A stretch of 64,000 nucleotides of DNA from an uncultured Bacteroidales bacterium (GTDB lineage: Bacteria > Bacteroidota > Bacteroidia > Bacteroidales > Muribaculaceae), in contig CADAZN010000015.1 in assembly GCA_902792435.1 (NCBI GenBank), positions 109,172 to 173,171 on the forward strand, in the 5' to 3' direction. The notes beneath the pieces were generated by a model that ran no database searches, was not told the origin of the DNA, and saw only the letters and a program-made list of their open reading frames with translations. This document shows, in pieces, positions 1 to 64,000 of the stretch (position 1 is the first letter of the stretch; every line of letters starts with the position of its first letter). The position numbers and the translations under genes are program-made.

Positions 1-447
1 GCTCAGTTCACGCTCGACCACGACATGATTTGGGGTGTGGCCTACGACGACACCCTCGGCGAGAAAATTAAAATCACCATGCTCGCATCAGGCTTCAATG
101 TGTCGCTCGATGCCGAGACAACCATGGAAGAGGGCGAGAAGAAGGGCGAGTCTAAAGCCGCTTCCGATGCCAGCCGCATCGAGATGGAGTACGGACCCAA
201 GATTAACGAGCTCGACTTCGACCGTGCCAAGGCACAATACATCGTGCTACGTCCCGAGGATATCGACAACGACGAGATTGTCGACCTGCTCGACAAGAAT
301 CCCGCCTTCAAGCGCGATCAGCAGGTTAAAAACGTGTTCCGCGAGTTGCAGAATGCTCCCGTCAAGACAACGCCGAGCCGACCTGCTACACCGCTCAACA
401 AGAAGAGGGGCACCACTGCCGGCACTATCTCGTTTGACAACAATTAA
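1..447 (+). CDS. ftsZ: Cell division GTPase FtsZ, C-terminal part
   Basis: This is the 3' end of FtsZ, the tubulin-like GTPase that polymerises into the Z ring at midcell. The frame is open from base 1, so the GTPase domain lies left of the window; 148 residues remain. The first visible stretch (IWGVAYDDTLGEKIKIT followed by MLASGF) matches the end of the FtsZ C-terminal domain. After it come about 110 residues of charged, low-complexity linker and a short tail, as expected of an FtsZ that binds membrane anchors through its C terminus. serS starts 45 bases downstream on the same strand. The call rests on the family motif; the rest of the protein cannot be seen. Confidence 0.9.
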   Translation, partial: AQFTLDHDMIWGVAYDDTLGEKIKITMLASGFNVSLDAETTMEEGEKKGESKAASDASRIEMEYGPKINELDFDRAKAQYIVLRPEDIDNDEIVDLLDKNPAFKRDQQVKNVFRELQNAPVKTTPSRPATPLNKKRGTTAGTISFDNN

Positions 448-492
448 ACTCTAACAATACATTTCTAAAAGAAATATTAGTAACAAACAATA

Positions 493-1764
493 ATGCTAAC
501 ACTACAATTCATCAACGAGAACCCTGAACATGTGATTGAGCGACTGGCAGTCAAGAATTTCGACGCCCGTGAGCCAATCATGCGAGTGGTAGAACTTGAC
601 AAGCAGCGCCGAGCTGCACAAAAGGAGCGTGACGACAACGCGTCGCAGCTCAACAAAATGGCGTCGCAAATTGGCGCCCTCATGAAGCAGGGCAAGCGCG
701 ACGAGGCCGAGCAGGCCAAGGCCGCTGTCGCCGCTCTCAAAACCACCAACAAGGAAATCGACGACCGCATGACTGCCGCCGCCAACGAAATCACCGAGAT
801 CCTGCTCTCAATTCCCAATGTGCCCTACGAGGGCGTGCCTAAAGGACTCACTGCCGACGACAATGTGGTGGAAAAGACCGGCGGTCCCGAGCCACACCTC
901 GCCGACGACGCTCTGCCACACTGGGAACTCGCCAAGAAATACAACCTCATCGACTTTGACCTGGGCGTGAAAATCACTGGCGCAGGCTTCCCCGTCTATG
1001 TGGGCAAGGGAGCCAAGCTGCAGCGCGCCCTCATCCAGTTCTTCCTCGACGAGGCTGGCAAGGCTGGATACCTCGAGATAGAGCCACCGCTGGTAGTTAA
1101 CGAGGCTTCAGGACTTGGCACAGGCCAATTGCCCGACAAGGAAGGACAGATGTATCACTGCCAAGTCGACAACTTCTACCTCATCCCCACTGCCGAGGTG
1201 CCTGTAACCAACATATATCGCGATGTCATCATCAACCAGGAAGACCTGCCCAAGAAGAACTGTGCCTATAGCGCTTGCTTCCGTCGTGAGGCTGGGTCCT
1301 ACGGCAAGGACGTGCGAGGCTTGAACCGCCTCCATCAGTTCGACAAAGTGGAAATCGTGCGCATCGAGCGCCCCGAGGACAGCTATGCCGCTCTCGAGGA
1401 AATGAAAGACCACGTGCAAGGACTTCTCGAGAAGCTTGAGCTGCCTTGGCACATCCTGCGCCTGTGTGGTGGCGACATGAGCTTCACAAGCGCCATCACC
1501 TTCGACTTCGAGGTGTGGAGCGCAGCTCAAAAGCGTTGGCTCGAGGTGAGCTCAGTTTCCAACTTCGAGACCTATCAGGCCAACCGCCTCAAGTGCCGCT
1601 ATCGTGGCGACGACAAGAAGACACACCTGTGCCACACCCTCAACGGCTCGGCTTTGGCACTGCCACGCATCGTGGCCGCTCTGCTCGAGAACAACCAGAC
1701 CCCCGAGGGCATACGCATCCCCAAGGCGTTGCAGCCCTACACAGGCTTCGACATCATCGACTAA
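493..1764 (+). CDS. serS: Seryl-tRNA synthetase
   Basis: Class II aminoacyl-tRNA synthetase that charges tRNA-Ser (and tRNA-Sec where present) with serine in the cytoplasm. At 423 residues it has the normal family length. The N-terminal third (about 28-105) is a charged helical arm, rich in K, E and Q, the coiled coil that grips the long variable arm of tRNA-Ser. Class II motif 2 is seen near 263-283 (FRREAGSYGKD) and motif 3 near 385-400 (NGSALALPRIVAALLEN), with PEGIRIPKAL at the C terminus. It lies 45 bases after ftsZ and may be cotranscribed with it; a hairpin terminator follows. Nothing is unusual. Confidence 0.97.
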   Translation: MLTLQFINENPEHVIERLAVKNFDAREPIMRVVELDKQRRAAQKERDDNASQLNKMASQIGALMKQGKRDEAEQAKAAVAALKTTNKEIDDRMTAAANEITEILLSIPNVPYEGVPKGLTADDNVVEKTGGPEPHLADDALPHWELAKKYNLIDFDLGVKITGAGFPVYVGKGAKLQRALIQFFLDEAGKAGYLEIEPPLVVNEASGLGTGQLPDKEGQMYHCQVDNFYLIPTAEVPVTNIYRDVIINQEDLPKKNCAYSACFRREAGSYGKDVRGLNRLHQFDKVEIVRIERPEDSYAALEEMKDHVQGLLEKLELPWHILRLCGGDMSFTSAITFDFEVWSAAQKRWLEVSSVSNFETYQANRLKCRYRGDDKKTHLCHTLNGSALALPRIVAALLENNQTPEGIRIPKALQPYTGFDIID

Positions 1765-1795
1765 ACGATTTTATTCAATCTCTCTTATAAACATT

Positions 1796-1840
1796 GAGCA
1801 CCGCGCTGTTGAGATATCAGCACGGTGCTCATTCCTTTAT
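1796..1840 (+). terminator. Rho-independent terminator after serS
   Basis: Imperfect inverted repeat (gagcaccg...gctg against cagc...cggtgctc) 31 bases after the serS stop, followed by a moderately T-rich run (attccttt). Confidence 0.65.
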
Positions 1841-1857
1841 AATGCACAGTTCACAGT

Positions 1858-1948
1858 TGAGAGTGATGAGTGATGAGTGATGAGGGATGAGGGATGAGTG
1901 GAGAGAGGAGAGTGAGAGAGGAGAGCTGACAACTGATAACTGACAACT
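1858..1948. repeat. Heptanucleotide tandem repeat array
   Basis: Degenerate 7-base units of the form GAGTGAT/GAGGGAT run from about 1861, then switch to the ACTGATA/ACTGACA phrasing near 1927. No gene is visible in this stretch. The same 7-base period recurs at several other intergenic sites in the window. Confidence 0.85.
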
Positions 1949-1995
1949 TTTATAATCTTAGCCCGAAGGGCAAAAATTTTTAGCGCGCAGCGCGG

Positions 1996-2050
1996 CCCCC
2001 AAACAGTTGAGAGGGGAGAGCTGAGAACTGAAAACTGACTACTGAAAACT
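1996..2050. repeat. Heptanucleotide repeat array, ACTGAAA phrasing
   Basis: Units such as GAGAACT and GAAAACT repeat every 7 bases. Between this array and the previous one (1950-1995) lies a short GC-rich piece holding gcccgaagggc and gcgcgcagcgcgg hairpins, with no coding potential. Confidence 0.75.
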
Positions 2051-2052
2051 AA

Positions 2053-2083
2053 TTAATTGTTTTTAATTGTTTGATAAATAACT
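2053..2083 (-). repeat. Dispersed AT-rich repeat, copy 1 (TTGTCAAACAATTAAAAACAA family)
   Basis: One of five copies in the window of an AT-rich motif; read on the minus strand it is TTATCAAACAATTAAAAA with a following CAATTAA. It abuts a heptamer array, as most copies do. Confidence 0.7.
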
Positions 2084-2160
2084 GAATCGGAGACCTATAT
2101 AAACAAAGAAAGAGCGAATAGTGCCGAAGCACATCTTCGCTCTTCTCCTCTCTCCACTTG

Positions 2161-2234
2161 CGGTGCGTACAGGACTCGAACCAGCGACCTCCTGCGTGAC
2201 AGGCAGGCATTCTAACCAACTGAACTAACGCACC
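2161..2234 (-). tRNA. tRNA-Asp (anticodon GTC)
   Basis: On the minus strand the 74-base sequence folds as a full cloverleaf. The acceptor stem is GGTGCGT/ACGCACC with discriminator G73, the D arm contains TAGTTCAGTTGGTTAGA, and the anticodon stem CCTGC/GCAGG encloses loop CTGTCAC with anticodon GTC. The T arm is TGG-TTCGAGT-CC. G73 and the GTC loop are the standard aspartate identity elements. The CCA end is not encoded. An excellent promoter lies just upstream. Confidence 0.97.
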
Positions 2235-2251
2235 ATTTGGAAATTGCGGTG

Positions 2252-2282
2252 CAAAATTACACACAATTTTTGAACTGACAAA
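2252..2282 (-). promoter_or_regulatory. Promoter of tRNA-Asp
   Basis: On the minus strand TTTG (2282-2279), exactly 19 bases, then TAATTTTG (2259-2252). This fits the Bacteroidetes -33/-7 consensus TTTG-N19-TAnnTTTG and sits 17 bases before the tRNA 5' end. Confidence 0.8.
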
Positions 2283-2535
2283 ATTTTTCGGCATTTTTTT
2301 TCAAAAAAAATACTTTTTCTTCGCCTTTTTGGGTTGCTATTACAATTTATAGGCTAAAAATAGTAGTTGAATTTTTCATTTGGTATAGAAATACAAAAAA
2401 CTATCCATTTTTTGCTACTAAAAGGGGTAGTTTTGCCGAAAATGTGAGAAAAAGAGTCCTAATTATTTGGAAATTATACAATTGTGTTTTTATTTTGCGT
2501 TTACTTTAAAGAAATTCTTAACAAATTATTATCGT

Positions 2536-2751
2536 ATGACAAACACCAGTAGAGATTTAACGGTGCGAGAGCGAGAAGTACTTAAATATCTTGTCCAAGG
2601 ATTGAGCAGTCGAGAGATCGCTGAGAAGCTGTATATATCTATTAATACAGTGCAATATCACCGCAAGCAATTATTGCACAAGACTGATTCACGCAATGTC
2701 GCAGAACTTATAGGTAAAACTTATAAACTAAATTTGATAGATTTAGATTGA
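2536..2751 (+). CDS. Small stand-alone LuxR/GerE-type HTH protein
   Basis: A 71-residue protein that is almost entirely one GerE/LuxR-type helix-turn-helix. LTVREREVLKYLVQGLSSRE at about 8-27 is the family signature (T-x-R-E-x-E-V-L), followed by IAEKLYISINTVQYHRKQL, the recognition helix. No receiver, PAS or ligand domain is attached. The start at 2536 is chosen because the upstream in-frame ATG at 2467 would add 23 residues unlike any HTH extension. A TAGTTTTG -7-like box (2428-2435) lies upstream and a clean terminator downstream, so it is probably monocistronic. Likely a DNA-binding regulator; target unknown. It could also be the output remnant of a larger regulator. Confidence 0.8.
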   Translation: MTNTSRDLTVREREVLKYLVQGLSSREIAEKLYISINTVQYHRKQLLHKTDSRNVAELIGKTYKLNLIDLD

Positions 2752-2779
2752 TAATTTGTTACCATGAGGTACATCACTA

Positions 2780-2811
2780 AGCCATCTCACTTGCTGAGGT
2801 GGCTTTTTTAT
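2780..2811 (+). terminator. Terminator of the LuxR-type gene
   Basis: AGCCATCTCA and TGAGGTGGCT pair (one wobble) around a 5-base loop, followed directly by six T. Confidence 0.85.
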
Positions 2812-2978
2812 CAGTTGAGAGGGGAGTGATGAGTGATGAGTGATGAGTGATGAGAGATGAGTGATGAGGGATAAGGGATGAGTGATGAGGGATAAGGGAT
2901 GAGTGATGAGAGATGAGGGACAACTGAGAACTGAAAACTGAGAACTGAAAACTGAGAACTGAAAACTCATAACTCATA
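2811..2978. repeat. Long heptanucleotide repeat array
   Basis: About 24 consecutive 7-base units. The first part is GAGTGAT/GAGGGAT/AAGGGAT; from about 2922 it becomes ACTGAAA/ACTGAGA. The array runs up to the -7 box of the next gene, replacing the sequence where a -33 box would lie. Confidence 0.9.
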
Positions 2979-2987
2979 ACTTTTTAC

Positions 2988-2995
2988 TATCTTTG
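2988..2995 (+). promoter_or_regulatory. -7 box for the C69 dipeptidase gene
   Basis: TATCTTTG matches TAnnTTTG and is 31 bases before the start codon. No TTG is found at the -33 distance; that position is occupied by the heptamer array. Confidence 0.55.
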
Positions 2996-3026
2996 CACAA
3001 TTGAGTTTCATTAATAAGACCTACAC

Positions 3027-4709
3027 ATGAAGAAATTATTGATATTGATAGCGGCAGTGGCTTTGTGCTTGCCGCACAGTGAGGCTTGCACAAGCATACT
3101 TGTGGGCAAGAATGCCAGTGTCGACGGTTCGGTGATGTGCACCTATAACATCGACTCGTGGGGCGCGATGCACAAGATGTACCGCCATGAGGCGGGCACC
3201 CATCCTGCCGGCACCATGCGCAAGATTTATGACCGCGACACGCGCGTCTATCATGGGCAGATTCCCGAGGCTCCTGTCACCTATCTGGTGAACGGCAACA
3301 TCAACGAGTGGCAGGTGGCGATAGGCGAGAGCACCTTCGACGGCCGCGAGGAGCTCACCGACAGCACCGGCATCATCGACTACGGGTCGCTCATGGACCT
3401 GGGCCTGCAGCGCGCCCGCACGGCACGCGAGGCCATCGATGTGATGACGAGCCTGGTCGAGAAATACGGCTTTGAGAGCACTGGCGAGTCGTTCACCGTG
3501 TGCGACCCCAACGAGGCGTGGATTCTCGAGATGATAGGCTGCGGCCCCGGCAGCAAGGGCGTGGTGTGGATGGCGGTGCGTGTGCCCGACAACGCTGTGA
3601 TGGCGCATGCCAACCAGAGCCGCATACGCCAGGTCGACCTCACCGACACTGCCAATGTGAAGATGTCGAAAAACTGCATCTCCTTTGCTCGCAAGCGCGG
3701 ATATTTCAAGGGCAAGGACAGCGAGTTCAGCTTCTGCGACGCCTACAATCCGCCCACCTTTGGCGGACGTCGCCTGGGCGACAACCGTGTGTGGTCGATT
3801 TACCGCCGCCTCACGGGTGGCATGGATCGCTATCTGCCCTATGTCGAGGGAGTGAAACCCATGCGTGAGGTGGAGCCGTTGCCCATGTGGATAATCCCCG
3901 ACAAGCCGCTGAGCGTCAACACCGTGATAGAATGCCTGCGCGACCATCTCGAGGGCACTCCCTTCACCTTCAACGATCCCGACGACCCGGGAGCGGGGCT
4001 CTACGACTCGCCGTTCCGTCCGCAGCCCTTGCGCTACGACGACCAGGGCACCACAATGTTCAACGAGCGTGCCGTGTCGACGGCGCACACTGCGTTCACC
4101 TTCGTGTGCCAGCTGCGCAGCTTCATGCCTCGCGAGGTGGGCGGCGTGATTTGGTGGGGCAACGACGACAGCGGCATGGTGGCCTACACCCCCGTCTATT
4201 GCTGCGCCAGCCGTGTGCCTCGTTGCTACAACATCCCCGAGGCCGACGCGTTCCACTTCAGCGACCAGAGCGCCTATTGGGTGTGCAACTGGGTGAGCAA
4301 CATGGTCTATCCGCGGTGGAGCCTCCTCTATCCCGAGCTCGAGCAGGTGCGCGACTCGCTGCAGTCGAGCTATTTCGAGCGTCAGCACGAGGTCGAGAAG
4401 CGCGCCCTGGGCATGCTCCGGACCGACCGCGACAGCGCCATCAAGTTCCTGAGCGACTACGGCGACCAGGTGGGCGAACAGATGGTGGCACGATGGCGAC
4501 AGATGGCCTATCACATGATAGTGAAATATAACGACGGCGTGGTGCGCGAGGAGGACGAGCACGGGCGCTACAAGCGCAACTCCAGCGGCTTCCGTCCGCG
4601 ACTCTCACGCCCCGGCATCTCGCCCAAGGCTCGCCACCAAATCCACAAGTCCACAGGCACCCGCTTCGAGGTGCCCCCAACCGACAAACTCGACACCTCC
4701 TATATGTAA
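3027..4709 (+). CDS. C69-family dipeptidase (N-terminal nucleophile hydrolase)
   Basis: Secreted peptidase family C69 enzyme of 560 residues, which cleaves dipeptides using an N-terminal cysteine nucleophile. Residues 1-20 are a signal peptide. The mature protein would begin at Cys21 (CTSILVGKNASVDGSV), the typical C69 start in which removal of the leader exposes the catalytic cysteine. The conserved ESTF and NEAWILE segments of Ntn hydrolases are also visible near 100 and 165. Base composition is more GC-rich than the flanking intergenic repeats, as for other core genes here. Probably transcribed alone from the -7 box at 2988. Probably periplasmic or surface peptide scavenging; substrate not determinable. 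Confidence 0.92.
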   Translation: MKKLLILIAAVALCLPHSEACTSILVGKNASVDGSVMCTYNIDSWGAMHKMYRHEAGTHPAGTMRKIYDRDTRVYHGQIPEAPVTYLVNGNINEWQVAIGESTFDGREELTDSTGIIDYGSLMDLGLQRARTAREAIDVMTSLVEKYGFESTGESFTVCDPNEAWILEMIGCGPGSKGVVWMAVRVPDNAVMAHANQSRIRQVDLTDTANVKMSKNCISFARKRGYFKGKDSEFSFCDAYNPPTFGGRRLGDNRVWSIYRRLTGGMDRYLPYVEGVKPMREVEPLPMWIIPDKPLSVNTVIECLRDHLEGTPFTFNDPDDPGAGLYDSPFRPQPLRYDDQGTTMFNERAVSTAHTAFTFVCQLRSFMPREVGGVIWWGNDDSGMVAYTPVYCCASRVPRCYNIPEADAFHFSDQSAYWVCNWVSNMVYPRWSLLYPELEQVRDSLQSSYFERQHEVEKRALGMLRTDRDSAIKFLSDYGDQVGEQMVARWRQMAYHMIVKYNDGVVREEDEHGRYKRNSSGFRPRLSRPGISPKARHQIHKSTGTRFEVPPTDKLDTSYM

Positions 4710-4727
4710 GGAGTTATCAGTTCTCAG

Positions 4728-4771
4728 GTTATTTGTCAAACAATTAAAAACAATTAATGTTTTTGCATTAG
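4728..4771 (+). repeat. Dispersed AT-rich repeat, copy 2
   Basis: Contains ATTTGTCAAACAATTAAAA and then CAATTAATGTTTTTGCATTA. It matches the copy at 11902-11951 in the opposite orientation over more than 40 bases. Confidence 0.8.
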
Positions 4772-4831
4772 ATACCGTATTCTTAGCCATTCGGCTTTTG
4801 AGTATTATAGACAATTGACTCGGACTTTTTT

Positions 4832-4923
4832 TAGTTCTCAGTTTTCAGTAGTCAGTTATCAGATTATTAGTCAAACAATTAAAAACAATTTATTAGTTTT
4901 CAGTTTTCAGTTATCAGTTAATA
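4832..4923. repeat. Heptamer array interrupted by dispersed repeat copy 3
   Basis: AGTTTTC/AGTAGTC/AGTTATC heptamers at 4833-4865 and 4893-4923 flank a copy of the AT-rich motif (TAGTCAAACAATTAAAAAC) at 4868-4892. The composite stops 15 bases before the next start codon. Confidence 0.8.
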
Positions 4924-4937
4924 AAATCTTAAAAACT

Positions 4938-5471
4938 ATGGCAGCACCAACCACTAAACAAGAGTTGCTTGCAGCAATGAGCGACAGCTTCTCGAAACTG
5001 AATGAGCAGATAGGCAAAATGACGGCAGCCCAACTTGAGGCGCCCTTCCAGTTTGCCAGCGACCCTAAGAAATGCGGCGCACGGTGGATATATGATAAAT
5101 GTGCCCGCGACCTTCTCATACATCTTTATGAATGGCAGGTGCTGATGCGCGATTTTGTCAACAACATCCGCAACAGCCAGCAGCGCGACTATCTGCCCGA
5201 CGAGTACCGCAAGAACTACCACGAGATGGACAAAATGCTGGTCGAGAAGCATCAGGGCACCTCGTTCGCCCAGGCGCAACAGCTTCTCAGCCAGACTCAT
5301 GAGGAGATGCTGCAGCTTGCCTCGAGCTTCACCGACGAGGAACTCTTCGGCAAGGGCGTGTTTAAATGCACCTACACAACCACCATGGCGGCCTACTTCG
5401 CCAGCGTGACTACCAGCCCCTACGGCCAGGCCACCAAACTGCTGAAAACCCACCTCAAGTCCCTAAAATAA
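4938..5471 (+). CDS. ClbS/DfsB-like four-helix bundle protein
   Basis: A 177-residue cytoplasmic protein resembling the ClbS/DfsB branch of the DinB-like four-helix superfamily. It begins MAAPTTKQELLAAM, has a central HLYEWQVLMRDF helix (about 57-68) and a TTMAAYFASVTTSPYGQA segment near the C terminus in the position of the family's last helix. Known relatives include a colibactin resistance protein, but most members have no assigned role. The start at 4938 is preferred over 4815 because the intervening 41 codons lie in repeat sequence. Assignment is from the overall pattern and is moderate. Confidence 0.7.
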   Translation: MAAPTTKQELLAAMSDSFSKLNEQIGKMTAAQLEAPFQFASDPKKCGARWIYDKCARDLLIHLYEWQVLMRDFVNNIRNSQQRDYLPDEYRKNYHEMDKMLVEKHQGTSFAQAQQLLSQTHEEMLQLASSFTDEELFGKGVFKCTYTTTMAAYFASVTTSPYGQATKLLKTHLKSLK

Positions 5472-5480
5472 TAGTTCTCA

Positions 5481-5541
5481 GGTTATTTGTCAAACAATTA
5501 AAAACAATTTATTAGTTCTCAGTTGTCAGTAATCAGTTTTT
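5481..5541. repeat. Dispersed repeat copy 4 plus heptamer array
   Basis: The AT-rich motif (TTTGTCAAACAATTAAAAAC) at 5485-5510 is followed by AGTTCTC/AGTTGTC/AGTAATC heptamers, the same arrangement as at 4728 and 4868. Confidence 0.75.
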
Positions 5542-5630
5542 TGGGATGAGAGAGCTGCTCCTCTAAGATAGAAGAGCTGTCACAAAGTGACTGAGGAGTA
5601 TGACCAAGGCGCAGCCCACATTATAATTAT
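5542..5630. other. Intergenic piece with short hairpins, no gene
   Basis: Contains gagctgtcacaaagtgactg, with a GTCAC-AAA-GTGAC hairpin, and other short inverted pieces. No reading frame with family features is seen. Confidence 0.4.
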
Positions 5631-5670
5631 TGATAATTTACAGACAATTCACGGCAATTTGTGTGAAAAA
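5631..5670 (+). repeat. Dispersed intergenic element, copy 1 (ACGGCAATTTGTGTGAAAAA family)
   Basis: About 40 bases of the form ATAATTTRCRG-AATT-ACGGCAATTTGTGTGAAAAA. Two further copies occur at 11262-11301 and 11845-11886. Confidence 0.75.
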
Positions 5671-5726
5671 TAATCTCACAAAGCGGCACCTATCGGTGTC
5701 GAAAAGCCTGCTTACGCAGGAAAAAT

Positions 5727-5752
5727 CAGTTCTCAGTAGTCAGTCGTCAATC
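5727..5752. repeat. Short heptamer array
   Basis: AGTTCTC, AGTAGTC, AGTCGTC in tandem, just downstream of the hsdR stop codon on the other strand. Confidence 0.6.
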
Positions 5753-5755
5753 TGT

Positions 5756-5792
5756 ATTGCGAGCCAGTGGCTCGTAAAAAACCACAGTTTTT
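5756..5792 (-). terminator. Possible terminator of the hsdMSR operon
   Basis: Read on the minus strand, AAAAAAC/GTTTTTT pair just after the hsdR stop, and a CGAGCC-ACT-GGCTCG hairpin follows. There is no long U-run after the second stem, so the call is weak. Confidence 0.4.
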
Positions 5793-8231
5793 TTATGCAG
5801 GTTTAGTATACAAGTCATGTTGCATTGTCAAGAAGAACTCACGCAGTTGCGCTGGGTTCATGTCTAGTTCTTGCTTGGCATCGCTAATTGAATGGTATTT
5901 CATGTTCAGCAGCGTCGACAGCTTGTCCATTCCAAGTTCCTTATAACCATTATTGACATACATGTCAAGCACAAATGCCACAAATTCTCGACGTGGCTGC
6001 GTGGTCTTCTTCTCAATGTCTTTAAGCAGAATCTCCGCACGGCGCTTTCGTTCGAGCGGTGTTGTGTTATAGGCCAGGTAGCTCAGCACATCAAGCATAT
6101 CGCAGTTCTCCATTTCCAAGAATCTACGCATTAGGTTCAGCTTCTCTTCTTGGAATCCCGACTGCTCTAGCAAGTCTAGCAGTTGCTGACGTGTCTCTGG
6201 TTGAGACCAGCGTTCGCGCAGGTCTTCCTCGCCGTCAAGGAATTTAGGCAATGCGCCGAAAAGACGTTTAATATATTCCTCTATCGATATCAGTTCATCG
6301 CCAAACTGCACATGCTCGGTCCAGTCGGTCCTTAATGAAAGGCTGCGCAATGGTGATAGTTTCACCACCACCTTATTCTTCTTTCCACCACCTTTGCCTT
6401 CACAGGTGCAAGGCATGTGTCCGCACACTGGGCAAGGCTTTGGTGTGCAATACATCTCTAGTGGCTCTTCAACAACATCTATGCCCTCATCTAGCTTATC
6501 AGTTTTTCCGCAGGCACATGGGTAGTAGCCGCAAATCGGGCAGCAAGGATCACCATCCCACTCCTCATCTTGGAAATTCTTCGATGCTCCCACGTAGTCA
6601 TAAAGCGTGAAGAAGAACTTGCCGTCAAAGAGGCGCGTGCCACGGCCCATAATCTGCTTAAACTCCACCATGTTGTTCACTGGGCGGAACAGCACTATGT
6701 TACGCACATTCCGGGCATCAACGCCTGTCGACAATTTCTGCGAGGTGGTGAGAATCGTTGGCCGCAACAAGTCATTGTTTTGGAAAAGCCTTAGCCTTTT
6801 CTCGCCTTGGTCGCCATCATCGGCCGTCACACGTTCACAATAGTTTGAGTCGGGCACTTTCTTGTGCTGGTTTATCATCGCAGCTATCTCCAAGGCATGT
6901 GCTTGGGTGGCGCAGAACACTATCGTCTTCTCATTAGGGTCTATCTTATTGAGCAACTCCTTAACGCGGTGCTCATCACGCTCACGCATCTTGATGTCTC
7001 CACGATAGAAATCCTCCTCAGTGTACACCTTTTCCTCATCTATCTCTCCCTCTACGTCATCATTAGGGTTATAGGTGTAAGTGTCGATATTGCTTGTCGC
7101 AACTCTCACTCGGTAAGGTGTTAAGAAACCATCCTCAATGCCTTGTTTCAGCGAGTAGCTGTAAACTGGGTCATTAAAGTATTTATAGGTGTTTGCGTTA
7201 ACTTTGCGGCGAGGTGTTGCTGTCATACCCAGTTGCACTGCTGGCTCAAACCACTCCATCAGTTTGCGCCATTCGCTCTCGTCATTGGCTCCACCACGGT
7301 GGCACTCGTCAATGATGATGAAATCAAAGAAGTCTTTTGGCCACTGTTTGTAGTATTCTTCACCGTCAGCATCTTTTCCCATTATCGTTTGGAAGATTGT
7401 GAAGTACAGATGCCTTGCCATCGGCAGCTTGCCGTTAAGTGCATCCTTGCCGCCTGTTTTGTTCAAACGCTCGGCAGTCACGCGCTCCATCGCATCCTCG
7501 TCAAACTGCTCAAAGTCGTTTTTTGCTTGGTTTGCCAGTATGTTACGGTCGGCAAGGAACAGGATGCGTGGCTTTTGGTCCTTACCTCGGGTATTCCAGT
7601 TGGTTTGGTAGAGTTTCCAGCATATTTGGAATGCTGTGTAGGTTTTTCCCGTTCCTGTCGCCATTGTGAGCAGTATGCGTCTTTGGCCCTTTGCAATAGC
7701 CGTCAGCACCGATTCAATAGCTATCTCCTGATAGTAACGAGGCTCACGGCCACCGCCACGATTGAGCGGACACAGATTGAACGTGTCGCGCCACTCGTTT
7801 TTCTCGGGATAGGTCATCTGCCACAGCTCTTGTGGAGTAGGGAACCTATCTACAAACTTTTCAGTCGATGGTATTATATAGTTGCCTTGAGCGTCTTGCG
7901 CCCCCATGTCTATCTGCCAAATCTCGTCGCCGTTGGTAGCATAGGCAAAACGGATATTCAGCATCTCGGCATATTGCTTTGCTTGAGGTATTCCTTCGGC
8001 AAAGCTCTTCTCATCGCTTTTGGCCTCGATAACCGCAAGTTTTTTCTTTTTATATTCCAATATATAGTCCGCCTTCTTTGGGTGACGGTTCTGTGGCAGC
8101 GACGACACCTTACCTGGAGCAATCTCATACGCACGCTGCTCCGTCAGTATCTCACTTTGAGGTACCTGCTCCCAACCCACTTCATAAAGTTTCGGGTCTA
8201 TTTTCTTGCGTCTTGTAGCGGTCTCGTCCAT
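5793..8231 (-). CDS. hsdR: Type I restriction enzyme, R subunit (HsdR)
   Basis: Motor and nuclease subunit of a type I restriction-modification complex; it translocates DNA using ATP and cuts unmodified DNA. At 812 residues it is in the shorter HsdR class. The N-terminal nuclease has D55, E69 and K71 (DYILEY...VIEAKS), a PD-(D/E)xK core. Walker A GTGKT is near 193 and the DECH box (IIIDECHRGG) near 306, with late helicase motif MGRGTRLFDGKF near 530. Between the motor and the C-terminal domain, at about 560-620, are two cysteine clusters, CCPICGYYPCACG and CPVCGHMPCTC, which look like paired zinc knuckles. Last gene of the hsdM-hsdS-hsdR operon, 6 bases after hsdS. Confidence 0.95.
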   Translation of the reverse strand: MDETATRRKKIDPKLYEVGWEQVPQSEILTEQRAYEIAPGKVSSLPQNRHPKKADYILEYKKKKLAVIEAKSDEKSFAEGIPQAKQYAEMLNIRFAYATNGDEIWQIDMGAQDAQGNYIIPSTEKFVDRFPTPQELWQMTYPEKNEWRDTFNLCPLNRGGGREPRYYQEIAIESVLTAIAKGQRRILLTMATGTGKTYTAFQICWKLYQTNWNTRGKDQKPRILFLADRNILANQAKNDFEQFDEDAMERVTAERLNKTGGKDALNGKLPMARHLYFTIFQTIMGKDADGEEYYKQWPKDFFDFIIIDECHRGGANDESEWRKLMEWFEPAVQLGMTATPRRKVNANTYKYFNDPVYSYSLKQGIEDGFLTPYRVRVATSNIDTYTYNPNDDVEGEIDEEKVYTEEDFYRGDIKMRERDEHRVKELLNKIDPNEKTIVFCATQAHALEIAAMINQHKKVPDSNYCERVTADDGDQGEKRLRLFQNNDLLRPTILTTSQKLSTGVDARNVRNIVLFRPVNNMVEFKQIMGRGTRLFDGKFFFTLYDYVGASKNFQDEEWDGDPCCPICGYYPCACGKTDKLDEGIDVVEEPLEMYCTPKPCPVCGHMPCTCEGKGGGKKNKVVVKLSPLRSLSLRTDWTEHVQFGDELISIEEYIKRLFGALPKFLDGEEDLRERWSQPETRQQLLDLLEQSGFQEEKLNLMRRFLEMENCDMLDVLSYLAYNTTPLERKRRAEILLKDIEKKTTQPRREFVAFVLDMYVNNGYKELGMDKLSTLLNMKYHSISDAKQELDMNPAQLREFFLTMQHDLYTKPA

Positions 8232-8237
8232 ATCTGA

Positions 8238-9350
8238 TTATTCAAATATTTGTCTTAAAATTGACTGTTTAAGAGCATCACACTCAGCTATAACCTTGCG
8301 GTTGATTTCTTCCAACTTTTGCATGTTGTCCGACAAAGCATCAAGCTTTTGTACAATTTCTTGTTGCTCAGAGATAGAGATAATAGGAATTTCAACTTTC
8401 TTTATTTTTTGCTGCGAAATATTTGGCTGAGCTCCACCTTGTGCTTGTGACGCCAAGTCATTTTCAATATGCTTGAACCAATAATAAACGTATTCTGGCA
8501 CAAACTCTTTTGATGGCAATATACCACAAACCGCTTGATTGGAGGTCGCTCTGAATTTCAAAATCCCTACTTGGGCTGCCGTAGCACCATACATTGCAAC
8601 AAGAAGAGTGTTTACGGGGAAATATTTTGCAGAAGAATTCTTTACTCCTTCTTCGGTAATATACATTTCGCATTTTGTGATGTATTTTCTACAGACTTCT
8701 CCACTCCTAAGCCAAGGAATTGTTCCTTTTTCATAATAAGACTTTTCTGATTTAATAGGAGTCCCTCCTGAATAGGTTTTAAATAATGCACCTATTGATT
8801 TCATTTTCCACCCCTCTTTCGGTTGCATTGCTTCGGTAAGAGCTGCTTGGAAGAGTTTCCGTGCGTCATCAAGTTGCTTTTGCGAATTATCTTTCAGCGT
8901 GTCAATATCTTCAAAAGCCTTATCAAGATACTCAACAATCTGTTCCTGCTTATACAGATTAGGATAACAAATTTCTAATGGATAAAGTGTTTGTCTTGTT
9001 ATTTGTGGCTGTGCAGCACCGGTTATAATTTTACTTTTATCAATATATGATAGAATATAAGTTAAGAATAATTTATTAATAACAGATTCATCCTTAATAT
9101 GTACAACCATTGCATTTCCATTAATCCAAGACTTTGGAGTTGAGACATTAATGTTGCCACATGTTGCACCACGGCAAGTCATTAATATTTCAGGTAATTC
9201 ATGATTATATTTATCATATTTCCCAATTATACCATTGGCACCAAAAACATTGTATTCCCCATTAGTTACCATATCTTTTTTTGATATAGTTTGAGGTTGA
9301 TATAGGTCGCAAACTTCTCCCAATGGTTTATATGTCCACCCCTTCTTCAT
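8238..9350 (-). CDS. hsdS: Type I restriction enzyme, specificity subunit (HsdS)
   Basis: Sequence-recognition subunit shared by the methylase (M2S) and nuclease (R2M2S) complexes. Its 370 residues show the standard two-repeat plan. A first target recognition domain covers about 1-150 and a conserved helical spacer about 155-190 (EQIVEYLDKAFEDIDTL). A second recognition domain follows from about 197 (GWKMKSIGALFKTYSGGTP). The distal helix (EQQEIVQKLDALSDNMQKLEE) lies at the C terminus. The start ATG overlaps the hsdM stop (ATGA), so translation is probably coupled. Codon use is more AT-rich than hsdM and hsdR, as often found for specificity genes that are exchanged between strains. No second or inverted hsdS copy is present nearby. 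Target sequence unknown. Confidence 0.95.
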   Translation of the reverse strand: MKKGWTYKPLGEVCDLYQPQTISKKDMVTNGEYNVFGANGIIGKYDKYNHELPEILMTCRGATCGNINVSTPKSWINGNAMVVHIKDESVINKLFLTYILSYIDKSKIITGAAQPQITRQTLYPLEICYPNLYKQEQIVEYLDKAFEDIDTLKDNSQKQLDDARKLFQAALTEAMQPKEGWKMKSIGALFKTYSGGTPIKSEKSYYEKGTIPWLRSGEVCRKYITKCEMYITEEGVKNSSAKYFPVNTLLVAMYGATAAQVGILKFRATSNQAVCGILPSKEFVPEYVYYWFKHIENDLASQAQGGAQPNISQQKIKKVEIPIISISEQQEIVQKLDALSDNMQKLEEINRKVIAECDALKQSILRQIFE

Positions 9351-10810
9351 ACGTTTTCTCCTTCTTTAATCAGCTCCTCAAGTTGCTTTAGGATTTGTTG
9401 AGCATCGTTGTTCAGTTGTGACAGGTTGCCGAAAATTTCCTTTGGAGTGCGTTCATCCACTACCTCCACTTTGTTAGGGTTCTTAACCGAGAGGTCGCAG
9501 TCGTCTCCAAGCGTTGACACATCAAGAGACCATGAGTTCTCGCTATCCTCTTTTGTCTTTTGAAGTTTCAAAAAGTCGGCAAGGTCATCCTCGTTCAAAG
9601 CATTAGTCTTACCCAAGTTGCGGCCTGGATTCAACTGGTAGTACCATATCTTCTCTGTTGGTGTCCCTTTGTCGAAGAACAGCACCACGGTCTTTACTCC
9701 AGCCCCTTGGAATACTCCACTGGGCAAGTCAAGAATCGTGTGCAGGTTACACTGCTCTAGAAGCAGTTTGCGCAATGCCGCTGCATCGCCATTGCTCAGG
9801 AATGTGTTCTTTATCACTATGCCAGCACGTCCGCCAGCTTTAAGCATCTTAATAAAGTGCTGCATGAACATGTAAGCTGTCTCCGATGTCATTATGTCGA
9901 AGTTCTGCTTTACCTCGCCACGCTCCGAGCCGCCAAATGGTGGATTCGCAAGAATCACATTCTTGCGGTCTTTCTCCTGTATCTGCGATAAGTTCTCAGC
10001 AAGAGTGTTACCACGAATAATATTCGGCGCTTGCAGGCCATGGAAAATCAGGTTCATTGTCGCAATGATATAAGGCAAGGGCTTCTTCTCTTTACCAAAG
10101 AAGGTGTCCTCTTGCAAGGTCTTAGCATCCTGGGTGCTCTTTATGCGTTTCTCCATGTAGGTGAACGCTTCACACAAGAAGCCTGCCGAACCGCAAGCAG
10201 GGTCGTATACTGTCTCGCCGATTTTCGGGTCTACCACTTTCACAATAGTTCGGATGAGTGGACGAGGAGTATAGTATTCACCGCCATTGCGCCCAGCGTT
10301 GCCCATCTTTGCAATCTTCGACTCATAGAGCACCGTCATCTCATGCTTGTCCTCGGCGCTCTGGAAATGAAGCTGGTCTATGTGGTTTATTATCTCACGC
10401 AGGTTGTAGCCCGACGTGATTTTATTACGCAATTCCGAGAAAATCTCACCAATCTTATATTCAAGAGACTTCGCGCTGCTTGCGTTGTCTTTAAATTCGG
10501 CAAGCTTCACAAACAGCGTCTCGTTCACATACTTTATCAAGTCTGGTCCCGTCATGGCGTTTACCATGTCGAGACTGCCGTCAGCGAGTTTCGGTGCTGC
10601 CCACTGGTTCCACCTCATGTAGCCTTTGATAATGGGATTATACACCTTGCCCGACAGTGCTGCCTCATCTTCACGCTCCTTCTCCAGGTCGTCAAGATAT
10701 TTCAGGAACAGTAGCCATGAAGTCTGCTCAATATAATCAAGTTCAGTCGAGCATCCAGCCTCATTGCGCAAGATATTATCTATAGCATTAAAAGTTGCCT
10801 CGTATTGCAT
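9347..10810 (-). CDS. hsdM: Type I restriction enzyme, M subunit (HsdM)
   Basis: Adenine-N6 DNA methyltransferase of the type I system. 487 residues. The N-terminal helical HsdM domain covers about 1-140. SAM-binding motif I DPACGSAGFL lies near 200-210 and catalytic motif IV NPPFGG near 288-293, the (N/D)PP(F/Y) motif of N6-adenine methylases. GGEYYTPRPLIRTIV precedes motif I, as is typical. First gene of hsdM-hsdS-hsdR; its stop overlaps the hsdS start by 4 bases. A small anchored protein gene ends 31 bases upstream on the same strand, so the two could share a transcript. Confidence 0.96.
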   Translation of the reverse strand: MQYEATFNAIDNILRNEAGCSTELDYIEQTSWLLFLKYLDDLEKEREDEAALSGKVYNPIIKGYMRWNQWAAPKLADGSLDMVNAMTGPDLIKYVNETLFVKLAEFKDNASSAKSLEYKIGEIFSELRNKITSGYNLREIINHIDQLHFQSAEDKHEMTVLYESKIAKMGNAGRNGGEYYTPRPLIRTIVKVVDPKIGETVYDPACGSAGFLCEAFTYMEKRIKSTQDAKTLQEDTFFGKEKKPLPYIIATMNLIFHGLQAPNIIRGNTLAENLSQIQEKDRKNVILANPPFGGSERGEVKQNFDIMTSETAYMFMQHFIKMLKAGGRAGIVIKNTFLSNGDAAALRKLLLEQCNLHTILDLPSGVFQGAGVKTVVLFFDKGTPTEKIWYYQLNPGRNLGKTNALNEDDLADFLKLQKTKEDSENSWSLDVSTLGDDCDLSVKNPNKVEVVDERTPKEIFGNLSQLNNDAQQILKQLEELIKEGENV

Positions 10811-10841
10811 TTTATTATATTAGTTGATGGTTTCTTTGTAA

Positions 10842-11195
10842 TTAATTGGGTAAACTATGCTGGCTGACGTCTCTTAAAAGACCGTCTTCAAAAGTAAGGT
10901 CCAAATCTGGAACAAGTTTACTGGAAATCTTATAGCCTGACATTTCAAGAGCATGTCCTTGAACGTTGAAGGTCTGAAAGCTATCAGGTTCTCCAAGAAT
11001 AAGATACACTGAATCACGTGGCATGCCAGTATGTAAAGTCACTGTTCCGTCTTTAGTTTTTATATTATAACTATTATAAGGGACATCAATGGCTTCTAAA
11101 GTATTTTGATGATACACGGCCATTATATAAAGAACTCCTAATGTGCATATAACTCCAATTACAAATCCAATGAGTATGTGTAGAAAAGTTTTCAT
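10842..11195 (-). CDS. Small membrane-anchored protein with SmpA/OmlA-like fold
   Basis: 117 residues. The start at 11195 is taken because it opens directly with a hydrophobic anchor (FLHILIGFVIGVICTLGVL, about 3-22); the longer version from 11279 adds unlikely sequence. After the anchor, GMPRDSVYLILGEPDSFQTF and DLDLTFEDGLLRDV resemble the repeat unit of the SmpA/OmlA (BamE-like) fold, in which GM-x5-V-x3-LG-P is diagnostic. Such domains act in envelope assembly or inhibitor binding. It lies immediately upstream of hsdM; whether it belongs with restriction-modification or is just the local neighbour cannot be told. Confidence 0.6.
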   Translation of the reverse strand: MKTFLHILIGFVIGVICTLGVLYIMAVYHQNTLEAIDVPYNSYNIKTKDGTVTLHTGMPRDSVYLILGEPDSFQTFNVQGHALEMSGYKISSKLVPDLDLTFEDGLLRDVSQHSLPN

Positions 11196-11261
11196 TATAA
11201 GTTGTCTTATGGTTATAATCTGCAAATATAGCAAAAACTGAGCAACATTCCCCCAATTAAT

Positions 11262-11301
11262 TAATAATTTGCGGTCCATTCACGGTAATTTGCGTGAAAA
11301 A
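11262..11301 (+). repeat. Dispersed intergenic element, copy 2
   Basis: TAATTTGCGGTCCATTCACG followed by GTAATTTGCGTGAAAAAC; compare 5631-5670 and 11845-11886. Confidence 0.75.
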
Positions 11302-11345
11302 CTCCCCATGCGCCCCCTTCCCTCATCAATAATCACTCATCCCTA

Positions 11346-11372
11346 ATCAAAAAAATGGCAACGCCATTTTTT
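11346..11372. terminator. Hairpin with A/T flanks, terminator-like
   Basis: AAAAAATGGC and GCCATTTTTT are perfect inverted repeats around AAC, which would work in either direction. No gene ends close by, so its role is unclear. Confidence 0.45.
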
Positions 11373-11399
11373 AATATCGCTTTAAAACAAACAATCCCC

Positions 11400-11407
11400 T
11401 ACCTTTG
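11400..11407 (+). promoter_or_regulatory. -7-like box upstream of the low-complexity repeat
   Basis: TACCTTTG fits TAnnTTTG. The frame that follows from 11442 encodes only repeat-derived sequence, so the box may be a relic or may drive a non-coding transcript. Confidence 0.35.
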
Positions 11408-11514
11408 CGCGCACACACGTACATTTAATATATATAGCACCATGAATTCACAACTCTCAACTATGAACTATAAATGTCTTTGCCTGAAAAAAGTTGACTG
11501 CCCATTTGCCCCAT

Positions 11515-11700
11515 TGCCCCACGCGCCCCACGCGCCCCAAACGAACCAACTGAACCAACTGAACCAGCCGAACCAACTGAACCAACTGATTCCACTGATT
11601 CCAGTGATTCCAGTGATTCCAGTGATTCCACTGATTCCACTGATTCCACCGATTCCATGTTCCACCGATTCCACTGATTCCATGTTCCAGCGATTCCATA
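11515..11700. repeat. Low-complexity 9-base tandem repeat
   Basis: About 180 bases of tandem 9-mers. The array starts with ACGCGCCCC-like units, moves to AACCAACTG (about 11539-11587) and then to ATTCCACTG/ATTCCAGTG (about 11588-11700). Frames are open on both strands because of the 9-base period, but the products (NQLNQL, IPLIPV) are not credible proteins. Confidence 0.85.
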
Positions 11701-11844
11701 TTCCAAAAATCCAGCATCTGTGCAATTTTTATTAAAATTTTCATTTAATTTTAAGCGAAGCGCCCCTCCGCTCTCAAGGCAAAGTGATTCCATGCACAGC
11801 GACATCTTAGCGCGCCAGCGCCCCGAAAACTATAAATTAATTAT

Positions 11845-11886
11845 ATGATAATTTGCGGTCAATTAACGGCAATTTGTGTAAAAAAC
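11845..11886 (+). repeat. Dispersed intergenic element, copy 3
   Basis: TAATTTGCGGTCAATTAACG then GCAATTTGTGTAAAAAAC; it is followed 16 bases later by a copy of the second dispersed repeat. Confidence 0.75.
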
Positions 11887-11901
11887 AGTAGAAAGCGACA
11901 T

Positions 11902-11951
11902 CTAATGCAAAAACATTAATTGTTTTTAATTGTTTGACAAATATACTGAGG
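11902..11951 (-). repeat. Dispersed AT-rich repeat, copy 5
   Basis: Inverted relative to 4728-4771 and identical to it over more than 40 bases, including the TCTAATGCAAAAACATTAAT end. Confidence 0.8.
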
Positions 11952-11982
11952 ACTGACGGCTCTAACATTTTGTTGGGGATAG

Positions 11983-12014
11983 TTGGTGATTGTTGAAAAA
12001 ACTTTGTATATTTG
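11983..12014 (+). promoter_or_regulatory. Promoter of the coiled-coil protein gene
   Basis: TTG (11983-11985), 21 bases, TATATTTG (12007-12014). The leader to the start codon at 12133 is about 110 bases. Confidence 0.6.
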
Positions 12015-12132
12015 CGGATTGATTATGTGGTAGATGTGGCAGGTGCCATGTGATGAGGATTAAACTATTGGCTATCTGGCTTGTCTACTTATAGACTTGA
12101 TGAATATACTAACTTTTAAAACTTTTATAATC

Positions 12133-12534
12133 ATGAAGAAATTAGCATTATTAGCAGCAATGATTTTTGCTCTGGGAATCGGTGCCAATGCAGCACCTAA
12201 GGATATTGATCAACTCGCCAAGGAGACTAAGGCTAAGACTGAGGCGATGAAGAAGTATAACGACGCTGTGAAGGATGAGGCTAAGGCTGTGAAGGATGTT
12301 GACAAGGCACAGAAGAAGGCCCAGGACGCTACCAAGGACATCGACAAGGCTCGCCAGAAGGTGAAAGATGCCGAGAACAAGGTGAAGGACGCCGAGAAGA
12401 AGGCCGAGAATGCTCGCAACGACTACGACAAGGCTGTTGACAAGCTGAACAAGGCAAAACAGAAAACCCTTGAAGCTAAGCAGGTGCTTGACCGCATGGA
12501 AGGCATCATCGTTAACGACGGCTACAACCGCTGA
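12133..12534 (+). CDS. Secreted Lys/Ala/Asp-rich coiled-coil protein
   Basis: 133 residues. Residues 1-21 form a signal peptide (MKKLALLAAMIFALGIGANA), and the rest is a single long helix of the type KVKDAENKVKDAEKKAEN with heptad spacing of alanine and other non-polar positions among alternating K and D/E. The start at 12133 is chosen because it opens the signal peptide. Highly charged periplasmic helices of this kind are common in Bacteroidales and lack an assigned role; a lipoprotein-like tether or scaffold is possible. Monocistronic, with its own promoter at 11983 and a shared terminator downstream. Confidence 0.75.
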   Translation: MKKLALLAAMIFALGIGANAAPKDIDQLAKETKAKTEAMKKYNDAVKDEAKAVKDVDKAQKKAQDATKDIDKARQKVKDAENKVKDAEKKAENARNDYDKAVDKLNKAKQKTLEAKQVLDRMEGIIVNDGYNR

Positions 12535-12695
12535 TTAATGCATAATTCATAATGCTTAATGCGCAATTGGGCTCGAAGGGCGCACTTCGTGCTTAAAATT
12601 TAATTAAAATTTGATTTAAAATTTCACAGCCGCTCGGGCCAAATAATTTTTTATTTAATTTTCAAATAATAGCAGGATTGGGCATACTCCCCCTT

Positions 12696-12733
12696 AATCC
12701 CCCTCTAAGATTTAGAGGGGGATTTGTTTTTTG
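12696..12733. terminator. Bidirectional terminator between convergent genes
   Basis: ATCCCCCTCTAA and TTAGAGGGGGAT form a perfect stem, with TTTGTTTTTT following on the plus side. It separates the coiled-coil gene from birA. Confidence 0.85.
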
Positions 12734-12748
12734 TTAAGTTGTTGATTT

Positions 12749-13504
12749 TTAGAGGAAGGGGTGCTGGTTGATGATGAAGCCCACTTCCTTGAAGCGGTAG
12801 TGGTGGAGGGCTTTGTCGAGGGTGTGTCGCATGACGAGGGTGCCGTCGGGCTTGATTTCCTCGATGGTGGCCTGGAAAAGGGTGCCGCTTGGCGTGGTGA
12901 AGGTGTGTGGCTTGCCGTCGTAGCGGTAGAGGTGCTCGAGGTAACGCTTGTGCAGGTTGTCGAGCTGCTCCCGTGTGCCGTCGAACTGGCAGTAGCGCTC
13001 GAGTGTGGTGCCCAGCTCCTCGGTGATGACGTTCATGTCATGGGCCTTGCCGGTGATTTGGATGAGCGAGACGGGATTGGGGGCGTTGCTGAGGAACACT
13101 TGCTGGTTGATGTTGACACCCACACCGGCGATGGTGTAGAGGATGCCCTCGTCGTCAAGCGAGTGCTCAATCAATATTCCTCCAATCTTGCGGTCCTCGT
13201 AATAGATGTCGTTGGGCCACTTGATTTTGAAGCCTTGGGCATACTTCTCGAGCACGTCGATAACCGCCAGCGACACCGCCTCGCTCAAGAAGAACTGCTC
13301 CTTGACGTCGAGGTTGGGCTTCTTGACGAGTAGCGACAGGGTGGCATTCTTGCCGGGCTCTGCTTCCCAGGAGTTGCCCTTTTGGCCACGCCCGTTGGTT
13401 TGCTTGTAGGCTGCTATCACTGTGCCCGATGGCAGAGTGGCAGCATTGCGCTTGATGTAGTCGTTGGTCGACGCGGTTTCCTGCAGCAAAATGATGTGTG
13501 ACAT
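12749..13504 (-). CDS. birA: Biotin--[acetyl-CoA-carboxylase] ligase
   Basis: Attaches biotin to the carboxyl carrier protein through biotinyl-AMP. 251 residues, lacking the N-terminal DNA-binding domain of E. coli BirA, so it is a group I ligase that should not act as repressor. The biotin/ATP loop GRGQKGNSW lies at 38-46 and KWPNDIYYEDRKIGGILIE at about 99-117. A short C-terminal SH3-like domain (GTLFQATIEEIKPDGTLVM) completes the fold. Last gene of a same-strand run beginning at lgt; 69 bases after tsaE. Confidence 0.95.
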   Translation of the reverse strand: MSHIILLQETASTNDYIKRNAATLPSGTVIAAYKQTNGRGQKGNSWEAEPGKNATLSLLVKKPNLDVKEQFFLSEAVSLAVIDVLEKYAQGFKIKWPNDIYYEDRKIGGILIEHSLDDEGILYTIAGVGVNINQQVFLSNAPNPVSLIQITGKAHDMNVITEELGTTLERYCQFDGTREQLDNLHKRYLEHLYRYDGKPHTFTTPSGTLFQATIEEIKPDGTLVMRHTLDKALHHYRFKEVGFIINQHPFL

Positions 13505-13573
13505 TGCTATATCGTGCGGGAGAGGTAATGGGTTACTAAATGTGATGTGGTTGCGTTATTGGCTAGAGAGATA

Positions 13574-14014
13574 TCACTCGGGCAGCGTCATCTTGACGAG
13601 GCGGCTCTGGGTGTCGTGATCGACGGTGATGTCGACGCGCACGGTGTCGTCGGGCAGGAGTCCCTCGATTCTCTCGGGCCACTCGATGAGGCAAACGGCT
13701 CCGCAGTCGAAGTAGTCTTCGGCGCCGATGTCCTGCGCCTCGGCCTCGTTCTCGAGTCGGTAGCAGTCGAAGTGGTAGATTAGCTCGGCAGTGGTGTCGC
13801 TGCGATACTCATTGATGATGGCAAAGGAAGGAGAGCTGGTGATGTCGGTCTCCACTCCCAGCAGATGGCACAGCTCGTTGATGAAAGTGGTCTTTCCGGC
13901 TCCCATCTCGCCATAGAAGGCGAAGACAGTGTAGTCGCCCATCTCGGTCATAAACTTATAGGCAGCTCCCTCGAGATCGTCGAGCGAGTTCATTTTGAAT
14001 TCTAATGTTTTCAT
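13574..14014 (-). CDS. tsaE: tRNA threonylcarbamoyladenosine biosynthesis ATPase TsaE
   Basis: P-loop ATPase that works with TsaB and TsaD to make t6A37 on ANN-decoding tRNAs. 146 residues. Walker A GEMGAGKTT is at 35-43, followed by the TsaE-specific SSPSFAIINEY, and HFDCYRLENEAEAQDIGAEDYF in which the FDxYR box is diagnostic. LIEWPERIEGLLP follows near the end. The start at 14014 excludes an extension that would overlap upp out of frame. tsaD is encoded in this window at 54582-55592; tsaB and tsaC are not seen. Confidence 0.94.
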   Translation of the reverse strand: MKTLEFKMNSLDDLEGAAYKFMTEMGDYTVFAFYGEMGAGKTTFINELCHLLGVETDITSSPSFAIINEYRSDTTAELIYHFDCYRLENEAEAQDIGAEDYFDCGAVCLIEWPERIEGLLPDDTVRVDITVDHDTQSRLVKMTLPE

Positions 14015-14063
14015 TATAGGTTGGAATTGAGTAATTGAATAGTGGAAAAAAGTGGCTTGGTGA

Positions 14064-14723
14064 TTAGAGTTTCTCGCCATAGACGAGGTCGCCGGCGTCG
14101 CCCAGCCCAGGCACGATGTAGCTGTGCTCGTTGAGCTCATGGTCGATGTCGCACGCCCAGATGGTGAGGTTCTCGTTAGGAATGTTCTTCTCGACAAAGT
14201 CGATGGCCTGATCGGTGGCGATGATAGACGCCATGTGCACATGCTTGGGGGTGCCACGGCTCAGGAGAGCCTTGTAGGCGAGAGCCATCGAGAGTCCTGT
14301 AGCGAGCATTGGGTCGACGATGCACAGCACCTTGTCGTTGATGGCTGGGCAAGCGAGGTACTCGATTTTCACGTCAAACTTGTTGGGGTCATGGGCGTCA
14401 TATTTGCGATAGGCGCTCACAAATCCGTTCTCGGCCTTGTCGTAGAAGGTGAGGAATCCCTCGTGCAGTGGCAGTCCGGCACGCAAGATTGTTGCCAGCA
14501 CCAGTTGGTCGGCAATGACATTGGTCTTGGCCACCGCAAGTGGAGTGACGGTGTCGATGGTCTTGTAGTCGAGGCGTTTCGAGATTTCGTAGGCCATGAT
14601 TTGTCCCAAGCGGTGTACGTTGGCGCGGAACCTGAGTCGATCCTGCTGAATTTCCTTGTCGCGAATCTCGCTCATGAACTGGCTCACTAGAGAATTGTTC
14701 TCACAAAGGTTGATAATTTCCAT
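14064..14723 (-). CDS. upp: Uracil phosphoribosyltransferase
   Basis: Salvages uracil to UMP using PRPP. 219 residues. The PRPP-binding loop CIVDPMLATGLSM is at about 134-146, and the uracil-binding C-terminal segment YIVPGLGDAGDLVYGEK is intact. It lies 11 bases after ribF and 49 before tsaE in the same operon-like run. Normal length, nothing odd. Confidence 0.95.
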   Translation of the reverse strand: MEIINLCENNSLVSQFMSEIRDKEIQQDRLRFRANVHRLGQIMAYEISKRLDYKTIDTVTPLAVAKTNVIADQLVLATILRAGLPLHEGFLTFYDKAENGFVSAYRKYDAHDPNKFDVKIEYLACPAINDKVLCIVDPMLATGLSMALAYKALLSRGTPKHVHMASIIATDQAIDFVEKNIPNENLTIWACDIDHELNEHSYIVPGLGDAGDLVYGEKL

Positions 14724-14734
14724 GATTATTCAAT

Positions 14735-15685
14735 TTATGATTTGTTTGAAATGTATTTGTCAAGAATTTGTTGAGAGAGCTGCTTGTCGTGAGTGAGTTG
14801 CTCACGCAGCTGCTCGATGCTACCCAGCTTGAACTCCAGCCTGAGGAATCGCACAAAGTGGAGCGTGATGGGCTTGCCGTAGATGTCGTCGTCGAAATCA
14901 AAGATGTTGACCTCGATAGAGATGTTCTCGCCATTGTCGAGGGTTGGCCTCTTGCCAATGTTCACCATGCCCTTGTGCCAAGTGCCGTTGACTTGCACCA
15001 TGACGGCATAGGCACCATTGTGAGGCAGGATGAGCGATGGGTCCAATTCTCCAATGTTGGCCGTTGGGAAGCCAATTCCACGGCCGTTGTGGAACCCATG
15101 AATTACCTTGCCAGCAAGCTCAAAGGGACGGCCCATGCAGTTCATGGCGTCCTCGACGCGTCCGCCAGCGATGAGCTGTCGCACGATGGAGGAGCTCACA
15201 GGGGCATACTCGCCCAGATATTCTGGGGCCTTGAGCACCTCGACTCCAACGAGCTTGCCCTGCTCCACATATTTTGGGAACGAGGCGTTGTGGTCATGGC
15301 CGAAACGGTGGTTGTAGCCCATGACCAGGCTGTTGACGTTGAACTGGTCGTGAAGCTTTGCCATGAACTCGCGTGAGCTCAAATTGGCAAGCTGCTCGTT
15401 GAAGTCGAGCAGTATGAGATAGTCGGGGTTGGTTTCGCTGATGGCCTCGATTTTCTTGTCGAGTGTCATCAGAGCCTTGGGGAAGCCCGTGGGGTTGACA
15501 ACGCGCTGCGGGTGTCGTGCAAAGGTGATGATGGCACTCTTGTTGCCTCGGACCTTGGCCTCTTGCTTGAGAGCGTTGATGAGTGTGAGGTGGCCCAGGT
15601 GCATGCCGTCGAACATGCCTATGGTAGCAGTCAAGCGCTGCTCGTCGTTGGCCGATATGTGATCGCTTGCCCTGAGTGTTTTCAT
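14735..15685 (-). CDS. ribF: Bifunctional riboflavin kinase / FAD synthetase
   Basis: Converts riboflavin to FMN and then FAD. 316 residues with the normal two-domain layout. The N-terminal adenylyltransferase domain has IGMFDGMHLGHLTL (HxGH at 29-32) and a later SSSIVRQLIAGG motif; the C-terminal flavokinase domain has GFHNGRGIGFPTANI at about 198-212. The first four bases overlap the stop of the HAD gene, suggesting translational coupling. Confidence 0.95.
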   Translation of the reverse strand: MKTLRASDHISANDEQRLTATIGMFDGMHLGHLTLINALKQEAKVRGNKSAIITFARHPQRVVNPTGFPKALMTLDKKIEAISETNPDYLILLDFNEQLANLSSREFMAKLHDQFNVNSLVMGYNHRFGHDHNASFPKYVEQGKLVGVEVLKAPEYLGEYAPVSSSIVRQLIAGGRVEDAMNCMGRPFELAGKVIHGFHNGRGIGFPTANIGELDPSLILPHNGAYAVMVQVNGTWHKGMVNIGKRPTLDNGENISIEVNIFDFDDDIYGKPITLHFVRFLRLEFKLGSIEQLREQLTHDKQLSQQILDKYISNKS

Positions 15686-16317
15686 TGCCTCTCGAGTTGG
15701 TTGATAATGTCGATAAATTCCTGGCCTGGCTCAACGAGCGCGGTCTTGAAGCCCAATTTGGCTGCAGCGTCGAGATTCTCCTGGCCGTCGTCAAAGAACA
15801 GTGTCTCCTCGGGCTTGATGCCCATGGTTGAGACTGCATAGTCGAAAATCTTGCGGTCGGGCTTGTTGCTGCGAGCGATGTAGGACACGGTGACGCCGTC
15901 GAAATAGGCGTTCACATCGAGCCCTTCCTGTGCAAATGCACGGGCTATGACCCCCTCAAACATGAGCGGGTTGGTGTTGGACAGGATATAGGTGCGATAG
16001 CGCTTGCGAAGCTCTCGCAAGGCTTGGAGCCTGTGAAGAGGAATGCCCACGATGAATGAGCTGAAGGCGTGATCCATCTGCTCGTCGGTGATTCCGGGGG
16101 GCATGAGTGGCCGCAGTGCGTCGTGAAACTCGTTGATGGTGATGTCGCCATTCTCAAGTGCGAAGAACGGCCCTTCCTGCTTGTAAAGGCCGATGAGCCG
16201 CTCGGGATTCTCCATTCCCAACAGCCTCAACTCATCGAGGCAACGGTCACGCTCAATGTCCACAATTACACCGCCCTGGTCAAAGAGCAGGTTCTTGATG
16301 CCATGGATGGTAGTCAT
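15682..16317 (-). CDS. HAD-superfamily hydrolase (class IA phosphatase-like)
   Basis: 211 residues with a cap domain between motifs I and II. Motif I is LLFDQGGVIVDI (nucleophile D13). The second catalytic Asp of DxD is replaced by Gly, as in the YihX / epoxide-hydrolase-N-terminal subgroup (FDxGGV). Motif II is YILSNTNPLMF and motif IV is ETLFFDDGQENLDAA. Likely a sugar-phosphate or nucleotide phosphatase; since it is coupled to ribF by a 4-base overlap, a role in dephosphorylating a flavin precursor is an attractive but unproven idea. Confidence 0.85.
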   Translation of the reverse strand: MTTIHGIKNLLFDQGGVIVDIERDRCLDELRLLGMENPERLIGLYKQEGPFFALENGDITINEFHDALRPLMPPGITDEQMDHAFSSFIVGIPLHRLQALRELRKRYRTYILSNTNPLMFEGVIARAFAQEGLDVNAYFDGVTVSYIARSNKPDRKIFDYAVSTMGIKPEETLFFDDGQENLDAAAKLGFKTALVEPGQEFIDIINQLERQ

Positions 16318-16365
16318 AAAAACCTCTTACAAAAGAGTTATAAATAACGCTTTAAAGTGCATTAA

Positions 16366-17241
16366 TTAGTCGGGCATTTCTTTCTTGATGATGCGCATGG
16401 TGTCGTTGCACAGCTTGATGAAAACCTCACGGTTCTTGAGCAGGCTGCTAGTTTTCACTTGCCTATCAAGTCCCTTGAAGATGAAGCCTGTGTCGCTCGA
16501 CTCGAGTGCTCTCATCGCAGCTATTGCGCCGTCCTCGGGGTTGTGGATGAGAGTTTGACCAACACGGTCGCGCACCATGTCGAGCCAGTGGCTCAGGGTG
16601 AGCATGCTGGCGTTGATGATGCCAGGGTCGGCGCAGTTGACGGTCACGTGGCGCGTGCGCAGCGTGGTCGACATGTAGATTGAGAAGAGGGTGAGAGCCA
16701 GCTTGCTTTGTGCAAAAGTGGTGAGTGGCACAAAGTTGTTGACAGCGGGAAACTCGTAGGGGAGAGAAGTGAGGTTGCGCATGAGCGAGGTAGTCATCAC
16801 GATGCGACCGCCTTTGTCATGGAACATGGGCACAATGAGCATTGATAGCAGCACGGTGCTCAGGAAGTTGACCTGGATGGTTAACTCATATCCGTCGGCC
16901 GAAGTCTTGCGGCGACGTGTGAGCACAGCGGCGTTGTTGATAAGAGCCGCTACCGGGCGTTTCAAGTCGGACAACTCGGCAACAAAAGCCTTGACCCTAG
17001 CAAACGAGGTGAGGTCGAGGTGCATAGGAGTGATGTCGTCGTTTTGAGTTTTCTCCTTGAGCTCGCCAGCAAGTTTCACGCCTTTTTCAAAGTCTCGGCA
17101 AGCGAGAATCAGCGATTTTCCTTGCAAAGCGAGGCGTTTGGCAATTACTTTGCCCATAGCGCCAGTGGCACCAGTGATGATGTATAGCGGTTTCTCGTTG
17201 TTGGGCTGTGAAGTTCCTTGTGCGGTGTTATCTTTTTCCAT
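16366..17241 (-). CDS. Short-chain dehydrogenase/reductase-like protein with altered active site
   Basis: 291 residues, Rossmann fold of the retinol-dehydrogenase-like SDR group. The nucleotide loop TGATGAMG is at 23-30, followed by ACRD (NADP-type) and INNAAVLT. The usual catalytic YxxSK is read here as FAQSK (F176, K180), so the catalytic tyrosine is phenylalanine, while the serine strand (VMTTSLM) is retained. Either another residue serves as acid, or the protein binds nucleotide without the normal reduction. It lies 58 bases after the C1B peptidase gene and 48 before the HAD gene. Confidence 0.85.
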   Translation of the reverse strand: MEKDNTAQGTSQPNNEKPLYIITGATGAMGKVIAKRLALQGKSLILACRDFEKGVKLAGELKEKTQNDDITPMHLDLTSFARVKAFVAELSDLKRPVAALINNAAVLTRRRKTSADGYELTIQVNFLSTVLLSMLIVPMFHDKGGRIVMTTSLMRNLTSLPYEFPAVNNFVPLTTFAQSKLALTLFSIYMSTTLRTRHVTVNCADPGIINASMLTLSHWLDMVRDRVGQTLIHNPEDGAIAAMRALESSDTGFIFKGLDRQVKTSSLLKNREVFIKLCNDTMRIIKKEMPD

Positions 17242-17299
17242 TCTTTTTATTGCTTATAGTAACATTTGCAAAGTTAAAGAAAAATGTGTAAAAAACGAA

Positions 17300-18517
17300 T
17301 TATTTATTCATTAAAATTCGTGAATAGGCCTCATTGAGTTTACCAGGAATGGCATTGCGGTTGAGGAACACGTAGGTGGTGTTGAGTGCAATGAAAGCCT
17401 TTGACATGTACCAGGTGCCTTCATAGTCGCCAGCTTTGCCCCACGAGTTCTTTACCATGTAGTATTCACGGCCATTCTGGTCACGGGCAATGCCATATAT
17501 TACCATAACGTGGTCGTAGGTCGACTCCCAGTTGTCGAAACGCTCCTGGCGCAATTCTTGGGTTGGGACAAGTTCGGGAGTAGTAGCGCCAAGTTTTTTG
17601 AGCGACTCGGCCTTTTCCTGCGCACTGAGTTTCAGCCACCTTGCAGCATCGCTGCCGGTCAAGTCGGTGGCATGCTGAATGTCGGCGGCAATGCCCAGTC
17701 CAGTGCGTGTGAACCCATCCTCGCTCACGTCGCCGCCCCAGCACACGTTGTAGCCATTGTCGAGAGCCTTGTCGATAATCGCCATGAGTTCATCGAGAGG
17801 AACGTTGTAACTCAGGCGAGGACGCCACTTGTAGGGTGCCTCGATGGTGAACCAGGAGTAGAATGGGTGATGGGTGAAGCTTGTAATGCTCACATAGTCG
17901 TCCCAATTCAACCCTAGGCTTTGTGCGAAGCTCATGGGGGTGTATTGCTTGCCTTGGTAGGTGAACTGCTCGGGGCACTTGCCCAAGTAGGCATCGAGGA
18001 TGCCCTGCAGCCCTACTTTCCATTGCGACGAGAGCTTTTTGGAATCGCTCTTGGCTACCGACTCAACATAGGGGGTGAGCAGCTTGAAGAACTCGTTGAA
18101 ATTGGCTAGTGAGTCACCCACTAGTGTGCCTGGTGCAGGCATGCACTCCTCGGGGCAGATGCCATGGTTTGAGAGCACCCATAGCACATCGTCGGCGCTG
18201 CCTCCCTCCGAGAAGCGGCTGCATCCGTGCATGCGCACGTGGTAGATGGCTTGGTCCATGTAGTTCTTGTTGGCGACAAACATCTCGCACAGGTCATAGG
18301 TCTTGCCCGTTTTCTTGAGTATTTCCCCCTCAAAATATCCCAGCGTAGCATAGTCCCAGCAAGTGCCGCTGCGGTTCTGGTTCTTGATGGATGTGATGGG
18401 GTTTTCCTTTATGGTAGTGAAGACTAATTTAGAGTCATCTTTGCTATTCTCGTTGCCAGCGGCAATGGCAGTCAATGCGCACAATAGTGCAACGAGAGAG
18501 AGCATAGTTTTCTTCAT
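17300..18517 (-). CDS. Secreted C1B (bleomycin-hydrolase-like) cysteine aminopeptidase
   Basis: 405 residues; residues 1-20 are a signal peptide, so unlike cytosolic PepC it is exported. Papain-type catalytic residues are visible: Q47 and C53 in NQNRSGTCWDYATLGYFE, His near 336 in TYDHVMVIYG, and Asn near 357 in VKNSWG. The family usually forms a hexameric chamber that trims peptides from the N terminus. It lies 23 bases after lgt. Secreted C1B peptidases of this type are common in Bacteroidales. Confidence 0.93.
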   Translation of the reverse strand: MKKTMLSLVALLCALTAIAAGNENSKDDSKLVFTTIKENPITSIKNQNRSGTCWDYATLGYFEGEILKKTGKTYDLCEMFVANKNYMDQAIYHVRMHGCSRFSEGGSADDVLWVLSNHGICPEECMPAPGTLVGDSLANFNEFFKLLTPYVESVAKSDSKKLSSQWKVGLQGILDAYLGKCPEQFTYQGKQYTPMSFAQSLGLNWDDYVSITSFTHHPFYSWFTIEAPYKWRPRLSYNVPLDELMAIIDKALDNGYNVCWGGDVSEDGFTRTGLGIAADIQHATDLTGSDAARWLKLSAQEKAESLKKLGATTPELVPTQELRQERFDNWESTYDHVMVIYGIARDQNGREYYMVKNSWGKAGDYEGTWYMSKAFIALNTTYVFLNRNAIPGKLNEAYSRILMNK

Positions 18518-18540
18518 AATGGGTTTTTAGTTTATGGTAG

Positions 18541-19422
18541 TTATTTCTTGCCTTTTTCTTTGGCGTCGGAGAATTCGTTGGGATATTCGAGCTCGAGTCG
18601 TGGACGGCGCAGTGCTCGCACGATGAGCCACACTCCTGCGATGACGAATGGGATGCTGAGCAGCTGTCCTTGGTCAAGGCCTATGGTGTCGCGTAGTCCT
18701 ATTTCCCACTGCTCCTGCACGTTCTTGAGGAACTCGATAAAGAACCTTGTGCCAAAGATTCCAATGAAGAACCATCCCAGGATGAGTCCAGGGCGCTCTT
18801 GTGCGTTGCGCTTCCAGTAGAGCCACATGCACAGCGCAAAAACGAGGATGTAGCATATTGCCTCGTAAATCTGGGTGGGGTGACTGGGCTGGGTGAAGAT
18901 TGGCTCGGCTCCCTGCATATAGGCGTTGATGTTCTCGATGAAACGGAATCCCCAGGGTTGACTTGTGGGACCGCCATAAATCTCGTGGTTCATCAAGTTG
19001 CCGATGCGGATGAGTGCTCCCACCAGACCGATGGGAATGCACAGGCGGTCGAGGGTCCAGAGCACGCTCTTCTTGGTGATGTGCCAGCTGAAGATGAAGA
19101 TGGCGATGATGATGCCAATGGTGCCTCCGTGGCTGGCAAGGCCGCCTTCCCACACCTTGAAGATGTCGGCTGGGTGCTGAGAGTAGTAGGCCCAGTCATA
19201 GAAGAAAACATGCCCGAGTCTCGCTCCCAAAATGGTTGCCAAAACAACATAGAAAAACAGAGGGGCGAGCCATTTCTCGGGGGCTCCCTCGTGCTTGAAG
19301 ATGCGGTAAACTATCTCGTATCCTATCAGGAATCCTATAGCAAACATCAGTCCATACCAGCGCACTGTTACGGGGCTAGTGAGGAGGTTGGGACTAGCTG
19401 TCCAAGTGATGAAATTCAGCAT
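18541..19422 (-). CDS. lgt: Prolipoprotein diacylglyceryl transferase
   Basis: Inner-membrane enzyme that transfers diacylglycerol from phosphatidylglycerol to the lipobox cysteine, the first step in lipoprotein maturation. 293 residues with about seven membrane segments. Conserved blocks are seen in order: RWYGLMFAIGFLIGYE, GARLGHVFFYDW, GGLASHGGTIGI and the Lgt signature region RIGNLMNHEIYGGPT, then HPTQIYEA near 195. First gene of the minus-strand housekeeping run and preceded by a good promoter. Confidence 0.96.
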   Translation of the reverse strand: MLNFITWTASPNLLTSPVTVRWYGLMFAIGFLIGYEIVYRIFKHEGAPEKWLAPLFFYVVLATILGARLGHVFFYDWAYYSQHPADIFKVWEGGLASHGGTIGIIIAIFIFSWHITKKSVLWTLDRLCIPIGLVGALIRIGNLMNHEIYGGPTSQPWGFRFIENINAYMQGAEPIFTQPSHPTQIYEAICYILVFALCMWLYWKRNAQERPGLILGWFFIGIFGTRFFIEFLKNVQEQWEIGLRDTIGLDQGQLLSIPFVIAGVWLIVRALRRPRLELEYPNEFSDAKEKGKK

Positions 19423-19450
19423 ATTGAATAGTTGTTTTATTTATAACCTA

Positions 19451-19480
19451 CAAAAGTAAGCATTTTTTATGAAAAATCAA
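19451..19480 (-). promoter_or_regulatory. Promoter of the lgt run
   Basis: TTG (19480-19478), 19 bases, TACTTTTG (19458-19451), about 29 bases before the lgt start. Confidence 0.7.
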
Positions 19481-19524
19481 CTAAATCATTTTAAATGTGC
19501 CAAAAAAACTTGTAGCGCCAGGAT

Positions 19525-21075
19525 TTATAGAACATGTTTAATTGCGTTATCAAAATCTTTGGCTCCGCCAGTCTCTCCAAATAGCTTTTTAAGAAGGCGC
19601 ACGCGTGTGTTGGTGATAGCCTGAGGCGTTGAAATCGTCAGTGTAGCAATCTCGGTGGGCAGGAAATTGTGGATGGTGAGCAAGCACACCATCTGTTCTT
19701 TTGAGTTTAGTGTTGAAAGCAATTCACGCAATTTAGGGTTTTGAGCATAAGAGAGTTGCGCCAGCTCATTGGAATCTTCATCAGTAGCAGGTTGGCCTCT
19801 GTTGGCCGACGCATGCAGACGCGAAATAATTTCCTTCATCTGCATTGAGTTCTCGCGTTGCTCGCGTTCTTTCAGTCTCCGCATCTGTGTAAGTTCCGAG
19901 CGTGTAAGGTTATATTGCTTCTGGCTCTCGGCAAATCGGGCATTTAGTCTGTCGATACGGCGGCGACTATATAATACCAACAATGCCGTTAGTAGCATTA
20001 AGAATATAATGGCTGCAAGCAAGGCAATAACCGTCCTATATTGCCTGCGCTCCTTCACCTGCTCATCAAACTGTGTCATCGTGTCGACAATGCCAGCAGC
20101 ATCTTTGCGCTCGTACAGGCTACGGTACACCTCGTTGAGTCGTTGGCTATACTCTGCCGCATTCACGGCATCGCCCAGCCTGTTAAGATTATCTATTAAC
20201 AGCTGATAGGACTGAATGGCGACATCGGGCGAGAGCGAGGACGTAAGCCTGTACCATTGTATAATAGCCGATGCAGTGTCACCTTCCTGCAAATAAATGT
20301 CGGCCATCAGTTTCTCCCCTCGGTCGGTTGGAGTTATCTGCATTGATTCGGTCAAGAAACGTTTTGCCTCATCCTTCTTCCCTATCTTTATTAGATAGCT
20401 GGCATTATTGACAAGATAATTGGCACGCACATCGCCCTCGGTACTGGCAACAAAAGGCTTGGCTTGTTCTAAATAGTATTTCAGGCTATCCTTTTCACCC
20501 AGCACATCAAAAGTAACAGCAATATTGTTAAGCGCTTGGACAGTCCACTGTTTATTCTCAACCTGATGAGCGGCATTCAACGCCTGCTTGTAATAGCGTA
20601 ATGTAAGAGTGTAGTCGCCCACATTGTCGCTCACGTCGCCCAGCACCGAAAAGAGATACCAATCAAAAGCGGGATTATTCAATCCATCAGCCATTTGCTC
20701 GGCATGTTTCATGGCCAGAATTCCCTCGCGGGTCTTTTGCTGTTGATACAGAATAATTCCATGATGTAGCAATGCTCTGGCCAGATGTTTGTCGTCACCA
20801 TGCCTCTCGAAGTACTCCTTGCTTGCACTTATTAACGAGTCGGCACCGAGAAAGAGCCCGCTACGGTGAATGGCTTCGGTGTATAGAAGGCCAAAGAGAG
20901 CACGATCGCCCTCACTCATTGCACTATCGTTCCAGTGTGGAGACAACATTCTCACCACCGAGTCGGGCTGAGTGAACACAATCTGCTCTGCCTTAGTTAA
21001 TAACTCATTGTGGGACTGCTCATGTGAACAGCCCACAATGATAATAAGGATTATTAAACATAATAAATTTCTCAT
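19525..21075 (-). CDS. Membrane-spanning TPR / HTH regulator
   Basis: 516 residues. The start at 21075 gives a lipoprotein-type leader (LIILIIIVGC, Cys16). Residues about 25-330 are tetratricopeptide-like helices (for example QWTVQALNNIAVTFDVLGEKDSL). A single membrane segment (TVIALLAAIIFLMLLTALL) lies at about 348-368, followed by a cytoplasmic coiled coil to about 420. The last 60 residues (LNSKEQMVCLLTIHNFLPTE) resemble a LuxR/GerE-like DNA-binding domain. The plan, sensor repeats outside and HTH inside, matches a common Bacteroidetes one-component regulator. Its ATG overlaps the stop of the TonB-domain gene (ATGA). Confidence 0.8.
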   Translation of the reverse strand: MRNLLCLIILIIIVGCSHEQSHNELLTKAEQIVFTQPDSVVRMLSPHWNDSAMSEGDRALFGLLYTEAIHRSGLFLGADSLISASKEYFERHGDDKHLARALLHHGIILYQQQKTREGILAMKHAEQMADGLNNPAFDWYLFSVLGDVSDNVGDYTLTLRYYKQALNAAHQVENKQWTVQALNNIAVTFDVLGEKDSLKYYLEQAKPFVASTEGDVRANYLVNNASYLIKIGKKDEAKRFLTESMQITPTDRGEKLMADIYLQEGDTASAIIQWYRLTSSLSPDVAIQSYQLLIDNLNRLGDAVNAAEYSQRLNEVYRSLYERKDAAGIVDTMTQFDEQVKERRQYRTVIALLAAIIFLMLLTALLVLYSRRRIDRLNARFAESQKQYNLTRSELTQMRRLKEREQRENSMQMKEIISRLHASANRGQPATDEDSNELAQLSYAQNPKLRELLSTLNSKEQMVCLLTIHNFLPTEIATLTISTPQAITNTRVRLLKKLFGETGGAKDFDNAIKHVL

Positions 21076-21479
21076 TTCTTTATGGAGAACACTACAGGCA
21101 TAGTGAAGTTCACTCTCACAGCTCGCCCTTTCTCCTTTCCAGGTTTCCACTTGGGCATTGCCTTCACAACTCTAACTGCTTCGGCATCAAGCGAGGGAAA
21201 GACTTTTCTTGCGACTCTCACATTAGAAAGACTTCCATCGGGTTCTACTACGAACATAACCATAACCCTGCCTCCCACATTTTGCTTAATAGCATCTTTG
21301 GGATACTTAATATTGGTTTGAAGAAACTCCATCATGGCTGGCATGCCGCCAGGAAACTCTGGCATCTGTTCTACCGCATCATAGACATTCTGTTTACTCT
21401 GCGACACAATTGTCTTCTGTGCGCTCGCTGTCATTAGGCATACTACTGCCATCATAGACATTAGAATCAATTTTTTCAT
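21072..21479 (-). CDS. Secreted TonB C-terminal-domain protein
   Basis: 135 residues: signal peptide 1-20, then a TonB_C domain (MMEFLQTNIKYPKDAIKQNV, GGRVMVMFVVEPDGSLSNV, MPKWKPGKEKGRAV). Normal TonB has an N-terminal membrane anchor and a proline-rich spacer; both are missing here, so energy coupling in the classical way is unlikely. It is translationally coupled to the TPR/HTH regulator downstream, which suggests it feeds that regulator or senses its state. It has its own promoter. Confidence 0.85.
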   Translation of the reverse strand: MKKLILMSMMAVVCLMTASAQKTIVSQSKQNVYDAVEQMPEFPGGMPAMMEFLQTNIKYPKDAIKQNVGGRVMVMFVVEPDGSLSNVRVARKVFPSLDAEAVRVVKAMPKWKPGKEKGRAVRVNFTMPVVFSIKK

Positions 21480-21530
21480 TTTCTTAATTTTTTGAATCGT
21501 TCAACAATCGGGTTGTCTGTCCGGACGATG

Positions 21531-21561
21531 CAAAAGTAGATATTGCCACAAATTGCTGCAA
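21531..21561 (-). promoter_or_regulatory. Promoter of the TonB-domain/TPR-HTH pair
   Basis: TTG (21561-21559), 20 bases, TACTTTTG (21538-21531). The leader to the start codon at 21479 is about 45 bases. Confidence 0.7.
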
Positions 21562-22060
21562 GAAATCTATTACACAATATTACACCCGACGCAAAAATCA
21601 CATTTTTTGTAATAAAGAGCCCCTTATTTGTTTATTTTTCTTCGAAAAAACATATGCAAATATAGCATGTAACACACCATCTTGCAAATTTCACATGCTA
21701 TATTGTTGATTGTTCAAGCAATTATTTGTAAAAAACGGCGAGACCGAGGAATTTACCACAAATTCAACTCGGCCTCAATACTATTGCAAATAAAAAGAGT
21801 AAATGAAGTTATTCTAAATCAAATCAATATACCTAAACAGAAATACAGTCTTAACAAATCATTATATAACCATCGTATATATGTGTGTGTAGTGTACCAA
21901 TCTAATTAATTGTTATTTTGAAAAGCTATGGATTGCCTTGTTTTTGCTCTATAAATGCAAAGGATGCCGAAATACTGCATCGACATCCTTGTATTTAACT
22001 TCTTTTAACCAGCGACTATTCTTTATGGCCGCAAAAGTGGGTTGAACGGCCGTGGTGGTG
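21562..22060. other. AT-rich intergenic region without a convincing gene
   Basis: A 75-codon plus-strand frame at 21682-21909 has no signal, motif or ribosome-site support and is not called. A minus-strand frame ending at 21949 is a read-through of the CoA-transferase region. Nothing else is recognised. Confidence 0.5.
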
Positions 22061-22100
22061 AAAAAAAAGTGTCCAGCCGCACTAGATGTGGCTGGACACC
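22061..22100 (-). terminator. Terminator of the CoA-transferase gene
   Basis: On the minus strand GTGTCCAGCC and GGCTGGACAC form a perfect 10-bp stem followed by eight or more T residues. Confidence 0.9.
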
Positions 22101-22121
22101 GATAAGTTATAGAGGTTGTGA

Positions 22122-23618
22122 TTATTTGCTTTGTGAGAAGTTGGCCTTGCGCATGTCGCCTTCGCGTGCGAGTGCTACATGGAAAGCGAGTGCCATCTCG
22201 TTGTTCTGCATCACGTGACCCATCTTGCAAGCCTTGAGATACTCGCGCAGCAATGGGCGATAGATGGGGTGAGCAGCTTTCTCGATAATCTCCTCGGCGC
22301 ATTGTACGGGATCCTTGAAGCGCAAGTCGGCTACGCCCTGATCGGTAACGATGATGTCGACGCTGTGCACGGTGTGGTCGATGTGAGTACACATGGGCAC
22401 GATGGTCGAGATGCAGTCGTCCTTCTTGATTGATGGGCACATGAAGATGCTGGTATAGGCGTTGCGGGTGAAGTCGCCGCTACCGCCAATGCCGTTCATC
22501 AAGCGTGTGCCACTCACGTGCGATGAGTTGATGTTACCGAAGATGTCGGCCTCGATAGCGGTGTTCATCGAGAGCACGCCAAGGCGACGGATAACCTCGG
22601 GGTTGTTAGAGATTTCGCTAGGACGCATGAGCACCTTGTCGTGCAACTTGTCGATGTTGGCAAAGAACTCGTCCATAGTGTCGTGAGCAAGGGTGAGTGA
22701 GCAGGTGCTCACAAACTTGCAGTGTCCATGCAGCAACAGTTTCACGAAGGTGTCTTGCATCACCTCGGTGTAAACTTCAAATGGTGGTATCTCATCGCTT
22801 TCCTCAAGGCTGTCGAGCACAGCATTAGCAATGTTGCCCACACCGCTCTGCAGTGGCAGGAACGACTTGGGAATGCGGTTGTTCTTCATCTCGTTGATGA
22901 GGAATTGTACCACGTTGTGGCCAATCATGCGGGTAGTCTCGTCAACAGGAGTGAACGCGTCGGCCTTGCCGAGTCGGAACGAAGTCTTCACTACGCCCAC
23001 AACCTTCTTGGGGTCGACATGAGCAGTGGATGAGCCAGCACGGTCGTGAGCAGTGTAGATAGGAATCTCGCGACGGTTAGGAGGATCGAGAGGAATATAG
23101 ATGTCGTGCAAGCCGCGGATGCTCTCGGGCAGCTGGTCGTTGAGCTCGATGATAACCTTCTCGGCACACATGAGCCATGTTGGGGTGCAACCTACCGATG
23201 TTCCGAGAACGATCTCGCCATCGTCGCTGATGCTCTGTGCCTCAACGATGGCAACATCCATCTTGCCGTAGTAGTTATAGCGGAACTCCTGCGAGAGCTC
23301 GCTCAAGTGACGGTCGTTGTAGTGGATTGTGTTGTTGTTTATGGCCTTGCGCAGGTCGGGATGCGACTGGTAAGGCGAACGGTAGTTGATAGCCTCGGCG
23401 CGGGTAAGCTCGCCATCGATGAAATCGTTAGTCGATGCACCGCTGAAGATGTTGATTTTAAACTCACGTCCTGCCTCATGCTCGCGACGAGCCTTGGCAG
23501 CGATGAAAGGTGCTACTGCCTTGGGGCAGCCAGGAGCGGTAAATCCCGATACTCCCACGTTGTCACCATTCTTGACAAACTCGGCAGCCTCTTCGGCTGT
23601 AATGATAGGATAAATCAT
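22122..23618 (-). CDS. Acetyl-CoA hydrolase/transferase (acetate:succinate CoA-transferase type)
   Basis: Moves CoA between acyl groups; in gut Bacteroidales this class makes acetate from acetyl-CoA while forming succinyl-CoA. 498 residues, normal length. It begins with GVSGFTAPGCPKAVAPFI. The likely catalytic glutamate is E285 in VYTEVMQD, matching the AarC-type position. AIEADIFGNINSSHVSG and the oxyanion loop GIGGSGDFTRNAY follow. Monocistronic with its own terminator. Hydrolase versus transferase activity cannot be settled from sequence. Confidence 0.92.
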   Translation of the reverse strand: MIYPIITAEEAAEFVKNGDNVGVSGFTAPGCPKAVAPFIAAKARREHEAGREFKINIFSGASTNDFIDGELTRAEAINYRSPYQSHPDLRKAINNNTIHYNDRHLSELSQEFRYNYYGKMDVAIVEAQSISDDGEIVLGTSVGCTPTWLMCAEKVIIELNDQLPESIRGLHDIYIPLDPPNRREIPIYTAHDRAGSSTAHVDPKKVVGVVKTSFRLGKADAFTPVDETTRMIGHNVVQFLINEMKNNRIPKSFLPLQSGVGNIANAVLDSLEESDEIPPFEVYTEVMQDTFVKLLLHGHCKFVSTCSLTLAHDTMDEFFANIDKLHDKVLMRPSEISNNPEVIRRLGVLSMNTAIEADIFGNINSSHVSGTRLMNGIGGSGDFTRNAYTSIFMCPSIKKDDCISTIVPMCTHIDHTVHSVDIIVTDQGVADLRFKDPVQCAEEIIEKAAHPIYRPLLREYLKACKMGHVMQNNEMALAFHVALAREGDMRKANFSQSK

Positions 23619-23675
23619 TTTATTTCTTGATTTAGTTTATGTGATGTTGTTTTGTGTATTTCTCAAAAAACCGTG

Positions 23676-23683
23676 CAAAGTTA
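23676..23683 (-). promoter_or_regulatory. -7 box of the CoA-transferase gene
   Basis: TAACTTTG on the minus strand, 58 bases before the start codon; no clear -33 box. Confidence 0.5.
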
Positions 23684-23748
23684 CATATTATTTTTTAAAC
23701 GAGTGAAAGGAATTGAAGGAAATAAAGGATTAAAGAAAAATGAAGGAA

Positions 23749-23787
23749 ACAAAAACCTGCATGCAAGTTGTGTCATGCAGGTTTTCT
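23749..23787 (-). terminator. Terminator of the LRR/dockerin gene
   Basis: AACCTGCATG and CATGCAGGTT form a perfect stem on either strand; on the minus strand it is followed by TTTGTTT. Confidence 0.8.
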
Positions 23788-23812
23788 TGTGTTGATAGGG
23801 AGTTATATTTCG

Positions 23813-26800
23813 CTAGTTACTCAGTAGCACATCATAGACAGCAGTGATGTCGGCTGCGGTAATGTTGCCGTCACCATTCTGGTCGCCGTTGACGATGTGG
23901 CTGCTGTCGTTGTTTAGCAAGTAGTCATAGAGGGCAGTCACGTCGGCTGCGGTTACCTGTCCGTCGCCGTTCACATCGCCAGGAATGCCACCGCCAGAAC
24001 CGGAACCAGGGAAGAGGTTGGTGAAAACCTGGGGTTTGCCACTTGCCTCGCTAGGGGTGAGCTTGAGGTAAGCTTTGCCAAGGGTTGAGTTGGTAGCCGT
24101 AGTAGGTCTAACAAAGCGCTGGCTGTTAGGACCTGAAGTGGCGGAGAACCAAGCATAACCCACTTCCTCTTCGGAAATATCGACCCAGGTATCAGGAGTT
24201 CCCACCAAATAGTTGGTCGACGGAGCCGTAACACTTCCCGAGGGTCGATCGAATCTTTGTCGGCTGTTGGCTTGCAAGTTAGTCAGGAGCACACCTGTTC
24301 TGGCAGGTATCTTGCTGACCTGTGTCATTGTCAACTCCTTACCTGTGTTGTTCTTATTGTAGGCGCTGGCATAATAGGCTTTCACCGCAGTTCCCGAGAA
24401 ATCAACTGGCACCACCGAGCTAAACATCTGTGTGGGAGCATCAGGCATAATCCACACTGCAAGTTTGTCTCCGTAACTCGTGCCCCATGAGTTGGCTTTT
24501 GCAAGATATTCGGGAGCACGGTGATTGGGCACATACACACCGTAGTTAATGAACTGGCTCCACACAGATTGCCCCATGTTGGGCATTGGTTTGTCGGGGA
24601 ATAAAATAGAGTTCAGTGTCGTGGCGCATAAAGAATAACTCTCGAGTGTTGTCACAGTAGTTGGAATTATCAGCTCGCCACCGATCTTGCTCTCGTAGAA
24701 GGCGTCATGACCGATGAAAGTCAACCCTTCGGGCAAAAACAGAGGGTTGGCAGCAAATTGGCAATTGCGGAAGGCGCTCTGACCAATGCGTGTTACCCCA
24801 GCGGGGAGATAGCCTCCTGTATATTTACTGCCATAGAGCAGCGAGTCGCCAATCTCGGTGATGAGATATTTTCGCAAATCGTTAGGGTCGGTACGGTCTT
24901 CTTCACTTATTGAAAATCCATAGTTGCCTCCAGTTGTAGCGTCCTGAATATTAGGATGGTAAACATATTTCGCCTTGCCAGCGTAGGTGGTGTTGTTAAA
25001 GGTGACAGGCGTGGTGCTAAGGATGGTCATATACCACTTGCCGGTGCCATAGTTGTTGTAATAGGCAAAATCGTAGGCTCCAGCGTAGATGTAGTTGGCG
25101 CGACTACTAAAATTGATGTTCTGCTTATATTGATTGACCACCCCAGTGGGGACTAGAATGCGGCACGTGCTGGGCACATCGGTCAAATTCCAACCACTAA
25201 AATTATAGAACGAGCTGCTTTTGAGGTTTAGCACTAGCTCTGTGAGCGTGGAGGTGCCATAGCAAAAGTATCCATTTATTGAGTTAATCGAGCTGGGCAC
25301 AATGATTCTGCTATACTTGCCGTTGCCAAACGCAAGACTTCCTAACTTCACCAAACCGTATGGCAAGGCAACGGTTCCTGTGAGTCCAGCTCCATAGAAG
25401 GCACGGTTCAAAATATTCTTTAAGTTGTGGGTAAAGTGATAGCTGGTGATTGCCTGACCATCAAAAGCATATTCACCTATGGTATCGACATTGACACACC
25501 CCTTGACTGAGAAGTTAGTAGTAGTGCGGTTATTAAAGGCATCATCGCCAATTTTGTTGATAACGTATTCTTTACCACTAATCGTGACACTGGGAGGAAT
25601 GGTTATTGTGGAGGGAGCATCATCATTGCTCGTGATGCCGTTGCACACCAGTCGTGCGCGACCACTGTAGGTTATACCATCGGCACCCGTCACAGTATTG
25701 TTGCTAGTCACCGAGTAGCACAAAGTGGAGGTGTTGTTTGGATAGTCATAAGCCTGACGGCCATTAGGGTTGACATCTTTAAAGCCAGTCCATCCTGCAC
25801 TGGCATAGGTGCTCTCTTTGTTGTAGGGTATATACAGGTTCATATTGCTGTTGTTACCAAAGTAGCCGCTTGCCGTGACGGTAGGCGGATTGTCCATGTT
25901 ACAGTAAATCCAGTTGTTGCTCTTAGTACCTTGGAACACACGGTCGTTGCTCAAGCTGGTGACCGAGCTTGGAATGCGTACATAGTCCAGCAAAGGGGTA
26001 TTATAAAAGGCACCAGTGTTAATTGAGGTAACGCCATAAGGCAACATGGCGTGTGTGATTTTTTCACAGTTGCAGTGACTCCAGTTCCATACGGTTTTCA
26101 GGCTGGAGGGATAGCTCATCATTCCCACTTTTGCATTGGGCACTTTAATCAAAGTGGTCTTGTTGTAGTTATACAAGCAGCCTTCGTAGATTGAGAATGT
26201 TGTGCTTCCTGACGCCAACTTAAATTCTTCAAGCGAATCAAAATGCAAGAATGAAAGGGCACTGTAACCAAAGCTGGATTTTGGCAATATCAGCTCTGTC
26301 ACATATTGGATTCCCTTGTTTTTATCTTGAGAGTCAAAATACTTGAGATTGGACGCGTTGGTCAAATCGATGCTAGTGAGCGTGCTTTGAGCTTGGAAGG
26401 CATTGGCTCCAATGGTGTCAATCGAGAACTTGAGATTGTATGAGGTATAGGTCGCACTAGTAGGTTTATATTGCGTGGCTGTAGAGCTGATATAAAATCC
26501 GGTAAGTGTGGCACTGCGCACCGTCGACGGGCCATCATTGTCGGGCCAACCGATGCAGTAAAAACCACCATCACCCATAGAGAAATCATAGGCATATACT
26601 GAATTAACAACATTGGTAAAATTTGAGTACTCAGGTCTTGCTTTGTACTCAGCAGGAGTCTTGAGTGACTGATAAGGGATATACAAGCTCATGCTGCTGT
26701 TATTAGGGAACGCACTAGTACTGACACTTCCCTGAGGAAAACTGAAACCGGAATAGTAAACATTCCTTAGAGCCGTGCATCCCTTGAAGGCATTGTTCAT

Positions 26801-27157
26801 AATCATCTTAAGCGAACTGGGCAAATTCACTGTAATCAAGCTGGTGCATCCTTCAAATGCATTGGGATTAATGTAAACCACACCATAGTTAATTCTCACA
26901 GATACAATGTTGGTCTTGCCCCAAAATGCATAGTCATTGATTCCCACCACTCGATGGAGGGTACCTCCATAGGACACTGCCGACGGGATATATAGATATG
27001 GCTGGTTTTCTCCCGTTGAGCTCAAACCGTAAACATAGAGTTTTGTGTCATAGAACCTATATTCAAAGTCACCTGAAGTGAACGATTGTGCCCTGCTGCC
27101 CAATGCTGTGAGCACCAAGAGCATGACAGCAAAGATTTTGAGTAATTTTGTCTTCAT
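23813..27157 (-). CDS. Large secreted BspA-like leucine-rich-repeat protein with dockerin-type tail
   Basis: 1114 residues. Signal peptide 1-23. Most of the chain is irregular LRR_5 (BspA/TpLRR) repeats with the repeated phrases INDYAFWGKTNIVSVRI, AFEGCTSLITVNLPSSLKMI, IGDDAFNNRT and IGQSAFRNC, in several blocks separated by spacer domains (AYDYPNN..., AYDFAYYNN...). The C-terminal 56 residues carry two dockerin-like calcium loops, GDVNGDGQVTAADVTALYDY and NGDQNGDGNITAADITAVYD. BspA proteins bind host matrix or polysaccharide at the surface; binding partner here is unknown. Its promoter is at 27292-27323 and it is probably transcribed alone. The same tail is seen on the protein at 31708. Confidence 0.9.
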   Translation of the reverse strand: MKTKLLKIFAVMLLVLTALGSRAQSFTSGDFEYRFYDTKLYVYGLSSTGENQPYLYIPSAVSYGGTLHRVVGINDYAFWGKTNIVSVRINYGVVYINPNAFEGCTSLITVNLPSSLKMIMNNAFKGCTALRNVYYSGFSFPQGSVSTSAFPNNSSMSLYIPYQSLKTPAEYKARPEYSNFTNVVNSVYAYDFSMGDGGFYCIGWPDNDGPSTVRSATLTGFYISSTATQYKPTSATYTSYNLKFSIDTIGANAFQAQSTLTSIDLTNASNLKYFDSQDKNKGIQYVTELILPKSSFGYSALSFLHFDSLEEFKLASGSTTFSIYEGCLYNYNKTTLIKVPNAKVGMMSYPSSLKTVWNWSHCNCEKITHAMLPYGVTSINTGAFYNTPLLDYVRIPSSVTSLSNDRVFQGTKSNNWIYCNMDNPPTVTASGYFGNNSNMNLYIPYNKESTYASAGWTGFKDVNPNGRQAYDYPNNTSTLCYSVTSNNTVTGADGITYSGRARLVCNGITSNDDAPSTITIPPSVTISGKEYVINKIGDDAFNNRTTTNFSVKGCVNVDTIGEYAFDGQAITSYHFTHNLKNILNRAFYGAGLTGTVALPYGLVKLGSLAFGNGKYSRIIVPSSINSINGYFCYGTSTLTELVLNLKSSSFYNFSGWNLTDVPSTCRILVPTGVVNQYKQNINFSSRANYIYAGAYDFAYYNNYGTGKWYMTILSTTPVTFNNTTYAGKAKYVYHPNIQDATTGGNYGFSISEEDRTDPNDLRKYLITEIGDSLLYGSKYTGGYLPAGVTRIGQSAFRNCQFAANPLFLPEGLTFIGHDAFYESKIGGELIIPTTVTTLESYSLCATTLNSILFPDKPMPNMGQSVWSQFINYGVYVPNHRAPEYLAKANSWGTSYGDKLAVWIMPDAPTQMFSSVVPVDFSGTAVKAYYASAYNKNNTGKELTMTQVSKIPARTGVLLTNLQANSRQRFDRPSGSVTAPSTNYLVGTPDTWVDISEEEVGYAWFSATSGPNSQRFVRPTTATNSTLGKAYLKLTPSEASGKPQVFTNLFPGSGSGGGIPGDVNGDGQVTAADVTALYDYLLNNDSSHIVNGDQNGDGNITAADITAVYDVLLSN

Positions 27158-27291
27158 AATAATGATATTTTTATGTTAGTAATTGATTCTGAATAACTTC
27201 AAGCAAACTACATAGCAACCTTGACCATTCTTGACAAGTGAATAAAAAAGGGCTTGTTTACAAATCAACAAGAAAAAGTTTAATCGTGCTA

Positions 27292-27323
27292 CAAATATAT
27301 TGTTTTTTTACATAAAAAACAAA
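27292..27323 (-). promoter_or_regulatory. Promoter of the LRR/dockerin gene
   Basis: TTTG (27323-27320), 20 bases, TATATTTG (27299-27292). The leader is about 130 bases. Confidence 0.75.
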
Positions 27324-27419
27324 AGAAATGTTTGTTTTGTTACATGATGTTCATTCAATTAATAACCTCCATAGGTTATAGGTGTGAATAGTAATAGAAC
27401 AAATTGATCGGCAATTATG

Positions 27420-27462
27420 AAAAAGAAACCTGCGCGGCTTCATGATAGCCGCGCAGGTTGTT
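27420..27462 (-). terminator. Terminator of the outer-membrane barrel gene
   Basis: AACCTGCGCGGC and GCCGCGCAGGTT form a 12-bp stem; on the minus strand it is followed by TTTCTTTTTC. Confidence 0.9.
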
Positions 27463-27485
27463 TCGTTATAAGACAAGGTTGAGTT

Positions 27486-28040
27486 TTAGAAACGATAGCC
27501 GATGGCGATTTGAGCGTTGCCATTCTTTTGCTTGTGCCCCACCTTGAAGGCATTAGTTACGCCCAAAGTGTAACGGGCCTGCACAAACACATCACTGGCG
27601 ATGTTGTAGGTAGCTCCCAGTCCAACCCCAAAGTCAATATCCTTGGCATAGTTGATATCTTGAGCTTTTCCACCTTTGGGTGTGTATTTACTATAAACAT
27701 TAATTCCGAGTTGCGGCCCTAAATCAATGCTGAATGCCGGAACTACATAGAATTTGAGCATCACTGGGATATTAATGTAATTCACATGAATAGTGTTGTC
27801 GCCACTCTTTCCACCTTGTGCCGCAAACACCACCTCTGGAGCAACTGCAAACAGGTCGTTAAACCTATACTCAGCAAAGAGTCCAGCTTGATAACCAAAG
27901 GTGACACCATGGTCTACGCCTTCACCCCAGAAGTGAGTGAGGTCAACTCCAATCTTGGGGCCAAATGTAAATTTCTTTTGCGCCATTGCTGCACCTGCAG
28001 TCAATAACACGCACATTAATGCAATAACAATTTTTTTCAT
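27486..28040 (-). CDS. Outer-membrane beta-barrel protein (PorT-like/OMP_b-brl)
   Basis: 184 residues. Signal peptide 1-20 (MKKIVIALMCVLLTAGAAMA), then alternating polar/non-polar strands typical of an eight-stranded barrel: FTFGPKIGVDLTHFWG, VTFGYQAGLFAEYRF, VGLGATYNIASDVFVQARYT, ending in an aromatic residue (AIGYRF) as outer-membrane proteins require for BAM recognition. Role unknown. Monocistronic. Confidence 0.85.
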   Translation of the reverse strand: MKKIVIALMCVLLTAGAAMAQKKFTFGPKIGVDLTHFWGEGVDHGVTFGYQAGLFAEYRFNDLFAVAPEVVFAAQGGKSGDNTIHVNYINIPVMLKFYVVPAFSIDLGPQLGINVYSKYTPKGGKAQDINYAKDIDFGVGLGATYNIASDVFVQARYTLGVTNAFKVGHKQKNGNAQIAIGYRF

Positions 28041-28070
28041 AACAATTTTCGATTTTATGTTAATAGTCTA

Positions 28071-28099
28071 CAAATATAGGCATTTATGTCGGTATTCAA
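28071..28099 (-). promoter_or_regulatory. Promoter of the barrel gene
   Basis: TTG (28099-28097), 18 bases, TATATTTG (28078-28071). Confidence 0.6.
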
Positions 28100-28110
28100 T
28101 CAATTAATCA

Positions 28111-28170
28111 CAAAAAAAACATCAAATTAAAGGGATTGACGGGCGATTTGTCCCGAAAATCCCTTTAATG
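28111..28170 (-). terminator. Terminator of the ABC exporter operon
   Basis: ATTAAAGGGATT and AATCCCTTTAAT pair across a 20-base loop that itself contains GGGC/GTCC pairing; a run of eight T follows on the minus strand. Confidence 0.75.
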
Positions 28171-28188
28171 CTTGTTATTTAAGACATC

Positions 28189-29514
28189 TTATTTAATCCA
28201 TCGGAGCACTTCCTTGAACGAGCGCTTCTTGCCGTAGAGCAGGATGCCAGTGCGGTAGATGCGCGATGAAATCCAGATGCATCCCAGGGCTGTGGCATAG
28301 AGCAGCACGATGCTCAGTAGCAGCTGCCACCAGGGCACGTCGAAGGGCAGGCGCACCATCATAACCACTGGTGAGGTGAACGGGATAATCGAGCACCACA
28401 CCGCCATTGGGCCGCTGGGGTTCTCGATGCAAGCGATGCCAGCATAGAGGGCCACCATCATGATAATAATAATGGGCAGGGTGAACTGCGAACTGTCGCT
28501 TGCCTGATCGACTGCCGAGCCAAAACCAGCAAATAGCGATGCATAAAGCAGATAGCCGCCAATGAAATAGAGCACGAAGTTACCCAAGAGCGACAACCAG
28601 TTGATGCTTGCTAGCGCAGTCATAATATCATGCAAAGCACCGCTTGCCATGTCGGTTCCGCCAGACAAGTTCATACCAGCTGTGATGGCCTCAGGATTGG
28701 TGGCTGCTATTGTTCCGCCAGCTACCAGGCCGAGCACGATATAGCCAATGCCCAGCAGCACTGCCCAAATGGCGAACTGTGTCAATCCCACGAGTCCCAC
28801 GCCAATGATTTTTCCCATCATCAGCTCCATGGGCTTGCAACTGCTCACTATCACCTCGACAATGCGATTGGTTTTCTCCTCGACCACGCTGTTCATAATC
28901 ATAGCGCCATAGGAAAGGACGAAGGTGTAGATAAAGAACGATAGCACCATACCTAGAATTGAAGCAAACTGTGCACTTTGCTCCTGCTCGTCGCCTTTCT
29001 CATCCCACTTGATGCTCTTGACCTCGGCATTCACCTGTGACTGCTTGATTTTCGACTCCAAGTCGGGATCGTTGAACGAGGCAATCTTGGCTCGCGCTAA
29101 AGTGTCGTTTAAGCACCTGGTTAGCATGCTGATAGTGCCCTGGTCGATTGTGTTCTCACTATAGATGGTGGCTTGCTGGTTGTCGAGCACATCGGCGGGA
29201 ATAACAATCACCGCATCGATGCTCTCACCGGCATTCTTGTAAAACTCATGGGCATTAAATGCCTTGTCGCCTTGCATAATCATAAAGCGGTAGTTGGGCG
29301 AGTTTTTAAATGCGTTGCCATAGTTGCCGCTCTCGTCGATTACTGCGATGCGTGTGACGCTGGTGTCGGCACTGCTGTTGATATAGGCCATCAGCACAGG
29401 AATGCTCCCCACAATGAGAATGAGGAACGGGATGAGTAAAGTCATGATAATGAATGACTTCTTGCCCACCATCGTCATGTATTCATGCTGTATTATCAGT
29501 TTCAGTTTATTCAT
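28189..29514 (-). CDS. ABC-2 type exporter permease (NatB-like)
   Basis: 441 residues. A first membrane segment at about 21-41 (FIIMTLLIPFLILIVGSIPV) is followed by a roughly 140-residue external loop. Five or six further segments follow from about 195, including FIYTFVLSYGAMIMNSVVEEKTNRIVEVIVSS, the characteristic E-E-K-x-x-R-I-x-E motif of NatB/ABC-2 exporters. It pairs with the ATPase gene 99 bases upstream. Na+ export is one known role for relatives but the substrate is not determinable. Confidence 0.9.
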   Translation of the reverse strand: MNKLKLIIQHEYMTMVGKKSFIIMTLLIPFLILIVGSIPVLMAYINSSADTSVTRIAVIDESGNYGNAFKNSPNYRFMIMQGDKAFNAHEFYKNAGESIDAVIVIPADVLDNQQATIYSENTIDQGTISMLTRCLNDTLARAKIASFNDPDLESKIKQSQVNAEVKSIKWDEKGDEQEQSAQFASILGMVLSFFIYTFVLSYGAMIMNSVVEEKTNRIVEVIVSSCKPMELMMGKIIGVGLVGLTQFAIWAVLLGIGYIVLGLVAGGTIAATNPEAITAGMNLSGGTDMASGALHDIMTALASINWLSLLGNFVLYFIGGYLLYASLFAGFGSAVDQASDSSQFTLPIIIIMMVALYAGIACIENPSGPMAVWCSIIPFTSPVVMMVRLPFDVPWWQLLLSIVLLYATALGCIWISSRIYRTGILLYGKKRSFKEVLRWIK

Positions 29515-29613
29515 TGGTTCGTTTTTTCGTTTATAGTTTATCGTTTATGGAAGAAAGAGATTGACTATTTGCAGAAGAGTTGTACAGAAGTTTCTCCACT
29601 TTCCTCTTCCCTC

Positions 29614-30516
29614 TTAACACTTACCCTGCACTGTATCGATGAAGATTTCGTTCATGCTTGGCAGTTGCTCAGTGATGCCAGTCAGGGTGTAATTCTCGTT
29701 AAGCCAAGTGATGGTATCGCGCAGATTTGCGCCAGGGCACAGCTTGATGAGAGAGCCTTCATGCTCTTGACTGGGCACCACTTCAAAGAGCTGCTCGTGC
29801 GTCTCAATTTTTTTGCCATTGGCCACGTTCACCACAAAGAGGTTCTTCTTGTGTTGCTGCTTGATGTCGGCAACATTTCCCTCAAGAACAACGCGTGAAT
29901 GGTTGATAAGAGTTATTTTCTCGCATATCTCTTCGACCGATGCCATGTTGTGGGTCGAGAACAGGATGGTTGAACCCTCGTTGCGCAACTGGATGATTTC
30001 GCGCTTGAGCTGCTCGGCGTTCACTGGGTCGAAACCCGAGAACGGCTCGTCGAAAATGAGCAGCTGAGGGCGATGAATCACCGTGGTGATGAACTGCACC
30101 TTTTGCTGCATACCTTTCGAGAGCTCTTCCACCTTGCGGTTGCGCCACTCGGTGAGGTCAAATCGCTTGAGCCATTTCTCCATCTCGGTGATAGCCAAAG
30201 GTTTGGGCATACCCTTGAGCCGAGCCAAATACACTATTTGATCGGCAACTTTGATTTTCTTATACAGGCCTCGCTCCTCGGGCAGGTAGCCAATGTTGGC
30301 AATGTCTTTGTCTTTCAGTGGTTGGCCATTAATCATAACAGTGCCACTGTCGGGGCGGGTGATGCGGTTGATGATGCGAATGAGTGTGGTCTTGCCTGCC
30401 CCATTAGGCCCCAGCAAGCCATAGATGCACCCTTGCGGAACATGCAAGTCAACATGATCAAGTGCAAGGTGACCATCATACTGTTTCACCGCTTGGTTAA
30501 CGTCGATAAAATTCAT
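29614..30516 (-). CDS. ABC exporter ATP-binding protein (NatA-like)
   Basis: 300 residues. Walker A GPNGAGKTT is at about 36-44, signature VEELSKGMQQKV near 138 (the usual LSGGQ is LSKGM, normal in this subgroup), and Walker B LLIFDEPFSGFDP near 158. The D-loop and the switch His (FSTHNMASVEE) are present. A C-terminal extension from about 225 is the DUF4162-like domain of NatA-type ATPases. First gene of the exporter pair. Confidence 0.93.
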   Translation of the reverse strand: MNFIDVNQAVKQYDGHLALDHVDLHVPQGCIYGLLGPNGAGKTTLIRIINRITRPDSGTVMINGQPLKDKDIANIGYLPEERGLYKKIKVADQIVYLARLKGMPKPLAITEMEKWLKRFDLTEWRNRKVEELSKGMQQKVQFITTVIHRPQLLIFDEPFSGFDPVNAEQLKREIIQLRNEGSTILFSTHNMASVEEICEKITLINHSRVVLEGNVADIKQQHKKNLFVVNVANGKKIETHEQLFEVVPSQEHEGSLIKLCPGANLRDTITWLNENYTLTGITEQLPSMNEIFIDTVQGKC

Positions 30517-30703
30517 AATGGTTATTTAATTCAAGTTAGTTCTCTTTTTATTGCTCTTTTGTAGGTTAGACGCACAAATCTCAAAAAAACAACAGAAAAA
30601 TGGTGAAAAAATAGATTCCAAATGATTTTTTTGATTTGTTTCTAATCCTTAACCTCTAATATTCAAGTCTTAAAGAGATTTCAAAACTTAACTATTTTTG
30701 TGA

Positions 30704-30711
30704 CAAAGATA
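30704..30711 (-). promoter_or_regulatory. -7-like box upstream of the ABC exporter
   Basis: TATCTTTG on the minus strand, about 190 bases before the ATPase start. No -33 box at the right spacing, so the call is weak. Confidence 0.35.
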
Positions 30712-30814
30712 ATCAAAATTACACAAAACGAGTAGTGTCAGTTGTTTTTTTAGTAATTTTGGATAAAATAGGCGGCGTTTCGGCATAAAAAAATAAACAA
30801 TCTGCGTTTTTTAT

Positions 30815-30845
30815 TTTGTTCTGCTCTCAACTTGCACTATTTTTG
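30815..30845 (+). promoter_or_regulatory. Upstream copy of duplicated promoter
   Basis: TTTG (30815-30818), 19 bases, TATTTTTG (30838-30845). A transcript from here would have an 85-90-base leader. Confidence 0.8.
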
Positions 30846-30897
30846 GATAAAATAGGCGGCGTTTCGGCATAAAAAATAAACAAACTGCGTTTTTTAT

Positions 30898-30928
30898 TTT
30901 GTTCTGCTCTCAACTTGCACTATTTTTG
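30898..30928 (+). promoter_or_regulatory. Downstream copy of duplicated promoter
   Basis: TTTG (30898-30901), 19 bases, TATTTTTG (30921-30928). The expected start of transcription is within a few bases of the ATG at 30936, so the mRNA would be leaderless or nearly so. Confidence 0.8.
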
Positions 30929-30935
30929 CACACAA

Positions 30936-31565
30936 ATGTTCACATTCACGTTCTTCATAGGGCTCATGTCGCAGCTGTGCTATGGTGCTAGGCAGCTGGT
31001 GCAGTGGATTATGACCGAGCGGCTCAAGCGTGTGGTCTCGCCCACTGGCTACTGGGCATTCAGCTTGGCTGGTTGCTGCTTCATGCTCACTTATGGCTGG
31101 CTGCGTGAGGACATTGTCATCCTCGTGGGGCAGATGCTCTCGTTTTATGTCTACGTCCTAAACCTCGATTATAAAGGAGCTTGGCGTCGCATACCGCTGC
31201 CCATAAGAATTGTGCTCTACTGCGTACCTGTTATAGCACTCATAGCCACCGCCATGAATGCTCCGCACCTTGTTGACCGCTTCATCCATAACCCCGACAT
31301 ACCGCTGTGGCTGATGATTTATGGCACATGTGCCCAGCTTGTTTTCCTCTCGCGCTATGCCTATCAAGTTGCCTACTCGGTAAAGCGCCACGAATCGTGC
31401 CTGCCGCCAGTGTTCTGGCTCATCAGCATAATTGGTGCATCGCTTACACTTGTCTACGGCATAATCCGTCTAGATCCAATCCTTATGCTCGGCCAAAGCA
31501 TCTCAATCCTTATCTTTTCTAGAAACCTGTGGGTGGGATGGCGATATTCGAAGAACCAAGATTAA
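30936..31565 (+). CDS. LAB_N (lipid A biosynthesis N-terminal-type) membrane protein
   Basis: 209 residues with about six membrane segments. It contains two copies of the LAB_N module: FIGLMSQLCYGARQLVQWIM with SPTGYWAFSLAGCCFMLTYG, and AQLVFLSRYAYQVAYSVKRH with PPVFWLISIIGASLTLVYG. This domain is known from the N terminus of some lipid-A-disaccharide synthases and as stand-alone proteins. No glycosyltransferase is adjacent here. The start at 30936 is required to keep the first module complete, which makes the strong promoter at 30898-30928 almost leaderless. Probably an inner-membrane protein for lipid or glycan modification. Confidence 0.85.
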   Translation: MFTFTFFIGLMSQLCYGARQLVQWIMTERLKRVVSPTGYWAFSLAGCCFMLTYGWLREDIVILVGQMLSFYVYVLNLDYKGAWRRIPLPIRIVLYCVPVIALIATAMNAPHLVDRFIHNPDIPLWLMIYGTCAQLVFLSRYAYQVAYSVKRHESCLPPVFWLISIIGASLTLVYGIIRLDPILMLGQSISILIFSRNLWVGWRYSKNQD

Positions 31566-31630
31566 CAATATACAAAAAATAATTTTTGAACTTTTTTGGC
31601 TTTTCTTACTCATTATTTCAAAATAATGAC

Positions 31631-31638
31631 TACCTTTG
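31631..31638 (+). promoter_or_regulatory. -7 box for the secreted dockerin protein gene
   Basis: TACCTTTG, 70 bases upstream of the start codon; no well-spaced TTG. Confidence 0.5.
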
Positions 31639-31707
31639 CCGTAAATATAAACCGACGCTAACTAAACAATTCATAGTATTTATTAACTTTTTAACTCTCA
31701 ACTTTTT

Positions 31708-33654
31708 ATGAAGAAAGTATTATCTCTCGTAATGTTGGCTCTGCTCTCAGTTGGCGCATGGGCAAGTGAGATTACTCTCAACACTAACAATGTTGACCTC
31801 TCTTGGACAGCAGTTGGCGATGACCAGACTACTACTTCTCAAGGCATTACCATCTATTATGCCAAAGCTGGCTCTAACACCCCAACTTCTCAGGGCTTGA
31901 CTGCCAATCACATTCGCTTCTACAAGAGCACTACCGTTAAGATTTCGGCTGCTAGCCCAATCACTAGCATTGCCTTTACTCCCGATGGCTCTTATGATGC
32001 AACAAACTTCCAACCAAATGTTGGTACTACTACATCTTCTGGCTGGACTGGCAACGCTTCGGAAGTGACCTTCACTATGGGCGCTCAGTATCGTTGCAAG
32101 AAGATGGTCATCACACTTGCTGACGGAAGTGTTTCAGCTCCCTACTTTACTCCTGCCGAGGGTACCTTCTATGGCCCCACCGAGGTGAAGATCAACGCTC
32201 AAGATGGCGCAACCATCAACTACACTCTTGATGGCAGCAATCCAACTACCAACAGTGCAGTTTACAGCGCTCCTTTCACCGTTTCACAAACTACTACTGT
32301 TAAGGCAATCGCTACTGTTGACGGCGTGAGCAGTGCTGTAGCAAGCGCTACTTACACCATCGAGACTGCTCCAACTGTTGCCAACATCGCAGCTTATGCA
32401 GCTCTTGCTGACAACTCAAACGCAGCTATCAGCAACCCAGTTGTTGTTACTTATGCTAACGGCCAGAACACCTACGTTAAGGATGCTACTGGTTTCCTCT
32501 GCATCTATGGCAATGAGCTTAGTGGTAAGTACAGCCAGGGCGATGTTATCCCTGCTGGCTTTGGTGGCTTGAAGACTACCTACAACAATGGTGCTGAGAT
32601 GCACTTCCCACTCTTCGGCTTTGTAGATGCAACCGAGACACAGTCTGTACAGCCCGATGAGGTAACTGTAGCAAACTTTGGCAACAGCCAGATGTGGCAG
32701 TATGTTGTTCTCAAGGGCGCTCAAATCACTTACCACAATGGCAAGTATCTGGGCTTCCGTGTTGACAACAGCACCGACTCAGTTGCTGGTTACAACCAGT
32801 TCAACCTCACATTGCCTGACCTTGATGCCACTTACGACATCTACGGTATCGTTACCAGCTATCAAGGCAACATTCAAATGTATCCAATTGAGTTCGTTGA
32901 CAACAACCCAACTACCGTTGGTAGCATCGCCGAGCTTCTCGCACTCGAGAGTGGCAAGAACGCAACTTTCACTACACCAGTAACTGCTGTTTACCACAGT
33001 GGCAAGCAACTCTACATCAAGGACGTTAATGATGATTTCATGCTTGTTTACGGCTCACTGAGCAACACCTACAACAATGGTGACGTGCTTAATGACATCG
33101 CTGGTAACTGGACAATTCACAATGGTTTGACCGAGATTATTCCTGTTGCAGCAACATTTGGAGAGGCAACTCCTGGCACTCCAGTAGAGCCTGAGACTCT
33201 CGCTATCGAGGAGATTAGCCAAGACTTGATTCACAGCTATCTGCGCATCGAGAATTGTACAATCACTGCAATTGAGGGTGACACTCGCAACTTCACTCTC
33301 GCCGATGAGACTGGCGACATGATTATGCGTCTGAACTTCAGTGAGGTTACTATTGGTGAGGACTTCGACTTCGACGCTGAATACAATGTTGAGGGCTTCC
33401 TCGCATTCTATAAGAGCGCTAATGGCGAGACTCAGCAACTCCAGTTCTATCCTAACCTCATTGAGAAGGTTGGTGGCGAGCAAGTACCCGGTGATGTTAA
33501 CGGTGACGGAACAGTTACCGCAGCCGATGTTACAATGCTCTACAACATCATCCTTAATGACAACTGGACTGGTGCAGTAAATGCTGACCAGAATGGCGAC
33601 GGCTCAGTTACCGCTGGTGACGTAACAGCTGTTTACAACATCTTGCTCCAATAA
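31708..33654 (+). CDS. Secreted multidomain protein with chitobiase-type Ig-like domain and dockerin tail
   Basis: 648 residues. Signal peptide 1-19. An N-terminal beta domain covers about 20-145. A chitobiase/beta-hexosaminidase C-terminal-type domain at about 150-215 has the sequence FTPAEGTFYGPTEVKINA and YTLDGSNPTT. Two OB-fold-like modules follow (about 225-400 and 405-520), sharing the phrases ATGFLCIYGNELSGKYSQGD and DFMLVYGSLSNTYNNGDV. A beta region follows, then a dockerin-like pair at 594-648 (GDVNGDGTVTAADVTMLYN, ADQNGDGSVTAGDVTAVYN). No catalytic domain is recognised; probably a surface adhesin or carbohydrate-binding scaffold. The protein at 44361 shares the first three kinds of module. 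Confidence 0.85.
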   Translation: MKKVLSLVMLALLSVGAWASEITLNTNNVDLSWTAVGDDQTTTSQGITIYYAKAGSNTPTSQGLTANHIRFYKSTTVKISAASPITSIAFTPDGSYDATNFQPNVGTTTSSGWTGNASEVTFTMGAQYRCKKMVITLADGSVSAPYFTPAEGTFYGPTEVKINAQDGATINYTLDGSNPTTNSAVYSAPFTVSQTTTVKAIATVDGVSSAVASATYTIETAPTVANIAAYAALADNSNAAISNPVVVTYANGQNTYVKDATGFLCIYGNELSGKYSQGDVIPAGFGGLKTTYNNGAEMHFPLFGFVDATETQSVQPDEVTVANFGNSQMWQYVVLKGAQITYHNGKYLGFRVDNSTDSVAGYNQFNLTLPDLDATYDIYGIVTSYQGNIQMYPIEFVDNNPTTVGSIAELLALESGKNATFTTPVTAVYHSGKQLYIKDVNDDFMLVYGSLSNTYNNGDVLNDIAGNWTIHNGLTEIIPVAATFGEATPGTPVEPETLAIEEISQDLIHSYLRIENCTITAIEGDTRNFTLADETGDMIMRLNFSEVTIGEDFDFDAEYNVEGFLAFYKSANGETQQLQFYPNLIEKVGGEQVPGDVNGDGTVTAADVTMLYNIILNDNWTGAVNADQNGDGSVTAGDVTAVYNILLQ

Positions 33655-33695
33655 GAGCAAATTAAGAGCAACAGTCACAACGACTGAAACCTAAA

Positions 33696-33728
33696 AAAGA
33701 GGCGAGCTTTTAGAGCTTGCCTCTTTTG
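33696..33728 (+). terminator. Terminator, copy A of a 45-base direct repeat
   Basis: AGAGGCGAGC and GCTTGCCTCT pair (one wobble) around TTTTAGA, with TTTTG following. The repeated segment covers 33696-33740 and recurs exactly at 34041-34085. Confidence 0.85.
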
Positions 33729-33857
33729 TGCTATAGGTGCCTTCTGTTTTTTGCAATGTTTTTATTTAAAAAATATTACTTGACAATCAGTTATTTACTT
33801 GTGGGGATTTGAAAAAAAGCGAGGCAAAAGCAGAGAAAATGGCTTACCTGTGCAACA

Positions 33858-34006
33858 ATGGGGACTATGAAGTTCCCCTACGGGGCACTTTTTCATTAGA
33901 TTCTACTTGGACCAAGCTGCGAGGGTCTTCGACCCTCTTGCATGGTCTTACTAATGAAGTCGGGTCTTCGACCCGCCTAGCATCTTCGATGCTCACGCAG
34001 CTATGG
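33858..34006. ncRNA. Hairpin-dense block, candidate structured RNA or mobile repeat
   Basis: Perfect stems with 3-base loops follow each other: CCCC-TAC-GGGG (33875-33885), GAGGGTC-TTC-GACCCTC (33921-33937), CGGGTC-TTC-GACCCG (33961-33975) and AGCATC-TTC-GATGCT (33979-33993). Two outer stems compete. CATTAG/CTAATG plus GGACCA/TGGTCT would enclose only the GAGGGTC hairpin. CCA-AGCTGCG (33912-33921) with CGCAGCT-A-TGG (33996-34006) would enclose all three TTC hairpins in a cloverleaf-like junction. The block lies between the two terminator copies. A short frame over it (33809-34081) has no protein-like features. Confidence 0.55.
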
Positions 34007-34040
34007 TTTCGTTTTGGCGTGTTCCATTGCGGAAAACAAG

Positions 34041-34085
34041 AAAGAGGCGAGCTTTTAGAGCTTGCCTCTTTTGTGCTATAGGTGC
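34041..34085 (-). terminator. Terminator, copy B of the 45-base direct repeat
   Basis: Identical to 33696-33740. It lies 67 bases past the stop of the minus-strand phosphatase gene; read on that strand the stem is followed by TTTCTTG. Confidence 0.7.
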
Positions 34086-34151
34086 TTTGGTTATATGTGC
34101 CTCGCGTGTGTGTTTTGCCTATGAGTTCTTGCCTCGTCTTGCTTGTAATGA

Positions 34152-35444
34152 TTAACCATTCAGGCGTGAGATGAAGAAGGAGCGTACGTCTGTCCAATGG
34201 TAATAGGGAGCGCAGTCGGTGTCAATAGGCAGGGTGGCTTCGTGCTCGTTGAGCAGGACTTTCACGAGGATGTCATCGCTGCCGGACTTGCGGTAGTACA
34301 CCATTTGGATGTTGGCTGCCATGGGGAACACTTCGTAGGAACGCCAGTGCTCGGCAAGCGTCTCAAGATTGTCGGTGCTGTAGTCCATTCCGTTCAGGCC
34401 CATGAGGCACACCATTGGCAGCACCACGCTCTCGTGGCCAAACCTTAGTGTAGCACTGTTGTGGCCGCTGGCTATTGCCACGTCGGCAGCCTCTACAAAG
34501 TTGCGCAACAGGTGTCGATGAGCTTGTGCACCAGTGTAGTTGTTAAGTGGCGTGTTGCCCGAGTAGATGTACCATCGTGCGTTGTTATAGGTCCAGATGT
34601 CGGTTGCATCGTCAACGGTGAACACCCCGGTGTAGAGATCGATGTTCTCAAAGTCGTGATGGCTTTGCATGTTGCTCACCACGTCAAAGAGGCGCATCAC
34701 AAAATTGAAGCTGTCGATGCTGTCGCGCACAAATTTCTTGTCAGTAAAGAGCCTAGAAGTGATTTTGCCAAGCCTTTTCTCGAGTTCCTTCTCAGGAAAA
34801 AGCTTGTCTTTGAAGGCTTGAACAACGGGACGTGCCGCCTTTTGCGCCGCAATTGCCGCGGTGTCGCGGTAGTTCATGTAGTACATGTCGTGCTCGCTGG
34901 CGTCGGTGATGATGCGAAGCTCGGGGTTTAGCGACTTGAGCATATCGGTCTCGTTGAGCATTGAGAGGATGCAGCGTATCACCACTGTAGAACGGGCATC
35001 AACAGTTGCCGCACCTTCCCACACCTCGGGGAAGTTCTCAAACATGCGCCTTGCTATGCGCTGGTGCTGCTCGGCACCGATGTCGCTTAGCTCGCCAAAG
35101 CGTTGCGACGAAGCTTTGAGCATGGCACGGCACGCGGCGAGTACCTCCTTACCGCGCTTGGTGAGGCGGCCGTTGCGCTCTCCCTTGGTGAGCTGGTCAA
35201 CGGGTATGCTATAGTCTTTTGGGTCGATGAGCCATCGGCTGCCGTGCCGCCCATAGTGATTCATGAAGAACGGCTTATAACCCTCGGGTGCTGGGGTGAG
35301 CGCTGGAAGGTTGCGGTCGGGATAAGCCTGATAGTTGTTGGCACTGCGGTGGATGTCTTGCTTAAAAGCTTCGTAGGCAACATTCTGTGCTTGAGCACTA
35401 GCCACAAGCACCAAAGCTGCTATCAATAAAAAGATTCGTCTCAT
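34152..35444 (-). CDS. Secreted histidine-type (branch 2) acid phosphatase
   Basis: 430 residues, signal peptide 1-19. The histidine phosphatase motif is MNHYGRHGSR, with RHGSR at 66-70. Downstream, FGHES at about 334-338 is in the place of the second catalytic His. It is followed by Glu instead of the usual Asp, as in the HAE motif of the MINPP-type phytate phosphatases. The start at 35444 gives a clean leader; a longer frame to 35573 is not credible. Likely releases phosphate from inositol phosphates or other organic phosphates in the periplasm or vesicles. It lies 85 bases after manA on the same strand. Confidence 0.85.
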   Translation of the reverse strand: MRRIFLLIAALVLVASAQAQNVAYEAFKQDIHRSANNYQAYPDRNLPALTPAPEGYKPFFMNHYGRHGSRWLIDPKDYSIPVDQLTKGERNGRLTKRGKEVLAACRAMLKASSQRFGELSDIGAEQHQRIARRMFENFPEVWEGAATVDARSTVVIRCILSMLNETDMLKSLNPELRIITDASEHDMYYMNYRDTAAIAAQKAARPVVQAFKDKLFPEKELEKRLGKITSRLFTDKKFVRDSIDSFNFVMRLFDVVSNMQSHHDFENIDLYTGVFTVDDATDIWTYNNARWYIYSGNTPLNNYTGAQAHRHLLRNFVEAADVAIASGHNSATLRFGHESVVLPMVCLMGLNGMDYSTDNLETLAEHWRSYEVFPMAANIQMVYYRKSGSDDILVKVLLNEHEATLPIDTDCAPYYHWTDVRSFFISRLNG

Positions 35445-35529
35445 TGTGGTTATATAAAAGTATATTATAGGAAAAGCAAATAATCGATTATTTCTGTACC
35501 AATCAAGACGCAGCCCCATTGTGCATAAC

Positions 35530-36513
35530 TCAAACTGTTGCAGTGATAATCGTGGCATTGCCCTTGAAGTCAAGGCTGCGTACGCATGCCGGGGCTAGGA
35601 ACGACTCGCCTTGCTTGATGTCGGTGAGTTGACCGTTGCCACAGTCGATAGTCGCGTGTCCCGCGATGCACATCAGGCACAGAAACGCGTCGTGAGGCAT
35701 TTCAAGATGATGGCTGCCATCGACCATGATGCGGTGCACATCAAAGAAGATGCTGTTGATTAGCGAAGTCTCGCCCTTGTGGTTAGGGTAGTGGCGCAAG
35801 CAGTCGCTGCTCACCGTGAAGTCGATGGCTTCGAGCGCCATCTCGGTGTGCAGCTCACGAGGCTTGCCGTTGGTGTCGATGCGGTTGTAGTCGTATACTC
35901 GGTAGGTGATGTCGCTTGACTGCTGAATCTCAAGGAGCAAGTTGCCGGCACCTATCGAGTGGATGCGACCCGAGGGCAAGAAGAAGATGTCGCCCTCGTG
36001 GGTGAGATGGCGGGCAAGCACGTCGAGCAGGGTGCCTGCCTCCATATGGCTGAGATATTCTCGAGGAGTGATGGTGCGGCTCATGCCTGCAAGGAGCGAC
36101 GCGCCTGGTTCTGCATCGATGATATACCACATCTCGGTCTTGCCCAGGCACTGGTGTCGTCGCATGGCGAGGGCGTCGTCGGGATGCACCTGCACCGATA
36201 GATCTTTGTGAGCGTCGATAAATTTCACAAGTAGTGGGAACTCATTGCCATGCTTGCGATACACTCGCTTGCCCACAAGTTGACCCTTGTATCGCATGAT
36301 GAGCTGTCGCAGGCTCATGCCATCGTGCTCGCCTCCAGAGACCACGCTTTCGCGGCCTTTCAATCCCGATATTTCCCAGCTCTCGCCCACGTCGTGGCTG
36401 TCGAGCGTTACGCCCTTGAAGGTTGAGATTTTATCGCCGCCCCACAGCACATGCTTCAAGTTCAATCCAAACTTGAACAGTTGAGGGCGCAATATGTCAA
36501 CAGTTTTAGGCAT
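35530..36513 (-). CDS. manA: Mannose-6-phosphate isomerase, class I
   Basis: Zinc-dependent interconversion of fructose-6-phosphate and mannose-6-phosphate. 327 residues, the short class common in Bacteroidetes. Metal and substrate residues are visible in SVQVHPDD (Q108, H110), GKTEMWYI (E127) and SGRIHSIGAG; WGG near the N terminus and RVYDYNR near 215 are also typical. Own -7 box (TAAATTTG, 36543-36536). Downstream gene: acid phosphatase. Confidence 0.94.
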   Translation of the reverse strand: MPKTVDILRPQLFKFGLNLKHVLWGGDKISTFKGVTLDSHDVGESWEISGLKGRESVVSGGEHDGMSLRQLIMRYKGQLVGKRVYRKHGNEFPLLVKFIDAHKDLSVQVHPDDALAMRRHQCLGKTEMWYIIDAEPGASLLAGMSRTITPREYLSHMEAGTLLDVLARHLTHEGDIFFLPSGRIHSIGAGNLLLEIQQSSDITYRVYDYNRIDTNGKPRELHTEMALEAIDFTVSSDCLRHYPNHKGETSLINSIFFDVHRIMVDGSHHLEMPHDAFLCLMCIAGHATIDCGNGQLTDIKQGESFLAPACVRSLDFKGNATIITATV

Positions 36514-36713
36514 AATTTGTGTGGTTACTAAACTGCAAATTTAAGCACAAAATCTGAAATAACACCACACAATAGACCTAAAACTTCCAAAATAGTTGTT
36601 TTTCAGCACCAAAGTGTTTTATCCTTATTTTTATAAATATTTGTAGTTTTTAGACCAACAATAAAAAAAACTTAACAATTCAGCATTTAGTGAGAAATTT
36701 CAAATTTAAAGAC

Positions 36714-36721
36714 TAACTTTG
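36714..36721 (+). promoter_or_regulatory. -7 box of the anchored protein gene
   Basis: TAACTTTG, 39 bases upstream of the start codon; -33 not clear. Confidence 0.5.
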
Positions 36722-36759
36722 CATCGTTTTTTCGGAAACGAGTATTACGATATGGACTG

Positions 36760-37467
36760 ATGACAGACAAAAACAAGAAAATATTATGGTCAATAGCTGG
36801 CGCAACTCTCGCTGTGCTCATTGCCTTGTATTGCTTTGTTCCCCCAGTGCACAACTGGGTGAACCATGTCATTGGCCGCAACGAAAAGGAATTGCCTAAG
36901 CCCAACGGCAACGGCGAGGAATATGAATATGGCACGCCAGTGGAGCAAATCGAGAAGGAACGCATCGACGTGCCTCGCGACTCACTGCTCGACAGCCTCA
37001 TCCAAGCCGATACCACTCTCATGGCAGGTGTGGTAAATCCCGTCGAGGGACCACCACCAGCTCACGTGGAGGGTTTTGGCGAGGGCCCACTGCCACCAGC
37101 TCCCACCGACGACAATCTGCCTAACAAGAATCCAACTCCTGCCGATGATCCGCAACAGCTGGAGCAAATGGAGCAGATGCAGACCACCGTTGAAGACATT
37201 GTGGAGATTGAGCAGCACACTAGCGAAAACCCCGTTATCAACAAAAAGATTGTTGAGTGCCGAACTAGTTTCAACAAACTGCTGACTTTATATCGTGAAT
37301 ATCAGTCGGCACCAACTCCCAAGCTCAAGGCCGACGGCATCAAGCAAAAGGATGCCCTGATTAAGCTGCTCACTCAGCTGATGAAGCTCTCGCAACCCAA
37401 GAACGACGAGGCAGGAATGGAAGAAGCTGCCGATTTGCGACGCGAAGTCAACAAAATGGAATTCTGA
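36760..37467 (+). CDS. Anchored protein of unknown function, proline/acid-rich linker
   Basis: 235 residues. Charged N terminus (MTDKNKK), one membrane segment (ILWSIAGATLAVLIALYCFV, 8-27), and an extracytoplasmic linker of about 105 residues rich in P, E, D and N. A helical C-terminal domain follows at about 135-235 (ECRTSFNKLLTLYREYQSA, ALIKLLTQLMKLSQPK). No known family is recognised. The shape suggests a periplasmic tethered partner protein. It is transcribed alone, convergent with pdxB. Confidence 0.7.
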   Translation: MTDKNKKILWSIAGATLAVLIALYCFVPPVHNWVNHVIGRNEKELPKPNGNGEEYEYGTPVEQIEKERIDVPRDSLLDSLIQADTTLMAGVVNPVEGPPPAHVEGFGEGPLPPAPTDDNLPNKNPTPADDPQQLEQMEQMQTTVEDIVEIEQHTSENPVINKKIVECRTSFNKLLTLYREYQSAPTPKLKADGIKQKDALIKLLTQLMKLSQPKNDEAGMEEAADLRREVNKMEF

Positions 37468-37472
37468 TAGAG

Positions 37473-37535
37473 AGTTTTCAGTAGTCAGTTTTCAGTAATC
37501 AGTTCTCAGTAGTCAGTTCTCCGTAATCAGTTTTC
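37473..37535. repeat. Heptamer array that includes the end of pdxB
   Basis: AGTTTTC/AGTAGTC/AGTTCTC units fill the gap between the convergent genes. The pdxB stop codon (37527-37529) and its last Asn codon lie within the array. Confidence 0.85.
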
Positions 37536-38558
37536 AAGCTCGTTGCGGAGGGGGTAGTTGTTGCGTAGAGATTCGAAGGTTGTGGGGGCGGATTTAAGGT
37601 GGGCAGTGTCGATAAGTGGGTTGTAACTGTCGATTATAGTTTGTGGGGTGACATTCTCCGCGCCTTTGAGGGGTGTAGATGCCTGTACAGGGGTGATGTT
37701 CCAGCCGAAATGGCGGTTTAGGGCTTCGATAATCATGGAGGTGCCGCGCTGTTTGCCTTGGAGGCTGTAGCCTGCGATGTGTGGAGTAGCGACGAAAGCT
37801 TTCTCGAGGAGCTCGCGATTGATATTTGGCTCGCCTTCCCAACAGTCAAGGGCGATATCGCCTTGCCATCGCAGCAGGGCTTCGTTGTCGCACACGGCCC
37901 CACGTGAGGCGTTGATGATGAGCCTGCAGCGTTGCAAACTGTTGAGGAAAGCCTCATCACACAGATGCCATGTGGGGTAATCACCATCACGTGTGAGTGG
38001 TGTGTGAAAGGTGATGATGTCGCATTTGCGGTGGAGAGTAGAGAGATCTATTAGTTTAGAGTTTAGAGTTAAGAGTTCAGAGTTGGTGTTTGTTATTTGT
38101 TCTTCTAAAGGTGGATCGTTGAGGAGGACGCGGTAACCGAGTTGATGAGCCCAGCGAGCTACGATGCTTCCCACATGGCCCACACCCACGATGCCCAGGG
38201 TGAGTGGATGGTCGAGTGGAGCGGGTTGCGCTGCAAGCCATTGCAGGATGGTGCTGTGCACCCACTGTGCCACGGCGGGGGCGTTGCAGCCAGGAGCGTT
38301 GACCACGGTGATGCTGTTGTGACTGCAGTAGTCGAGGTCGATGTGGTCGGTTCCTATGGTGGCTGTGCCAATGAATTTCACCGCGGTGCCCTGTAGCAGA
38401 TGACGGTCGCAACGGGTGCGGGTACGGGTAAGAAGCACTTGTGCGTCGCGTAGCACCTCATTGGTGATGTCGCTGCCCGGCACATAGAGCACCTCTTGGG
38501 CCACAGGCTCAAGTAGACCTTTTAGAAAGGGAATTTTGCTATCGGCAACTATCTTCAT
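37527..38558 (-). CDS. pdxB: Erythronate-4-phosphate dehydrogenase
   Basis: Second step of DXP-independent pyridoxal phosphate synthesis: oxidises 4-phosphoerythronate. 343 residues, 2-hydroxyacid dehydrogenase fold. It opens MKIVADSKIPFLKG; the NAD loop GIVGVGHVGSIVA is near 116-128, NASRGAVCDN near 208 and TPHIAGYSLQGK near 245. The C-terminal PdxB dimerisation domain is present. The start at 38558 overlaps the preceding gene's stop by one base (TGATG). The last codons come from a heptamer repeat array. Confidence 0.93.
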   Translation of the reverse strand: MKIVADSKIPFLKGLLEPVAQEVLYVPGSDITNEVLRDAQVLLTRTRTRCDRHLLQGTAVKFIGTATIGTDHIDLDYCSHNSITVVNAPGCNAPAVAQWVHSTILQWLAAQPAPLDHPLTLGIVGVGHVGSIVARWAHQLGYRVLLNDPPLEEQITNTNSELLTLNSKLIDLSTLHRKCDIITFHTPLTRDGDYPTWHLCDEAFLNSLQRCRLIINASRGAVCDNEALLRWQGDIALDCWEGEPNINRELLEKAFVATPHIAGYSLQGKQRGTSMIIEALNRHFGWNITPVQASTPLKGAENVTPQTIIDSYNPLIDTAHLKSAPTTFESLRNNYPLRNELEN

Positions 38559-39547
38559 CAGGCGATGACCATTGCTATGATAAATGCGGTGAAGAGTGCT
38601 ACCAGGAGCCATATTGTCACTGGCTGACGAGTTTCATGCGGCATGATTACATACCAGTGCCCATACTGGATGGCGAAGCACATATTGAGCAGCGGCATGT
38701 AGATGAGGAAATCGTTGTAGTCGATGGCCATCATCAGCACAACAAACACTGAAAGTGCTACAAAGAAGTTGTTGTAGGCGCGCACGTGTACGCTGTAGTT
38801 GAGCATCGTCTTGAGGTTGCTGATGGTGAGGAGCACTGTGATTGCAACGGTAGATATTGCCACCGTGATGGCCCAGCCTTTAGCACCAAAAGCAGGGGTG
38901 CTGTCCCACACCTGAGAAATGTGAGGGGCCTGAAATGCCGATAGCGATTCGAGGCCGGTGCCGAGCATTATCCAATAAGGGGTGACGATGCCAAAGATTG
39001 TGGCGAAGACTCCACGAATGTCGAGTACACGCATATAGGCAAAGCCCAGCAGGAACAACGGAATTAGCAGGAAGAATACATAGTGGTAGATGGTAAAGAA
39101 CGACAGCAGTGCCATCACTAAGAATATGCCCTGTGTGGCTCCGCCGCGCTTGCCATATTGCTCAAACATGAAGAACAGCGACATTACCACCACTAGGCAC
39201 AGAGCCGTGCCAGCAAAGAAACGCGTGCTCAAGAAAGGATTTATTCCCTGTAGGAGCACAAAAATGGCGGCAAAGACAAAGCAGTTGTAGGTCTTGATGT
39301 AGCGGAACATGATGTTGAGCGTGACAAGAAGAATGCCTATCACCATGTTGCACACCACGGCCACAAAGCACGATGTGTCGCTGCTCGAAATCCATGTGGC
39401 CAGGTTATGGAAAGTGCCATAACCACGCTGAGGCACCACGAAGTTGCCGCTGGCTATAACTGAAAATATCACCAGCAACAATATCGATAGGCCAAAGAAT
39501 CCGCGATTGTTGAAATAGTCTACTATGTAACTGCCTTTTTTTGCCAT
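38558..39547 (-). CDS. Multi-spanning membrane protein of unknown function
   Basis: 329 residues with about nine hydrophobic segments, beginning GFFGLSILLLVIFSVIASGNF at about 17-37 and ending IWLLVALFTAFIIAMVIA. No transporter motif or charged catalytic residue pattern is recognised; resembles Bacteroidetes-specific membrane proteins of the DUF6427 kind, with low certainty. It is sandwiched between an rlmL-like gene and pdxB, with which it is translationally coupled. Confidence 0.75.
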   Translation of the reverse strand: MAKKGSYIVDYFNNRGFFGLSILLLVIFSVIASGNFVVPQRGYGTFHNLATWISSSDTSCFVAVVCNMVIGILLVTLNIMFRYIKTYNCFVFAAIFVLLQGINPFLSTRFFAGTALCLVVVMSLFFMFEQYGKRGGATQGIFLVMALLSFFTIYHYVFFLLIPLFLLGFAYMRVLDIRGVFATIFGIVTPYWIMLGTGLESLSAFQAPHISQVWDSTPAFGAKGWAITVAISTVAITVLLTISNLKTMLNYSVHVRAYNNFFVALSVFVVLMMAIDYNDFLIYMPLLNMCFAIQYGHWYVIMPHETRQPVTIWLLVALFTAFIIAMVIA

Positions 39548-39590
39548 GCTTTTTTAGAAGCACAAGGATTGTGCATTATGCATTCAGGAT

Positions 39591-41168
39591 TTATGCATTG
39601 TTGTCGCCCTCGCTGCCGTCGCCAGCCTCGGCGTCGCGGCGTTTCCATCCGTTGCGGCGTCCCTTGAAGATGGGGCGCTCCTTGTCGGCACCCAGTCGTG
39701 GTCCATGGAACGAGAAAGTGGAACGGCGATTTCCTTCGCGTCCACCGCCATCCTTGTCGCCAAAGGCGCGCTCGGAGCGGTAAACGCGCATGTTGCCGTC
39801 GTCCTGAGGCTTGCGCATTGGGTTAACACCTCGGTCGCCATCTTCGCGACGCCTGTCATGACGTCGCTCACCACGCTCACTTCGTTCGCCTCGGTCACGG
39901 CGATCACGACGCTCGTCGCGTTTGAACTCGCGGCGCTTGTCGTTGGGCTTGTCATGTCGAGTGTAAGATGGCTTGTCGCTAGCGCGGAACTCAGTGTTCT
40001 TGATGGTGCCACCCTTGCGACGCATGTCGTCGAAGCTGCCGTCGAAGATTACATACTCGCGCAGCTCGCATTCGATGTCGCCATTGAGCAGCGGGTAGTG
40101 CAGCGAGGCCTTGAGGCCTAGATTGTCGATGAGTTCCTTGTTCTTGCCCACTATCATCCAGCAGTCATAGCCCACAAACACCTTCTTGAGCTTCTCGCCA
40201 AGAGTGGCGTAGAGATTAGGAAGCTCGTCGCTGGTGAGACGCTCGCCGTAGGGTGGGTTGGTGATGAGCACGCCCTTCTCGGGAGCCGTTTCCTGCTCTT
40301 CAAGAGGCTTGCGCTCGAGTTCGATATACTTGCTCAAACCGGCATTCTTGACGTTGGCAGTGGCTATGGCAATAGACTTGCCCATGATGTCATAGCCATA
40401 AATCTTGTGGTTGAACTCACGTTCGCCACTGTCGTCGTTGTAGATGCTGTCAAAGAGGTCGGCGTCGTAGTCGGGCCACTTTTGGAACGCATATTCCTGG
40501 CGGTAGACGCCTGGATTGATGTTGGCTGCTATCAAAGCGGCCTCAATCAAGAATGTGCCAGAGCCGCACATGGGGTCAACAAAGTTGCTCTCTCCATTCC
40601 AGCCGCTCAGCTTGATGATGCCGGCTGCCAAGACCTCGTTGATGGGGGCGTCGGTCTGTGCCACACGCCATCCGCGCTTGTAGAGAGGCTCGCCCGAGGA
40701 GTCGAGCGACAGAGTGACATCGTTGCCATTGATGTGGACATTGAAATGAATGTCGGCATTGTTGAGGCGGCTTGAAGGTCGCTTGCCACATTTCTCCATG
40801 AAGTAGTCGGCAATCGCGTCTTTCACACGATAGACCACAAACTTTGAATGGCGGAATGTGTCACTATAGACCGTGCAGTCGATGGTGAACGTGGTGTCGA
40901 CGCTGAGGATGCTGTCCCAAGCAAAACTCTTCACCTGATTGTAAAGATCGTCGGCATCGGTAGATGTGAACTTGTAGATGGGTTTCAACACTCGCAATGC
41001 TGTGCGAACACAGAAGTTGGCACGATACATAATCTCCTTGTCGCCTGTGAACGACACCATTCTCCTTCCTTGCTGCACATTTTGAGCACCAAGAGCCACC
41101 AGCTCATCACTAAGCACACCTTCAAGACCCTGGAAGGTCTTTGCTACCATTTCAAATGTCTCACTCAT
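39591..41168 (-). CDS. RlmL/RlmK-type 23S rRNA guanine methyltransferase with basic tail
   Basis: 525 residues. An N-terminal ferredoxin-like/THUMP region covers about 1-150. The UPF0020 methyltransferase has FVDPMCGSGTFLIEAA near 196 and ITNPPYGERL near 298 (NPPY for N2-guanine). The methyltransferase ends near 385. About 140 more residues form a disordered tail of R, D, G, E and K (KRDERRDRRDRGERSERGER), typical of an RNA-binding extension. Acts on 23S rRNA, probably at G2445 as RlmL does; the RlmK half found in E. coli is missing. First gene of rlmL-membrane protein-pdxB. Confidence 0.88.
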   Translation of the reverse strand: MSETFEMVAKTFQGLEGVLSDELVALGAQNVQQGRRMVSFTGDKEIMYRANFCVRTALRVLKPIYKFTSTDADDLYNQVKSFAWDSILSVDTTFTIDCTVYSDTFRHSKFVVYRVKDAIADYFMEKCGKRPSSRLNNADIHFNVHINGNDVTLSLDSSGEPLYKRGWRVAQTDAPINEVLAAGIIKLSGWNGESNFVDPMCGSGTFLIEAALIAANINPGVYRQEYAFQKWPDYDADLFDSIYNDDSGEREFNHKIYGYDIMGKSIAIATANVKNAGLSKYIELERKPLEEQETAPEKGVLITNPPYGERLTSDELPNLYATLGEKLKKVFVGYDCWMIVGKNKELIDNLGLKASLHYPLLNGDIECELREYVIFDGSFDDMRRKGGTIKNTEFRASDKPSYTRHDKPNDKRREFKRDERRDRRDRGERSERGERRHDRRREDGDRGVNPMRKPQDDGNMRVYRSERAFGDKDGGGREGNRRSTFSFHGPRLGADKERPIFKGRRNGWKRRDAEAGDGSEGDNNA

Positions 41169-41218
41169 AATAATGTCAAAAATCTTTTGGTTGTTTCACA
41201 CTGCGTGAAATTCGACTG

Positions 41219-41226
41219 CAAAGGTA
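41219..41226 (-). promoter_or_regulatory. -7 box of the rlmL operon
   Basis: TACCTTTG on the minus strand, 51 bases before the start codon. Confidence 0.5.
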
Positions 41227-41339
41227 GTGTTTTTTAGCGACATATGGAAACTGGAAGGCATATTTAAAACGTGTTGCGGAAAAATAATTAACTTTTTTGT
41301 TTTCGTTGAGATTTTAATTAAAAAATGCGTTAATTTAAT

Positions 41340-41370
41340 TTTGAATAATTAAGATTTGTTATTATATTTG
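41340..41370 (+). promoter_or_regulatory. Promoter of the VanX-type dipeptidase gene
   Basis: TTTG (41340-41343), 19 bases, TATATTTG (41363-41370). The leader is about 95 bases. Confidence 0.8.
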
Positions 41371-41473
41371 CACGTTCTTTACAAAAGGATTTATGTGGGC
41401 GAAGTTTGCCTGTTCCGCGTAATATAAAAGCGATTGGTTTTTTAGTCATCATGTTTTGAAAAATATCCTCCAT

Positions 41474-42289
41474 ATGAAACGCTTATTATTATCAGTTTTT
41501 GTTTTTTCTATCCTATCATTGATAGCCTGTAATAGTTGCGAGGCTAAAGGGGTGAAGTCGAAACGAAAATTGGCAAAGCGTGTGAAGGTGGATAGAACTA
41601 GAGGTGAGACTGTCGTCAACGATAGCGTTACGGTTGTGGCCGATGACAACATCACTCCAAAAAATATTCCACACGAGGGATTTGTCTACGTTAAGGATTA
41701 TATTCCCGATATCATCGAGGATTTGCGATATAATACCACCAACAATTTCATGGGTGAGCGCGCCGACGGATATGAGGCCAATCGCGCCATTCTCACAGTT
41801 GAGGCGGCAAAGGCGTTGAAGGGTGCAGCCGAGGAGCTTAGGCGCAAGGGATATGTAATCAAGATTTATGACGCCTATCGCCCTCAGCAGGCAGTGGACC
41901 ACTTTGTGAGATGGTCACAAAGTAGCGACGAGCGCATGAAGGCCGAGTATTATCCCACGTTGACCAAGAAGAGCCTCTTTGGCGGTTACATCGCCCGCAA
42001 GTCGGGCCACTCACGGGGTAGCACTATCGACATGACCATCTGCCACCTCGCTACAGGTCAGGAAGTGGATATGGGCGGACATTTCGACTTCTTTGGTACG
42101 GCATCGCACCCATCTTTTGTGGGCAATTACCCCCTTGGCACAGTGACTGCCGAGAACAAAAAGATGCGATTGATGCTACAGCATGTGATGCGTAAGCATG
42201 GTTTCAACAGCATCAAGAACGAGTGGTGGCACTTCACATTAAGAAATGAGCCTTATCCACGAAAATTCTTCAACTTCCCAGTGAAATGA
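41474..42289 (+). CDS. D-alanyl-D-alanine dipeptidase (VanX/DdpX family), lipoprotein
   Basis: Zinc D,D-dipeptidase that hydrolyses D-Ala-D-Ala, probably for peptidoglycan turnover or scavenging in the periplasm rather than vancomycin resistance. 271 residues. The start at 41474 gives a lipobox (LSLIAC, Cys19). DAYRPQQAVDHF near 134, the zinc/catalytic SGHSRGSTIDMT near 176 (SxHxxGxxxD) and NEWWHF near 249 (ExxWH) are all intact. No vanR/S/H/A genes are nearby. The small gene at 42358 may be cotranscribed. Confidence 0.9.
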   Translation: MKRLLLSVFVFSILSLIACNSCEAKGVKSKRKLAKRVKVDRTRGETVVNDSVTVVADDNITPKNIPHEGFVYVKDYIPDIIEDLRYNTTNNFMGERADGYEANRAILTVEAAKALKGAAEELRRKGYVIKIYDAYRPQQAVDHFVRWSQSSDERMKAEYYPTLTKKSLFGGYIARKSGHSRGSTIDMTICHLATGQEVDMGGHFDFFGTASHPSFVGNYPLGTVTAENKKMRLMLQHVMRKHGFNSIKNEWWHFTLRNEPYPRKFFNFPVK

Positions 42290-42357
42290 GGTTTAGATAA
42301 AAAGTTGACTATTACTAATCAATATTTATTCATTAACAAAACTAAAGTTTATAGCTT

Positions 42358-42750
42358 ATGAAAACTAAAAGATTTTTTGGTGGTTTGCTGGCCATGATTA
42401 TGGTTGCTGCCATGGCTTTTGTGGCTGCTCCCTCGGCTTATGCAAGGGTGTCGGGCAGCATGAACGGCACATATTATAAGAATGTGTCAAGTCAGGGAGG
42501 AGAGTACCTCTCAATTAATTACAATCCAAGAACTGGCCGCGTTACAGCATCTTATTGCGAGGGTTATTATAATGGCGTTGCTCAATCTTTCCAATTGTCG
42601 GGAAGAGCAAGTGGTGGATATCTCGTTGTTTCGGGTAGAGGCTATTCTCGCGGACGTATCACTACAATGAAAGTGAGAATTGCACAGGTTGACTACAATT
42701 GTGTGAAAGTAGTTACACAAAATGGTAGATCCTACTATTGGTATAGATGA
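42358..42750 (+). CDS. Small secreted beta-rich protein of unknown function
   Basis: 130 residues. Signal peptide 1-29 (ends PSAYA). The mature 100 residues are rich in Y, G, S and R with alternating strand pattern (YLSINYNPRTGRVTASYCE, GGYLVVSGRGYSRGRI) and two cysteines that could form a disulfide. No family recognised. It is 68 bases after the dipeptidase gene and followed by a strong terminator. Confidence 0.7.
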   Translation: MKTKRFFGGLLAMIMVAAMAFVAAPSAYARVSGSMNGTYYKNVSSQGGEYLSINYNPRTGRVTASYCEGYYNGVAQSFQLSGRASGGYLVVSGRGYSRGRITTMKVRIAQVDYNCVKVVTQNGRSYYWYR

Positions 42751-42783
42751 TGACTCTTTCTAGATTATAGATATAAATGTGAT

Positions 42784-42822
42784 GGGAAGCGCTTCGTGAT
42801 GAGGCGCTTCCCTGTTTTTTTT
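42784..42822 (+). terminator. Terminator after the small secreted protein gene
   Basis: GGGAAGCGC and GCGCTTCCC form a perfect stem followed by TGTTTTTTTT. Confidence 0.92.
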
Positions 42823-42845
42823 GTTATTAAAGAGATGGCAAGGGC

Positions 42846-43067
42846 TTAGGTTGAAATGATAACCTTGGCCCAGTCGCCAGTGTTGTGGTCGATGATTCCG
42901 TAGAAATCGGGTTCATCGATTATTTCTGCATTGGAGCATCCCTGAAACTGGACTTCGATTAGAGCCTTCAGGCTCAAGAATTTCTCTTGTGCATCTTTTT
43001 CATGGGAGAAGCGATAGTCGTCGCTTCCGTGCTCGTTGTTGCTGTAGTATTGAAAAGATACTGTCAT
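42846..43067 (-). CDS. Small cytoplasmic protein coupled to the BASS-type transporter
   Basis: 73 residues: MTVSFQYYSNNEHGSDDYRF, then KFLSLKALIEVQFQGCSN and a GIIDHNTGDWAKVI end. No known family. It is called as a gene because its ATG overlaps the stop of the upstream transporter gene (ATGA), on the same strand. Its content is charged and foldable rather than random. Function unknown; acting on or with the transporter is inference. Confidence 0.6.
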   Translation of the reverse strand: MTVSFQYYSNNEHGSDDYRFSHEKDAQEKFLSLKALIEVQFQGCSNAEIIDEPDFYGIIDHNTGDWAKVIIST

Positions 43068-44038
43068 TTGCTAGTAGAATTTTTCTTTTTCATTTTTTCA
43101 TGATGCCAAATCTCAAGACTGTTGAAGGCATTTTGCCACAGGATGTAGAAGCCTGGCCCCACAGCTGCGAGGGGGTTGAGCCATGCGCTCGATACCCAGA
43201 TGGCGAAGGCGGTGTTCTTTTGGCCCATAGCCTGGCCCATCTCGGTGGTGGCGTGGAAGAAACGGCCCACATAACGGCCTATGGCAAACTGCACGAAGGT
43301 GATGGCGAGGCTGGTGAGTGCTACTATCACAATGAACCACACAGTTGTGCCTGAGTTCATGATGTTGCGCATTGTTGCACCCGAAATCACCAGCAGCAGC
43401 ACTCCCCACAAGTAGAACGATAGGTCCTTGTTGCTAATGATGAGGCGATGTAAGCGTGGCGTGAGGTGCTTGACCACGTAGGCTAGTGCCATGGGGGCCA
43501 CAAGAACCGAGCACACGCGCTCGAGCAATGCTAAGAAAGCGTTCCAGAAAGGCATGTCGATGCTCTCATCAACAAGCGGGAACACTACGGGGATTGCCAC
43601 AGCAGCTACGAAGTTGCTCAGCAGCATGAAGGTCGTCATCTTCTCGAGGTCGCCATCGAGTTTGGCTGTAACAACGGGTGCAGCCGTAGCGCATGGGCAT
43701 ATCACACAGCAAATTATGCACTCCATCAGTATCAGGTCGTTGCCTTTGGCATCGTAGTGCATGATGAGCACCGTGCTTACTATCACGAGCACTAGCTGCA
43801 ATGCCAGGATGACGAAATGCCACCAACAGGGGCGCATGCGGTGAAAGTCGGCACGACAGAAGGTGACAAAAAGAATCACAAACAGAATCCATGGCAGGAT
43901 AAAGTCGAAGAAACTGTTGAACATCTGTCCCGCCTCATGCAACGCTGGCGTGAAGTAGAAGATGAAATAGACCAATATGCCAGTTGTCATCGACACCGGC
44001 AACGTCCATTCCTTCAAAAACTTAATTAGCTTGTTCAT
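43064..44038 (-). CDS. Bile-acid:sodium symporter family (BASS)-like membrane transporter
   Basis: 324 residues with about nine or ten membrane segments. Recognisable features are the internal repeats and the ECIICCVICPCATAAPVVTAKLDGD segment, a P-rich crossing helix as in BASS proteins, with MGQAMGQKNTAFAIWVSSAWL in the second half. Relatives carry bile acids, pantothenate or other organic anions with sodium. The start at 44038 opens with the first helix. It overlaps the 73-residue gene by 4 bases. Family call is moderate. Confidence 0.72.
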   Translation of the reverse strand: MNKLIKFLKEWTLPVSMTTGILVYFIFYFTPALHEAGQMFNSFFDFILPWILFVILFVTFCRADFHRMRPCWWHFVILALQLVLVIVSTVLIMHYDAKGNDLILMECIICCVICPCATAAPVVTAKLDGDLEKMTTFMLLSNFVAAVAIPVVFPLVDESIDMPFWNAFLALLERVCSVLVAPMALAYVVKHLTPRLHRLIISNKDLSFYLWGVLLLVISGATMRNIMNSGTTVWFIVIVALTSLAITFVQFAIGRYVGRFFHATTEMGQAMGQKNTAFAIWVSSAWLNPLAAVGPGFYILWQNAFNSLEIWHHEKMKKKNSTSK

Positions 44039-44070
44039 TAATTCACAAGAATAAATTCTTAAATGCGCTA

Positions 44071-44078
44071 CAAAAGTA
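44071..44078 (-). promoter_or_regulatory. -7 box of the BASS-like transporter pair
   Basis: TACTTTTG on the minus strand, 33 bases before the transporter start. Confidence 0.5.
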
Positions 44079-44360
44079 ATCATTCCCACCGATTTTGACA
44101 AGACAAATGAAAATATTATGATAAAGTACTACTAATTCAGATAGATAAGGTACAGTAATGTTGTGATAATTTGTTATATGTATTCTTCTTATTATTAGAA
44201 TTTATATTATTTTTGGCGAAAAATATACTATTTATTATGGTGGTTTGAAAAGATTTTTTAAATTTGCAGTGATGAAAAGAAGCATTTAGATTTAGACATT
44301 TAATAGATGACTATTAAGTCACATTAAATAAACTAATTATAAAATAACCATAAAATATAG
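44079..44360. other. AT-rich divergent intergenic region
   Basis: Holds a -7-like TAAATTTG (44259-44266, plus strand) about 95 bases before the giant secreted protein gene. No gene or repeat is seen. Confidence 0.45.
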
Positions 44361-47300
44361 ATGCGTATGAAAAAATTGATTACATTTTTAACACTGCTCA
44401 CGCTGTTCTTCATAACAGCGTGGGCCGGAACTGTCACGGATGTGCTGACGTATAAAACGACGGGAATTACGGGAAGTTCCTATTCCAGTTTTAGTGGCAA
44501 AACAGCCACATCAACTGCTGTTTATGCAGGAAAATGTGCAGGAACGAGCAACACGATTCAGCTAAACAACACCAAACCAAGTGGTGTTGTGACTACCGCT
44601 TCAGGCGGAAAGGTGAAAAGTATAACTATTACTTGGGGCACTCAAAATGGCAATGGTCGCACTATTAGAGTGTATGGTAAAAATACTGCTTATACTAGTT
44701 CCGATGACTTGTATAGCACTGATGCAAACATAAGAGGTACAACATTAGGAGACTTAGTTAGCGGAACCTCAACAACTATTACAGTTAGTGGAGATTATGA
44801 GTACATAGGTTTTAAATGTACATCAAACAATGCAGCATATCTTGCAGCAGTTGATATTGTTTGGGAACTCTCATTAGCTCCTCCCACCATTTCTCTTTCA
44901 CCGGGTGCTCCGTATTTTGAGGGTGATGAGGTGACTGCTAATATCACTACCACAGAGCAAGGTGCCTCAATTCTCTACAAGCTCAATGATGGTGAGTGGA
45001 CTGAATATGACAGCAGTAATCCTCCCACTTTCAACTCTACAACAACAATTAAAGCAAAGACTGTTGTAGATAATGATGAAAGTGAGGAAGTTACCGAAAC
45101 AGCGACATTTGGGCCAAGTGTTTCTACTGCTGCCGAGGTTATTGCTCTTGCCGACAACACAGTATTCAAGTTCAGAGGAAACTTGGTGGTTAGCGGCAAG
45201 GGTGGAGAAAGTGGAAAGCATCTCTATGCGCAGGATGCTACTGGAGGCGTGCATCTCTTTGACAATATGCCCGACTACGCTACCGAAGACGTGATTCCAC
45301 CTGGTTTCATTGCTAAAAAAATCACCTACAATGGTGCTGTGGAGCTAACGGACCTGCAGAACATGAGAGAAGCAACAACCATTGGCAATCTCAATGCTGT
45401 GGAACTGACACCGCTTCAAGTTACTCAAAATAATCCGTTCATCTATGCGGTTATCAATAACGCATTAATTGAGCAAACGGGCCAATATCTGAGTATGAAT
45501 GTCAACGGCGAGACCATCTCTCTGCAAGAGATGTTCCCTGGTGTAGAGACGCCAATCGTTGGAAAGACCTACAACATCTATGGTGTTACTAACTGGAACA
45601 ACGACGCAAGGTTCATGCCATTAGCTTATGAAGAGGTGCAAGTTGATCCAGGCGACGGTTATTATCTTGTGGGCAATTTCAACATGGAAAGTGATGGAAC
45701 CACATGGGTGGTTAAGGATTCCCGCTACAAGTTCACCGAGGAGAATGGCACTTACGTTCTCAATGCCAATCTCCCCAACGTCAGTGATGGTGTGTTCTTT
45801 AAAATTGTCCATGTCGATGGCAATAACAAAACTTGGTATGGTGGCGAGGCTGGAGATTATTACGGCATCACTGGAACTGTCAACTCTGATATCGAGCTGA
45901 AGAGCGGTGACTATGGCAAGAACTTCAAGCTTAATATTGGAGGTCCCACCAACTTCACAATCACTCCCGACAACAACAATCTCTATCTCAGTGTGAGCCG
46001 TGACGCCCTGCTTTATTACAAGGGCGACAACAACAGTTGGGCATTGACTCCGATGACAGCGACCGATGACGGCTGGACCACCTCACAGGAAATCGCCGCT
46101 AATGGCAAGTTCGGCTTTGCCGATGAATGGGGTGGCCATCACGGCGGTAGTGGATGGTTGATTAAAACAGAGCATTACAACGACGAAATCCCAGTGACTG
46201 ACAATGGCGACTTCATCATGGAGAATGCTGGCGATTATCTCCTCATTGTTAACAGTGCATTGTCAAGCCTCGTTGTTGAAGCTCCTCACGGCATCACCTG
46301 CACCGCAGTTAGCGATGTGCCTAATGGACACAATGAACAAGACGGCTTTAAGCCTGGTGGTACTGTTGTTGCGAAAGTTGATGGCAACACTGCAACTCAG
46401 GCATTGCCTGGCGAAGTTGTAACCCTCGACATCACTCCGTGGAATGGATACACATTGCACAGTGTCGTACTCAAATATAATGTTACAGTCGACGATGAGG
46501 TTACAGTTGTTGAAAACGAGATAGCACCAGTTAACGGCGTTTACTCGTTTGAGATGCCTAACGCTCCAGTCGAGGTGATAGCCAATTTCTATGCCGGCGG
46601 TTATAATATCACGGTAGATAGCCCTCATGGCACTTACAATGGTCCTTACTCAGCCACTGTGGGCGAAACCGTGGAATTCAACATCACCGACATTGAAGAA
46701 GGTTATAGGATTATAGGCATTACTGCTACGTTCACCAACAATAATGGAGGCACAACATCTGTTACTGTGAAGAAGGGCGAAAACGGATATTCGTTTGGAA
46801 TGCCGCCATTCCCTGTGCATATTGAAATTGTTTATAAGCACCATTCTACAGCAGCTGGCATCTGGGACCTCGTTACCGATGCTTCGCAACTTGTTGATGG
46901 CAATGAGTACATCATTGTCTATCAAGATGCCGACGCGCCAATGGTGATGAGCACAACTCAAAACAACAACAACCGTGGCGCAACATCCCTTGAAATCAGT
47001 CCCGATTTTTCACAAGTCGCAATCACGAGCGATGAGACACAGGTGTTCAAGCTCGAAGGCGATGCTTCGGGATGGTACTTCAAGGCCGATGGCGGTTACA
47101 TCTATGCAGCTTCCTCTAATAACAACTGGCTGAGGACCGGTGTTCAGAAAAACGATAATGCCAAGGCCGCAATATCTATCACCAATGGGCTTGCCTCTAT
47201 CGTGTTCCAAGGCACCAACACAAGAAATGACCTGAGATTCAATCCCAACAACGGTTCGCCTTTGTTCTCTTGCTATGCCAGCACAAGCACGCTTCCTAAT

Positions 47301-49163
47301 GTGTCGATTTACACCCGCGGTGAAATCATTAACCCCAATCCACCCGAGTTCTGGCCCGAGCCTGGTGAGCTGATGCCCGAGGACTTCTATGCCGAAGTGT
47401 GGAGCGAATATGAAGACCGAGCAATTATCTATTGTTTGGTAGATCCAAGTGCAGCGCCTACCGATCCTTATACAGTGAAAAGCGAAGGCACACGTTGTGA
47501 CCAAGGCTGGGGATGGGGCGAAATCTTCGTTGCTGGTCCCGGCACTCACACCATCTATGCTGTGGCCGAGGTGTATGGCGCTTTGAGCCCAATCGCAAGT
47601 GTCACTTATGAGACTTATGCAATGGGTGACTGGAAACTGGTGACCAATAATAGGGACCTGTTTGTTGACAGGTACGAGTATATCATCGTCAATGATGACT
47701 TCGACAAGGTGGTAGGCGCTTATGATGCTACTGGCAAGAACTTCAATGCACTGCCTAGTACGGGCAATGTAACATTCGACCCCACCTTTGAAACCGCTAC
47801 AGTCAACAGTGATGATGTGAAAATATTCTCACTTGAGTATGTGCAAGGTAGTGGCTCATGGCGTGAGGGTTACCTTTATGATGCCGACGGCACTTATTAC
47901 CATGCAGTGGGACATGTCTCTAATTGGGATGTAGATCCACCTGCACCAGCCATCGAGAACACCCAAGGCATTGTTTGGGCTTACAATGGCGGACACACAG
48001 GGTATGTTTATCTTGAGAGTGATAACTCCAACATATCATACAACACTGTTGGTGATGTCTTCGATTGCCACAACTGGAACTATCCGCTCGATGACCATCA
48101 CACCAGAGTGCGCTTGTACTATCGCGCTAAGCCGATTTCTCTCGCCGACCTTTGCCAGAGTGGCTCTCTGCGTCAAGAATATACCATCAGCGACGAACTT
48201 GTTGCAGTGGCATGTGCCGAGGACAACTGGGGAAATGTTTACCTGTGGTGTAAAGACCAAGCACTTTCGATCAATCCTACCTACAACACCAACGACTACG
48301 AGGACTTCATGACTGAAAATGCTGGATTCAATGGCGATTGGGACCAGAGCAACTGGATTGCCCTGAGGTTCTTTAATGGAGGTGTTCGCAGCCAAACTGG
48401 AGATTTGTACAGCACTATCAAAGAATATGTTGGCTGGAAAATTAAGGAGCTTACCGTTAAAGGTGTTTATTCCAACAAGTATAATTATGTGCTCGACATG
48501 TCAACCACAAGTCTGCAGACCAATGGTCGCTTAGATTACCCTCTGAACTTGTATTGTCCAGCCAACTTCCTGCAAGAGAACCTTGATGGTCAAGCCACGG
48601 GCCACACCACCACCACAGCCGACAGGCATTACTTCTTCATGAATCCTAAGATTCAGGAGGTGTGCTCAATTACTTATGCAGTGTGGAACGGCGAAACCTT
48701 TGAGCTGCCCGACGTTTCATCGGGCAATCCCGCCAATATCCCTGGAATAATTGATGTTTACTGGGATTTCAACAACATGTATGTCGAGGACCCAACAACG
48801 GGTGAAACTCACAGTCTGTTTGAAGATTTGGTTGTGGGCGCAGCCTACAAGTTCAAAGCCATTGTGCAAAGGCCTGAGCCAGCACCTAAAAACTCGTCGC
48901 TCAGAGATGGCGAGACAGGTCACACTCCTGGCAGCTACACTTCGGACGGCAGCTACAAGGTTTATCCTTTTGACTTCGATCCCAAGGACCCTGAGAACAT
49001 TATCACTGCGGTTGAGAGCGTCGATGTTGGCAACGGTCAGGTTAAGAGCGTGAAGTATGTCAACGTTGCAGGTATCGTTAGCGACCGTCCGTTCCAGGGC
49101 GTGAACATCGTTGTTAAAGAATACACCGACGGCAGCAAAGTTGTAACCAAGATTGTGAGATAA
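44361..49163 (+). CDS. Giant secreted multidomain protein with sorting-type C terminus
   Basis: 1600 residues. Signal peptide 1-22. An N-terminal beta domain (about 23-175) resembles that of the protein at 31708; a chitobiase-type Ig-like domain (about 178-250) and an OB-like module (about 255-430, ATGGVHLFDNMPDYATED) follow. A carbohydrate-binding-like region at about 435-630 has YYLVGNFNMESDGTTW and KIVHVDGNNKTWYG. Several Ig-like and beta domains lie at 640-1560. The last 55 residues (VESVDVGNGQVKSVKYVNVAG, PFQGVNIVVKEYTDGSKVV) look like the C-terminal sorting domain seen on Bacteroidales surface proteins, not the dockerin tail of its relatives. No catalytic site is recognised. Probable surface glycan-binding protein. 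A -7-like box lies at 44259. Confidence 0.85.
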   Translation: MRMKKLITFLTLLTLFFITAWAGTVTDVLTYKTTGITGSSYSSFSGKTATSTAVYAGKCAGTSNTIQLNNTKPSGVVTTASGGKVKSITITWGTQNGNGRTIRVYGKNTAYTSSDDLYSTDANIRGTTLGDLVSGTSTTITVSGDYEYIGFKCTSNNAAYLAAVDIVWELSLAPPTISLSPGAPYFEGDEVTANITTTEQGASILYKLNDGEWTEYDSSNPPTFNSTTTIKAKTVVDNDESEEVTETATFGPSVSTAAEVIALADNTVFKFRGNLVVSGKGGESGKHLYAQDATGGVHLFDNMPDYATEDVIPPGFIAKKITYNGAVELTDLQNMREATTIGNLNAVELTPLQVTQNNPFIYAVINNALIEQTGQYLSMNVNGETISLQEMFPGVETPIVGKTYNIYGVTNWNNDARFMPLAYEEVQVDPGDGYYLVGNFNMESDGTTWVVKDSRYKFTEENGTYVLNANLPNVSDGVFFKIVHVDGNNKTWYGGEAGDYYGITGTVNSDIELKSGDYGKNFKLNIGGPTNFTITPDNNNLYLSVSRDALLYYKGDNNSWALTPMTATDDGWTTSQEIAANGKFGFADEWGGHHGGSGWLIKTEHYNDEIPVTDNGDFIMENAGDYLLIVNSALSSLVVEAPHGITCTAVSDVPNGHNEQDGFKPGGTVVAKVDGNTATQALPGEVVTLDITPWNGYTLHSVVLKYNVTVDDEVTVVENEIAPVNGVYSFEMPNAPVEVIANFYAGGYNITVDSPHGTYNGPYSATVGETVEFNITDIEEGYRIIGITATFTNNNGGTTSVTVKKGENGYSFGMPPFPVHIEIVYKHHSTAAGIWDLVTDASQLVDGNEYIIVYQDADAPMVMSTTQNNNNRGATSLEISPDFSQVAITSDETQVFKLEGDASGWYFKADGGYIYAASSNNNWLRTGVQKNDNAKAAISITNGLASIVFQGTNTRNDLRFNPNNGSPLFSCYASTSTLPNVSIYTRGEIINPNPPEFWPEPGELMPEDFYAEVWSEYEDRAIIYCLVDPSAAPTDPYTVKSEGTRCDQGWGWGEIFVAGPGTHTIYAVAEVYGALSPIASVTYETYAMGDWKLVTNNRDLFVDRYEYIIVNDDFDKVVGAYDATGKNFNALPSTGNVTFDPTFETATVNSDDVKIFSLEYVQGSGSWREGYLYDADGTYYHAVGHVSNWDVDPPAPAIENTQGIVWAYNGGHTGYVYLESDNSNISYNTVGDVFDCHNWNYPLDDHHTRVRLYYRAKPISLADLCQSGSLRQEYTISDELVAVACAEDNWGNVYLWCKDQALSINPTYNTNDYEDFMTENAGFNGDWDQSNWIALRFFNGGVRSQTGDLYSTIKEYVGWKIKELTVKGVYSNKYNYVLDMSTTSLQTNGRLDYPLNLYCPANFLQENLDGQATGHTTTTADRHYFFMNPKIQEVCSITYAVWNGETFELPDVSSGNPANIPGIIDVYWDFNNMYVEDPTTGETHSLFEDLVVGAAYKFKAIVQRPEPAPKNSSLRDGETGHTPGSYTSDGSYKVYPFDFDPKDPENIITAVESVDVGNGQVKSVKYVNVAGIVSDRPFQGVNIVVKEYTDGSKVVTKIVR

Positions 49164-49183
49164 TTCTATTTCATATAACTAGA

Positions 49184-49222
49184 AAAGAGAGACTTGAGGT
49201 AAATGCCTCAAGTCTCTTTTTG
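49184..49222 (+). terminator. Terminator of the giant protein gene
   Basis: AGAGACTTGAGG and CCTCAAGTCTCT form a perfect 12-bp stem with TTTTTG after it. Confidence 0.93.
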
Positions 49223-49248
49223 TGTATTTGAAAAAGAAGAGTTGTTGA

Positions 49249-50667
49249 TTAGTCTTTGGGGTCGCTTTGCTTGAGTTGCTCGACGAATTGGTCGATTTTC
49301 TCCAGTTCCTTGGGGATGTCGATTTCTTGAGGGCAGTGACTCACGCACTTGCGGCAACCGATGCAGTGGTTGGCCTGACGCAGGCGTGGCACGCTGTAGT
49401 CGTAGCCCACGAGGAACGCCTTGCGAGCTCGCTTGTAATTGCTATCCTTCTCATCGCGCACCAGGTTGCCCTCCTTGAGGCACTTATTGTAATGCACGAA
49501 AATAGCTGGTATGTTGATGCCATAGGGACAAGGCATGCAGTACTTGCAGTCGTTGCAGGGGATATCATGCAGTGCCACAATTTTGTCGGCAATTTTACTG
49601 AGGAAAGCATCCTCCTCGGGAGAGATGGGCTTCAATGGCGAGTAGGTCTTAATGTTCTCCATGAGGTGGTCCATCCACGTCATGCCGCTTAGCACAGTGA
49701 GCACACCTTCGGGTGTGCCTGCGTAGCGGAATGCCCATGATGCTATGCTGCTGTTGGGGTCGCGTCGTTTCATGTCGGCAACGATATCGTTGGGCATGTT
49801 GGCCAGTCGTCCACCCAGCAACGGCTCCATGATGATTGCAGGGATGTCGCGCTTTTTTAGCTCGTCATAAAGATACTCGGCGTTGGTGTTGTCTTCATTA
49901 ATCTCCTTGGCGTGCTTCCAGTCAACATAGTTAAGTTCGATTTGCACGAAGTCCCAGTGGTAATCGCCCTCGTCGTGCCATGCCAGCAGGTTGTCGAAGA
50001 TGGCGATGTCACCGTGGTAGCTGAATCCCAAGTTGCGAATCTTGCCTGCCTCCTTTTGCTCAACGAGCCAGTCGAGCAAGCCGTTGTCCATGAAGCGGTT
50101 GTTAAACTCCTCGATGGCATCTTCGCCGCCTCCTACTGCGTGCAGAAGCATGTAGTCGATGTAGTCGACCTGCAGTTCCTTTAGCGAGTTATAGAACATC
50201 TTTTGGCTCTCCTCGAGTGACCTTGTGGAGGGGTCGAAATTAGAGAGCTTGGTAGCGATGTAATATTTGTTGCGTGGATGACGATGCAGTGCGATGCCGG
50301 TGGCTTTCTCGCTGCGTCCTTGGCAATAGGCTGGCGATGTGTCGAAGTAGTTCACGCCATGCTCGATAGCGAAGTCTATTTCCTTGTTGACCAGTTCCTG
50401 ATCGATAGCTGCGTTAGGGTCGGCCTGATCACCTCCTTCTAATGGCAATCGCATCATGCCGTAGCCCAGCAGCGACACGCGGTCGCCAGTGTTGGGGTTA
50501 GTGCGATAGGTCATCTTGTCTTTGGGGACATCCTCGGGAGCAATCGCTGCATTGCCCGAGTCGTTGTTGTTGCAAGCGGCCAGCACAACGCTCGATGCCA
50601 CTGCAGTGCCTCCAGCCACTTTCAGGAAGTGGCGGCGGCTCATATTATGTTTGTTGTCGCTATTCAT
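49249..50667 (-). CDS. Tat-exported aldo/keto reductase with two [4Fe-4S] clusters
   Basis: 472 residues. N terminus SRRHFLKVAGGTAVASSVVLAAC carries both a twin-arginine motif and a lipobox-like LAAC. The AKR barrel has catalytic residues in YFDTSPAYCQGRSE (Asp, Tyr), IATKLSNFD (Lys) and YMLLHAVGG (His). The C-terminal ferredoxin domain has CNDCKYCMPCPYGINIP and HCIGCRKCVSHCPQEI, enough for two clusters. The start at 50667 leaves 13 bases after the polyferredoxin stop; the two are almost certainly cotranscribed. The arrangement suggests a periplasmic or membrane-attached reductase receiving electrons from the polyferredoxin. Confidence 0.85.
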   Translation of the reverse strand: MNSDNKHNMSRRHFLKVAGGTAVASSVVLAACNNNDSGNAAIAPEDVPKDKMTYRTNPNTGDRVSLLGYGMMRLPLEGGDQADPNAAIDQELVNKEIDFAIEHGVNYFDTSPAYCQGRSEKATGIALHRHPRNKYYIATKLSNFDPSTRSLEESQKMFYNSLKELQVDYIDYMLLHAVGGGEDAIEEFNNRFMDNGLLDWLVEQKEAGKIRNLGFSYHGDIAIFDNLLAWHDEGDYHWDFVQIELNYVDWKHAKEINEDNTNAEYLYDELKKRDIPAIIMEPLLGGRLANMPNDIVADMKRRDPNSSIASWAFRYAGTPEGVLTVLSGMTWMDHLMENIKTYSPLKPISPEEDAFLSKIADKIVALHDIPCNDCKYCMPCPYGINIPAIFVHYNKCLKEGNLVRDEKDSNYKRARKAFLVGYDYSVPRLRQANHCIGCRKCVSHCPQEIDIPKELEKIDQFVEQLKQSDPKD

Positions 50668-50680
50668 TGCTGTAGGGGAA

Positions 50681-52189
50681 TTAAATGGTTCGGTGATCTT
50701 CATGGCCCTCGACGTGGATGGCCGAAACAGGGCGTGAAGGACAAACATACTCGCAGGCACCGCAGCCAATGCACTTTGCCTCGTTGATGCTTGGCACCAT
50801 GGGTGATTTCTCGTCGTTCTCGTCGAGCTGAATCATGGTGATAGCACCAGTGGGGCAGTGGCGTGCACAGTTGCCGCAGGAAACTGGCGTGCCGTCGTCG
50901 TTCTTGTCGCGAGTGGGGATGCACAGGAAGTGAGTCCACACGGCGTGACCAATCTGAGTAGACGACTTCTGCTCAAGGGTGATGGGCTTGATTGCGCCAG
51001 CGGGGCACACCTGCGAGCAGCGGTTGCACTCGGGGCGGCAGTAGCCACGCTCGTAGCTCATGATGGGTTGCATGAAAGTGAGCAGGTCGTTAGAAGGGCG
51101 AAGCACCTGGTTGGGACACTCGGCCACACACAGCTGGCAAGCCACGCAATGCTGATGCATGTTGCGGGCGTTAAGCGAACCAGGAGGAGTGATGGGATTC
51201 TTGCGCTCGGGCATCTTTTTGTCCTCGATGGCAGCGAGGCCTCCGTCCACTTTCTTCTTGGCCTGCGCCATAGCAGTAGTAGCAAGAGCTACACCACTGC
51301 CAATGAGGAATGCACGCTTGGCCTTGTCAACTCCTTCTTGCTGCTGAGGAGTGTCTTCAACGGCAACCACTTTGCGTGGACGGCCATAATAGATTGCGTC
51401 CTTGTGGCACTTGTCAATGCAGTTGCCACAGGTCACGCAGCGGCTATGGTCAACGGTGCCGTTCTTGTAGTCGATGCACGACGACTTGCAGTTGCGAGTG
51501 CACATGCCGCACTTGATGCACTTGTCGTCATCGATGTGCACCTTGAGCAACGAGAATCGCGAGATGAGACTCAAGAAAGTTCCCACCGGGCACACGGTGT
51601 TGCAATAGGTGCGTCCGCCTCGCCATGCCAGCACGGCGATGACAATGAATAGTACGGCAGCAGTAGCAAGCGACGCTATGCTCTTTACCCACACCTCCAC
51701 GGTGTAGATACCGTAACTGTGATAGTGCTCGGCGATGGCGGCAATGCCATTATTGCACCACTGGTAGATGGGTTGGAACAAATTGGTCGCTATCAACCCA
51801 AATGTCCCATAAGGTTCAAGCAAGGTGAATATCGAACCCACACCAGCGAGCACTAGGGCGATAAAAAGCACCAGCACTGGATAGCGCAACCATTTCACTT
51901 CCTTGGAGTAGGTGAAACGGTTCTTCTTGCGCCTGCCGTGAAACCATGAAATGATGTCTTGCAAGACTCCCAGCGGGCATATCACCGAGCAATAGATTCG
52001 GCCAAACACCAGAGTGAGCAACGCAAGCGCGACAATTATCACCACATTCAATGCCAGCACTGCAGGCATAAACTGAATCTTGGCTGTCCAACCCAGCCAA
52101 TGATGCAAGGTGCCAGTGAAATCAAGAAATAGCAGAGTCACTGCTACAAAGCAGATCAACGCTAAAATTCGTCTAATTTTCTTTAACAT
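50681..52189 (-). CDS. Membrane-bound polyferredoxin (NapH/NosR-like)
   Basis: 502 residues. About five membrane segments fill the N-terminal 200 residues, two of which carry the NapH/NosR-type cysteine pairs FGRIYCSVICPLG and GGRTYCNTVCPVG. After these come at least five [4Fe-4S] binding motifs: KCIKCGMCTRNC/CVTCGNCIDKC, HCVACQLCVAEC, CRPECNRCSQVC, CGNCARHC and CIGCGACEYVC. A further hydrophobic stretch with a possible Tat-like start (KRAFLIGSGVALATTAMAQA) lies near 290, so the later clusters may be outside. Acts as electron conduit between quinol or ferredoxin and a periplasmic acceptor; here the acceptor is probably the adjacent AKR. Confidence 0.85.
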   Translation of the reverse strand: MLKKIRRILALICFVAVTLLFLDFTGTLHHWLGWTAKIQFMPAVLALNVVIIVALALLTLVFGRIYCSVICPLGVLQDIISWFHGRRKKNRFTYSKEVKWLRYPVLVLFIALVLAGVGSIFTLLEPYGTFGLIATNLFQPIYQWCNNGIAAIAEHYHSYGIYTVEVWVKSIASLATAAVLFIVIAVLAWRGGRTYCNTVCPVGTFLSLISRFSLLKVHIDDDKCIKCGMCTRNCKSSCIDYKNGTVDHSRCVTCGNCIDKCHKDAIYYGRPRKVVAVEDTPQQQEGVDKAKRAFLIGSGVALATTAMAQAKKKVDGGLAAIEDKKMPERKNPITPPGSLNARNMHQHCVACQLCVAECPNQVLRPSNDLLTFMQPIMSYERGYCRPECNRCSQVCPAGAIKPITLEQKSSTQIGHAVWTHFLCIPTRDKNDDGTPVSCGNCARHCPTGAITMIQLDENDEKSPMVPSINEAKCIGCGACEYVCPSRPVSAIHVEGHEDHRTI

Positions 52190-52207
52190 ATTAATTGGTA
52201 TTGATTA

Positions 52208-53575
52208 TTAACTAGTTGGTTGTGATGCGACCATCTTATTTATTTTGCGCATTTCAAGGATGAGGAGCACCACGCCCATCAGTGCCGAGATAAAATCGCT
52301 GGCGGGGAACGAGTACCACACACCATCAAGTTTTAGCAACGGCGGCAGGATGAATAGGAAGGGGAGCAAGCAAATCACTTGTCGCGACAGACTCATAAAG
52401 ATTGACTTTGTTGCTTCGCCCAGTGACTGGAAGAAATTGGTTGTCACAATTTGGAAGCCTGCCACCCAGAACACCATGTTGGCTATGCGGAACGCATGTG
52501 CGGTGGTCTTTATGAGACCTTCGTCGGTGGTAAATATCATTGCTAGGTACTCGGGAACCAACTCGCTCAAGAGAGTGGCGATGAGGCACACCGAGGTGCC
52601 CACAGCCACGGTGAGCCAGTAGGTGCGCTTGAGTCGGTCATATCGCTTGGCGCCATAGTTGAATCCCACAATGGGCTGCATGCCCATGCACACGCCGAGT
52701 ACAAACATGATGGCAAGCTGTGAAATGGTCATCAGGATGCCCATCGCCGCCACACTCTGGTCGCCGCCATGCTTGAACACGGTGTGGTTGAGCACAGCAT
52801 TAATTACGCATCCGGCAGTGTTGACGATGCATGGCGCTGCACCAACGGCAATAATCGGGCCCAAGATGTCCCATTTTACTTTGTAGATGCCTGGCTTATA
52901 GTGAATTTCACTCTTTTTGTTAAAAAAGTGATGCTGCACATAAATCATGGAGATGAACATCGAGATGTCGGTTGCGATAGCTGCTCCCTTAATGCCCCAT
53001 TTGAGCCCGAAGATAAAGATTGGTGCCAGAATCACGTTCATGCCTGCGCCAATGAAGTTGGCCCACATGGCCTTCTTGGGATAGCCCGTGGCGCGCATGA
53101 TGTTGCTGAAAGAGAACGTGAGGTTGTTGATGAGCAGTCCTGGCAGCATGTACATCATGAAGTCGCGTGCATAGGGCAGCGAAGTTTCGCTAGCACCAAA
53201 GAGGATTAGCACTTCATCGATAAAGATAGCGAAAAGTGTGAGATAGAAAGTGCCTAGTATTAGGGTCATTACCAAGCTGTTGCCCAAAATCTCCTCGGCA
53301 ATGCGACGCTTGCCTTGTCCCAGCACTATCGAGGTGCGGGCTCCAGCTCCACCGCCAATTAGCACACCAAAAGCTGCCGACACGTTCATTACAGGGAAGG
53401 TGATGGCAAGTCCGGCAATGGCGTCGGGGCCAACGCCTTGGCCAATGAACATGCGGTCGATGATGTTGTAAATTGACATCACCACCATACCAACCACCGA
53501 AGGCAAGCTGTACTTGAACAACAGCTTGCCTATAGGGGCTTTATCGAGCTCATTGAGCCTGTCTTTTCCCTGCAT
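52208..53575 (-). CDS. MATE-family efflux transporter
   Basis: 455 residues with 12 predicted membrane segments in two homologous halves, each beginning with the MATE pattern (KYSLPSVVGMVVMSIYNIIDRMFIG at about 19). GGGAGARTSIVLGQGKRRIAEE and GMQPIVGFNYGAKRYDRLKR are characteristic. Antiporter of cationic compounds driven by Na+ or H+. It sits 18 bases before the polyferredoxin gene and 39 after the TPR gene, but its own substrate gives no clue to the context. Confidence 0.93.
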   Translation of the reverse strand: MQGKDRLNELDKAPIGKLLFKYSLPSVVGMVVMSIYNIIDRMFIGQGVGPDAIAGLAITFPVMNVSAAFGVLIGGGAGARTSIVLGQGKRRIAEEILGNSLVMTLILGTFYLTLFAIFIDEVLILFGASETSLPYARDFMMYMLPGLLINNLTFSFSNIMRATGYPKKAMWANFIGAGMNVILAPIFIFGLKWGIKGAAIATDISMFISMIYVQHHFFNKKSEIHYKPGIYKVKWDILGPIIAVGAAPCIVNTAGCVINAVLNHTVFKHGGDQSVAAMGILMTISQLAIMFVLGVCMGMQPIVGFNYGAKRYDRLKRTYWLTVAVGTSVCLIATLLSELVPEYLAMIFTTDEGLIKTTAHAFRIANMVFWVAGFQIVTTNFFQSLGEATKSIFMSLSRQVICLLPFLFILPPLLKLDGVWYSFPASDFISALMGVVLLILEMRKINKMVASQPTS

Positions 53576-53614
53576 ATCGCTATTTAGAGGGCTGTTCCCT
53601 CAGATAACTACTTC

Positions 53615-54502
53615 TTATTTTAATAAATCGAGCCAGGATGGGTCTTTCGATTTCTTGGCTTTGTCGTTGAAAACTTTAGTCACTTCTTTAGCCACGTCCT
53701 CATATTCCTTTATGTCTTCCTTGATGTATTCAAGGAGCCACAAAGCGCGAGCGTTGTCGCTTTCTCGCTCAAGAGAGTTGATGATGTCCTTGGCGGCATT
53801 CTTGAAGTTGTTGTCGTTGTAATATTCCACAGCCCTGAGGGCATAAGGCTCAGCATTGTTGGGGTCAAGTTCTATGGCTTTGCTGAAGGCTTTGATAGAA
53901 GCTTTGCGATCCTTGAGCGAACCCGACACGGTGCCAATGCCCAGATATCCCTCTATCTCTTTTGGGTCATACTGCACCATCATTCCATAGTCGACGAGAG
54001 CTTCGTCAAAACGGCGCATGCGCTTGAAGAGGTTGCCACGACGGAAGTAGCTGTCAACGTCGGTGGGGTCATATCTGAGGGCCATGTTCAAGTCTTCAAT
54101 GGCATTCACTGTGTCGCTGAGCTGAAGGTTGATGGTAGAGCGAGTGAAATAAATCCAGTTTAAAAATTCAGTTTTATTCTGATCAATGCGGCATTGCCGA
54201 GCCATATCAATTGCTTTGAGCGCCTCGTGGGGATTGTCATTCTCGCTGTAGATAGCAGCTTTGTAGGCCCAGCCATCGGCATGGTTGGGGTTCTTTTCAA
54301 GGTGCTGGTTTATGAGGCGTGCGGCAGTCGAGAAATCATCGTTCTCATAGGCTTTGACAGCTTGCTGATACACGGTTGGCGCTGCTACATTGGTAGTAGT
54401 GGGATTGGCAATTCTTTTTATTGACTTTTTCTTTACCGACAAAGCTCCAGCGGGAACCGCCAGTAAAGCAGTCACGACCAATAAAATTGTTATTCTTTTC
54501 AT
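53615..54502 (-). CDS. Secreted TPR protein
   Basis: 295 residues. Signal peptide 1-20. From about 45 to 275 there are six or seven tetratricopeptide repeats (ADGWAYKAAIYSENDNPHEAL, VDSYFRRGNLFKRMRRFDEAL, AEPYALRAVEYYNDNNFKNAA). Likely periplasmic scaffolding. It has its own -7 box (TATATTTG, 54543-54536) and is followed by the MATE gene. Confidence 0.85.
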   Translation of the reverse strand: MKRITILLVVTALLAVPAGALSVKKKSIKRIANPTTTNVAAPTVYQQAVKAYENDDFSTAARLINQHLEKNPNHADGWAYKAAIYSENDNPHEALKAIDMARQCRIDQNKTEFLNWIYFTRSTINLQLSDTVNAIEDLNMALRYDPTDVDSYFRRGNLFKRMRRFDEALVDYGMMVQYDPKEIEGYLGIGTVSGSLKDRKASIKAFSKAIELDPNNAEPYALRAVEYYNDNNFKNAAKDIINSLERESDNARALWLLEYIKEDIKEYEDVAKEVTKVFNDKAKKSKDPSWLDLLK

Positions 54503-54535
54503 AATGTATAGTTTTTAATGAGTTTTTATTTTTTG

Positions 54536-54543
54536 CAAATATA
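54536..54543 (-). promoter_or_regulatory. -7 box of the TPR gene
   Basis: TATATTTG on the minus strand, 34 bases before the start; -33 not convincing. Confidence 0.5.
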
Positions 54544-54581
54544 TAAAAAATAATTTATAAGTATAGCAATTATAAATTAAT

Positions 54582-55592
54582 TTATATTACAACGCGTGCG
54601 AAAGGTGGGGCTGTGATGTCGCATGTCTCGCCATTTAAGAACTTGAAGTGGCCAGCCACTGCTATCATAGCGGCGTTGTCGGTAGTGAAAGAGCGCTTGG
54701 GGATGAAAGCCTTGATGCCACGACGGTCGCAATATTGCTGCACTGCAGCACGCACACCACTGTTGGCGCTCACTCCACCACTTATTGCAACTGTGCGGAT
54801 GCCTGTGGCCTTGACGGCTTTGTCAAACTTATCCATGAGTGTGTCGATGATGGTCTTTTGAAGCGATGCCGCAAGGTCGGCCTTGTTCTCCTCGATGAAG
54901 TTGGGATTGAGCTTGATATTGTCGCGCAGTGTGTAGAGGAACGAGGTTTTCAATCCGCTGAAGCTGTAGTTGTAGCCCTCGATGTGTGGCTTAGAGAACT
55001 TGAACCGGTTGGGGTCACCTTGCTGTGCCAGTTCGTCGATATAAGGTCCGCCGGGGTAGGGCAGTCCCATCACTTTGGCGCATTTGTCGAAAGCTTCGCC
55101 GGCTGCGTCGTCGATTGTCTGTCCCATTATTTCCATGTCGGTGGGTGAGTTCACTTTGATAATTTGTGAATTGCCTCCACTGATTAACAGGCACAGGAAT
55201 GGGAACGATGGCACAACAGTGTTCTCGTCATCTTTTATGAAATGGGCGAGCACATGCCCATGCAGGTGGTTGACGTCAACTAAGGGGATGTTGAGAGCCA
55301 ATGCGAGACCCTTGCTGAACGACGTGCCCACATGCAACGAGCCTGGCAGGCCAGGGCCGCGAGTGAAAGCGATGGCGTCGATGTCGCTCTTGGAGATGCC
55401 TGCCTGCTTGATTGCCTCGCTCACCACAGGCACAATGTTTTGCTGGTGAGCCCTTGATGCTAATTCAGGCACTACGCCACCATAAGCCTCATGCACCTTT
55501 TGGCTGGCTATAACGTTGCTCAACAAAACGCAGTCTTTGATGACCGCAGCGCTAGTGTCGTCGCATGACGACTCAATTCCAAGTATTATCAT
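54582..55592 (-). CDS. tsaD: tRNA N6-adenosine threonylcarbamoyltransferase TsaD
   Basis: Catalytic subunit that transfers the threonylcarbamoyl group to A37 of ANN-decoding tRNAs. 336 residues, normal length. LGIESSCDDTSAAV opens the ASKHA fold; the metal-binding histidines are in NHLHGHVLAHF near 109-119; GGPYIDELAQQGDPNRF and the C-terminal AISGGVSANSGVR and FTTDNAAMIA are all present. Its ATPase partner tsaE is at 13574-14014. Own promoter upstream. Confidence 0.97.
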   Translation of the reverse strand: MIILGIESSCDDTSAAVIKDCVLLSNVIASQKVHEAYGGVVPELASRAHQQNIVPVVSEAIKQAGISKSDIDAIAFTRGPGLPGSLHVGTSFSKGLALALNIPLVDVNHLHGHVLAHFIKDDENTVVPSFPFLCLLISGGNSQIIKVNSPTDMEIMGQTIDDAAGEAFDKCAKVMGLPYPGGPYIDELAQQGDPNRFKFSKPHIEGYNYSFSGLKTSFLYTLRDNIKLNPNFIEENKADLAASLQKTIIDTLMDKFDKAVKATGIRTVAISGGVSANSGVRAAVQQYCDRRGIKAFIPKRSFTTDNAAMIAVAGHFKFLNGETCDITAPPFARVVI

Positions 55593-55682
55593 AATTTACA
55601 GTAAAGCAAATTGCTCGTTGACATAAAAAAAGAAGAGACTATAGTGATTTAAGAAAGCACTAGATTGCCTCTTAATAGAGTG

Positions 55683-55713
55683 CAAAGTTACTCAAAGTTG
55701 TGAGTGGCAGCAA
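55683..55713 (-). promoter_or_regulatory. Promoter of tsaD
   Basis: TTG (55713-55711), 20 bases, TAACTTTG (55690-55683). The leader to the ATG at 55592 is about 85 bases. Confidence 0.7.
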
Positions 55714-55796
55714 GAGTTGACAACCTTTTTGTTCCATTTTTTTGCTATTTTTTAAGGTTTTAGAAAAAAAGGAGACTTTAAGTCGGTAATTTGTTG

Positions 55797-55804
55797 TACC
55801 TTTG
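55797..55804 (+). promoter_or_regulatory. -7 box of obg
   Basis: TACCTTTG, 30 bases upstream of the obg start codon. Confidence 0.6.
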
Positions 55805-55833
55805 CACGCCGAAAATAAAAACACGTTACAATT

Positions 55834-57057
55834 ATGGCTGAGAGCAACTTTATCGATTACGTTAAAATAATGTGCCGAAGTGGGCATGGCGGAGCAGGTT
55901 CAAAACACCTGCACCGAGCCAAGTATATCCCTAAAGGAGGGCCTGATGGCGGCGACGGAGGTAGGGGAGGACACATCTTCCTCAAGGGTAACCGCAACCT
56001 TTGGACATTGATTCACTTGAAATATCAGCGACACATTTTTGCCACCGACGGTGCGCCAGGCTCTGAAAATCAGTGCACAGGCAAGAAAGGCGAGGATCGC
56101 ACTATCGAGGTGCCTTGCGGAACTGCAGTGTATGATGCCGAGACTGGACAATTCCTGTGCGACGTCACCGAGCATGACCAAGTAGTGCGCCTGCTTAAGG
56201 GTGGACGAGGCGGACTGGGAAATGTGCATTTCAAGACCGCCACGCGTCAAACTCCCCGCTTTGCACAGCCTGGAGAGGATGGAGTGGAGAAGACCATCAT
56301 CCTCGAGCTCAAGTTGTTGGCCGATGTTGGTTTGGTGGGATTCCCCAATGCCGGAAAGTCGACTTTGCTCTCAGTAATCAGTGCTGCTAAGCCCAAGATT
56401 GCTAACTATCCATTTACCACTCTTGAGCCCAACTTGGGCATCGTGAGCTATCGCGGTCAGCAGTCGTTTGTGATGGCCGACATCCCCGGTATCATCGAGG
56501 GTGCCAGTGAGGGTAAAGGCTTGGGACTGCGCTTCTTGCGTCACATTGAGCGTAACGCTGTGTTGCTGTTCATGATACCTAGTGATACCGACGACATCAA
56601 GCGAGAATATGAGATTCTGAGCAATGAGCTCGCAACTTTCAATCCCGACCTGGTGGAGAAACCACGCGTACTCGCCGTCACTAAGTGTGACCTCATTGAT
56701 GAGGAACTCAAGGAGATGTTGCGAGAGGGACTTCCATCTGACGTTCCCGTGGTATTCATCTCGAGCGTGGCGCAACAAGGACTCACCGAGCTCAAAGACC
56801 TGTTGTGGCGCACTATCAACGATGAGCATAATCGCATCCCCGACAGCGTGGCACTGCACGACCTCGACGAGCGACACCGCGTTCAAGAAGAGGACGACTT
56901 TATCTTTGCTGCTCAGGATCCCGACTATGACGAGATGCCCGACGCTGGCGGCAAGATGATTGTCGACGAGAAAGAATGGGACGATGAGTATTGGGCCGAG
57001 AAATATGACGATCCCGACCGTGATTTCCAAATCGTGAATGACGACGAGGAGGAGTAA
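55834..57057 (+). CDS. obgE: GTPase Obg/CgtA
   Basis: Ribosome-associated GTPase for 50S assembly and stress response. 407 residues. A glycine-rich OBG domain at about 1-158 ([32 protein letters not shown]) precedes the G domain, with G1 GFPNAGKST near 168, switch [16 protein letters not shown] and NKxD-type TKCDLID near 287. The tail after the G domain is acidic (ending NDDEEE), as is normal for Bacteroidetes Obg. The heptamer array begins directly after the stop. Confidence 0.97.
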
Positions 57058-57126
57058 AGAAGTAGGAAGTAGCAAGTAACAAGTAGGAAGTAATAAGTAG
57101 CAAGTAGCAAGTAATAAGTAACAAGT
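57056..57126. repeat. Heptamer array, AAGTAGC/AAGTAAC phrasing
   Basis: Ten consecutive units (AAGTAGG, AAGTAGC, AAGTAAC, AAGTAAT) start at the last base of the obg stop codon and end just before the LOG-family start. Confidence 0.9.
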
Positions 57127-57139
57127 TGTTTGTTAAGGG

Positions 57140-57724
57140 GTGGAGAACAAGGGTAACATATGTGTCTTTGGCGCTTCAAGTCGAAATATCGACCAAGCCT
57201 ATGTGGATAGTGCCTATGAGTTGGGCCAGCTGATGGCACAACGTGGATGGGCATGCCTCAATGGTGCTGGGAGTGAAGGACTGATGCGGGCAGTGAGCGA
57301 CGGAGCGCTCGACGCTGGCGGCGTGGCCATTGGTGTTATTCCACAGTTTATGGTCGACAACGGATGGCATTACGACAGGCTCACAAGCATCATCGCTACC
57401 CCCACAATGCACGAGCGCAAGCAGACACTTGCTCAGATGTCGCAAGCTGTGATAGCGCTTCCAGGTGGCTGTGGCACTATGGAGGAGCTACTAGAAGCTA
57501 TTACTTGGCGTCAGCTCAAACTTGCAGCTAAACCCATCGTGTTGCTCAACACCCTGGGTTACTACGACAATCTGGTGGCAATGTTTGACCATGCCATAAA
57601 TCAGGGGTTTATGAAAAAGAGTCACCAGCGACTTTGGGCTTTGGCTAAAACTCCAGCCGAAGCACTCGACATCATTGCCAATGAGCTAGAGCATGAACCC
57701 GAACCATTTGAATCAAAATATTGA
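57140..57724 (+). CDS. LOG-family protein (putative cytokinin-riboside phosphohydrolase type)
   Basis: 194 residues. Rossmann-like fold with the family's PGGCGTMEELLEAI (PGGxGTxxE) near 113 and the arginine-bearing MHERKQTL near 93-100. Relatives release the base from nucleoside monophosphates; the physiological substrate in bacteria is usually unknown. The start is GTG at 57140, with no good Shine-Dalgarno, which is normal here. It ends 9 bases before the DUF4271 gene. Confidence 0.9.
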   Translation: MENKGNICVFGASSRNIDQAYVDSAYELGQLMAQRGWACLNGAGSEGLMRAVSDGALDAGGVAIGVIPQFMVDNGWHYDRLTSIIATPTMHERKQTLAQMSQAVIALPGGCGTMEELLEAITWRQLKLAAKPIVLLNTLGYYDNLVAMFDHAINQGFMKKSHQRLWALAKTPAEALDIIANELEHEPEPFESKY

Positions 57725-57733
57725 AAGTAATTT

Positions 57734-58624
57734 ATGCCTAACGATAACGCAGTTTTTGATAATGACACATTGGTGAATGCCGGCGACAGCGCTGCAACGG
57801 CAACAACCGACACCGTGGTGGCGGCACCAAAGGAGCACCGTGCTCAATACTTGGGTGGTTTCCCTCGGCATGAGGGGAACGACACCTCGTTCCAGCACAT
57901 CAATCAAATGCCGGTTCTTGAGGTGAGTGACGCTGGTAATGCGCGCACTCACAATAGCTCACCGCTGCACGACACCGGCTCAATGATAATGTTCCTGCTC
58001 TCGTGTCTCTTCCTTATCACGAGCTACAGGCTGGGAAATGTCTATATCTCAAACTTGATGCACAATATGTTCTCCACCAAGGGCAAGGATGACCTTTATG
58101 CCGACCACACGATGAGCGATACGCGCATCATCGTTGCGCTCATCATCAACACTTGTCTCATGGAGGGCTTGTTGTTGTTCTATGGGTTAGCCTGGATTGA
58201 TCCACAGCTCACACTGGCATTGCAACGCTCGGTGTTCCTGCATGTGTTTGTGCTTGTGATGGCGGCTGGACTGTTCATCACTCTGCAGCTGTTTCTCTAC
58301 AGGCTCATTGGCTTTACTTTCAGCGACGACCGCCTTACCGAGTTGTGGGTGGGAGGCTTCTTGGCATCGCAGGCAATGTTGGGACTATTGCTCTTCCCCA
58401 TTGTCGTGCTCGCACTAGTGTTCCCCACGACTATCAAATTGATGCTCACGCTCTCTATTATCCTATATATTTTGGCTAGAATTGTCTTTATTTGGAAAGG
58501 TTTTAGAATTTTTTTCAATAATTTGTCATCTAGTATCTATTTTATTTTGTACCTTTGCGCCGTCGAAATTGTACCCCCTCTCTTGGCACTTGCCGGTACA
58601 GTTTATGTATGCAGCATATTATAA
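57734..58624 (+). CDS. DUF4271 membrane protein
   Basis: 296 residues. A hydrophilic N-terminal region of about 80 residues with a degenerate P/H/N composition is followed by about seven membrane segments (MIMFLLSCLFLITSY, IIVALIINTCLMEGLLLFYG, LMLTLSIILYILARIVFI). The domain is Bacteroidetes-specific and usually lies next to hemD, as here, 18 bases upstream. Function is not known. Confidence 0.82.
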   Translation: MPNDNAVFDNDTLVNAGDSAATATTDTVVAAPKEHRAQYLGGFPRHEGNDTSFQHINQMPVLEVSDAGNARTHNSSPLHDTGSMIMFLLSCLFLITSYRLGNVYISNLMHNMFSTKGKDDLYADHTMSDTRIIVALIINTCLMEGLLLFYGLAWIDPQLTLALQRSVFLHVFVLVMAAGLFITLQLFLYRLIGFTFSDDRLTELWVGGFLASQAMLGLLLFPIVVLALVFPTTIKLMLTLSIILYILARIVFIWKGFRIFFNNLSSSIYFILYLCAVEIVPPLLALAGTVYVCSIL

Positions 58625-58642
58625 ATATAAAACATTGAAACA

Positions 58643-59725
58643 GTGAAGATTAAGAAAATCTTGGTTTCGCAGCCGAAACCATCATCTGAAAAATCTCCGT
58701 ATTTCGATCTGGAACGCAAGTATGGTGTTGAAGTAGTTTTCAGGCCATTCATTAGAATTGAGGGGTTAACTTCTAGAGAATTCCGACAGTCAAGAATTCC
58801 CATCAACACCCACACGGCAGTGATTTTTACAGCTCGCACCGCTGTTGACCACTATTTCAGGCTCTGTAAGGAGTTGAGATTTAGTGTGCCCGACACTATG
58901 AAATATTTCTGCGTGAGTGAGACTATTGCGCATTATCTGCAAAAGTATATCATCTACCGCAAGCGCAAGATTTTCTATGCCGAGACTGGACATGCTGAGT
59001 CGTTGCTTCCATTGCTTGCAAAGCACAACAAGGAGACTTATCTTTATCCCATCAGTGATGTGCATGACCAAAAGCTGCATATCCCCGAGGACGGTAGCAT
59101 CAAGTTTACCAAGGCTGTTATGTATCGCACTGTTAGCAATGTGATTCGTAACGATGAGGAATTTGACTACGACATGGTTATCCTCTTCACTCCATCGGGT
59201 GTGAAATCGCTTATGCAGAGCTTTCCACACTTCGAGCAAGGCAATATTGCAATTGGTGCTATGGGTAGCAAGACTATCGAGGAGCTCAAGAACAATGGCC
59301 TGAGACTCGACCTTACGACGTCGCCAAAGGCTCCATCAATTGCCGCCGCTATGGGCGAGTATATCAAGGAGCACTTGGATGATCCCGAGGAGCCAAGAAT
59401 TGTTCAGGACAGATTTGCTACCGACCCCAAGCCCGAGATTAAACCACTTCCCAAGGCTAAGGTGATTATGCCAAAGCCCGAAGAGAAAAAAGAGGAGAAA
59501 GTGGCTAAAGCTCCAGCCAGGAAGGCTGCGACTAAGAAAGCCCCTGCCAAAAAAGCAGTTGCTAAGAAGGCGCCAGCTAAGAAGACAACAGCCAAGGCTA
59601 CTGCTACCAAGAAGTCGGAGACTGCGAAAAAGACTACTTCTAAAAAGGCTCCAGCCAAGAAAGCTGCTCCAGCCAAGAAAGCTGCTCCAGCCAAAAAAGC
59701 TGCTGCTAAGAAGGCCGAAAAGTAA
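58643..59725 (+). CDS. hemD: Uroporphyrinogen-III synthase with histone-H1-like tail
   Basis: 360 residues; the enzyme makes uroporphyrinogen III from hydroxymethylbilane. Residues about 1-255 are the HemD fold: KKILVSQPKPSSEKSPYF at the start, AVIFTARTAVDHYF near 58, ILFTPSGVKSLMQSF near 180 and GAMGSKTIEELKNNGLR near 210. After a proline linker, residues about 295-360 are nearly only K, A, P and T (APAKKAVAKKAPAKKTTAKA), like the C terminus of histone H1. Normal HemD is about 250 residues. The start is GTG at 58643. A terminator follows. Confidence 0.9.
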   Translation: MKIKKILVSQPKPSSEKSPYFDLERKYGVEVVFRPFIRIEGLTSREFRQSRIPINTHTAVIFTARTAVDHYFRLCKELRFSVPDTMKYFCVSETIAHYLQKYIIYRKRKIFYAETGHAESLLPLLAKHNKETYLYPISDVHDQKLHIPEDGSIKFTKAVMYRTVSNVIRNDEEFDYDMVILFTPSGVKSLMQSFPHFEQGNIAIGAMGSKTIEELKNNGLRLDLTTSPKAPSIAAAMGEYIKEHLDDPEEPRIVQDRFATDPKPEIKPLPKAKVIMPKPEEKKEEKVAKAPARKAATKKAPAKKAVAKKAPAKKTTAKATATKKSETAKKTTSKKAPAKKAAPAKKAAPAKKAAAKKAEK

Positions 59726-59757
59726 AAGCAACGATTGCTTAATCGTCAAGCTACGCA

Positions 59758-59809
59758 ACTCTGGGTATCAATGCTCGCAAAGCAAAATTGATACCCAGAG
59801 TTTTTTTTT
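59758..59809 (+). terminator. Terminator of the obg-hemD run
   Basis: ACTCTGGGTATCAAT and ATTGATACCCAGAGT form a 15-bp stem, followed by nine T. Confidence 0.95.
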
Positions 59810-59924
59810 GTCTCGAGTCGGTCATTGTTTTCGTCTTTTTGGGGCGTAAATCTGTAACATTAACTCTAAATAGTGGCTCTTTTGGGCGTCTTACAGTCAG
59901 AAAATTAGGAAAAAAGCAAAAAAA

Positions 59925-59956
59925 TTTGGTCAATTGAAAAATTGTTTCTACCTTTG
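59925..59956 (+). promoter_or_regulatory. Promoter of the rpmB-rpmG operon
   Basis: TTTG (59925-59928), 20 bases, TACCTTTG (59949-59956). Confidence 0.75.
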
Positions 59957-59963
59957 CGACCGA

Positions 59964-60262
59964 TTTCGAGTCAAGGTACTTGCGGTTCAGTCCCGTTAGT
60001 CCTGTTCTGTGACATGATCGTTGAAACTTCGATGGCTGCTTGACGATGCTTAAAATGTGGCCATAAAGCGTAGGACGATATTTTTACGAAATAACAACTG
60101 CTGGTGGGTAGCATAGATGGCTTCTCACGTTTAACTATCGCCAGTGAATCTTAGTGTCGTGATAGGATATTGTGCTACGCGGACATTTTTTACACCGAAG
60201 TGGCGGCTTGAAATCGACGAGAGAAAAACTTTTTTTTGATAACATTATTGAACTAAAACATT
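59964..60262 (+). ncRNA. Long 5' leader of rpmB, candidate regulatory RNA
   Basis: About 300 bases lie between the promoter and the rpmB start codon with no sensible reading frame. The sequence is of mixed composition, much less AT-rich than usual intergenic DNA here. A T-run (60228-60237) lies close to the gene. Autoregulation of r-protein operons through leader RNA is well known, but for other operons; no known element is recognised in this one. Confidence 0.4.
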
Positions 60263-60517
60263 ATGTCAAAAGTTTGTCAAATCACAGGCAAGAAGGCGAT
60301 CACTGGTAACAACGTATCGCACTCTAAAAGAAGAACAAAACGCAAGTTCAATGTGAACGTGTTCAACCGTAAGTTCTACTGGGTTGAGCAGGACCAATGG
60401 ATTCGCTTGACAGTTAGCGCTAGCGGACTCCGTCTTATTAACCGCATAGGTCTTGACGCTGCTTTGAAGAAGGCTGCTCAGGATGGACATCTTAAAGAAA
60501 TTAAAGCAATCTATTAA
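60263..60517 (+). CDS. rpmB: 50S ribosomal protein L28
   Basis: 84 residues: [20 protein letters not shown] at the start and [19 protein letters not shown] in the middle are typical of L28 from Bacteroidetes. It is 15 bases before rpmG. Transcribed from the promoter at 59925 behind a long leader. Confidence 0.97.
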
Positions 60518-60532
60518 ATCGAGGATTAAGTT

Positions 60533-60721
60533 ATGGCAAAGAAAGCAAAAGGCGATCGCATTCAGGTAATCCTTGAGTGCACTGAGCAAAAGGGCAGCGG
60601 TGTTCCCGGAATGTCACGCTACATTACTACTAAGAACCGCAAGAACACTACCGAGCGTCTGGAGTTGAAGAAGTACAACCCCTACCTCAAGAAGTATACT
60701 ATTCACAAAGAAATTAAATAA
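60533..60721 (+). CDS. rpmG: 50S ribosomal protein L33
   Basis: 62 residues: [34 protein letters not shown], and a normal [10 protein letters not shown] end. The zinc-binding CxxC pairs are missing, i.e. this is the cysteine-free form usual in Bacteroidetes. Followed 12 bases later by the truncated DUF4295 gene. Confidence 0.96.
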
Positions 60722-60733
60722 TATTTTTGAGTC

Positions 60734-60790
60734 ATGGCAAAAAAGACAGTTGCAACCCTTCAAACTGGTGAAGGGTTGACGAGGCTCTGA
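60734..60790 (+). pseudogene. Truncated DUF4295 gene
   Basis: After rpmG a start codon opens MAKKTVATLQTGEG, the conserved beginning of the roughly 50-residue DUF4295 protein that normally follows L33 in Bacteroidales. It is then cut after 18 codons (LTRL, stop). The remaining family sequence (a KSPKTGAY-like core) is not found in any frame downstream. The cut piece contains CAACCCTTC and GAAGGGTTG, a 9-bp perfect inverted repeat. Probably a deletion or rearrangement breakpoint rather than an intact small gene. Confidence 0.7.
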
Positions 60791-60856
60791 AATAATAATT
60801 TCTTCGTTCACTCTAAACGTTATTTTGTTTATAATAAAACAAAAACGCTATATTTT

Positions 60857-60897
60857 GAATGAGGGTGTGTCATGACACACCCTCATTTTCTTTTTAC
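60857..60897 (+). terminator. Terminator of the rpmB-rpmG operon
   Basis: GAGGGTGTGTCA/TGACACACCCTC is a perfect 24-base palindrome followed by ATTTTCTTTTT. Confidence 0.92.
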
Positions 60898-60940
60898 CAC
60901 AAAAATGTTACACCATTACGGCTGTTTTAAATAAATTTAT

Positions 60941-60948
60941 TATATTTG
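60941..60948 (+). promoter_or_regulatory. -7 box of the 61-64 kb cluster
   Basis: TATATTTG, 79 bases before the first start codon; -33 not seen at the usual spacing. Confidence 0.5.
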
Positions 60949-61026
60949 CAGTCTTATAACATTCATCTTTACACAAAGATGTGAACTAATGAACTTTCAA
61001 CATCAACCATTAAGTTATAATAAGAT

Positions 61027-61665
61027 ATGAGGCATTTTCTAAAAATAACTTTCTTAATTGGCTTTATTGCATTTTCAATTATTACCGCAAGTGGCCAACA
61101 ATTGAAAATAAAACGAATTAATACACCTAATGTAAATATTAATGGAAAATTGCTTAAAGTAGGTGACTCTTTCAACAAGCAGGATGTTATCAATTGGGCA
61201 AATGACAAACAAGCGTTGATTGCCCAAGATGGAGCTGGAAAGATGTACAGATTATCGGCATCGCAGGCAAAAGGGCAAAAAGGTTTCTCCTTCGAGAAGC
61301 TCCTTGGCTTGCAAAAGAGCTACGTGCACTTGTCTTCACGTGACTTGGGAGATGAAGTGGAAGTCGGTGGAGAATATATAATTGAAGATTCGGTTGAGAT
61401 ACCCACTACCACTAGCCCAGACGATGAAGAAGATTACGTGGTTAAGCTTACTTATGTTGATAATGATGTCGAGAACACATACTGGCCCGCACTCAACGAA
61501 ACAAAAACAGCGGCTATTGTTCGAAATGACATATTTTGTGGAGAACCAAGAGTGTTGAAATTGAACATGTATATAATTCCTGAAGGAGAAGAAGCATTAT
61601 TGATTAGTAATGAAATAACCTTAATACCATTAGATATTGCTTTGCGAACTGAAGATTGCCCCTAA
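61027..61665 (+). CDS. Secreted protein of unknown function, first gene of the CHASE2/TPR cluster
   Basis: 212 residues. Signal peptide about 1-23 (ending ASGQ). The mature part starts with a beta-rich piece QLKIKRINTPNVNINGKLLK, then VGDSFNKQDVINWANDKQAL, a short helix with a conserved-looking pattern, and an acidic segment TTTSPDDEEDYV. The C-terminal half is beta-rich with two cysteines (DIFCGEP, TEDCP). No family recognised with confidence. The next gene follows after 42 bases, and GC content drops relative to the rpmB region. Confidence 0.7.
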   Translation: MRHFLKITFLIGFIAFSIITASGQQLKIKRINTPNVNINGKLLKVGDSFNKQDVINWANDKQALIAQDGAGKMYRLSASQAKGQKGFSFEKLLGLQKSYVHLSSRDLGDEVEVGGEYIIEDSVEIPTTTSPDDEEDYVVKLTYVDNDVENTYWPALNETKTAAIVRNDIFCGEPRVLKLNMYIIPEGEEALLISNEITLIPLDIALRTEDCP

Positions 61666-61707
61666 CAATATCAAAGACGAATTTAAGGGCTAGAATATCA
61701 TCCTATT

Positions 61708-62973
61708 ATGACAAAGGTGAAAGACAAAACAAAACGGAACAATATTATTAAGGCAGCCATTACTGCCATAATATTCACTTTATTCTGTTACTATGTCACT
61801 AATCTTGGTTTCTCTATCTCAGGAGAAAGTGCATTAGTGACAAAGATAAACAAAAGAATAAAAGAGTGGAAACAAATAAAAACAGATGTTCCTGATAGCG
61901 TTCTGCTGGTTAATATTAGTTATGATAAAGAGCTGATACCCGTAAATGACTCCGACGGATTCCCAAAAGGAGAGATTGATATAACAAACCGTGAATCCCT
62001 TTTAAAATTTCTTGATATTTTAGACCAAAGGAAGGATTATAAATTTGTATTCCTTGATGTTTTTTTTGAAGAAGGTTTTAATTCTCCCAGCGACAGTGCC
62101 TTGTTTAATAAAATATCTTCAATGCCACGTGTGGTGATTCCACGTCACAGGGATGCTAAGTTGGCAGCAAAAGATTTATTAATGCCTAAATCTTACATTT
62201 CGGACTATACTATCACAAATACCAATAAGGGGTTTGGGAAATATGAATTAATTGCCGAGGGCGATACCTCGGTGGCTCTTCACATGTATAAAGAGTTGAC
62301 CGGGCATGACATTAAAAAGAGATTTATATTTTACTTTGATAATGGCAGGCTGTGCAACAGCACACTTTTCTCACGTCAATCAATAAATTTTGATGCGCCT
62401 TATAATGCCGACGGCGAGAAGAATTATTATAACCTGAATGCTGATTTGTTATGTGACTCAATTGAATTGGTTGAGGTTGAGGATGCGAGGTTGAAGGACA
62501 AATATATTATCATCGGTGCTATGGAGATGACAGATATCCATGCAACAGCCGAAGGGAAAATACCGGGGGCGGTCATCACAGCAAATGCATTTATCGGGAC
62601 CATGAACGGTCAACACATTGTGCCTGTGGTCATGATTTTCGTCTTTCTTTTTATTCTTTTTATTGTTTCTTATCAAGTTTTCTCGGGCAAGACGATTGCA
62701 AAATGGATAAAGAAGAAACTGGAAACGAAAAATATTATTATTAATCCTACTATTTTTGCCTACTTGTGTTCATGGGTTAGTTATGTTTCTATTCTATCAA
62801 TAGCGGGTGTAATTTCCTATATAGTATACGGTGTGATCTACGATATTCTATTTACTGCAACGCTGTTTCAAGTTGCCGATTACATTATTACCAACTGGAA
62901 AGATCTCTCACATCCCAATTGGAACATGATTAAGGATTTATTTATTAATGCAACTTTCTCTAAGGTTAAATGA
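61708..62973 (+). CDS. CHASE2-domain membrane protein without output domain
   Basis: 421 residues. One membrane segment at about 15-33 (AAITAIIFTLFCYYVTNLGF) is followed by an extracytoplasmic CHASE2 domain to about 300. Recognisable CHASE2 pieces are VLLVNISYDKEL, FVFLDVFFEEGFNSPSDSALF, KDKYIIIGAMEMTDIHAT and KIPGAVITANAFIGTMN. Three more membrane segments follow (PVVMIFVFLFILFIVSY, IFAYLCSWVSYVSILSIAGV, VIYDILFTATLF). The protein then ends without kinase, cyclase or other cytoplasmic output. The signal must therefore pass through a partner, probably the adjacent secreted or TPR protein. Confidence 0.85.
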   Translation: MTKVKDKTKRNNIIKAAITAIIFTLFCYYVTNLGFSISGESALVTKINKRIKEWKQIKTDVPDSVLLVNISYDKELIPVNDSDGFPKGEIDITNRESLLKFLDILDQRKDYKFVFLDVFFEEGFNSPSDSALFNKISSMPRVVIPRHRDAKLAAKDLLMPKSYISDYTITNTNKGFGKYELIAEGDTSVALHMYKELTGHDIKKRFIFYFDNGRLCNSTLFSRQSINFDAPYNADGEKNYYNLNADLLCDSIELVEVEDARLKDKYIIIGAMEMTDIHATAEGKIPGAVITANAFIGTMNGQHIVPVVMIFVFLFILFIVSYQVFSGKTIAKWIKKKLETKNIIINPTIFAYLCSWVSYVSILSIAGVISYIVYGVIYDILFTATLFQVADYIITNWKDLSHPNWNMIKDLFINATFSKVK

Positions 62974-63071
62974 GATAAACTCAGTGTTTTTTTCGACCAT
63001 ATCGGTTTGCTATATATAAATACAACTATCGAGAAAGGAAAAATAATAATAACGGAGAAAAACATAATAAT

Positions 63072-64000
63072 ATGAAAACTAAACTGCTCAATATTCGATT
63101 TTTGGTAATAGCGGTATTCTTCGTTTTCGCTTTTATGCTAAGCGGACAAGACTACAATTCATTGGAAACTAAATTCTATGAAGCCATTGAAAGAAACGAC
63201 CACGAGGCCGCTATTCAGTATGGTCAGCAGTTGATGGACAATTACAAACAAAACACAGCTGAGGATAGTACATTTGCCACGACTCTAGACAAGGTAGCCG
63301 AGCAATATGTTTATTTGGGCAATCATAAAGAAGCCATCCGCATTTTGACAGAGGCAGTGGATATATATAAGAAGGCACTGGGGATAGAGCACCCAGACTA
63401 TGCCACATCGCTCAGCAAATTGGCAGGATACAATTCAGCTATTGGCAACTACAATGAGGCTATAAGATTAGAAACTCAAGCTTTGGAAATCAGGGAGAAA
63501 GTCCTCGGGAAGGAGCATCCTGCCTATGCCGCATCACTCTATTATTTGGCAAGATACAATTCAGCTAGCGGCAACTTAAATGAGGCTATAAGGTTAGACA
63601 CTCAAGCTTTGGGAATCAGGGAGAAAGTCCTCGGGAAGGAGCATCCTGACTATGCCACATCACTCAGCTGCTTGGCAGATTATTATAATGCTATCGGCAA
63701 CCACAATGAGGCTATAAGACTTGGAACTCAAGTTTTGGAAATCAGGGAGAAAGTCCTCGGAAAGGAGCATCCTGCCTATGCCATTTCACTCGGCAGATTG
63801 GCAGAATACAATTCAGCTGTCGGCAACTTAAATGAGGCTATTAGATTAGGCACACAAGCTTTGGAAATCAGGGAGAAAGTCCTCGGAAAGGAGCATCCTG
63901 CCTATGCCGCATCACTCTATTATTTGGCAAGATACAATTCAGCTATCGGCAACTTAAATGAGGCTATTAGGTTAGACACTCAAGCTTTGGAAATCAGGGA
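63072..64000 (+). CDS. Secreted TPR protein (TPR_12 repeats), cut by the window end
   Basis: At least 309 residues, open at the right edge. Signal peptide about 1-26 (LVIAVFFVFAFMLSGQ). After a less regular first repeat, near-identical 42-residue units follow, each with ALEIREKVLGKEHPAYA and GNLNEAIRL. This is the TPR_12 type often found N-terminal to CHAT (caspase-like) domains or in kinesin-light-chain-like proteins. The C-terminal effector, if any, lies outside the window. It starts 98 bases after the CHASE2 gene on the same strand. Confidence 0.85.
   Translation, partial: MKTKLLNIRFLVIAVFFVFAFMLSGQDYNSLETKFYEAIERNDHEAAIQYGQQLMDNYKQNTAEDSTFATTLDKVAEQYVYLGNHKEAIRILTEAVDIYKKALGIEHPDYATSLSKLAGYNSAIGNYNEAIRLETQALEIREKVLGKEHPAYAASLYYLARYNSASGNLNEAIRLDTQALGIREKVLGKEHPDYATSLSCLADYYNAIGNHNEAIRLGTQVLEIREKVLGKEHPAYAISLGRLAEYNSAVGNLNEAIRLGTQALEIREKVLGKEHPAYAASLYYLARYNSAIGNLNEAIRLDTQALEIR
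63321..64000 (+). repeat. 126-base direct repeats encoding TPR units
   Basis: AATGAGGCTATAAG-like segments recur at 63453, 63579, 63705, 63831 and 63957, exactly 126 bases apart, with a diverged unit near 63321. DNA identity between units is high enough for recombination to change copy number. Confidence 0.9.

Follow-up and report, generated by a model that had tools for sequence, protein, structure and literature searches.

Three adjacent genes closing the stretch of DNA analysed here (the window, 64,000 nucleotides from an uncultured Bacteroidales bacterium of the Muribaculaceae) probably encode a periplasmic module made up of a receptor, a companion and a protease. It probably represents one version of a broader CHASE2-companion-protease module, which is recognized among relatives by its gene order, the domains of its proteins, their co-occurrence, gene fusions and conserved catalytic residues. 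We found no description of such a receptor-companion-protease module in the literature searched.

Specifically, positions 61027-64000 hold, in the ORF list, genes for a secreted protein (the companion), a CHASE2 protein and a TPR protein, all on the plus strand (Table 1). Intergenic spacings are 42 bases between the first and second genes and 98 bases between the second and third, and a hydropathy scan reveals a hydrophobic segment near the N-terminus of all three proteins, in agreement with the first-pass annotation, which had described co-directional genes at this spacing with membrane-bound or exported products. The upstream neighbour of the trio is a gene for the ribosomal protein L28 (Pfam), and a terminator-like hairpin stands between the two; sites combining a hairpin and a T-run number four in the scanned stretch versus 2.5 expected. 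A −7 box, fitting the Bacteroidota consensus, is a candidate for the promoter of the trio, no full two-box promoter pattern being found at this site by the pattern scan.

Table 1. Features of the trio locus, in window coordinates.
Feature	Position	Strand	Detail	Basis
Terminator-like hairpin followed by T-run	60857..60888	+	14 pairs, 6 G-C	
Candidate promoter −7 box, TATATTTG	60941..60948	+		fits TAnnTTTG
Companion, secreted	61027..61665	+	212 aa	ORF list, profile match, blastp
CHASE2 protein without output domain	61708..62973	+	421 aa	ORF list, Pfam, hydropathy
Exported TPR protein, open at contig end	63072..64000	+	N-terminal 309 aa	ORF list, Pfam
126-bp tandem repeat	63387..64000	+	4.9 copies, 42-aa TPR units	repeat scan

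The CHASE2 domain of the window protein (PF05226, residues 94-304) scores 31.3 bits against a Pfam cut-off of 26.3; the same gene reached 23.1, under the cut-off, in a six-frame genome search, and some relatives (for example, L187) also score below the Pfam cut-off. Membrane segments are placed at residues 13-31, 304-322 and 359-377 by the hydropathy scan alone, and a fourth is likely by eye, followed by about 30 residues, so that about one segment before and three after would presumably surround a periplasmic domain. Pfam detects no output domain (kinase or cyclase) on this chain, which bears out the earlier description of an output-less CHASE2 protein ending at its last membrane helix. Protease and CHASE2 do not share a chain in the window, where the genes are separate. 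Among 297 sampled Muribaculaceae genomes, 63 carry CHASE2 proteins of the window type, and we found no mechanism assigned to these proteins.

The companion consists of an N-terminal signal-like segment and a small beta domain, and the window member matches no Pfam family. A companion HMM from which this member was held out recognizes it at E = 7e-9, or at 9e-4 with the signal part removed, and blastp matches of its mature part are companion-position ORFs near other CHASE2 genes; all 2570 ORFs in the blastp set come from CHASE2 loci, so proximity to CHASE2 is built in and the placement at the companion ORF is the informative part. In the AlphaFold model of the mature part, prediction is good up to residue 70 and poor beyond it (mean pLDDT 59.7), and the model has no match in the PDB (best E = 0.95). 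A 261-residue relative gives a better model (81.1), whose matches, to Ig-like MSP domains, are all weak (best E = 3e-3), and no fold is therefore assigned. One companion matches DUF928 at chance level (E = 0.065), and a FecR-like periplasmic domain was considered and rejected, as no Pfam FecR match appeared in the companions scanned. The companion is a protein family without a name in Pfam, NCBIfam or PADLOC, the libraries searched with its members (no convincing match in the case of NCBIfam), and a good marker of CHASE2 loci.

The window TPR protein matches TPR_12 in five stretches (E = 1e-63, Pfam). The end of the window is exactly the end of the contig (position 173171) and falls inside the 126-bp tandem repeat, the likely reason for the assembly break, which makes it impossible to extend the gene in the present assembly. 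Within its own genome, the TPR protein has a single match besides itself, to a gene on contig C3, where the one CHAT of this genome also occurs, and TPR and CHAT searches found no second piece of the window gene with a matching CHAT end; with the contig ending in the TPR array, the CHAT domain cannot be shown in the window. Relatives nevertheless make it likely that the gene continues into a CHAT (PF12770) cysteine protease. Among the matches listed from 101 genomes of the window's genus, the top four are TPR-CHAT genes, the best of them 58% identical over 195 aa, and many of the lower matches (38% identity or less) fall in genes that show no CHAT match, such as those on G015:C38 and G015:C15. 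The CHAT effector predicted by the first-pass annotation accordingly has these four relatives and the CHASE2-CHAT linkage described below in its favour, but would lie outside the assembly.

Across relatives, a companion homologue lies within 8 kb of CHASE2 in 75 of 81 loci, with the profile iterated on the same ORFs as were counted; it is within 100 bp in 71, on the CHASE2 strand in 73 and fused to CHASE2 in two. Caspase-fold proteases are found in 47 of the 81 loci (32 C14 and 15 CHAT), counting as CHAT the locus L065, labelled by hand from a 70-residue CHAT tail at a contig edge, and scoring the unfinished window locus, here and in the tree, as protease-free. CHAT lies within 5 kb at 14 of 74 CHASE2 places versus 0.12-0.22 expected, where the split genes in G295 and G280 were each joined into one place and three places (G181:C196, G282:C2 and G262:C239) were left out of the fetched loci. 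Of the 15 CHAT loci, 13 combine CHAT with both CHASE2 and a companion (for example, in G169 and G002, with the hand-labelled L065 as the thirteenth), so homologues of the trio are neighbours in other genomes, as the first-pass annotation requires, and outside the family L203 (G620) carries TPR-CHAT, CHASE2 and companion in a row. The two genes are on opposite strands in 5 of 14 CHASE2-CHAT loci, and the majority of CHAT genes are not near CHASE2. In the CHASE2 tree, the window protein falls together with five others that all adjoin a CHAT gene (SH 0.88, UFboot only 71), and this CHAT-linked group is nested in a clade with support of 1.0/100.

CHASE2, companion and C14 are fused in every pairwise combination: CHASE2 with the companion in L156, L166 and L213, CHASE2 with C14 in L144, and the companion with C14 in L155, L173, L189, L190, L191 and L192. 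In L156 and L166, the companion profile, signal part included, aligns past the last CHASE2 membrane segment, and by eye L144 gives the same impression; the hydropathy scan flags none of the internal signal-like stretches in these three proteins as membrane segments, and the signal-peptide test is crude, as 232 of 657 control ORFs pass it. The His and Cys residues align in all 15 CHAT domains (from 14 loci, with two domains in L013 and none from L065), in all 33 C14 domains (one of them from the CHAT locus L064) and in the C3 CHAT of the window's own genome. A unit of CHASE2 and TPR-CHAT, as first suggested, is partly borne out: these genes are neighbours far above chance, but the constant partner is the companion, and the protease varies, C14 being found more often than CHAT, or is absent.

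Where the module sits, which parts touch and in which direction control runs, we infer as follows. CHASE2 would reside in the inner membrane and expose its sensing domain on the periplasmic side, to which the companion and the TPR protein would also be exported. A ligand or a state of the envelope would be sensed by CHASE2, the signal would reach the protease by way of the companion and the TPR array, and the activated protease would cut a periplasmic or outer-membrane target, with no need for the signal to cross the membrane. Since protease and companion look exported, the module does not need a partner that takes the signal into the cytoplasm, contrary to the expectation that some partner must carry it. 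We give about even weight to the broader reading in which this Bacteroidota module operates wholly outside the cytoplasm, output-less CHASE2 receptors acting through secreted companions on exported, mutually exchangeable CHAT or C14 proteases, so that the 'missing' output would be a periplasmic protease.

It is rather doubtful, though less so than the other alternatives, that CHASE2 and the companion are the real unit, serving as a membrane sensor or an envelope scaffold, with proteases and TPR proteins loosely exchanged around them and a window TPR gene that is protease-free. The pair recurs much more consistently than the protease does (75 versus 47 of the 81 loci). In the window's own genus, 16 of 21 CHASE2 loci have no protease within 8 kb; the window is one of these 16, and four more sit on contigs shorter than 8 kb. 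L202, which belongs to the same well-supported clade as the window, encodes a companion-Sel1 protein that has no protease domain, so that a protease is not an obligatory end of a repeat protein. Conversely, fusions join C14 to the companion at six loci and to CHASE2 at one, C14 and CHASE2 are on the same strand in 31 of 32 loci (counting the fusion), CHAT linkage reaches about 65-110 times expectation and 11 of the 12 other members of the window's wider CHASE2 clade are protease-linked, all of which argues against this alternative.

That CHASE2 instead signals into the cytoplasm, with a kinase, a cyclase or a sigma-factor system encoded elsewhere as the unlinked partner, appears improbable. 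Cyclases are among the outputs of CHASE2 sensors. The domain is described as the sensory part of kinases, both histidine and serine/threonine (available text of PMC2853523), and the TPR-CHAT gene on contig C3 of the same genome is accompanied by ECF-sigma-like and anti-sigma-like genes (NCBIfam matches below cut-off). Against this, no CHASE2 was seen in the stretch around the C3 cluster, no kinase or cyclase gene was noticed in the neighbourhoods looked through, and the linked parts look exported. An anti-phage or cell-suicide unit resembling caspase-based defence is slightly less probable still, even though CHAT and C14 proteases are present in known defence and death systems. The available texts also link CHASE2 to such functions, naming it among the variable domains of a protein linked to TRADD-N systems (PMC8195603) and, in a review figure legend, as a proposed death-signal receptor on cyanobacterial caspases (PMC7475262). 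The module nevertheless looks exported, the window copy adjoins a ribosomal protein gene, and a PADLOC-DB scan of 10 proteins returned no system-specific anti-phage model, the matches being to generic models for TPR and caspase proteins or else weak and non-specific, leaving the defence-like unit of the first-pass annotation unsupported.

The proposed periplasmic receptor-companion-protease module has partial counterparts among known systems. The metacaspase-CHASE2 of Trichodesmium erythraeum IMS101 likewise has one membrane helix before CHASE2, three after it and a caspase-fold protease joined to it, but is one polypeptide, whereas the parts described here are mostly separate genes with exported-looking products, include a companion, of which the available text makes no mention, and may have CHAT as their protease (PMC3501461, PMC2853523). 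Cyanobacterial CHAT-CHASE2 fusions, annotated as CHASE2 proteins (for example, on a plasmid of Tolypothrix sp. PCC 7601, where the next gene has no Pfam match), share the CHAT-CHASE2 link and have more TPR and CHAT genes nearby, but carry CHAT N-terminal to CHASE2 on the same chain. A gene cluster in Nostoc, encoding a CHASE2 sensor together with two WD40 proteins, a DUF928 protein and one hypothetical protein, resembles the C14 form in combining CHASE2 with WD40 proteins, but has DUF928 where the companion stands here and, in the available text, no named protease (PMC5587647). The C3 cluster of the window's own genome (L012: ECF sigma, anti-sigma-like, caspase-like and TPR-CHAT) shares a TPR-CHAT protein that looks exported and retains the His and Cys, but no CHASE2 or companion was seen beside it and it is linked to transcription factors. 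A plasmid search with the CHASE2 of L166 as query returned just one plasmid record with a similar CHASE2, in Bernardetia.

Given their constant partner and a probable output through a protease, such CHASE2 proteins become a testable system, and one carrier of the C14 form matches an isolate, Barnesiella sp. WM24, which makes tests possible. The one CHASE2-linked caspase located in the available text, that of T. erythraeum, was placed by its authors in the cytoplasm (PMC3501461, PMC2853523). If the proposed mechanism is true, receptor-controlled periplasmic proteolysis would join the uses of caspase-fold proteases.

The last three genes of the window form a compact run, and the ORF map bears out the first-pass annotation, which had described three co-directional genes 42 and 98 bases apart. 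As a terminator-like hairpin and a candidate TATATTTG box separate them from the upstream ribosomal-protein gene, the trio is probably its own transcription unit.

Features of the trio and its upstream spacer (feature, position in the window, strand, remarks)
Companion gene	61027-61665	+	no match in Pfam search
CHASE2 gene	61708-62973	+	Pfam CHASE2, 31.3 bits (cut-off 26.3)
TPR gene, open at window end	63072->64000	+	Pfam TPR_12 array
Terminator-like hairpin	60857-60888		between upstream L28 gene (Pfam) and trio
TATATTTG box, candidate	60941-60948		between upstream L28 gene and trio

Among the 101 genomes of the genus, the window CHASE2 protein found relatives in three others and the Pfam CHASE2 profile matched in 14. 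Searches with an alignment of 14 CHASE2 proteins detected the domain in 63 of 297 genomes and 19 of 30 genera of the family and, across the phylum, in 88 of 390 sampled genomes, many of the phylum-wide matches being weak or in proteins of at least 700 aa. The ORFs of 81 CHASE2 loci sampled from the family (21 from the window's own genus, 60 from other genera) are mostly 370-470 aa long, and most of the encoded proteins therefore have little space for an output domain. Towards the C terminus, within the last membrane helices and beyond them, seven residues (R, Q, Y, S, F, F and D) are invariant and W and G nearly invariant in an alignment of 16 proteins, a conservation that suggests a function for the membrane part.

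Nearly every CHASE2 gene of the family has a neighbour encoding a secreted protein, usually of 160-300 aa, which we term the companion. When a profile was built from 14 of these proteins and iterated without the window protein, that protein still matched it at E 7e-9 in a set of 1148 ORFs. After 25 residues had been trimmed from the start of every ORF, the match stood at E 9e-4 (15.0 bits); among 1000 shuffled versions of the mature window protein, the highest score was 6.5 bits. By blastp against 2570 ORFs of CHASE2 loci, the first eight non-self matches of the mature protein (E 2e-10 to 0.001) were exclusively stand-alone companions (fetched loci L142 and L014) or the companion part of fusions to a C14 protease (L189, L155, L190, L191, L192 and L173). 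Given the held-out match, the shuffle control and these blastp matches, we take the 61027 protein to be a true companion.

With the profile iterated on the ORFs of the same 81 loci as were counted, a companion lies within 8 kb of CHASE2 in 75 loci and within 100 bp in 71; it shares the CHASE2 strand at 73 loci and is fused to CHASE2 at 2; blastp recognized two more, below the profile threshold (L189 and L202). A caspase-fold protease occurs within 8 kb in 47 of the 81 loci, 15 with CHAT (one assigned by hand) and 32 with C14, the window locus being counted as lacking one. The own genus contributes 4 CHAT, 1 C14 and 16 protease-less loci, and other genera 11, 31 and 18, respectively. CHASE2, companion and protease are all present at 13 of 15 CHAT loci (L065 by hand) and 30 of 32 C14 loci, and the His and Cys residues align in 15/15 CHAT domains (14 loci), in the CHAT domain on contig C3 of the window's own genome and in 33/33 C14 domains. 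The neighbourhood anticipated by the first-pass annotation, with CHASE2, companion and TPR-CHAT genes adjoining, recurs in the genome G002 and at L142, and outside the family at L203. Loci of other genera frequently run from CHASE2 and companion to an ORF of roughly 700 aa and a C14 ORF of roughly 880 aa; at L150, the sole locus of this order examined by Pfam, the former is beta-propeller-like, with matches below model cut-offs, and the latter is a TPR-C14 protein. Some CHAT proteins have no TPR in Pfam (L156 and L187). Across the 297 genomes, a CHAT match lies within 5 kb of 14 of 74 CHASE2 places, against Poisson expectations of 0.12 (uniform placement of 106 CHAT matches) or 0.22 (per-genome CHAT number), with genome size set at 2.55 Mb. 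The converse fails, as most CHAT genes are not near CHASE2 and some lie beside sigma- and anti-sigma-like genes.

Other loci show further arrangements. L004 and most of L084-L095, all from the own genus, carry CHASE2-companion pairs with no protease nearby, several adjoining apparent housekeeping genes; their target may be a protease encoded elsewhere, or their role may be a different one. At L064, an aspartyl protease-like protein with TPR (7990-9126) lies between a CHASE2-companion pair and a convergent TPR-CHAT gene. The protein preceding the pair at L164 (2513-4384) scores 18.2 bits for a transglutaminase-like domain, under the cut-off of 23, and may represent a different enzyme in the protease position. 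L070, L073 and L077 are arrays of several CHAT genes, accompanied by a secreted-looking ORF of about 230 aa and by nearby genes whose beginnings look TIR-like by eye (YDIFVSYRR...).

The window ends where its contig ends (G000:C15:109172-173171), inside a 126-bp tandem repeat; tandem repeats are a usual site of assembly breaks. A search of the same genome with the window TPR protein returned only its own gene and a TPR-CHAT gene on contig C3, which also holds the genome's sole CHAT match; the CHAT end of the window gene, if it exists, is therefore absent from the assembly. The C3 gene belongs to a cluster of ECF-sigma-like, anti-sigma-like, caspase-like and TPR-CHAT genes (L012, 6667-11969), an arrangement that partially recurs in several genomes of the genus.

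The window TPR gene is nevertheless probably a TPR-CHAT gene. A CHASE2 tree of 78 tips places the window CHASE2 together with L014, L013, L169, L142 and L187 (SH 0.88, UFboot 71), each with a CHAT gene beside CHASE2; together with a sister group that is C14-linked in 6 of 7 members, they form a clade with support 1.0/100. Among the matches listed from the 101 genus genomes, the four best to the window TPR protein (G002:C445, G048:C47, G038:C152 and G073:C3) each correspond in contig, strand and length to an open frame that carries a CHAT match, and the best (G002, 58% identity over 195 residues) lies directly 3' of CHASE2 and companion. At L142, from another genus, TPR-CHAT, CHASE2 and companion form a single run, CHASE2 starting (at 9865, picked by eye) 7 bases past the CHAT stop and overlapping the companion by 4 bases. 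Against a CHAT end, the next TPR matches (at most 38%, among those listed) often fall in genes that lack any CHAT match, for example G015:C38, and L202, within the wider clade, encodes a companion-Sel1 protein without a protease.

Gene fusions join the components in several combinations: CHASE2 to companion (L156 and L166 in the family, L213 outside it), CHASE2 to C14 (L144) and companion to C14 (L155, L173, L190, L191, L192 and L189). The companion profile, with its signal part, aligns past the last CHASE2 membrane helix in L156 and L166, and a similar stretch can be made out by eye in L144, as if the fused piece kept its export signal and reached the periplasm; we infer this topology, given that a hydropathy scan over 19 residues flagged none of these stretches as a membrane segment. 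A hydrophobic N-terminal segment was found in 12/15 CHAT proteins, 28/32 C14 proteins and 65/75 companions versus 232/657 control ORFs, which, the detector being crude, supports without proving export of the stand-alone proteases and companions.

Outside the family, where 20 places were fetched, most of them picked among the better matches of the phylum-wide search, the same profile identified a companion in 14 (one fused, L213; one at threshold, L208), and an unrecognized ORF of about 320 aa takes its position in L204, L207 and L221. C14 occurs somewhere in the fetched stretch at 6 of the 20, and L203, with TPR-CHAT, CHASE2 and companion in a row, is the only CHAT case. Cyanobacteria differ: plasmids of Tolypothrix and other genera encode a single protein in which CHAT precedes CHASE2, and 17 plasmid records match at least 80% of its length. 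One such fusion on a Tolypothrix plasmid (L227, 4402-6924), with relatives on other cyanobacterial plasmids, is annotated as a CHASE2 protein only. The module went undescribed in the literature searched, mostly without subscription papers and thus weak evidence, and in passages of PMC2853523, PMC3501461, PMC5587647, PMC8195603 and PMC7475262. The nearest precedent in those passages comes from Trichodesmium, where a single protein carries a metacaspase ahead of CHASE2; the authors place the caspase in the cytoplasm (PMC3501461, PMC2853523).

The first-pass annotation had proposed a CHASE2 sensor controlling a TPR-CHAT effector; the loci of relatives partly support this guess, in a wider form in which C14 is commoner than CHAT. 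Read most economically, the 'missing' CHASE2 output would be a protease that shares the sensing domain's side of the membrane and is coupled to CHASE2 by the companion and the repeat array. For the trio itself, we lean towards this periplasmic receptor-companion-protease reading. That the trio belongs to a recurrent CHASE2-companion-protease module is, in our judgement, very probable. The exchange of CHAT and C14 while CHASE2 and companion are kept fits a receptor core that took up different proteases.
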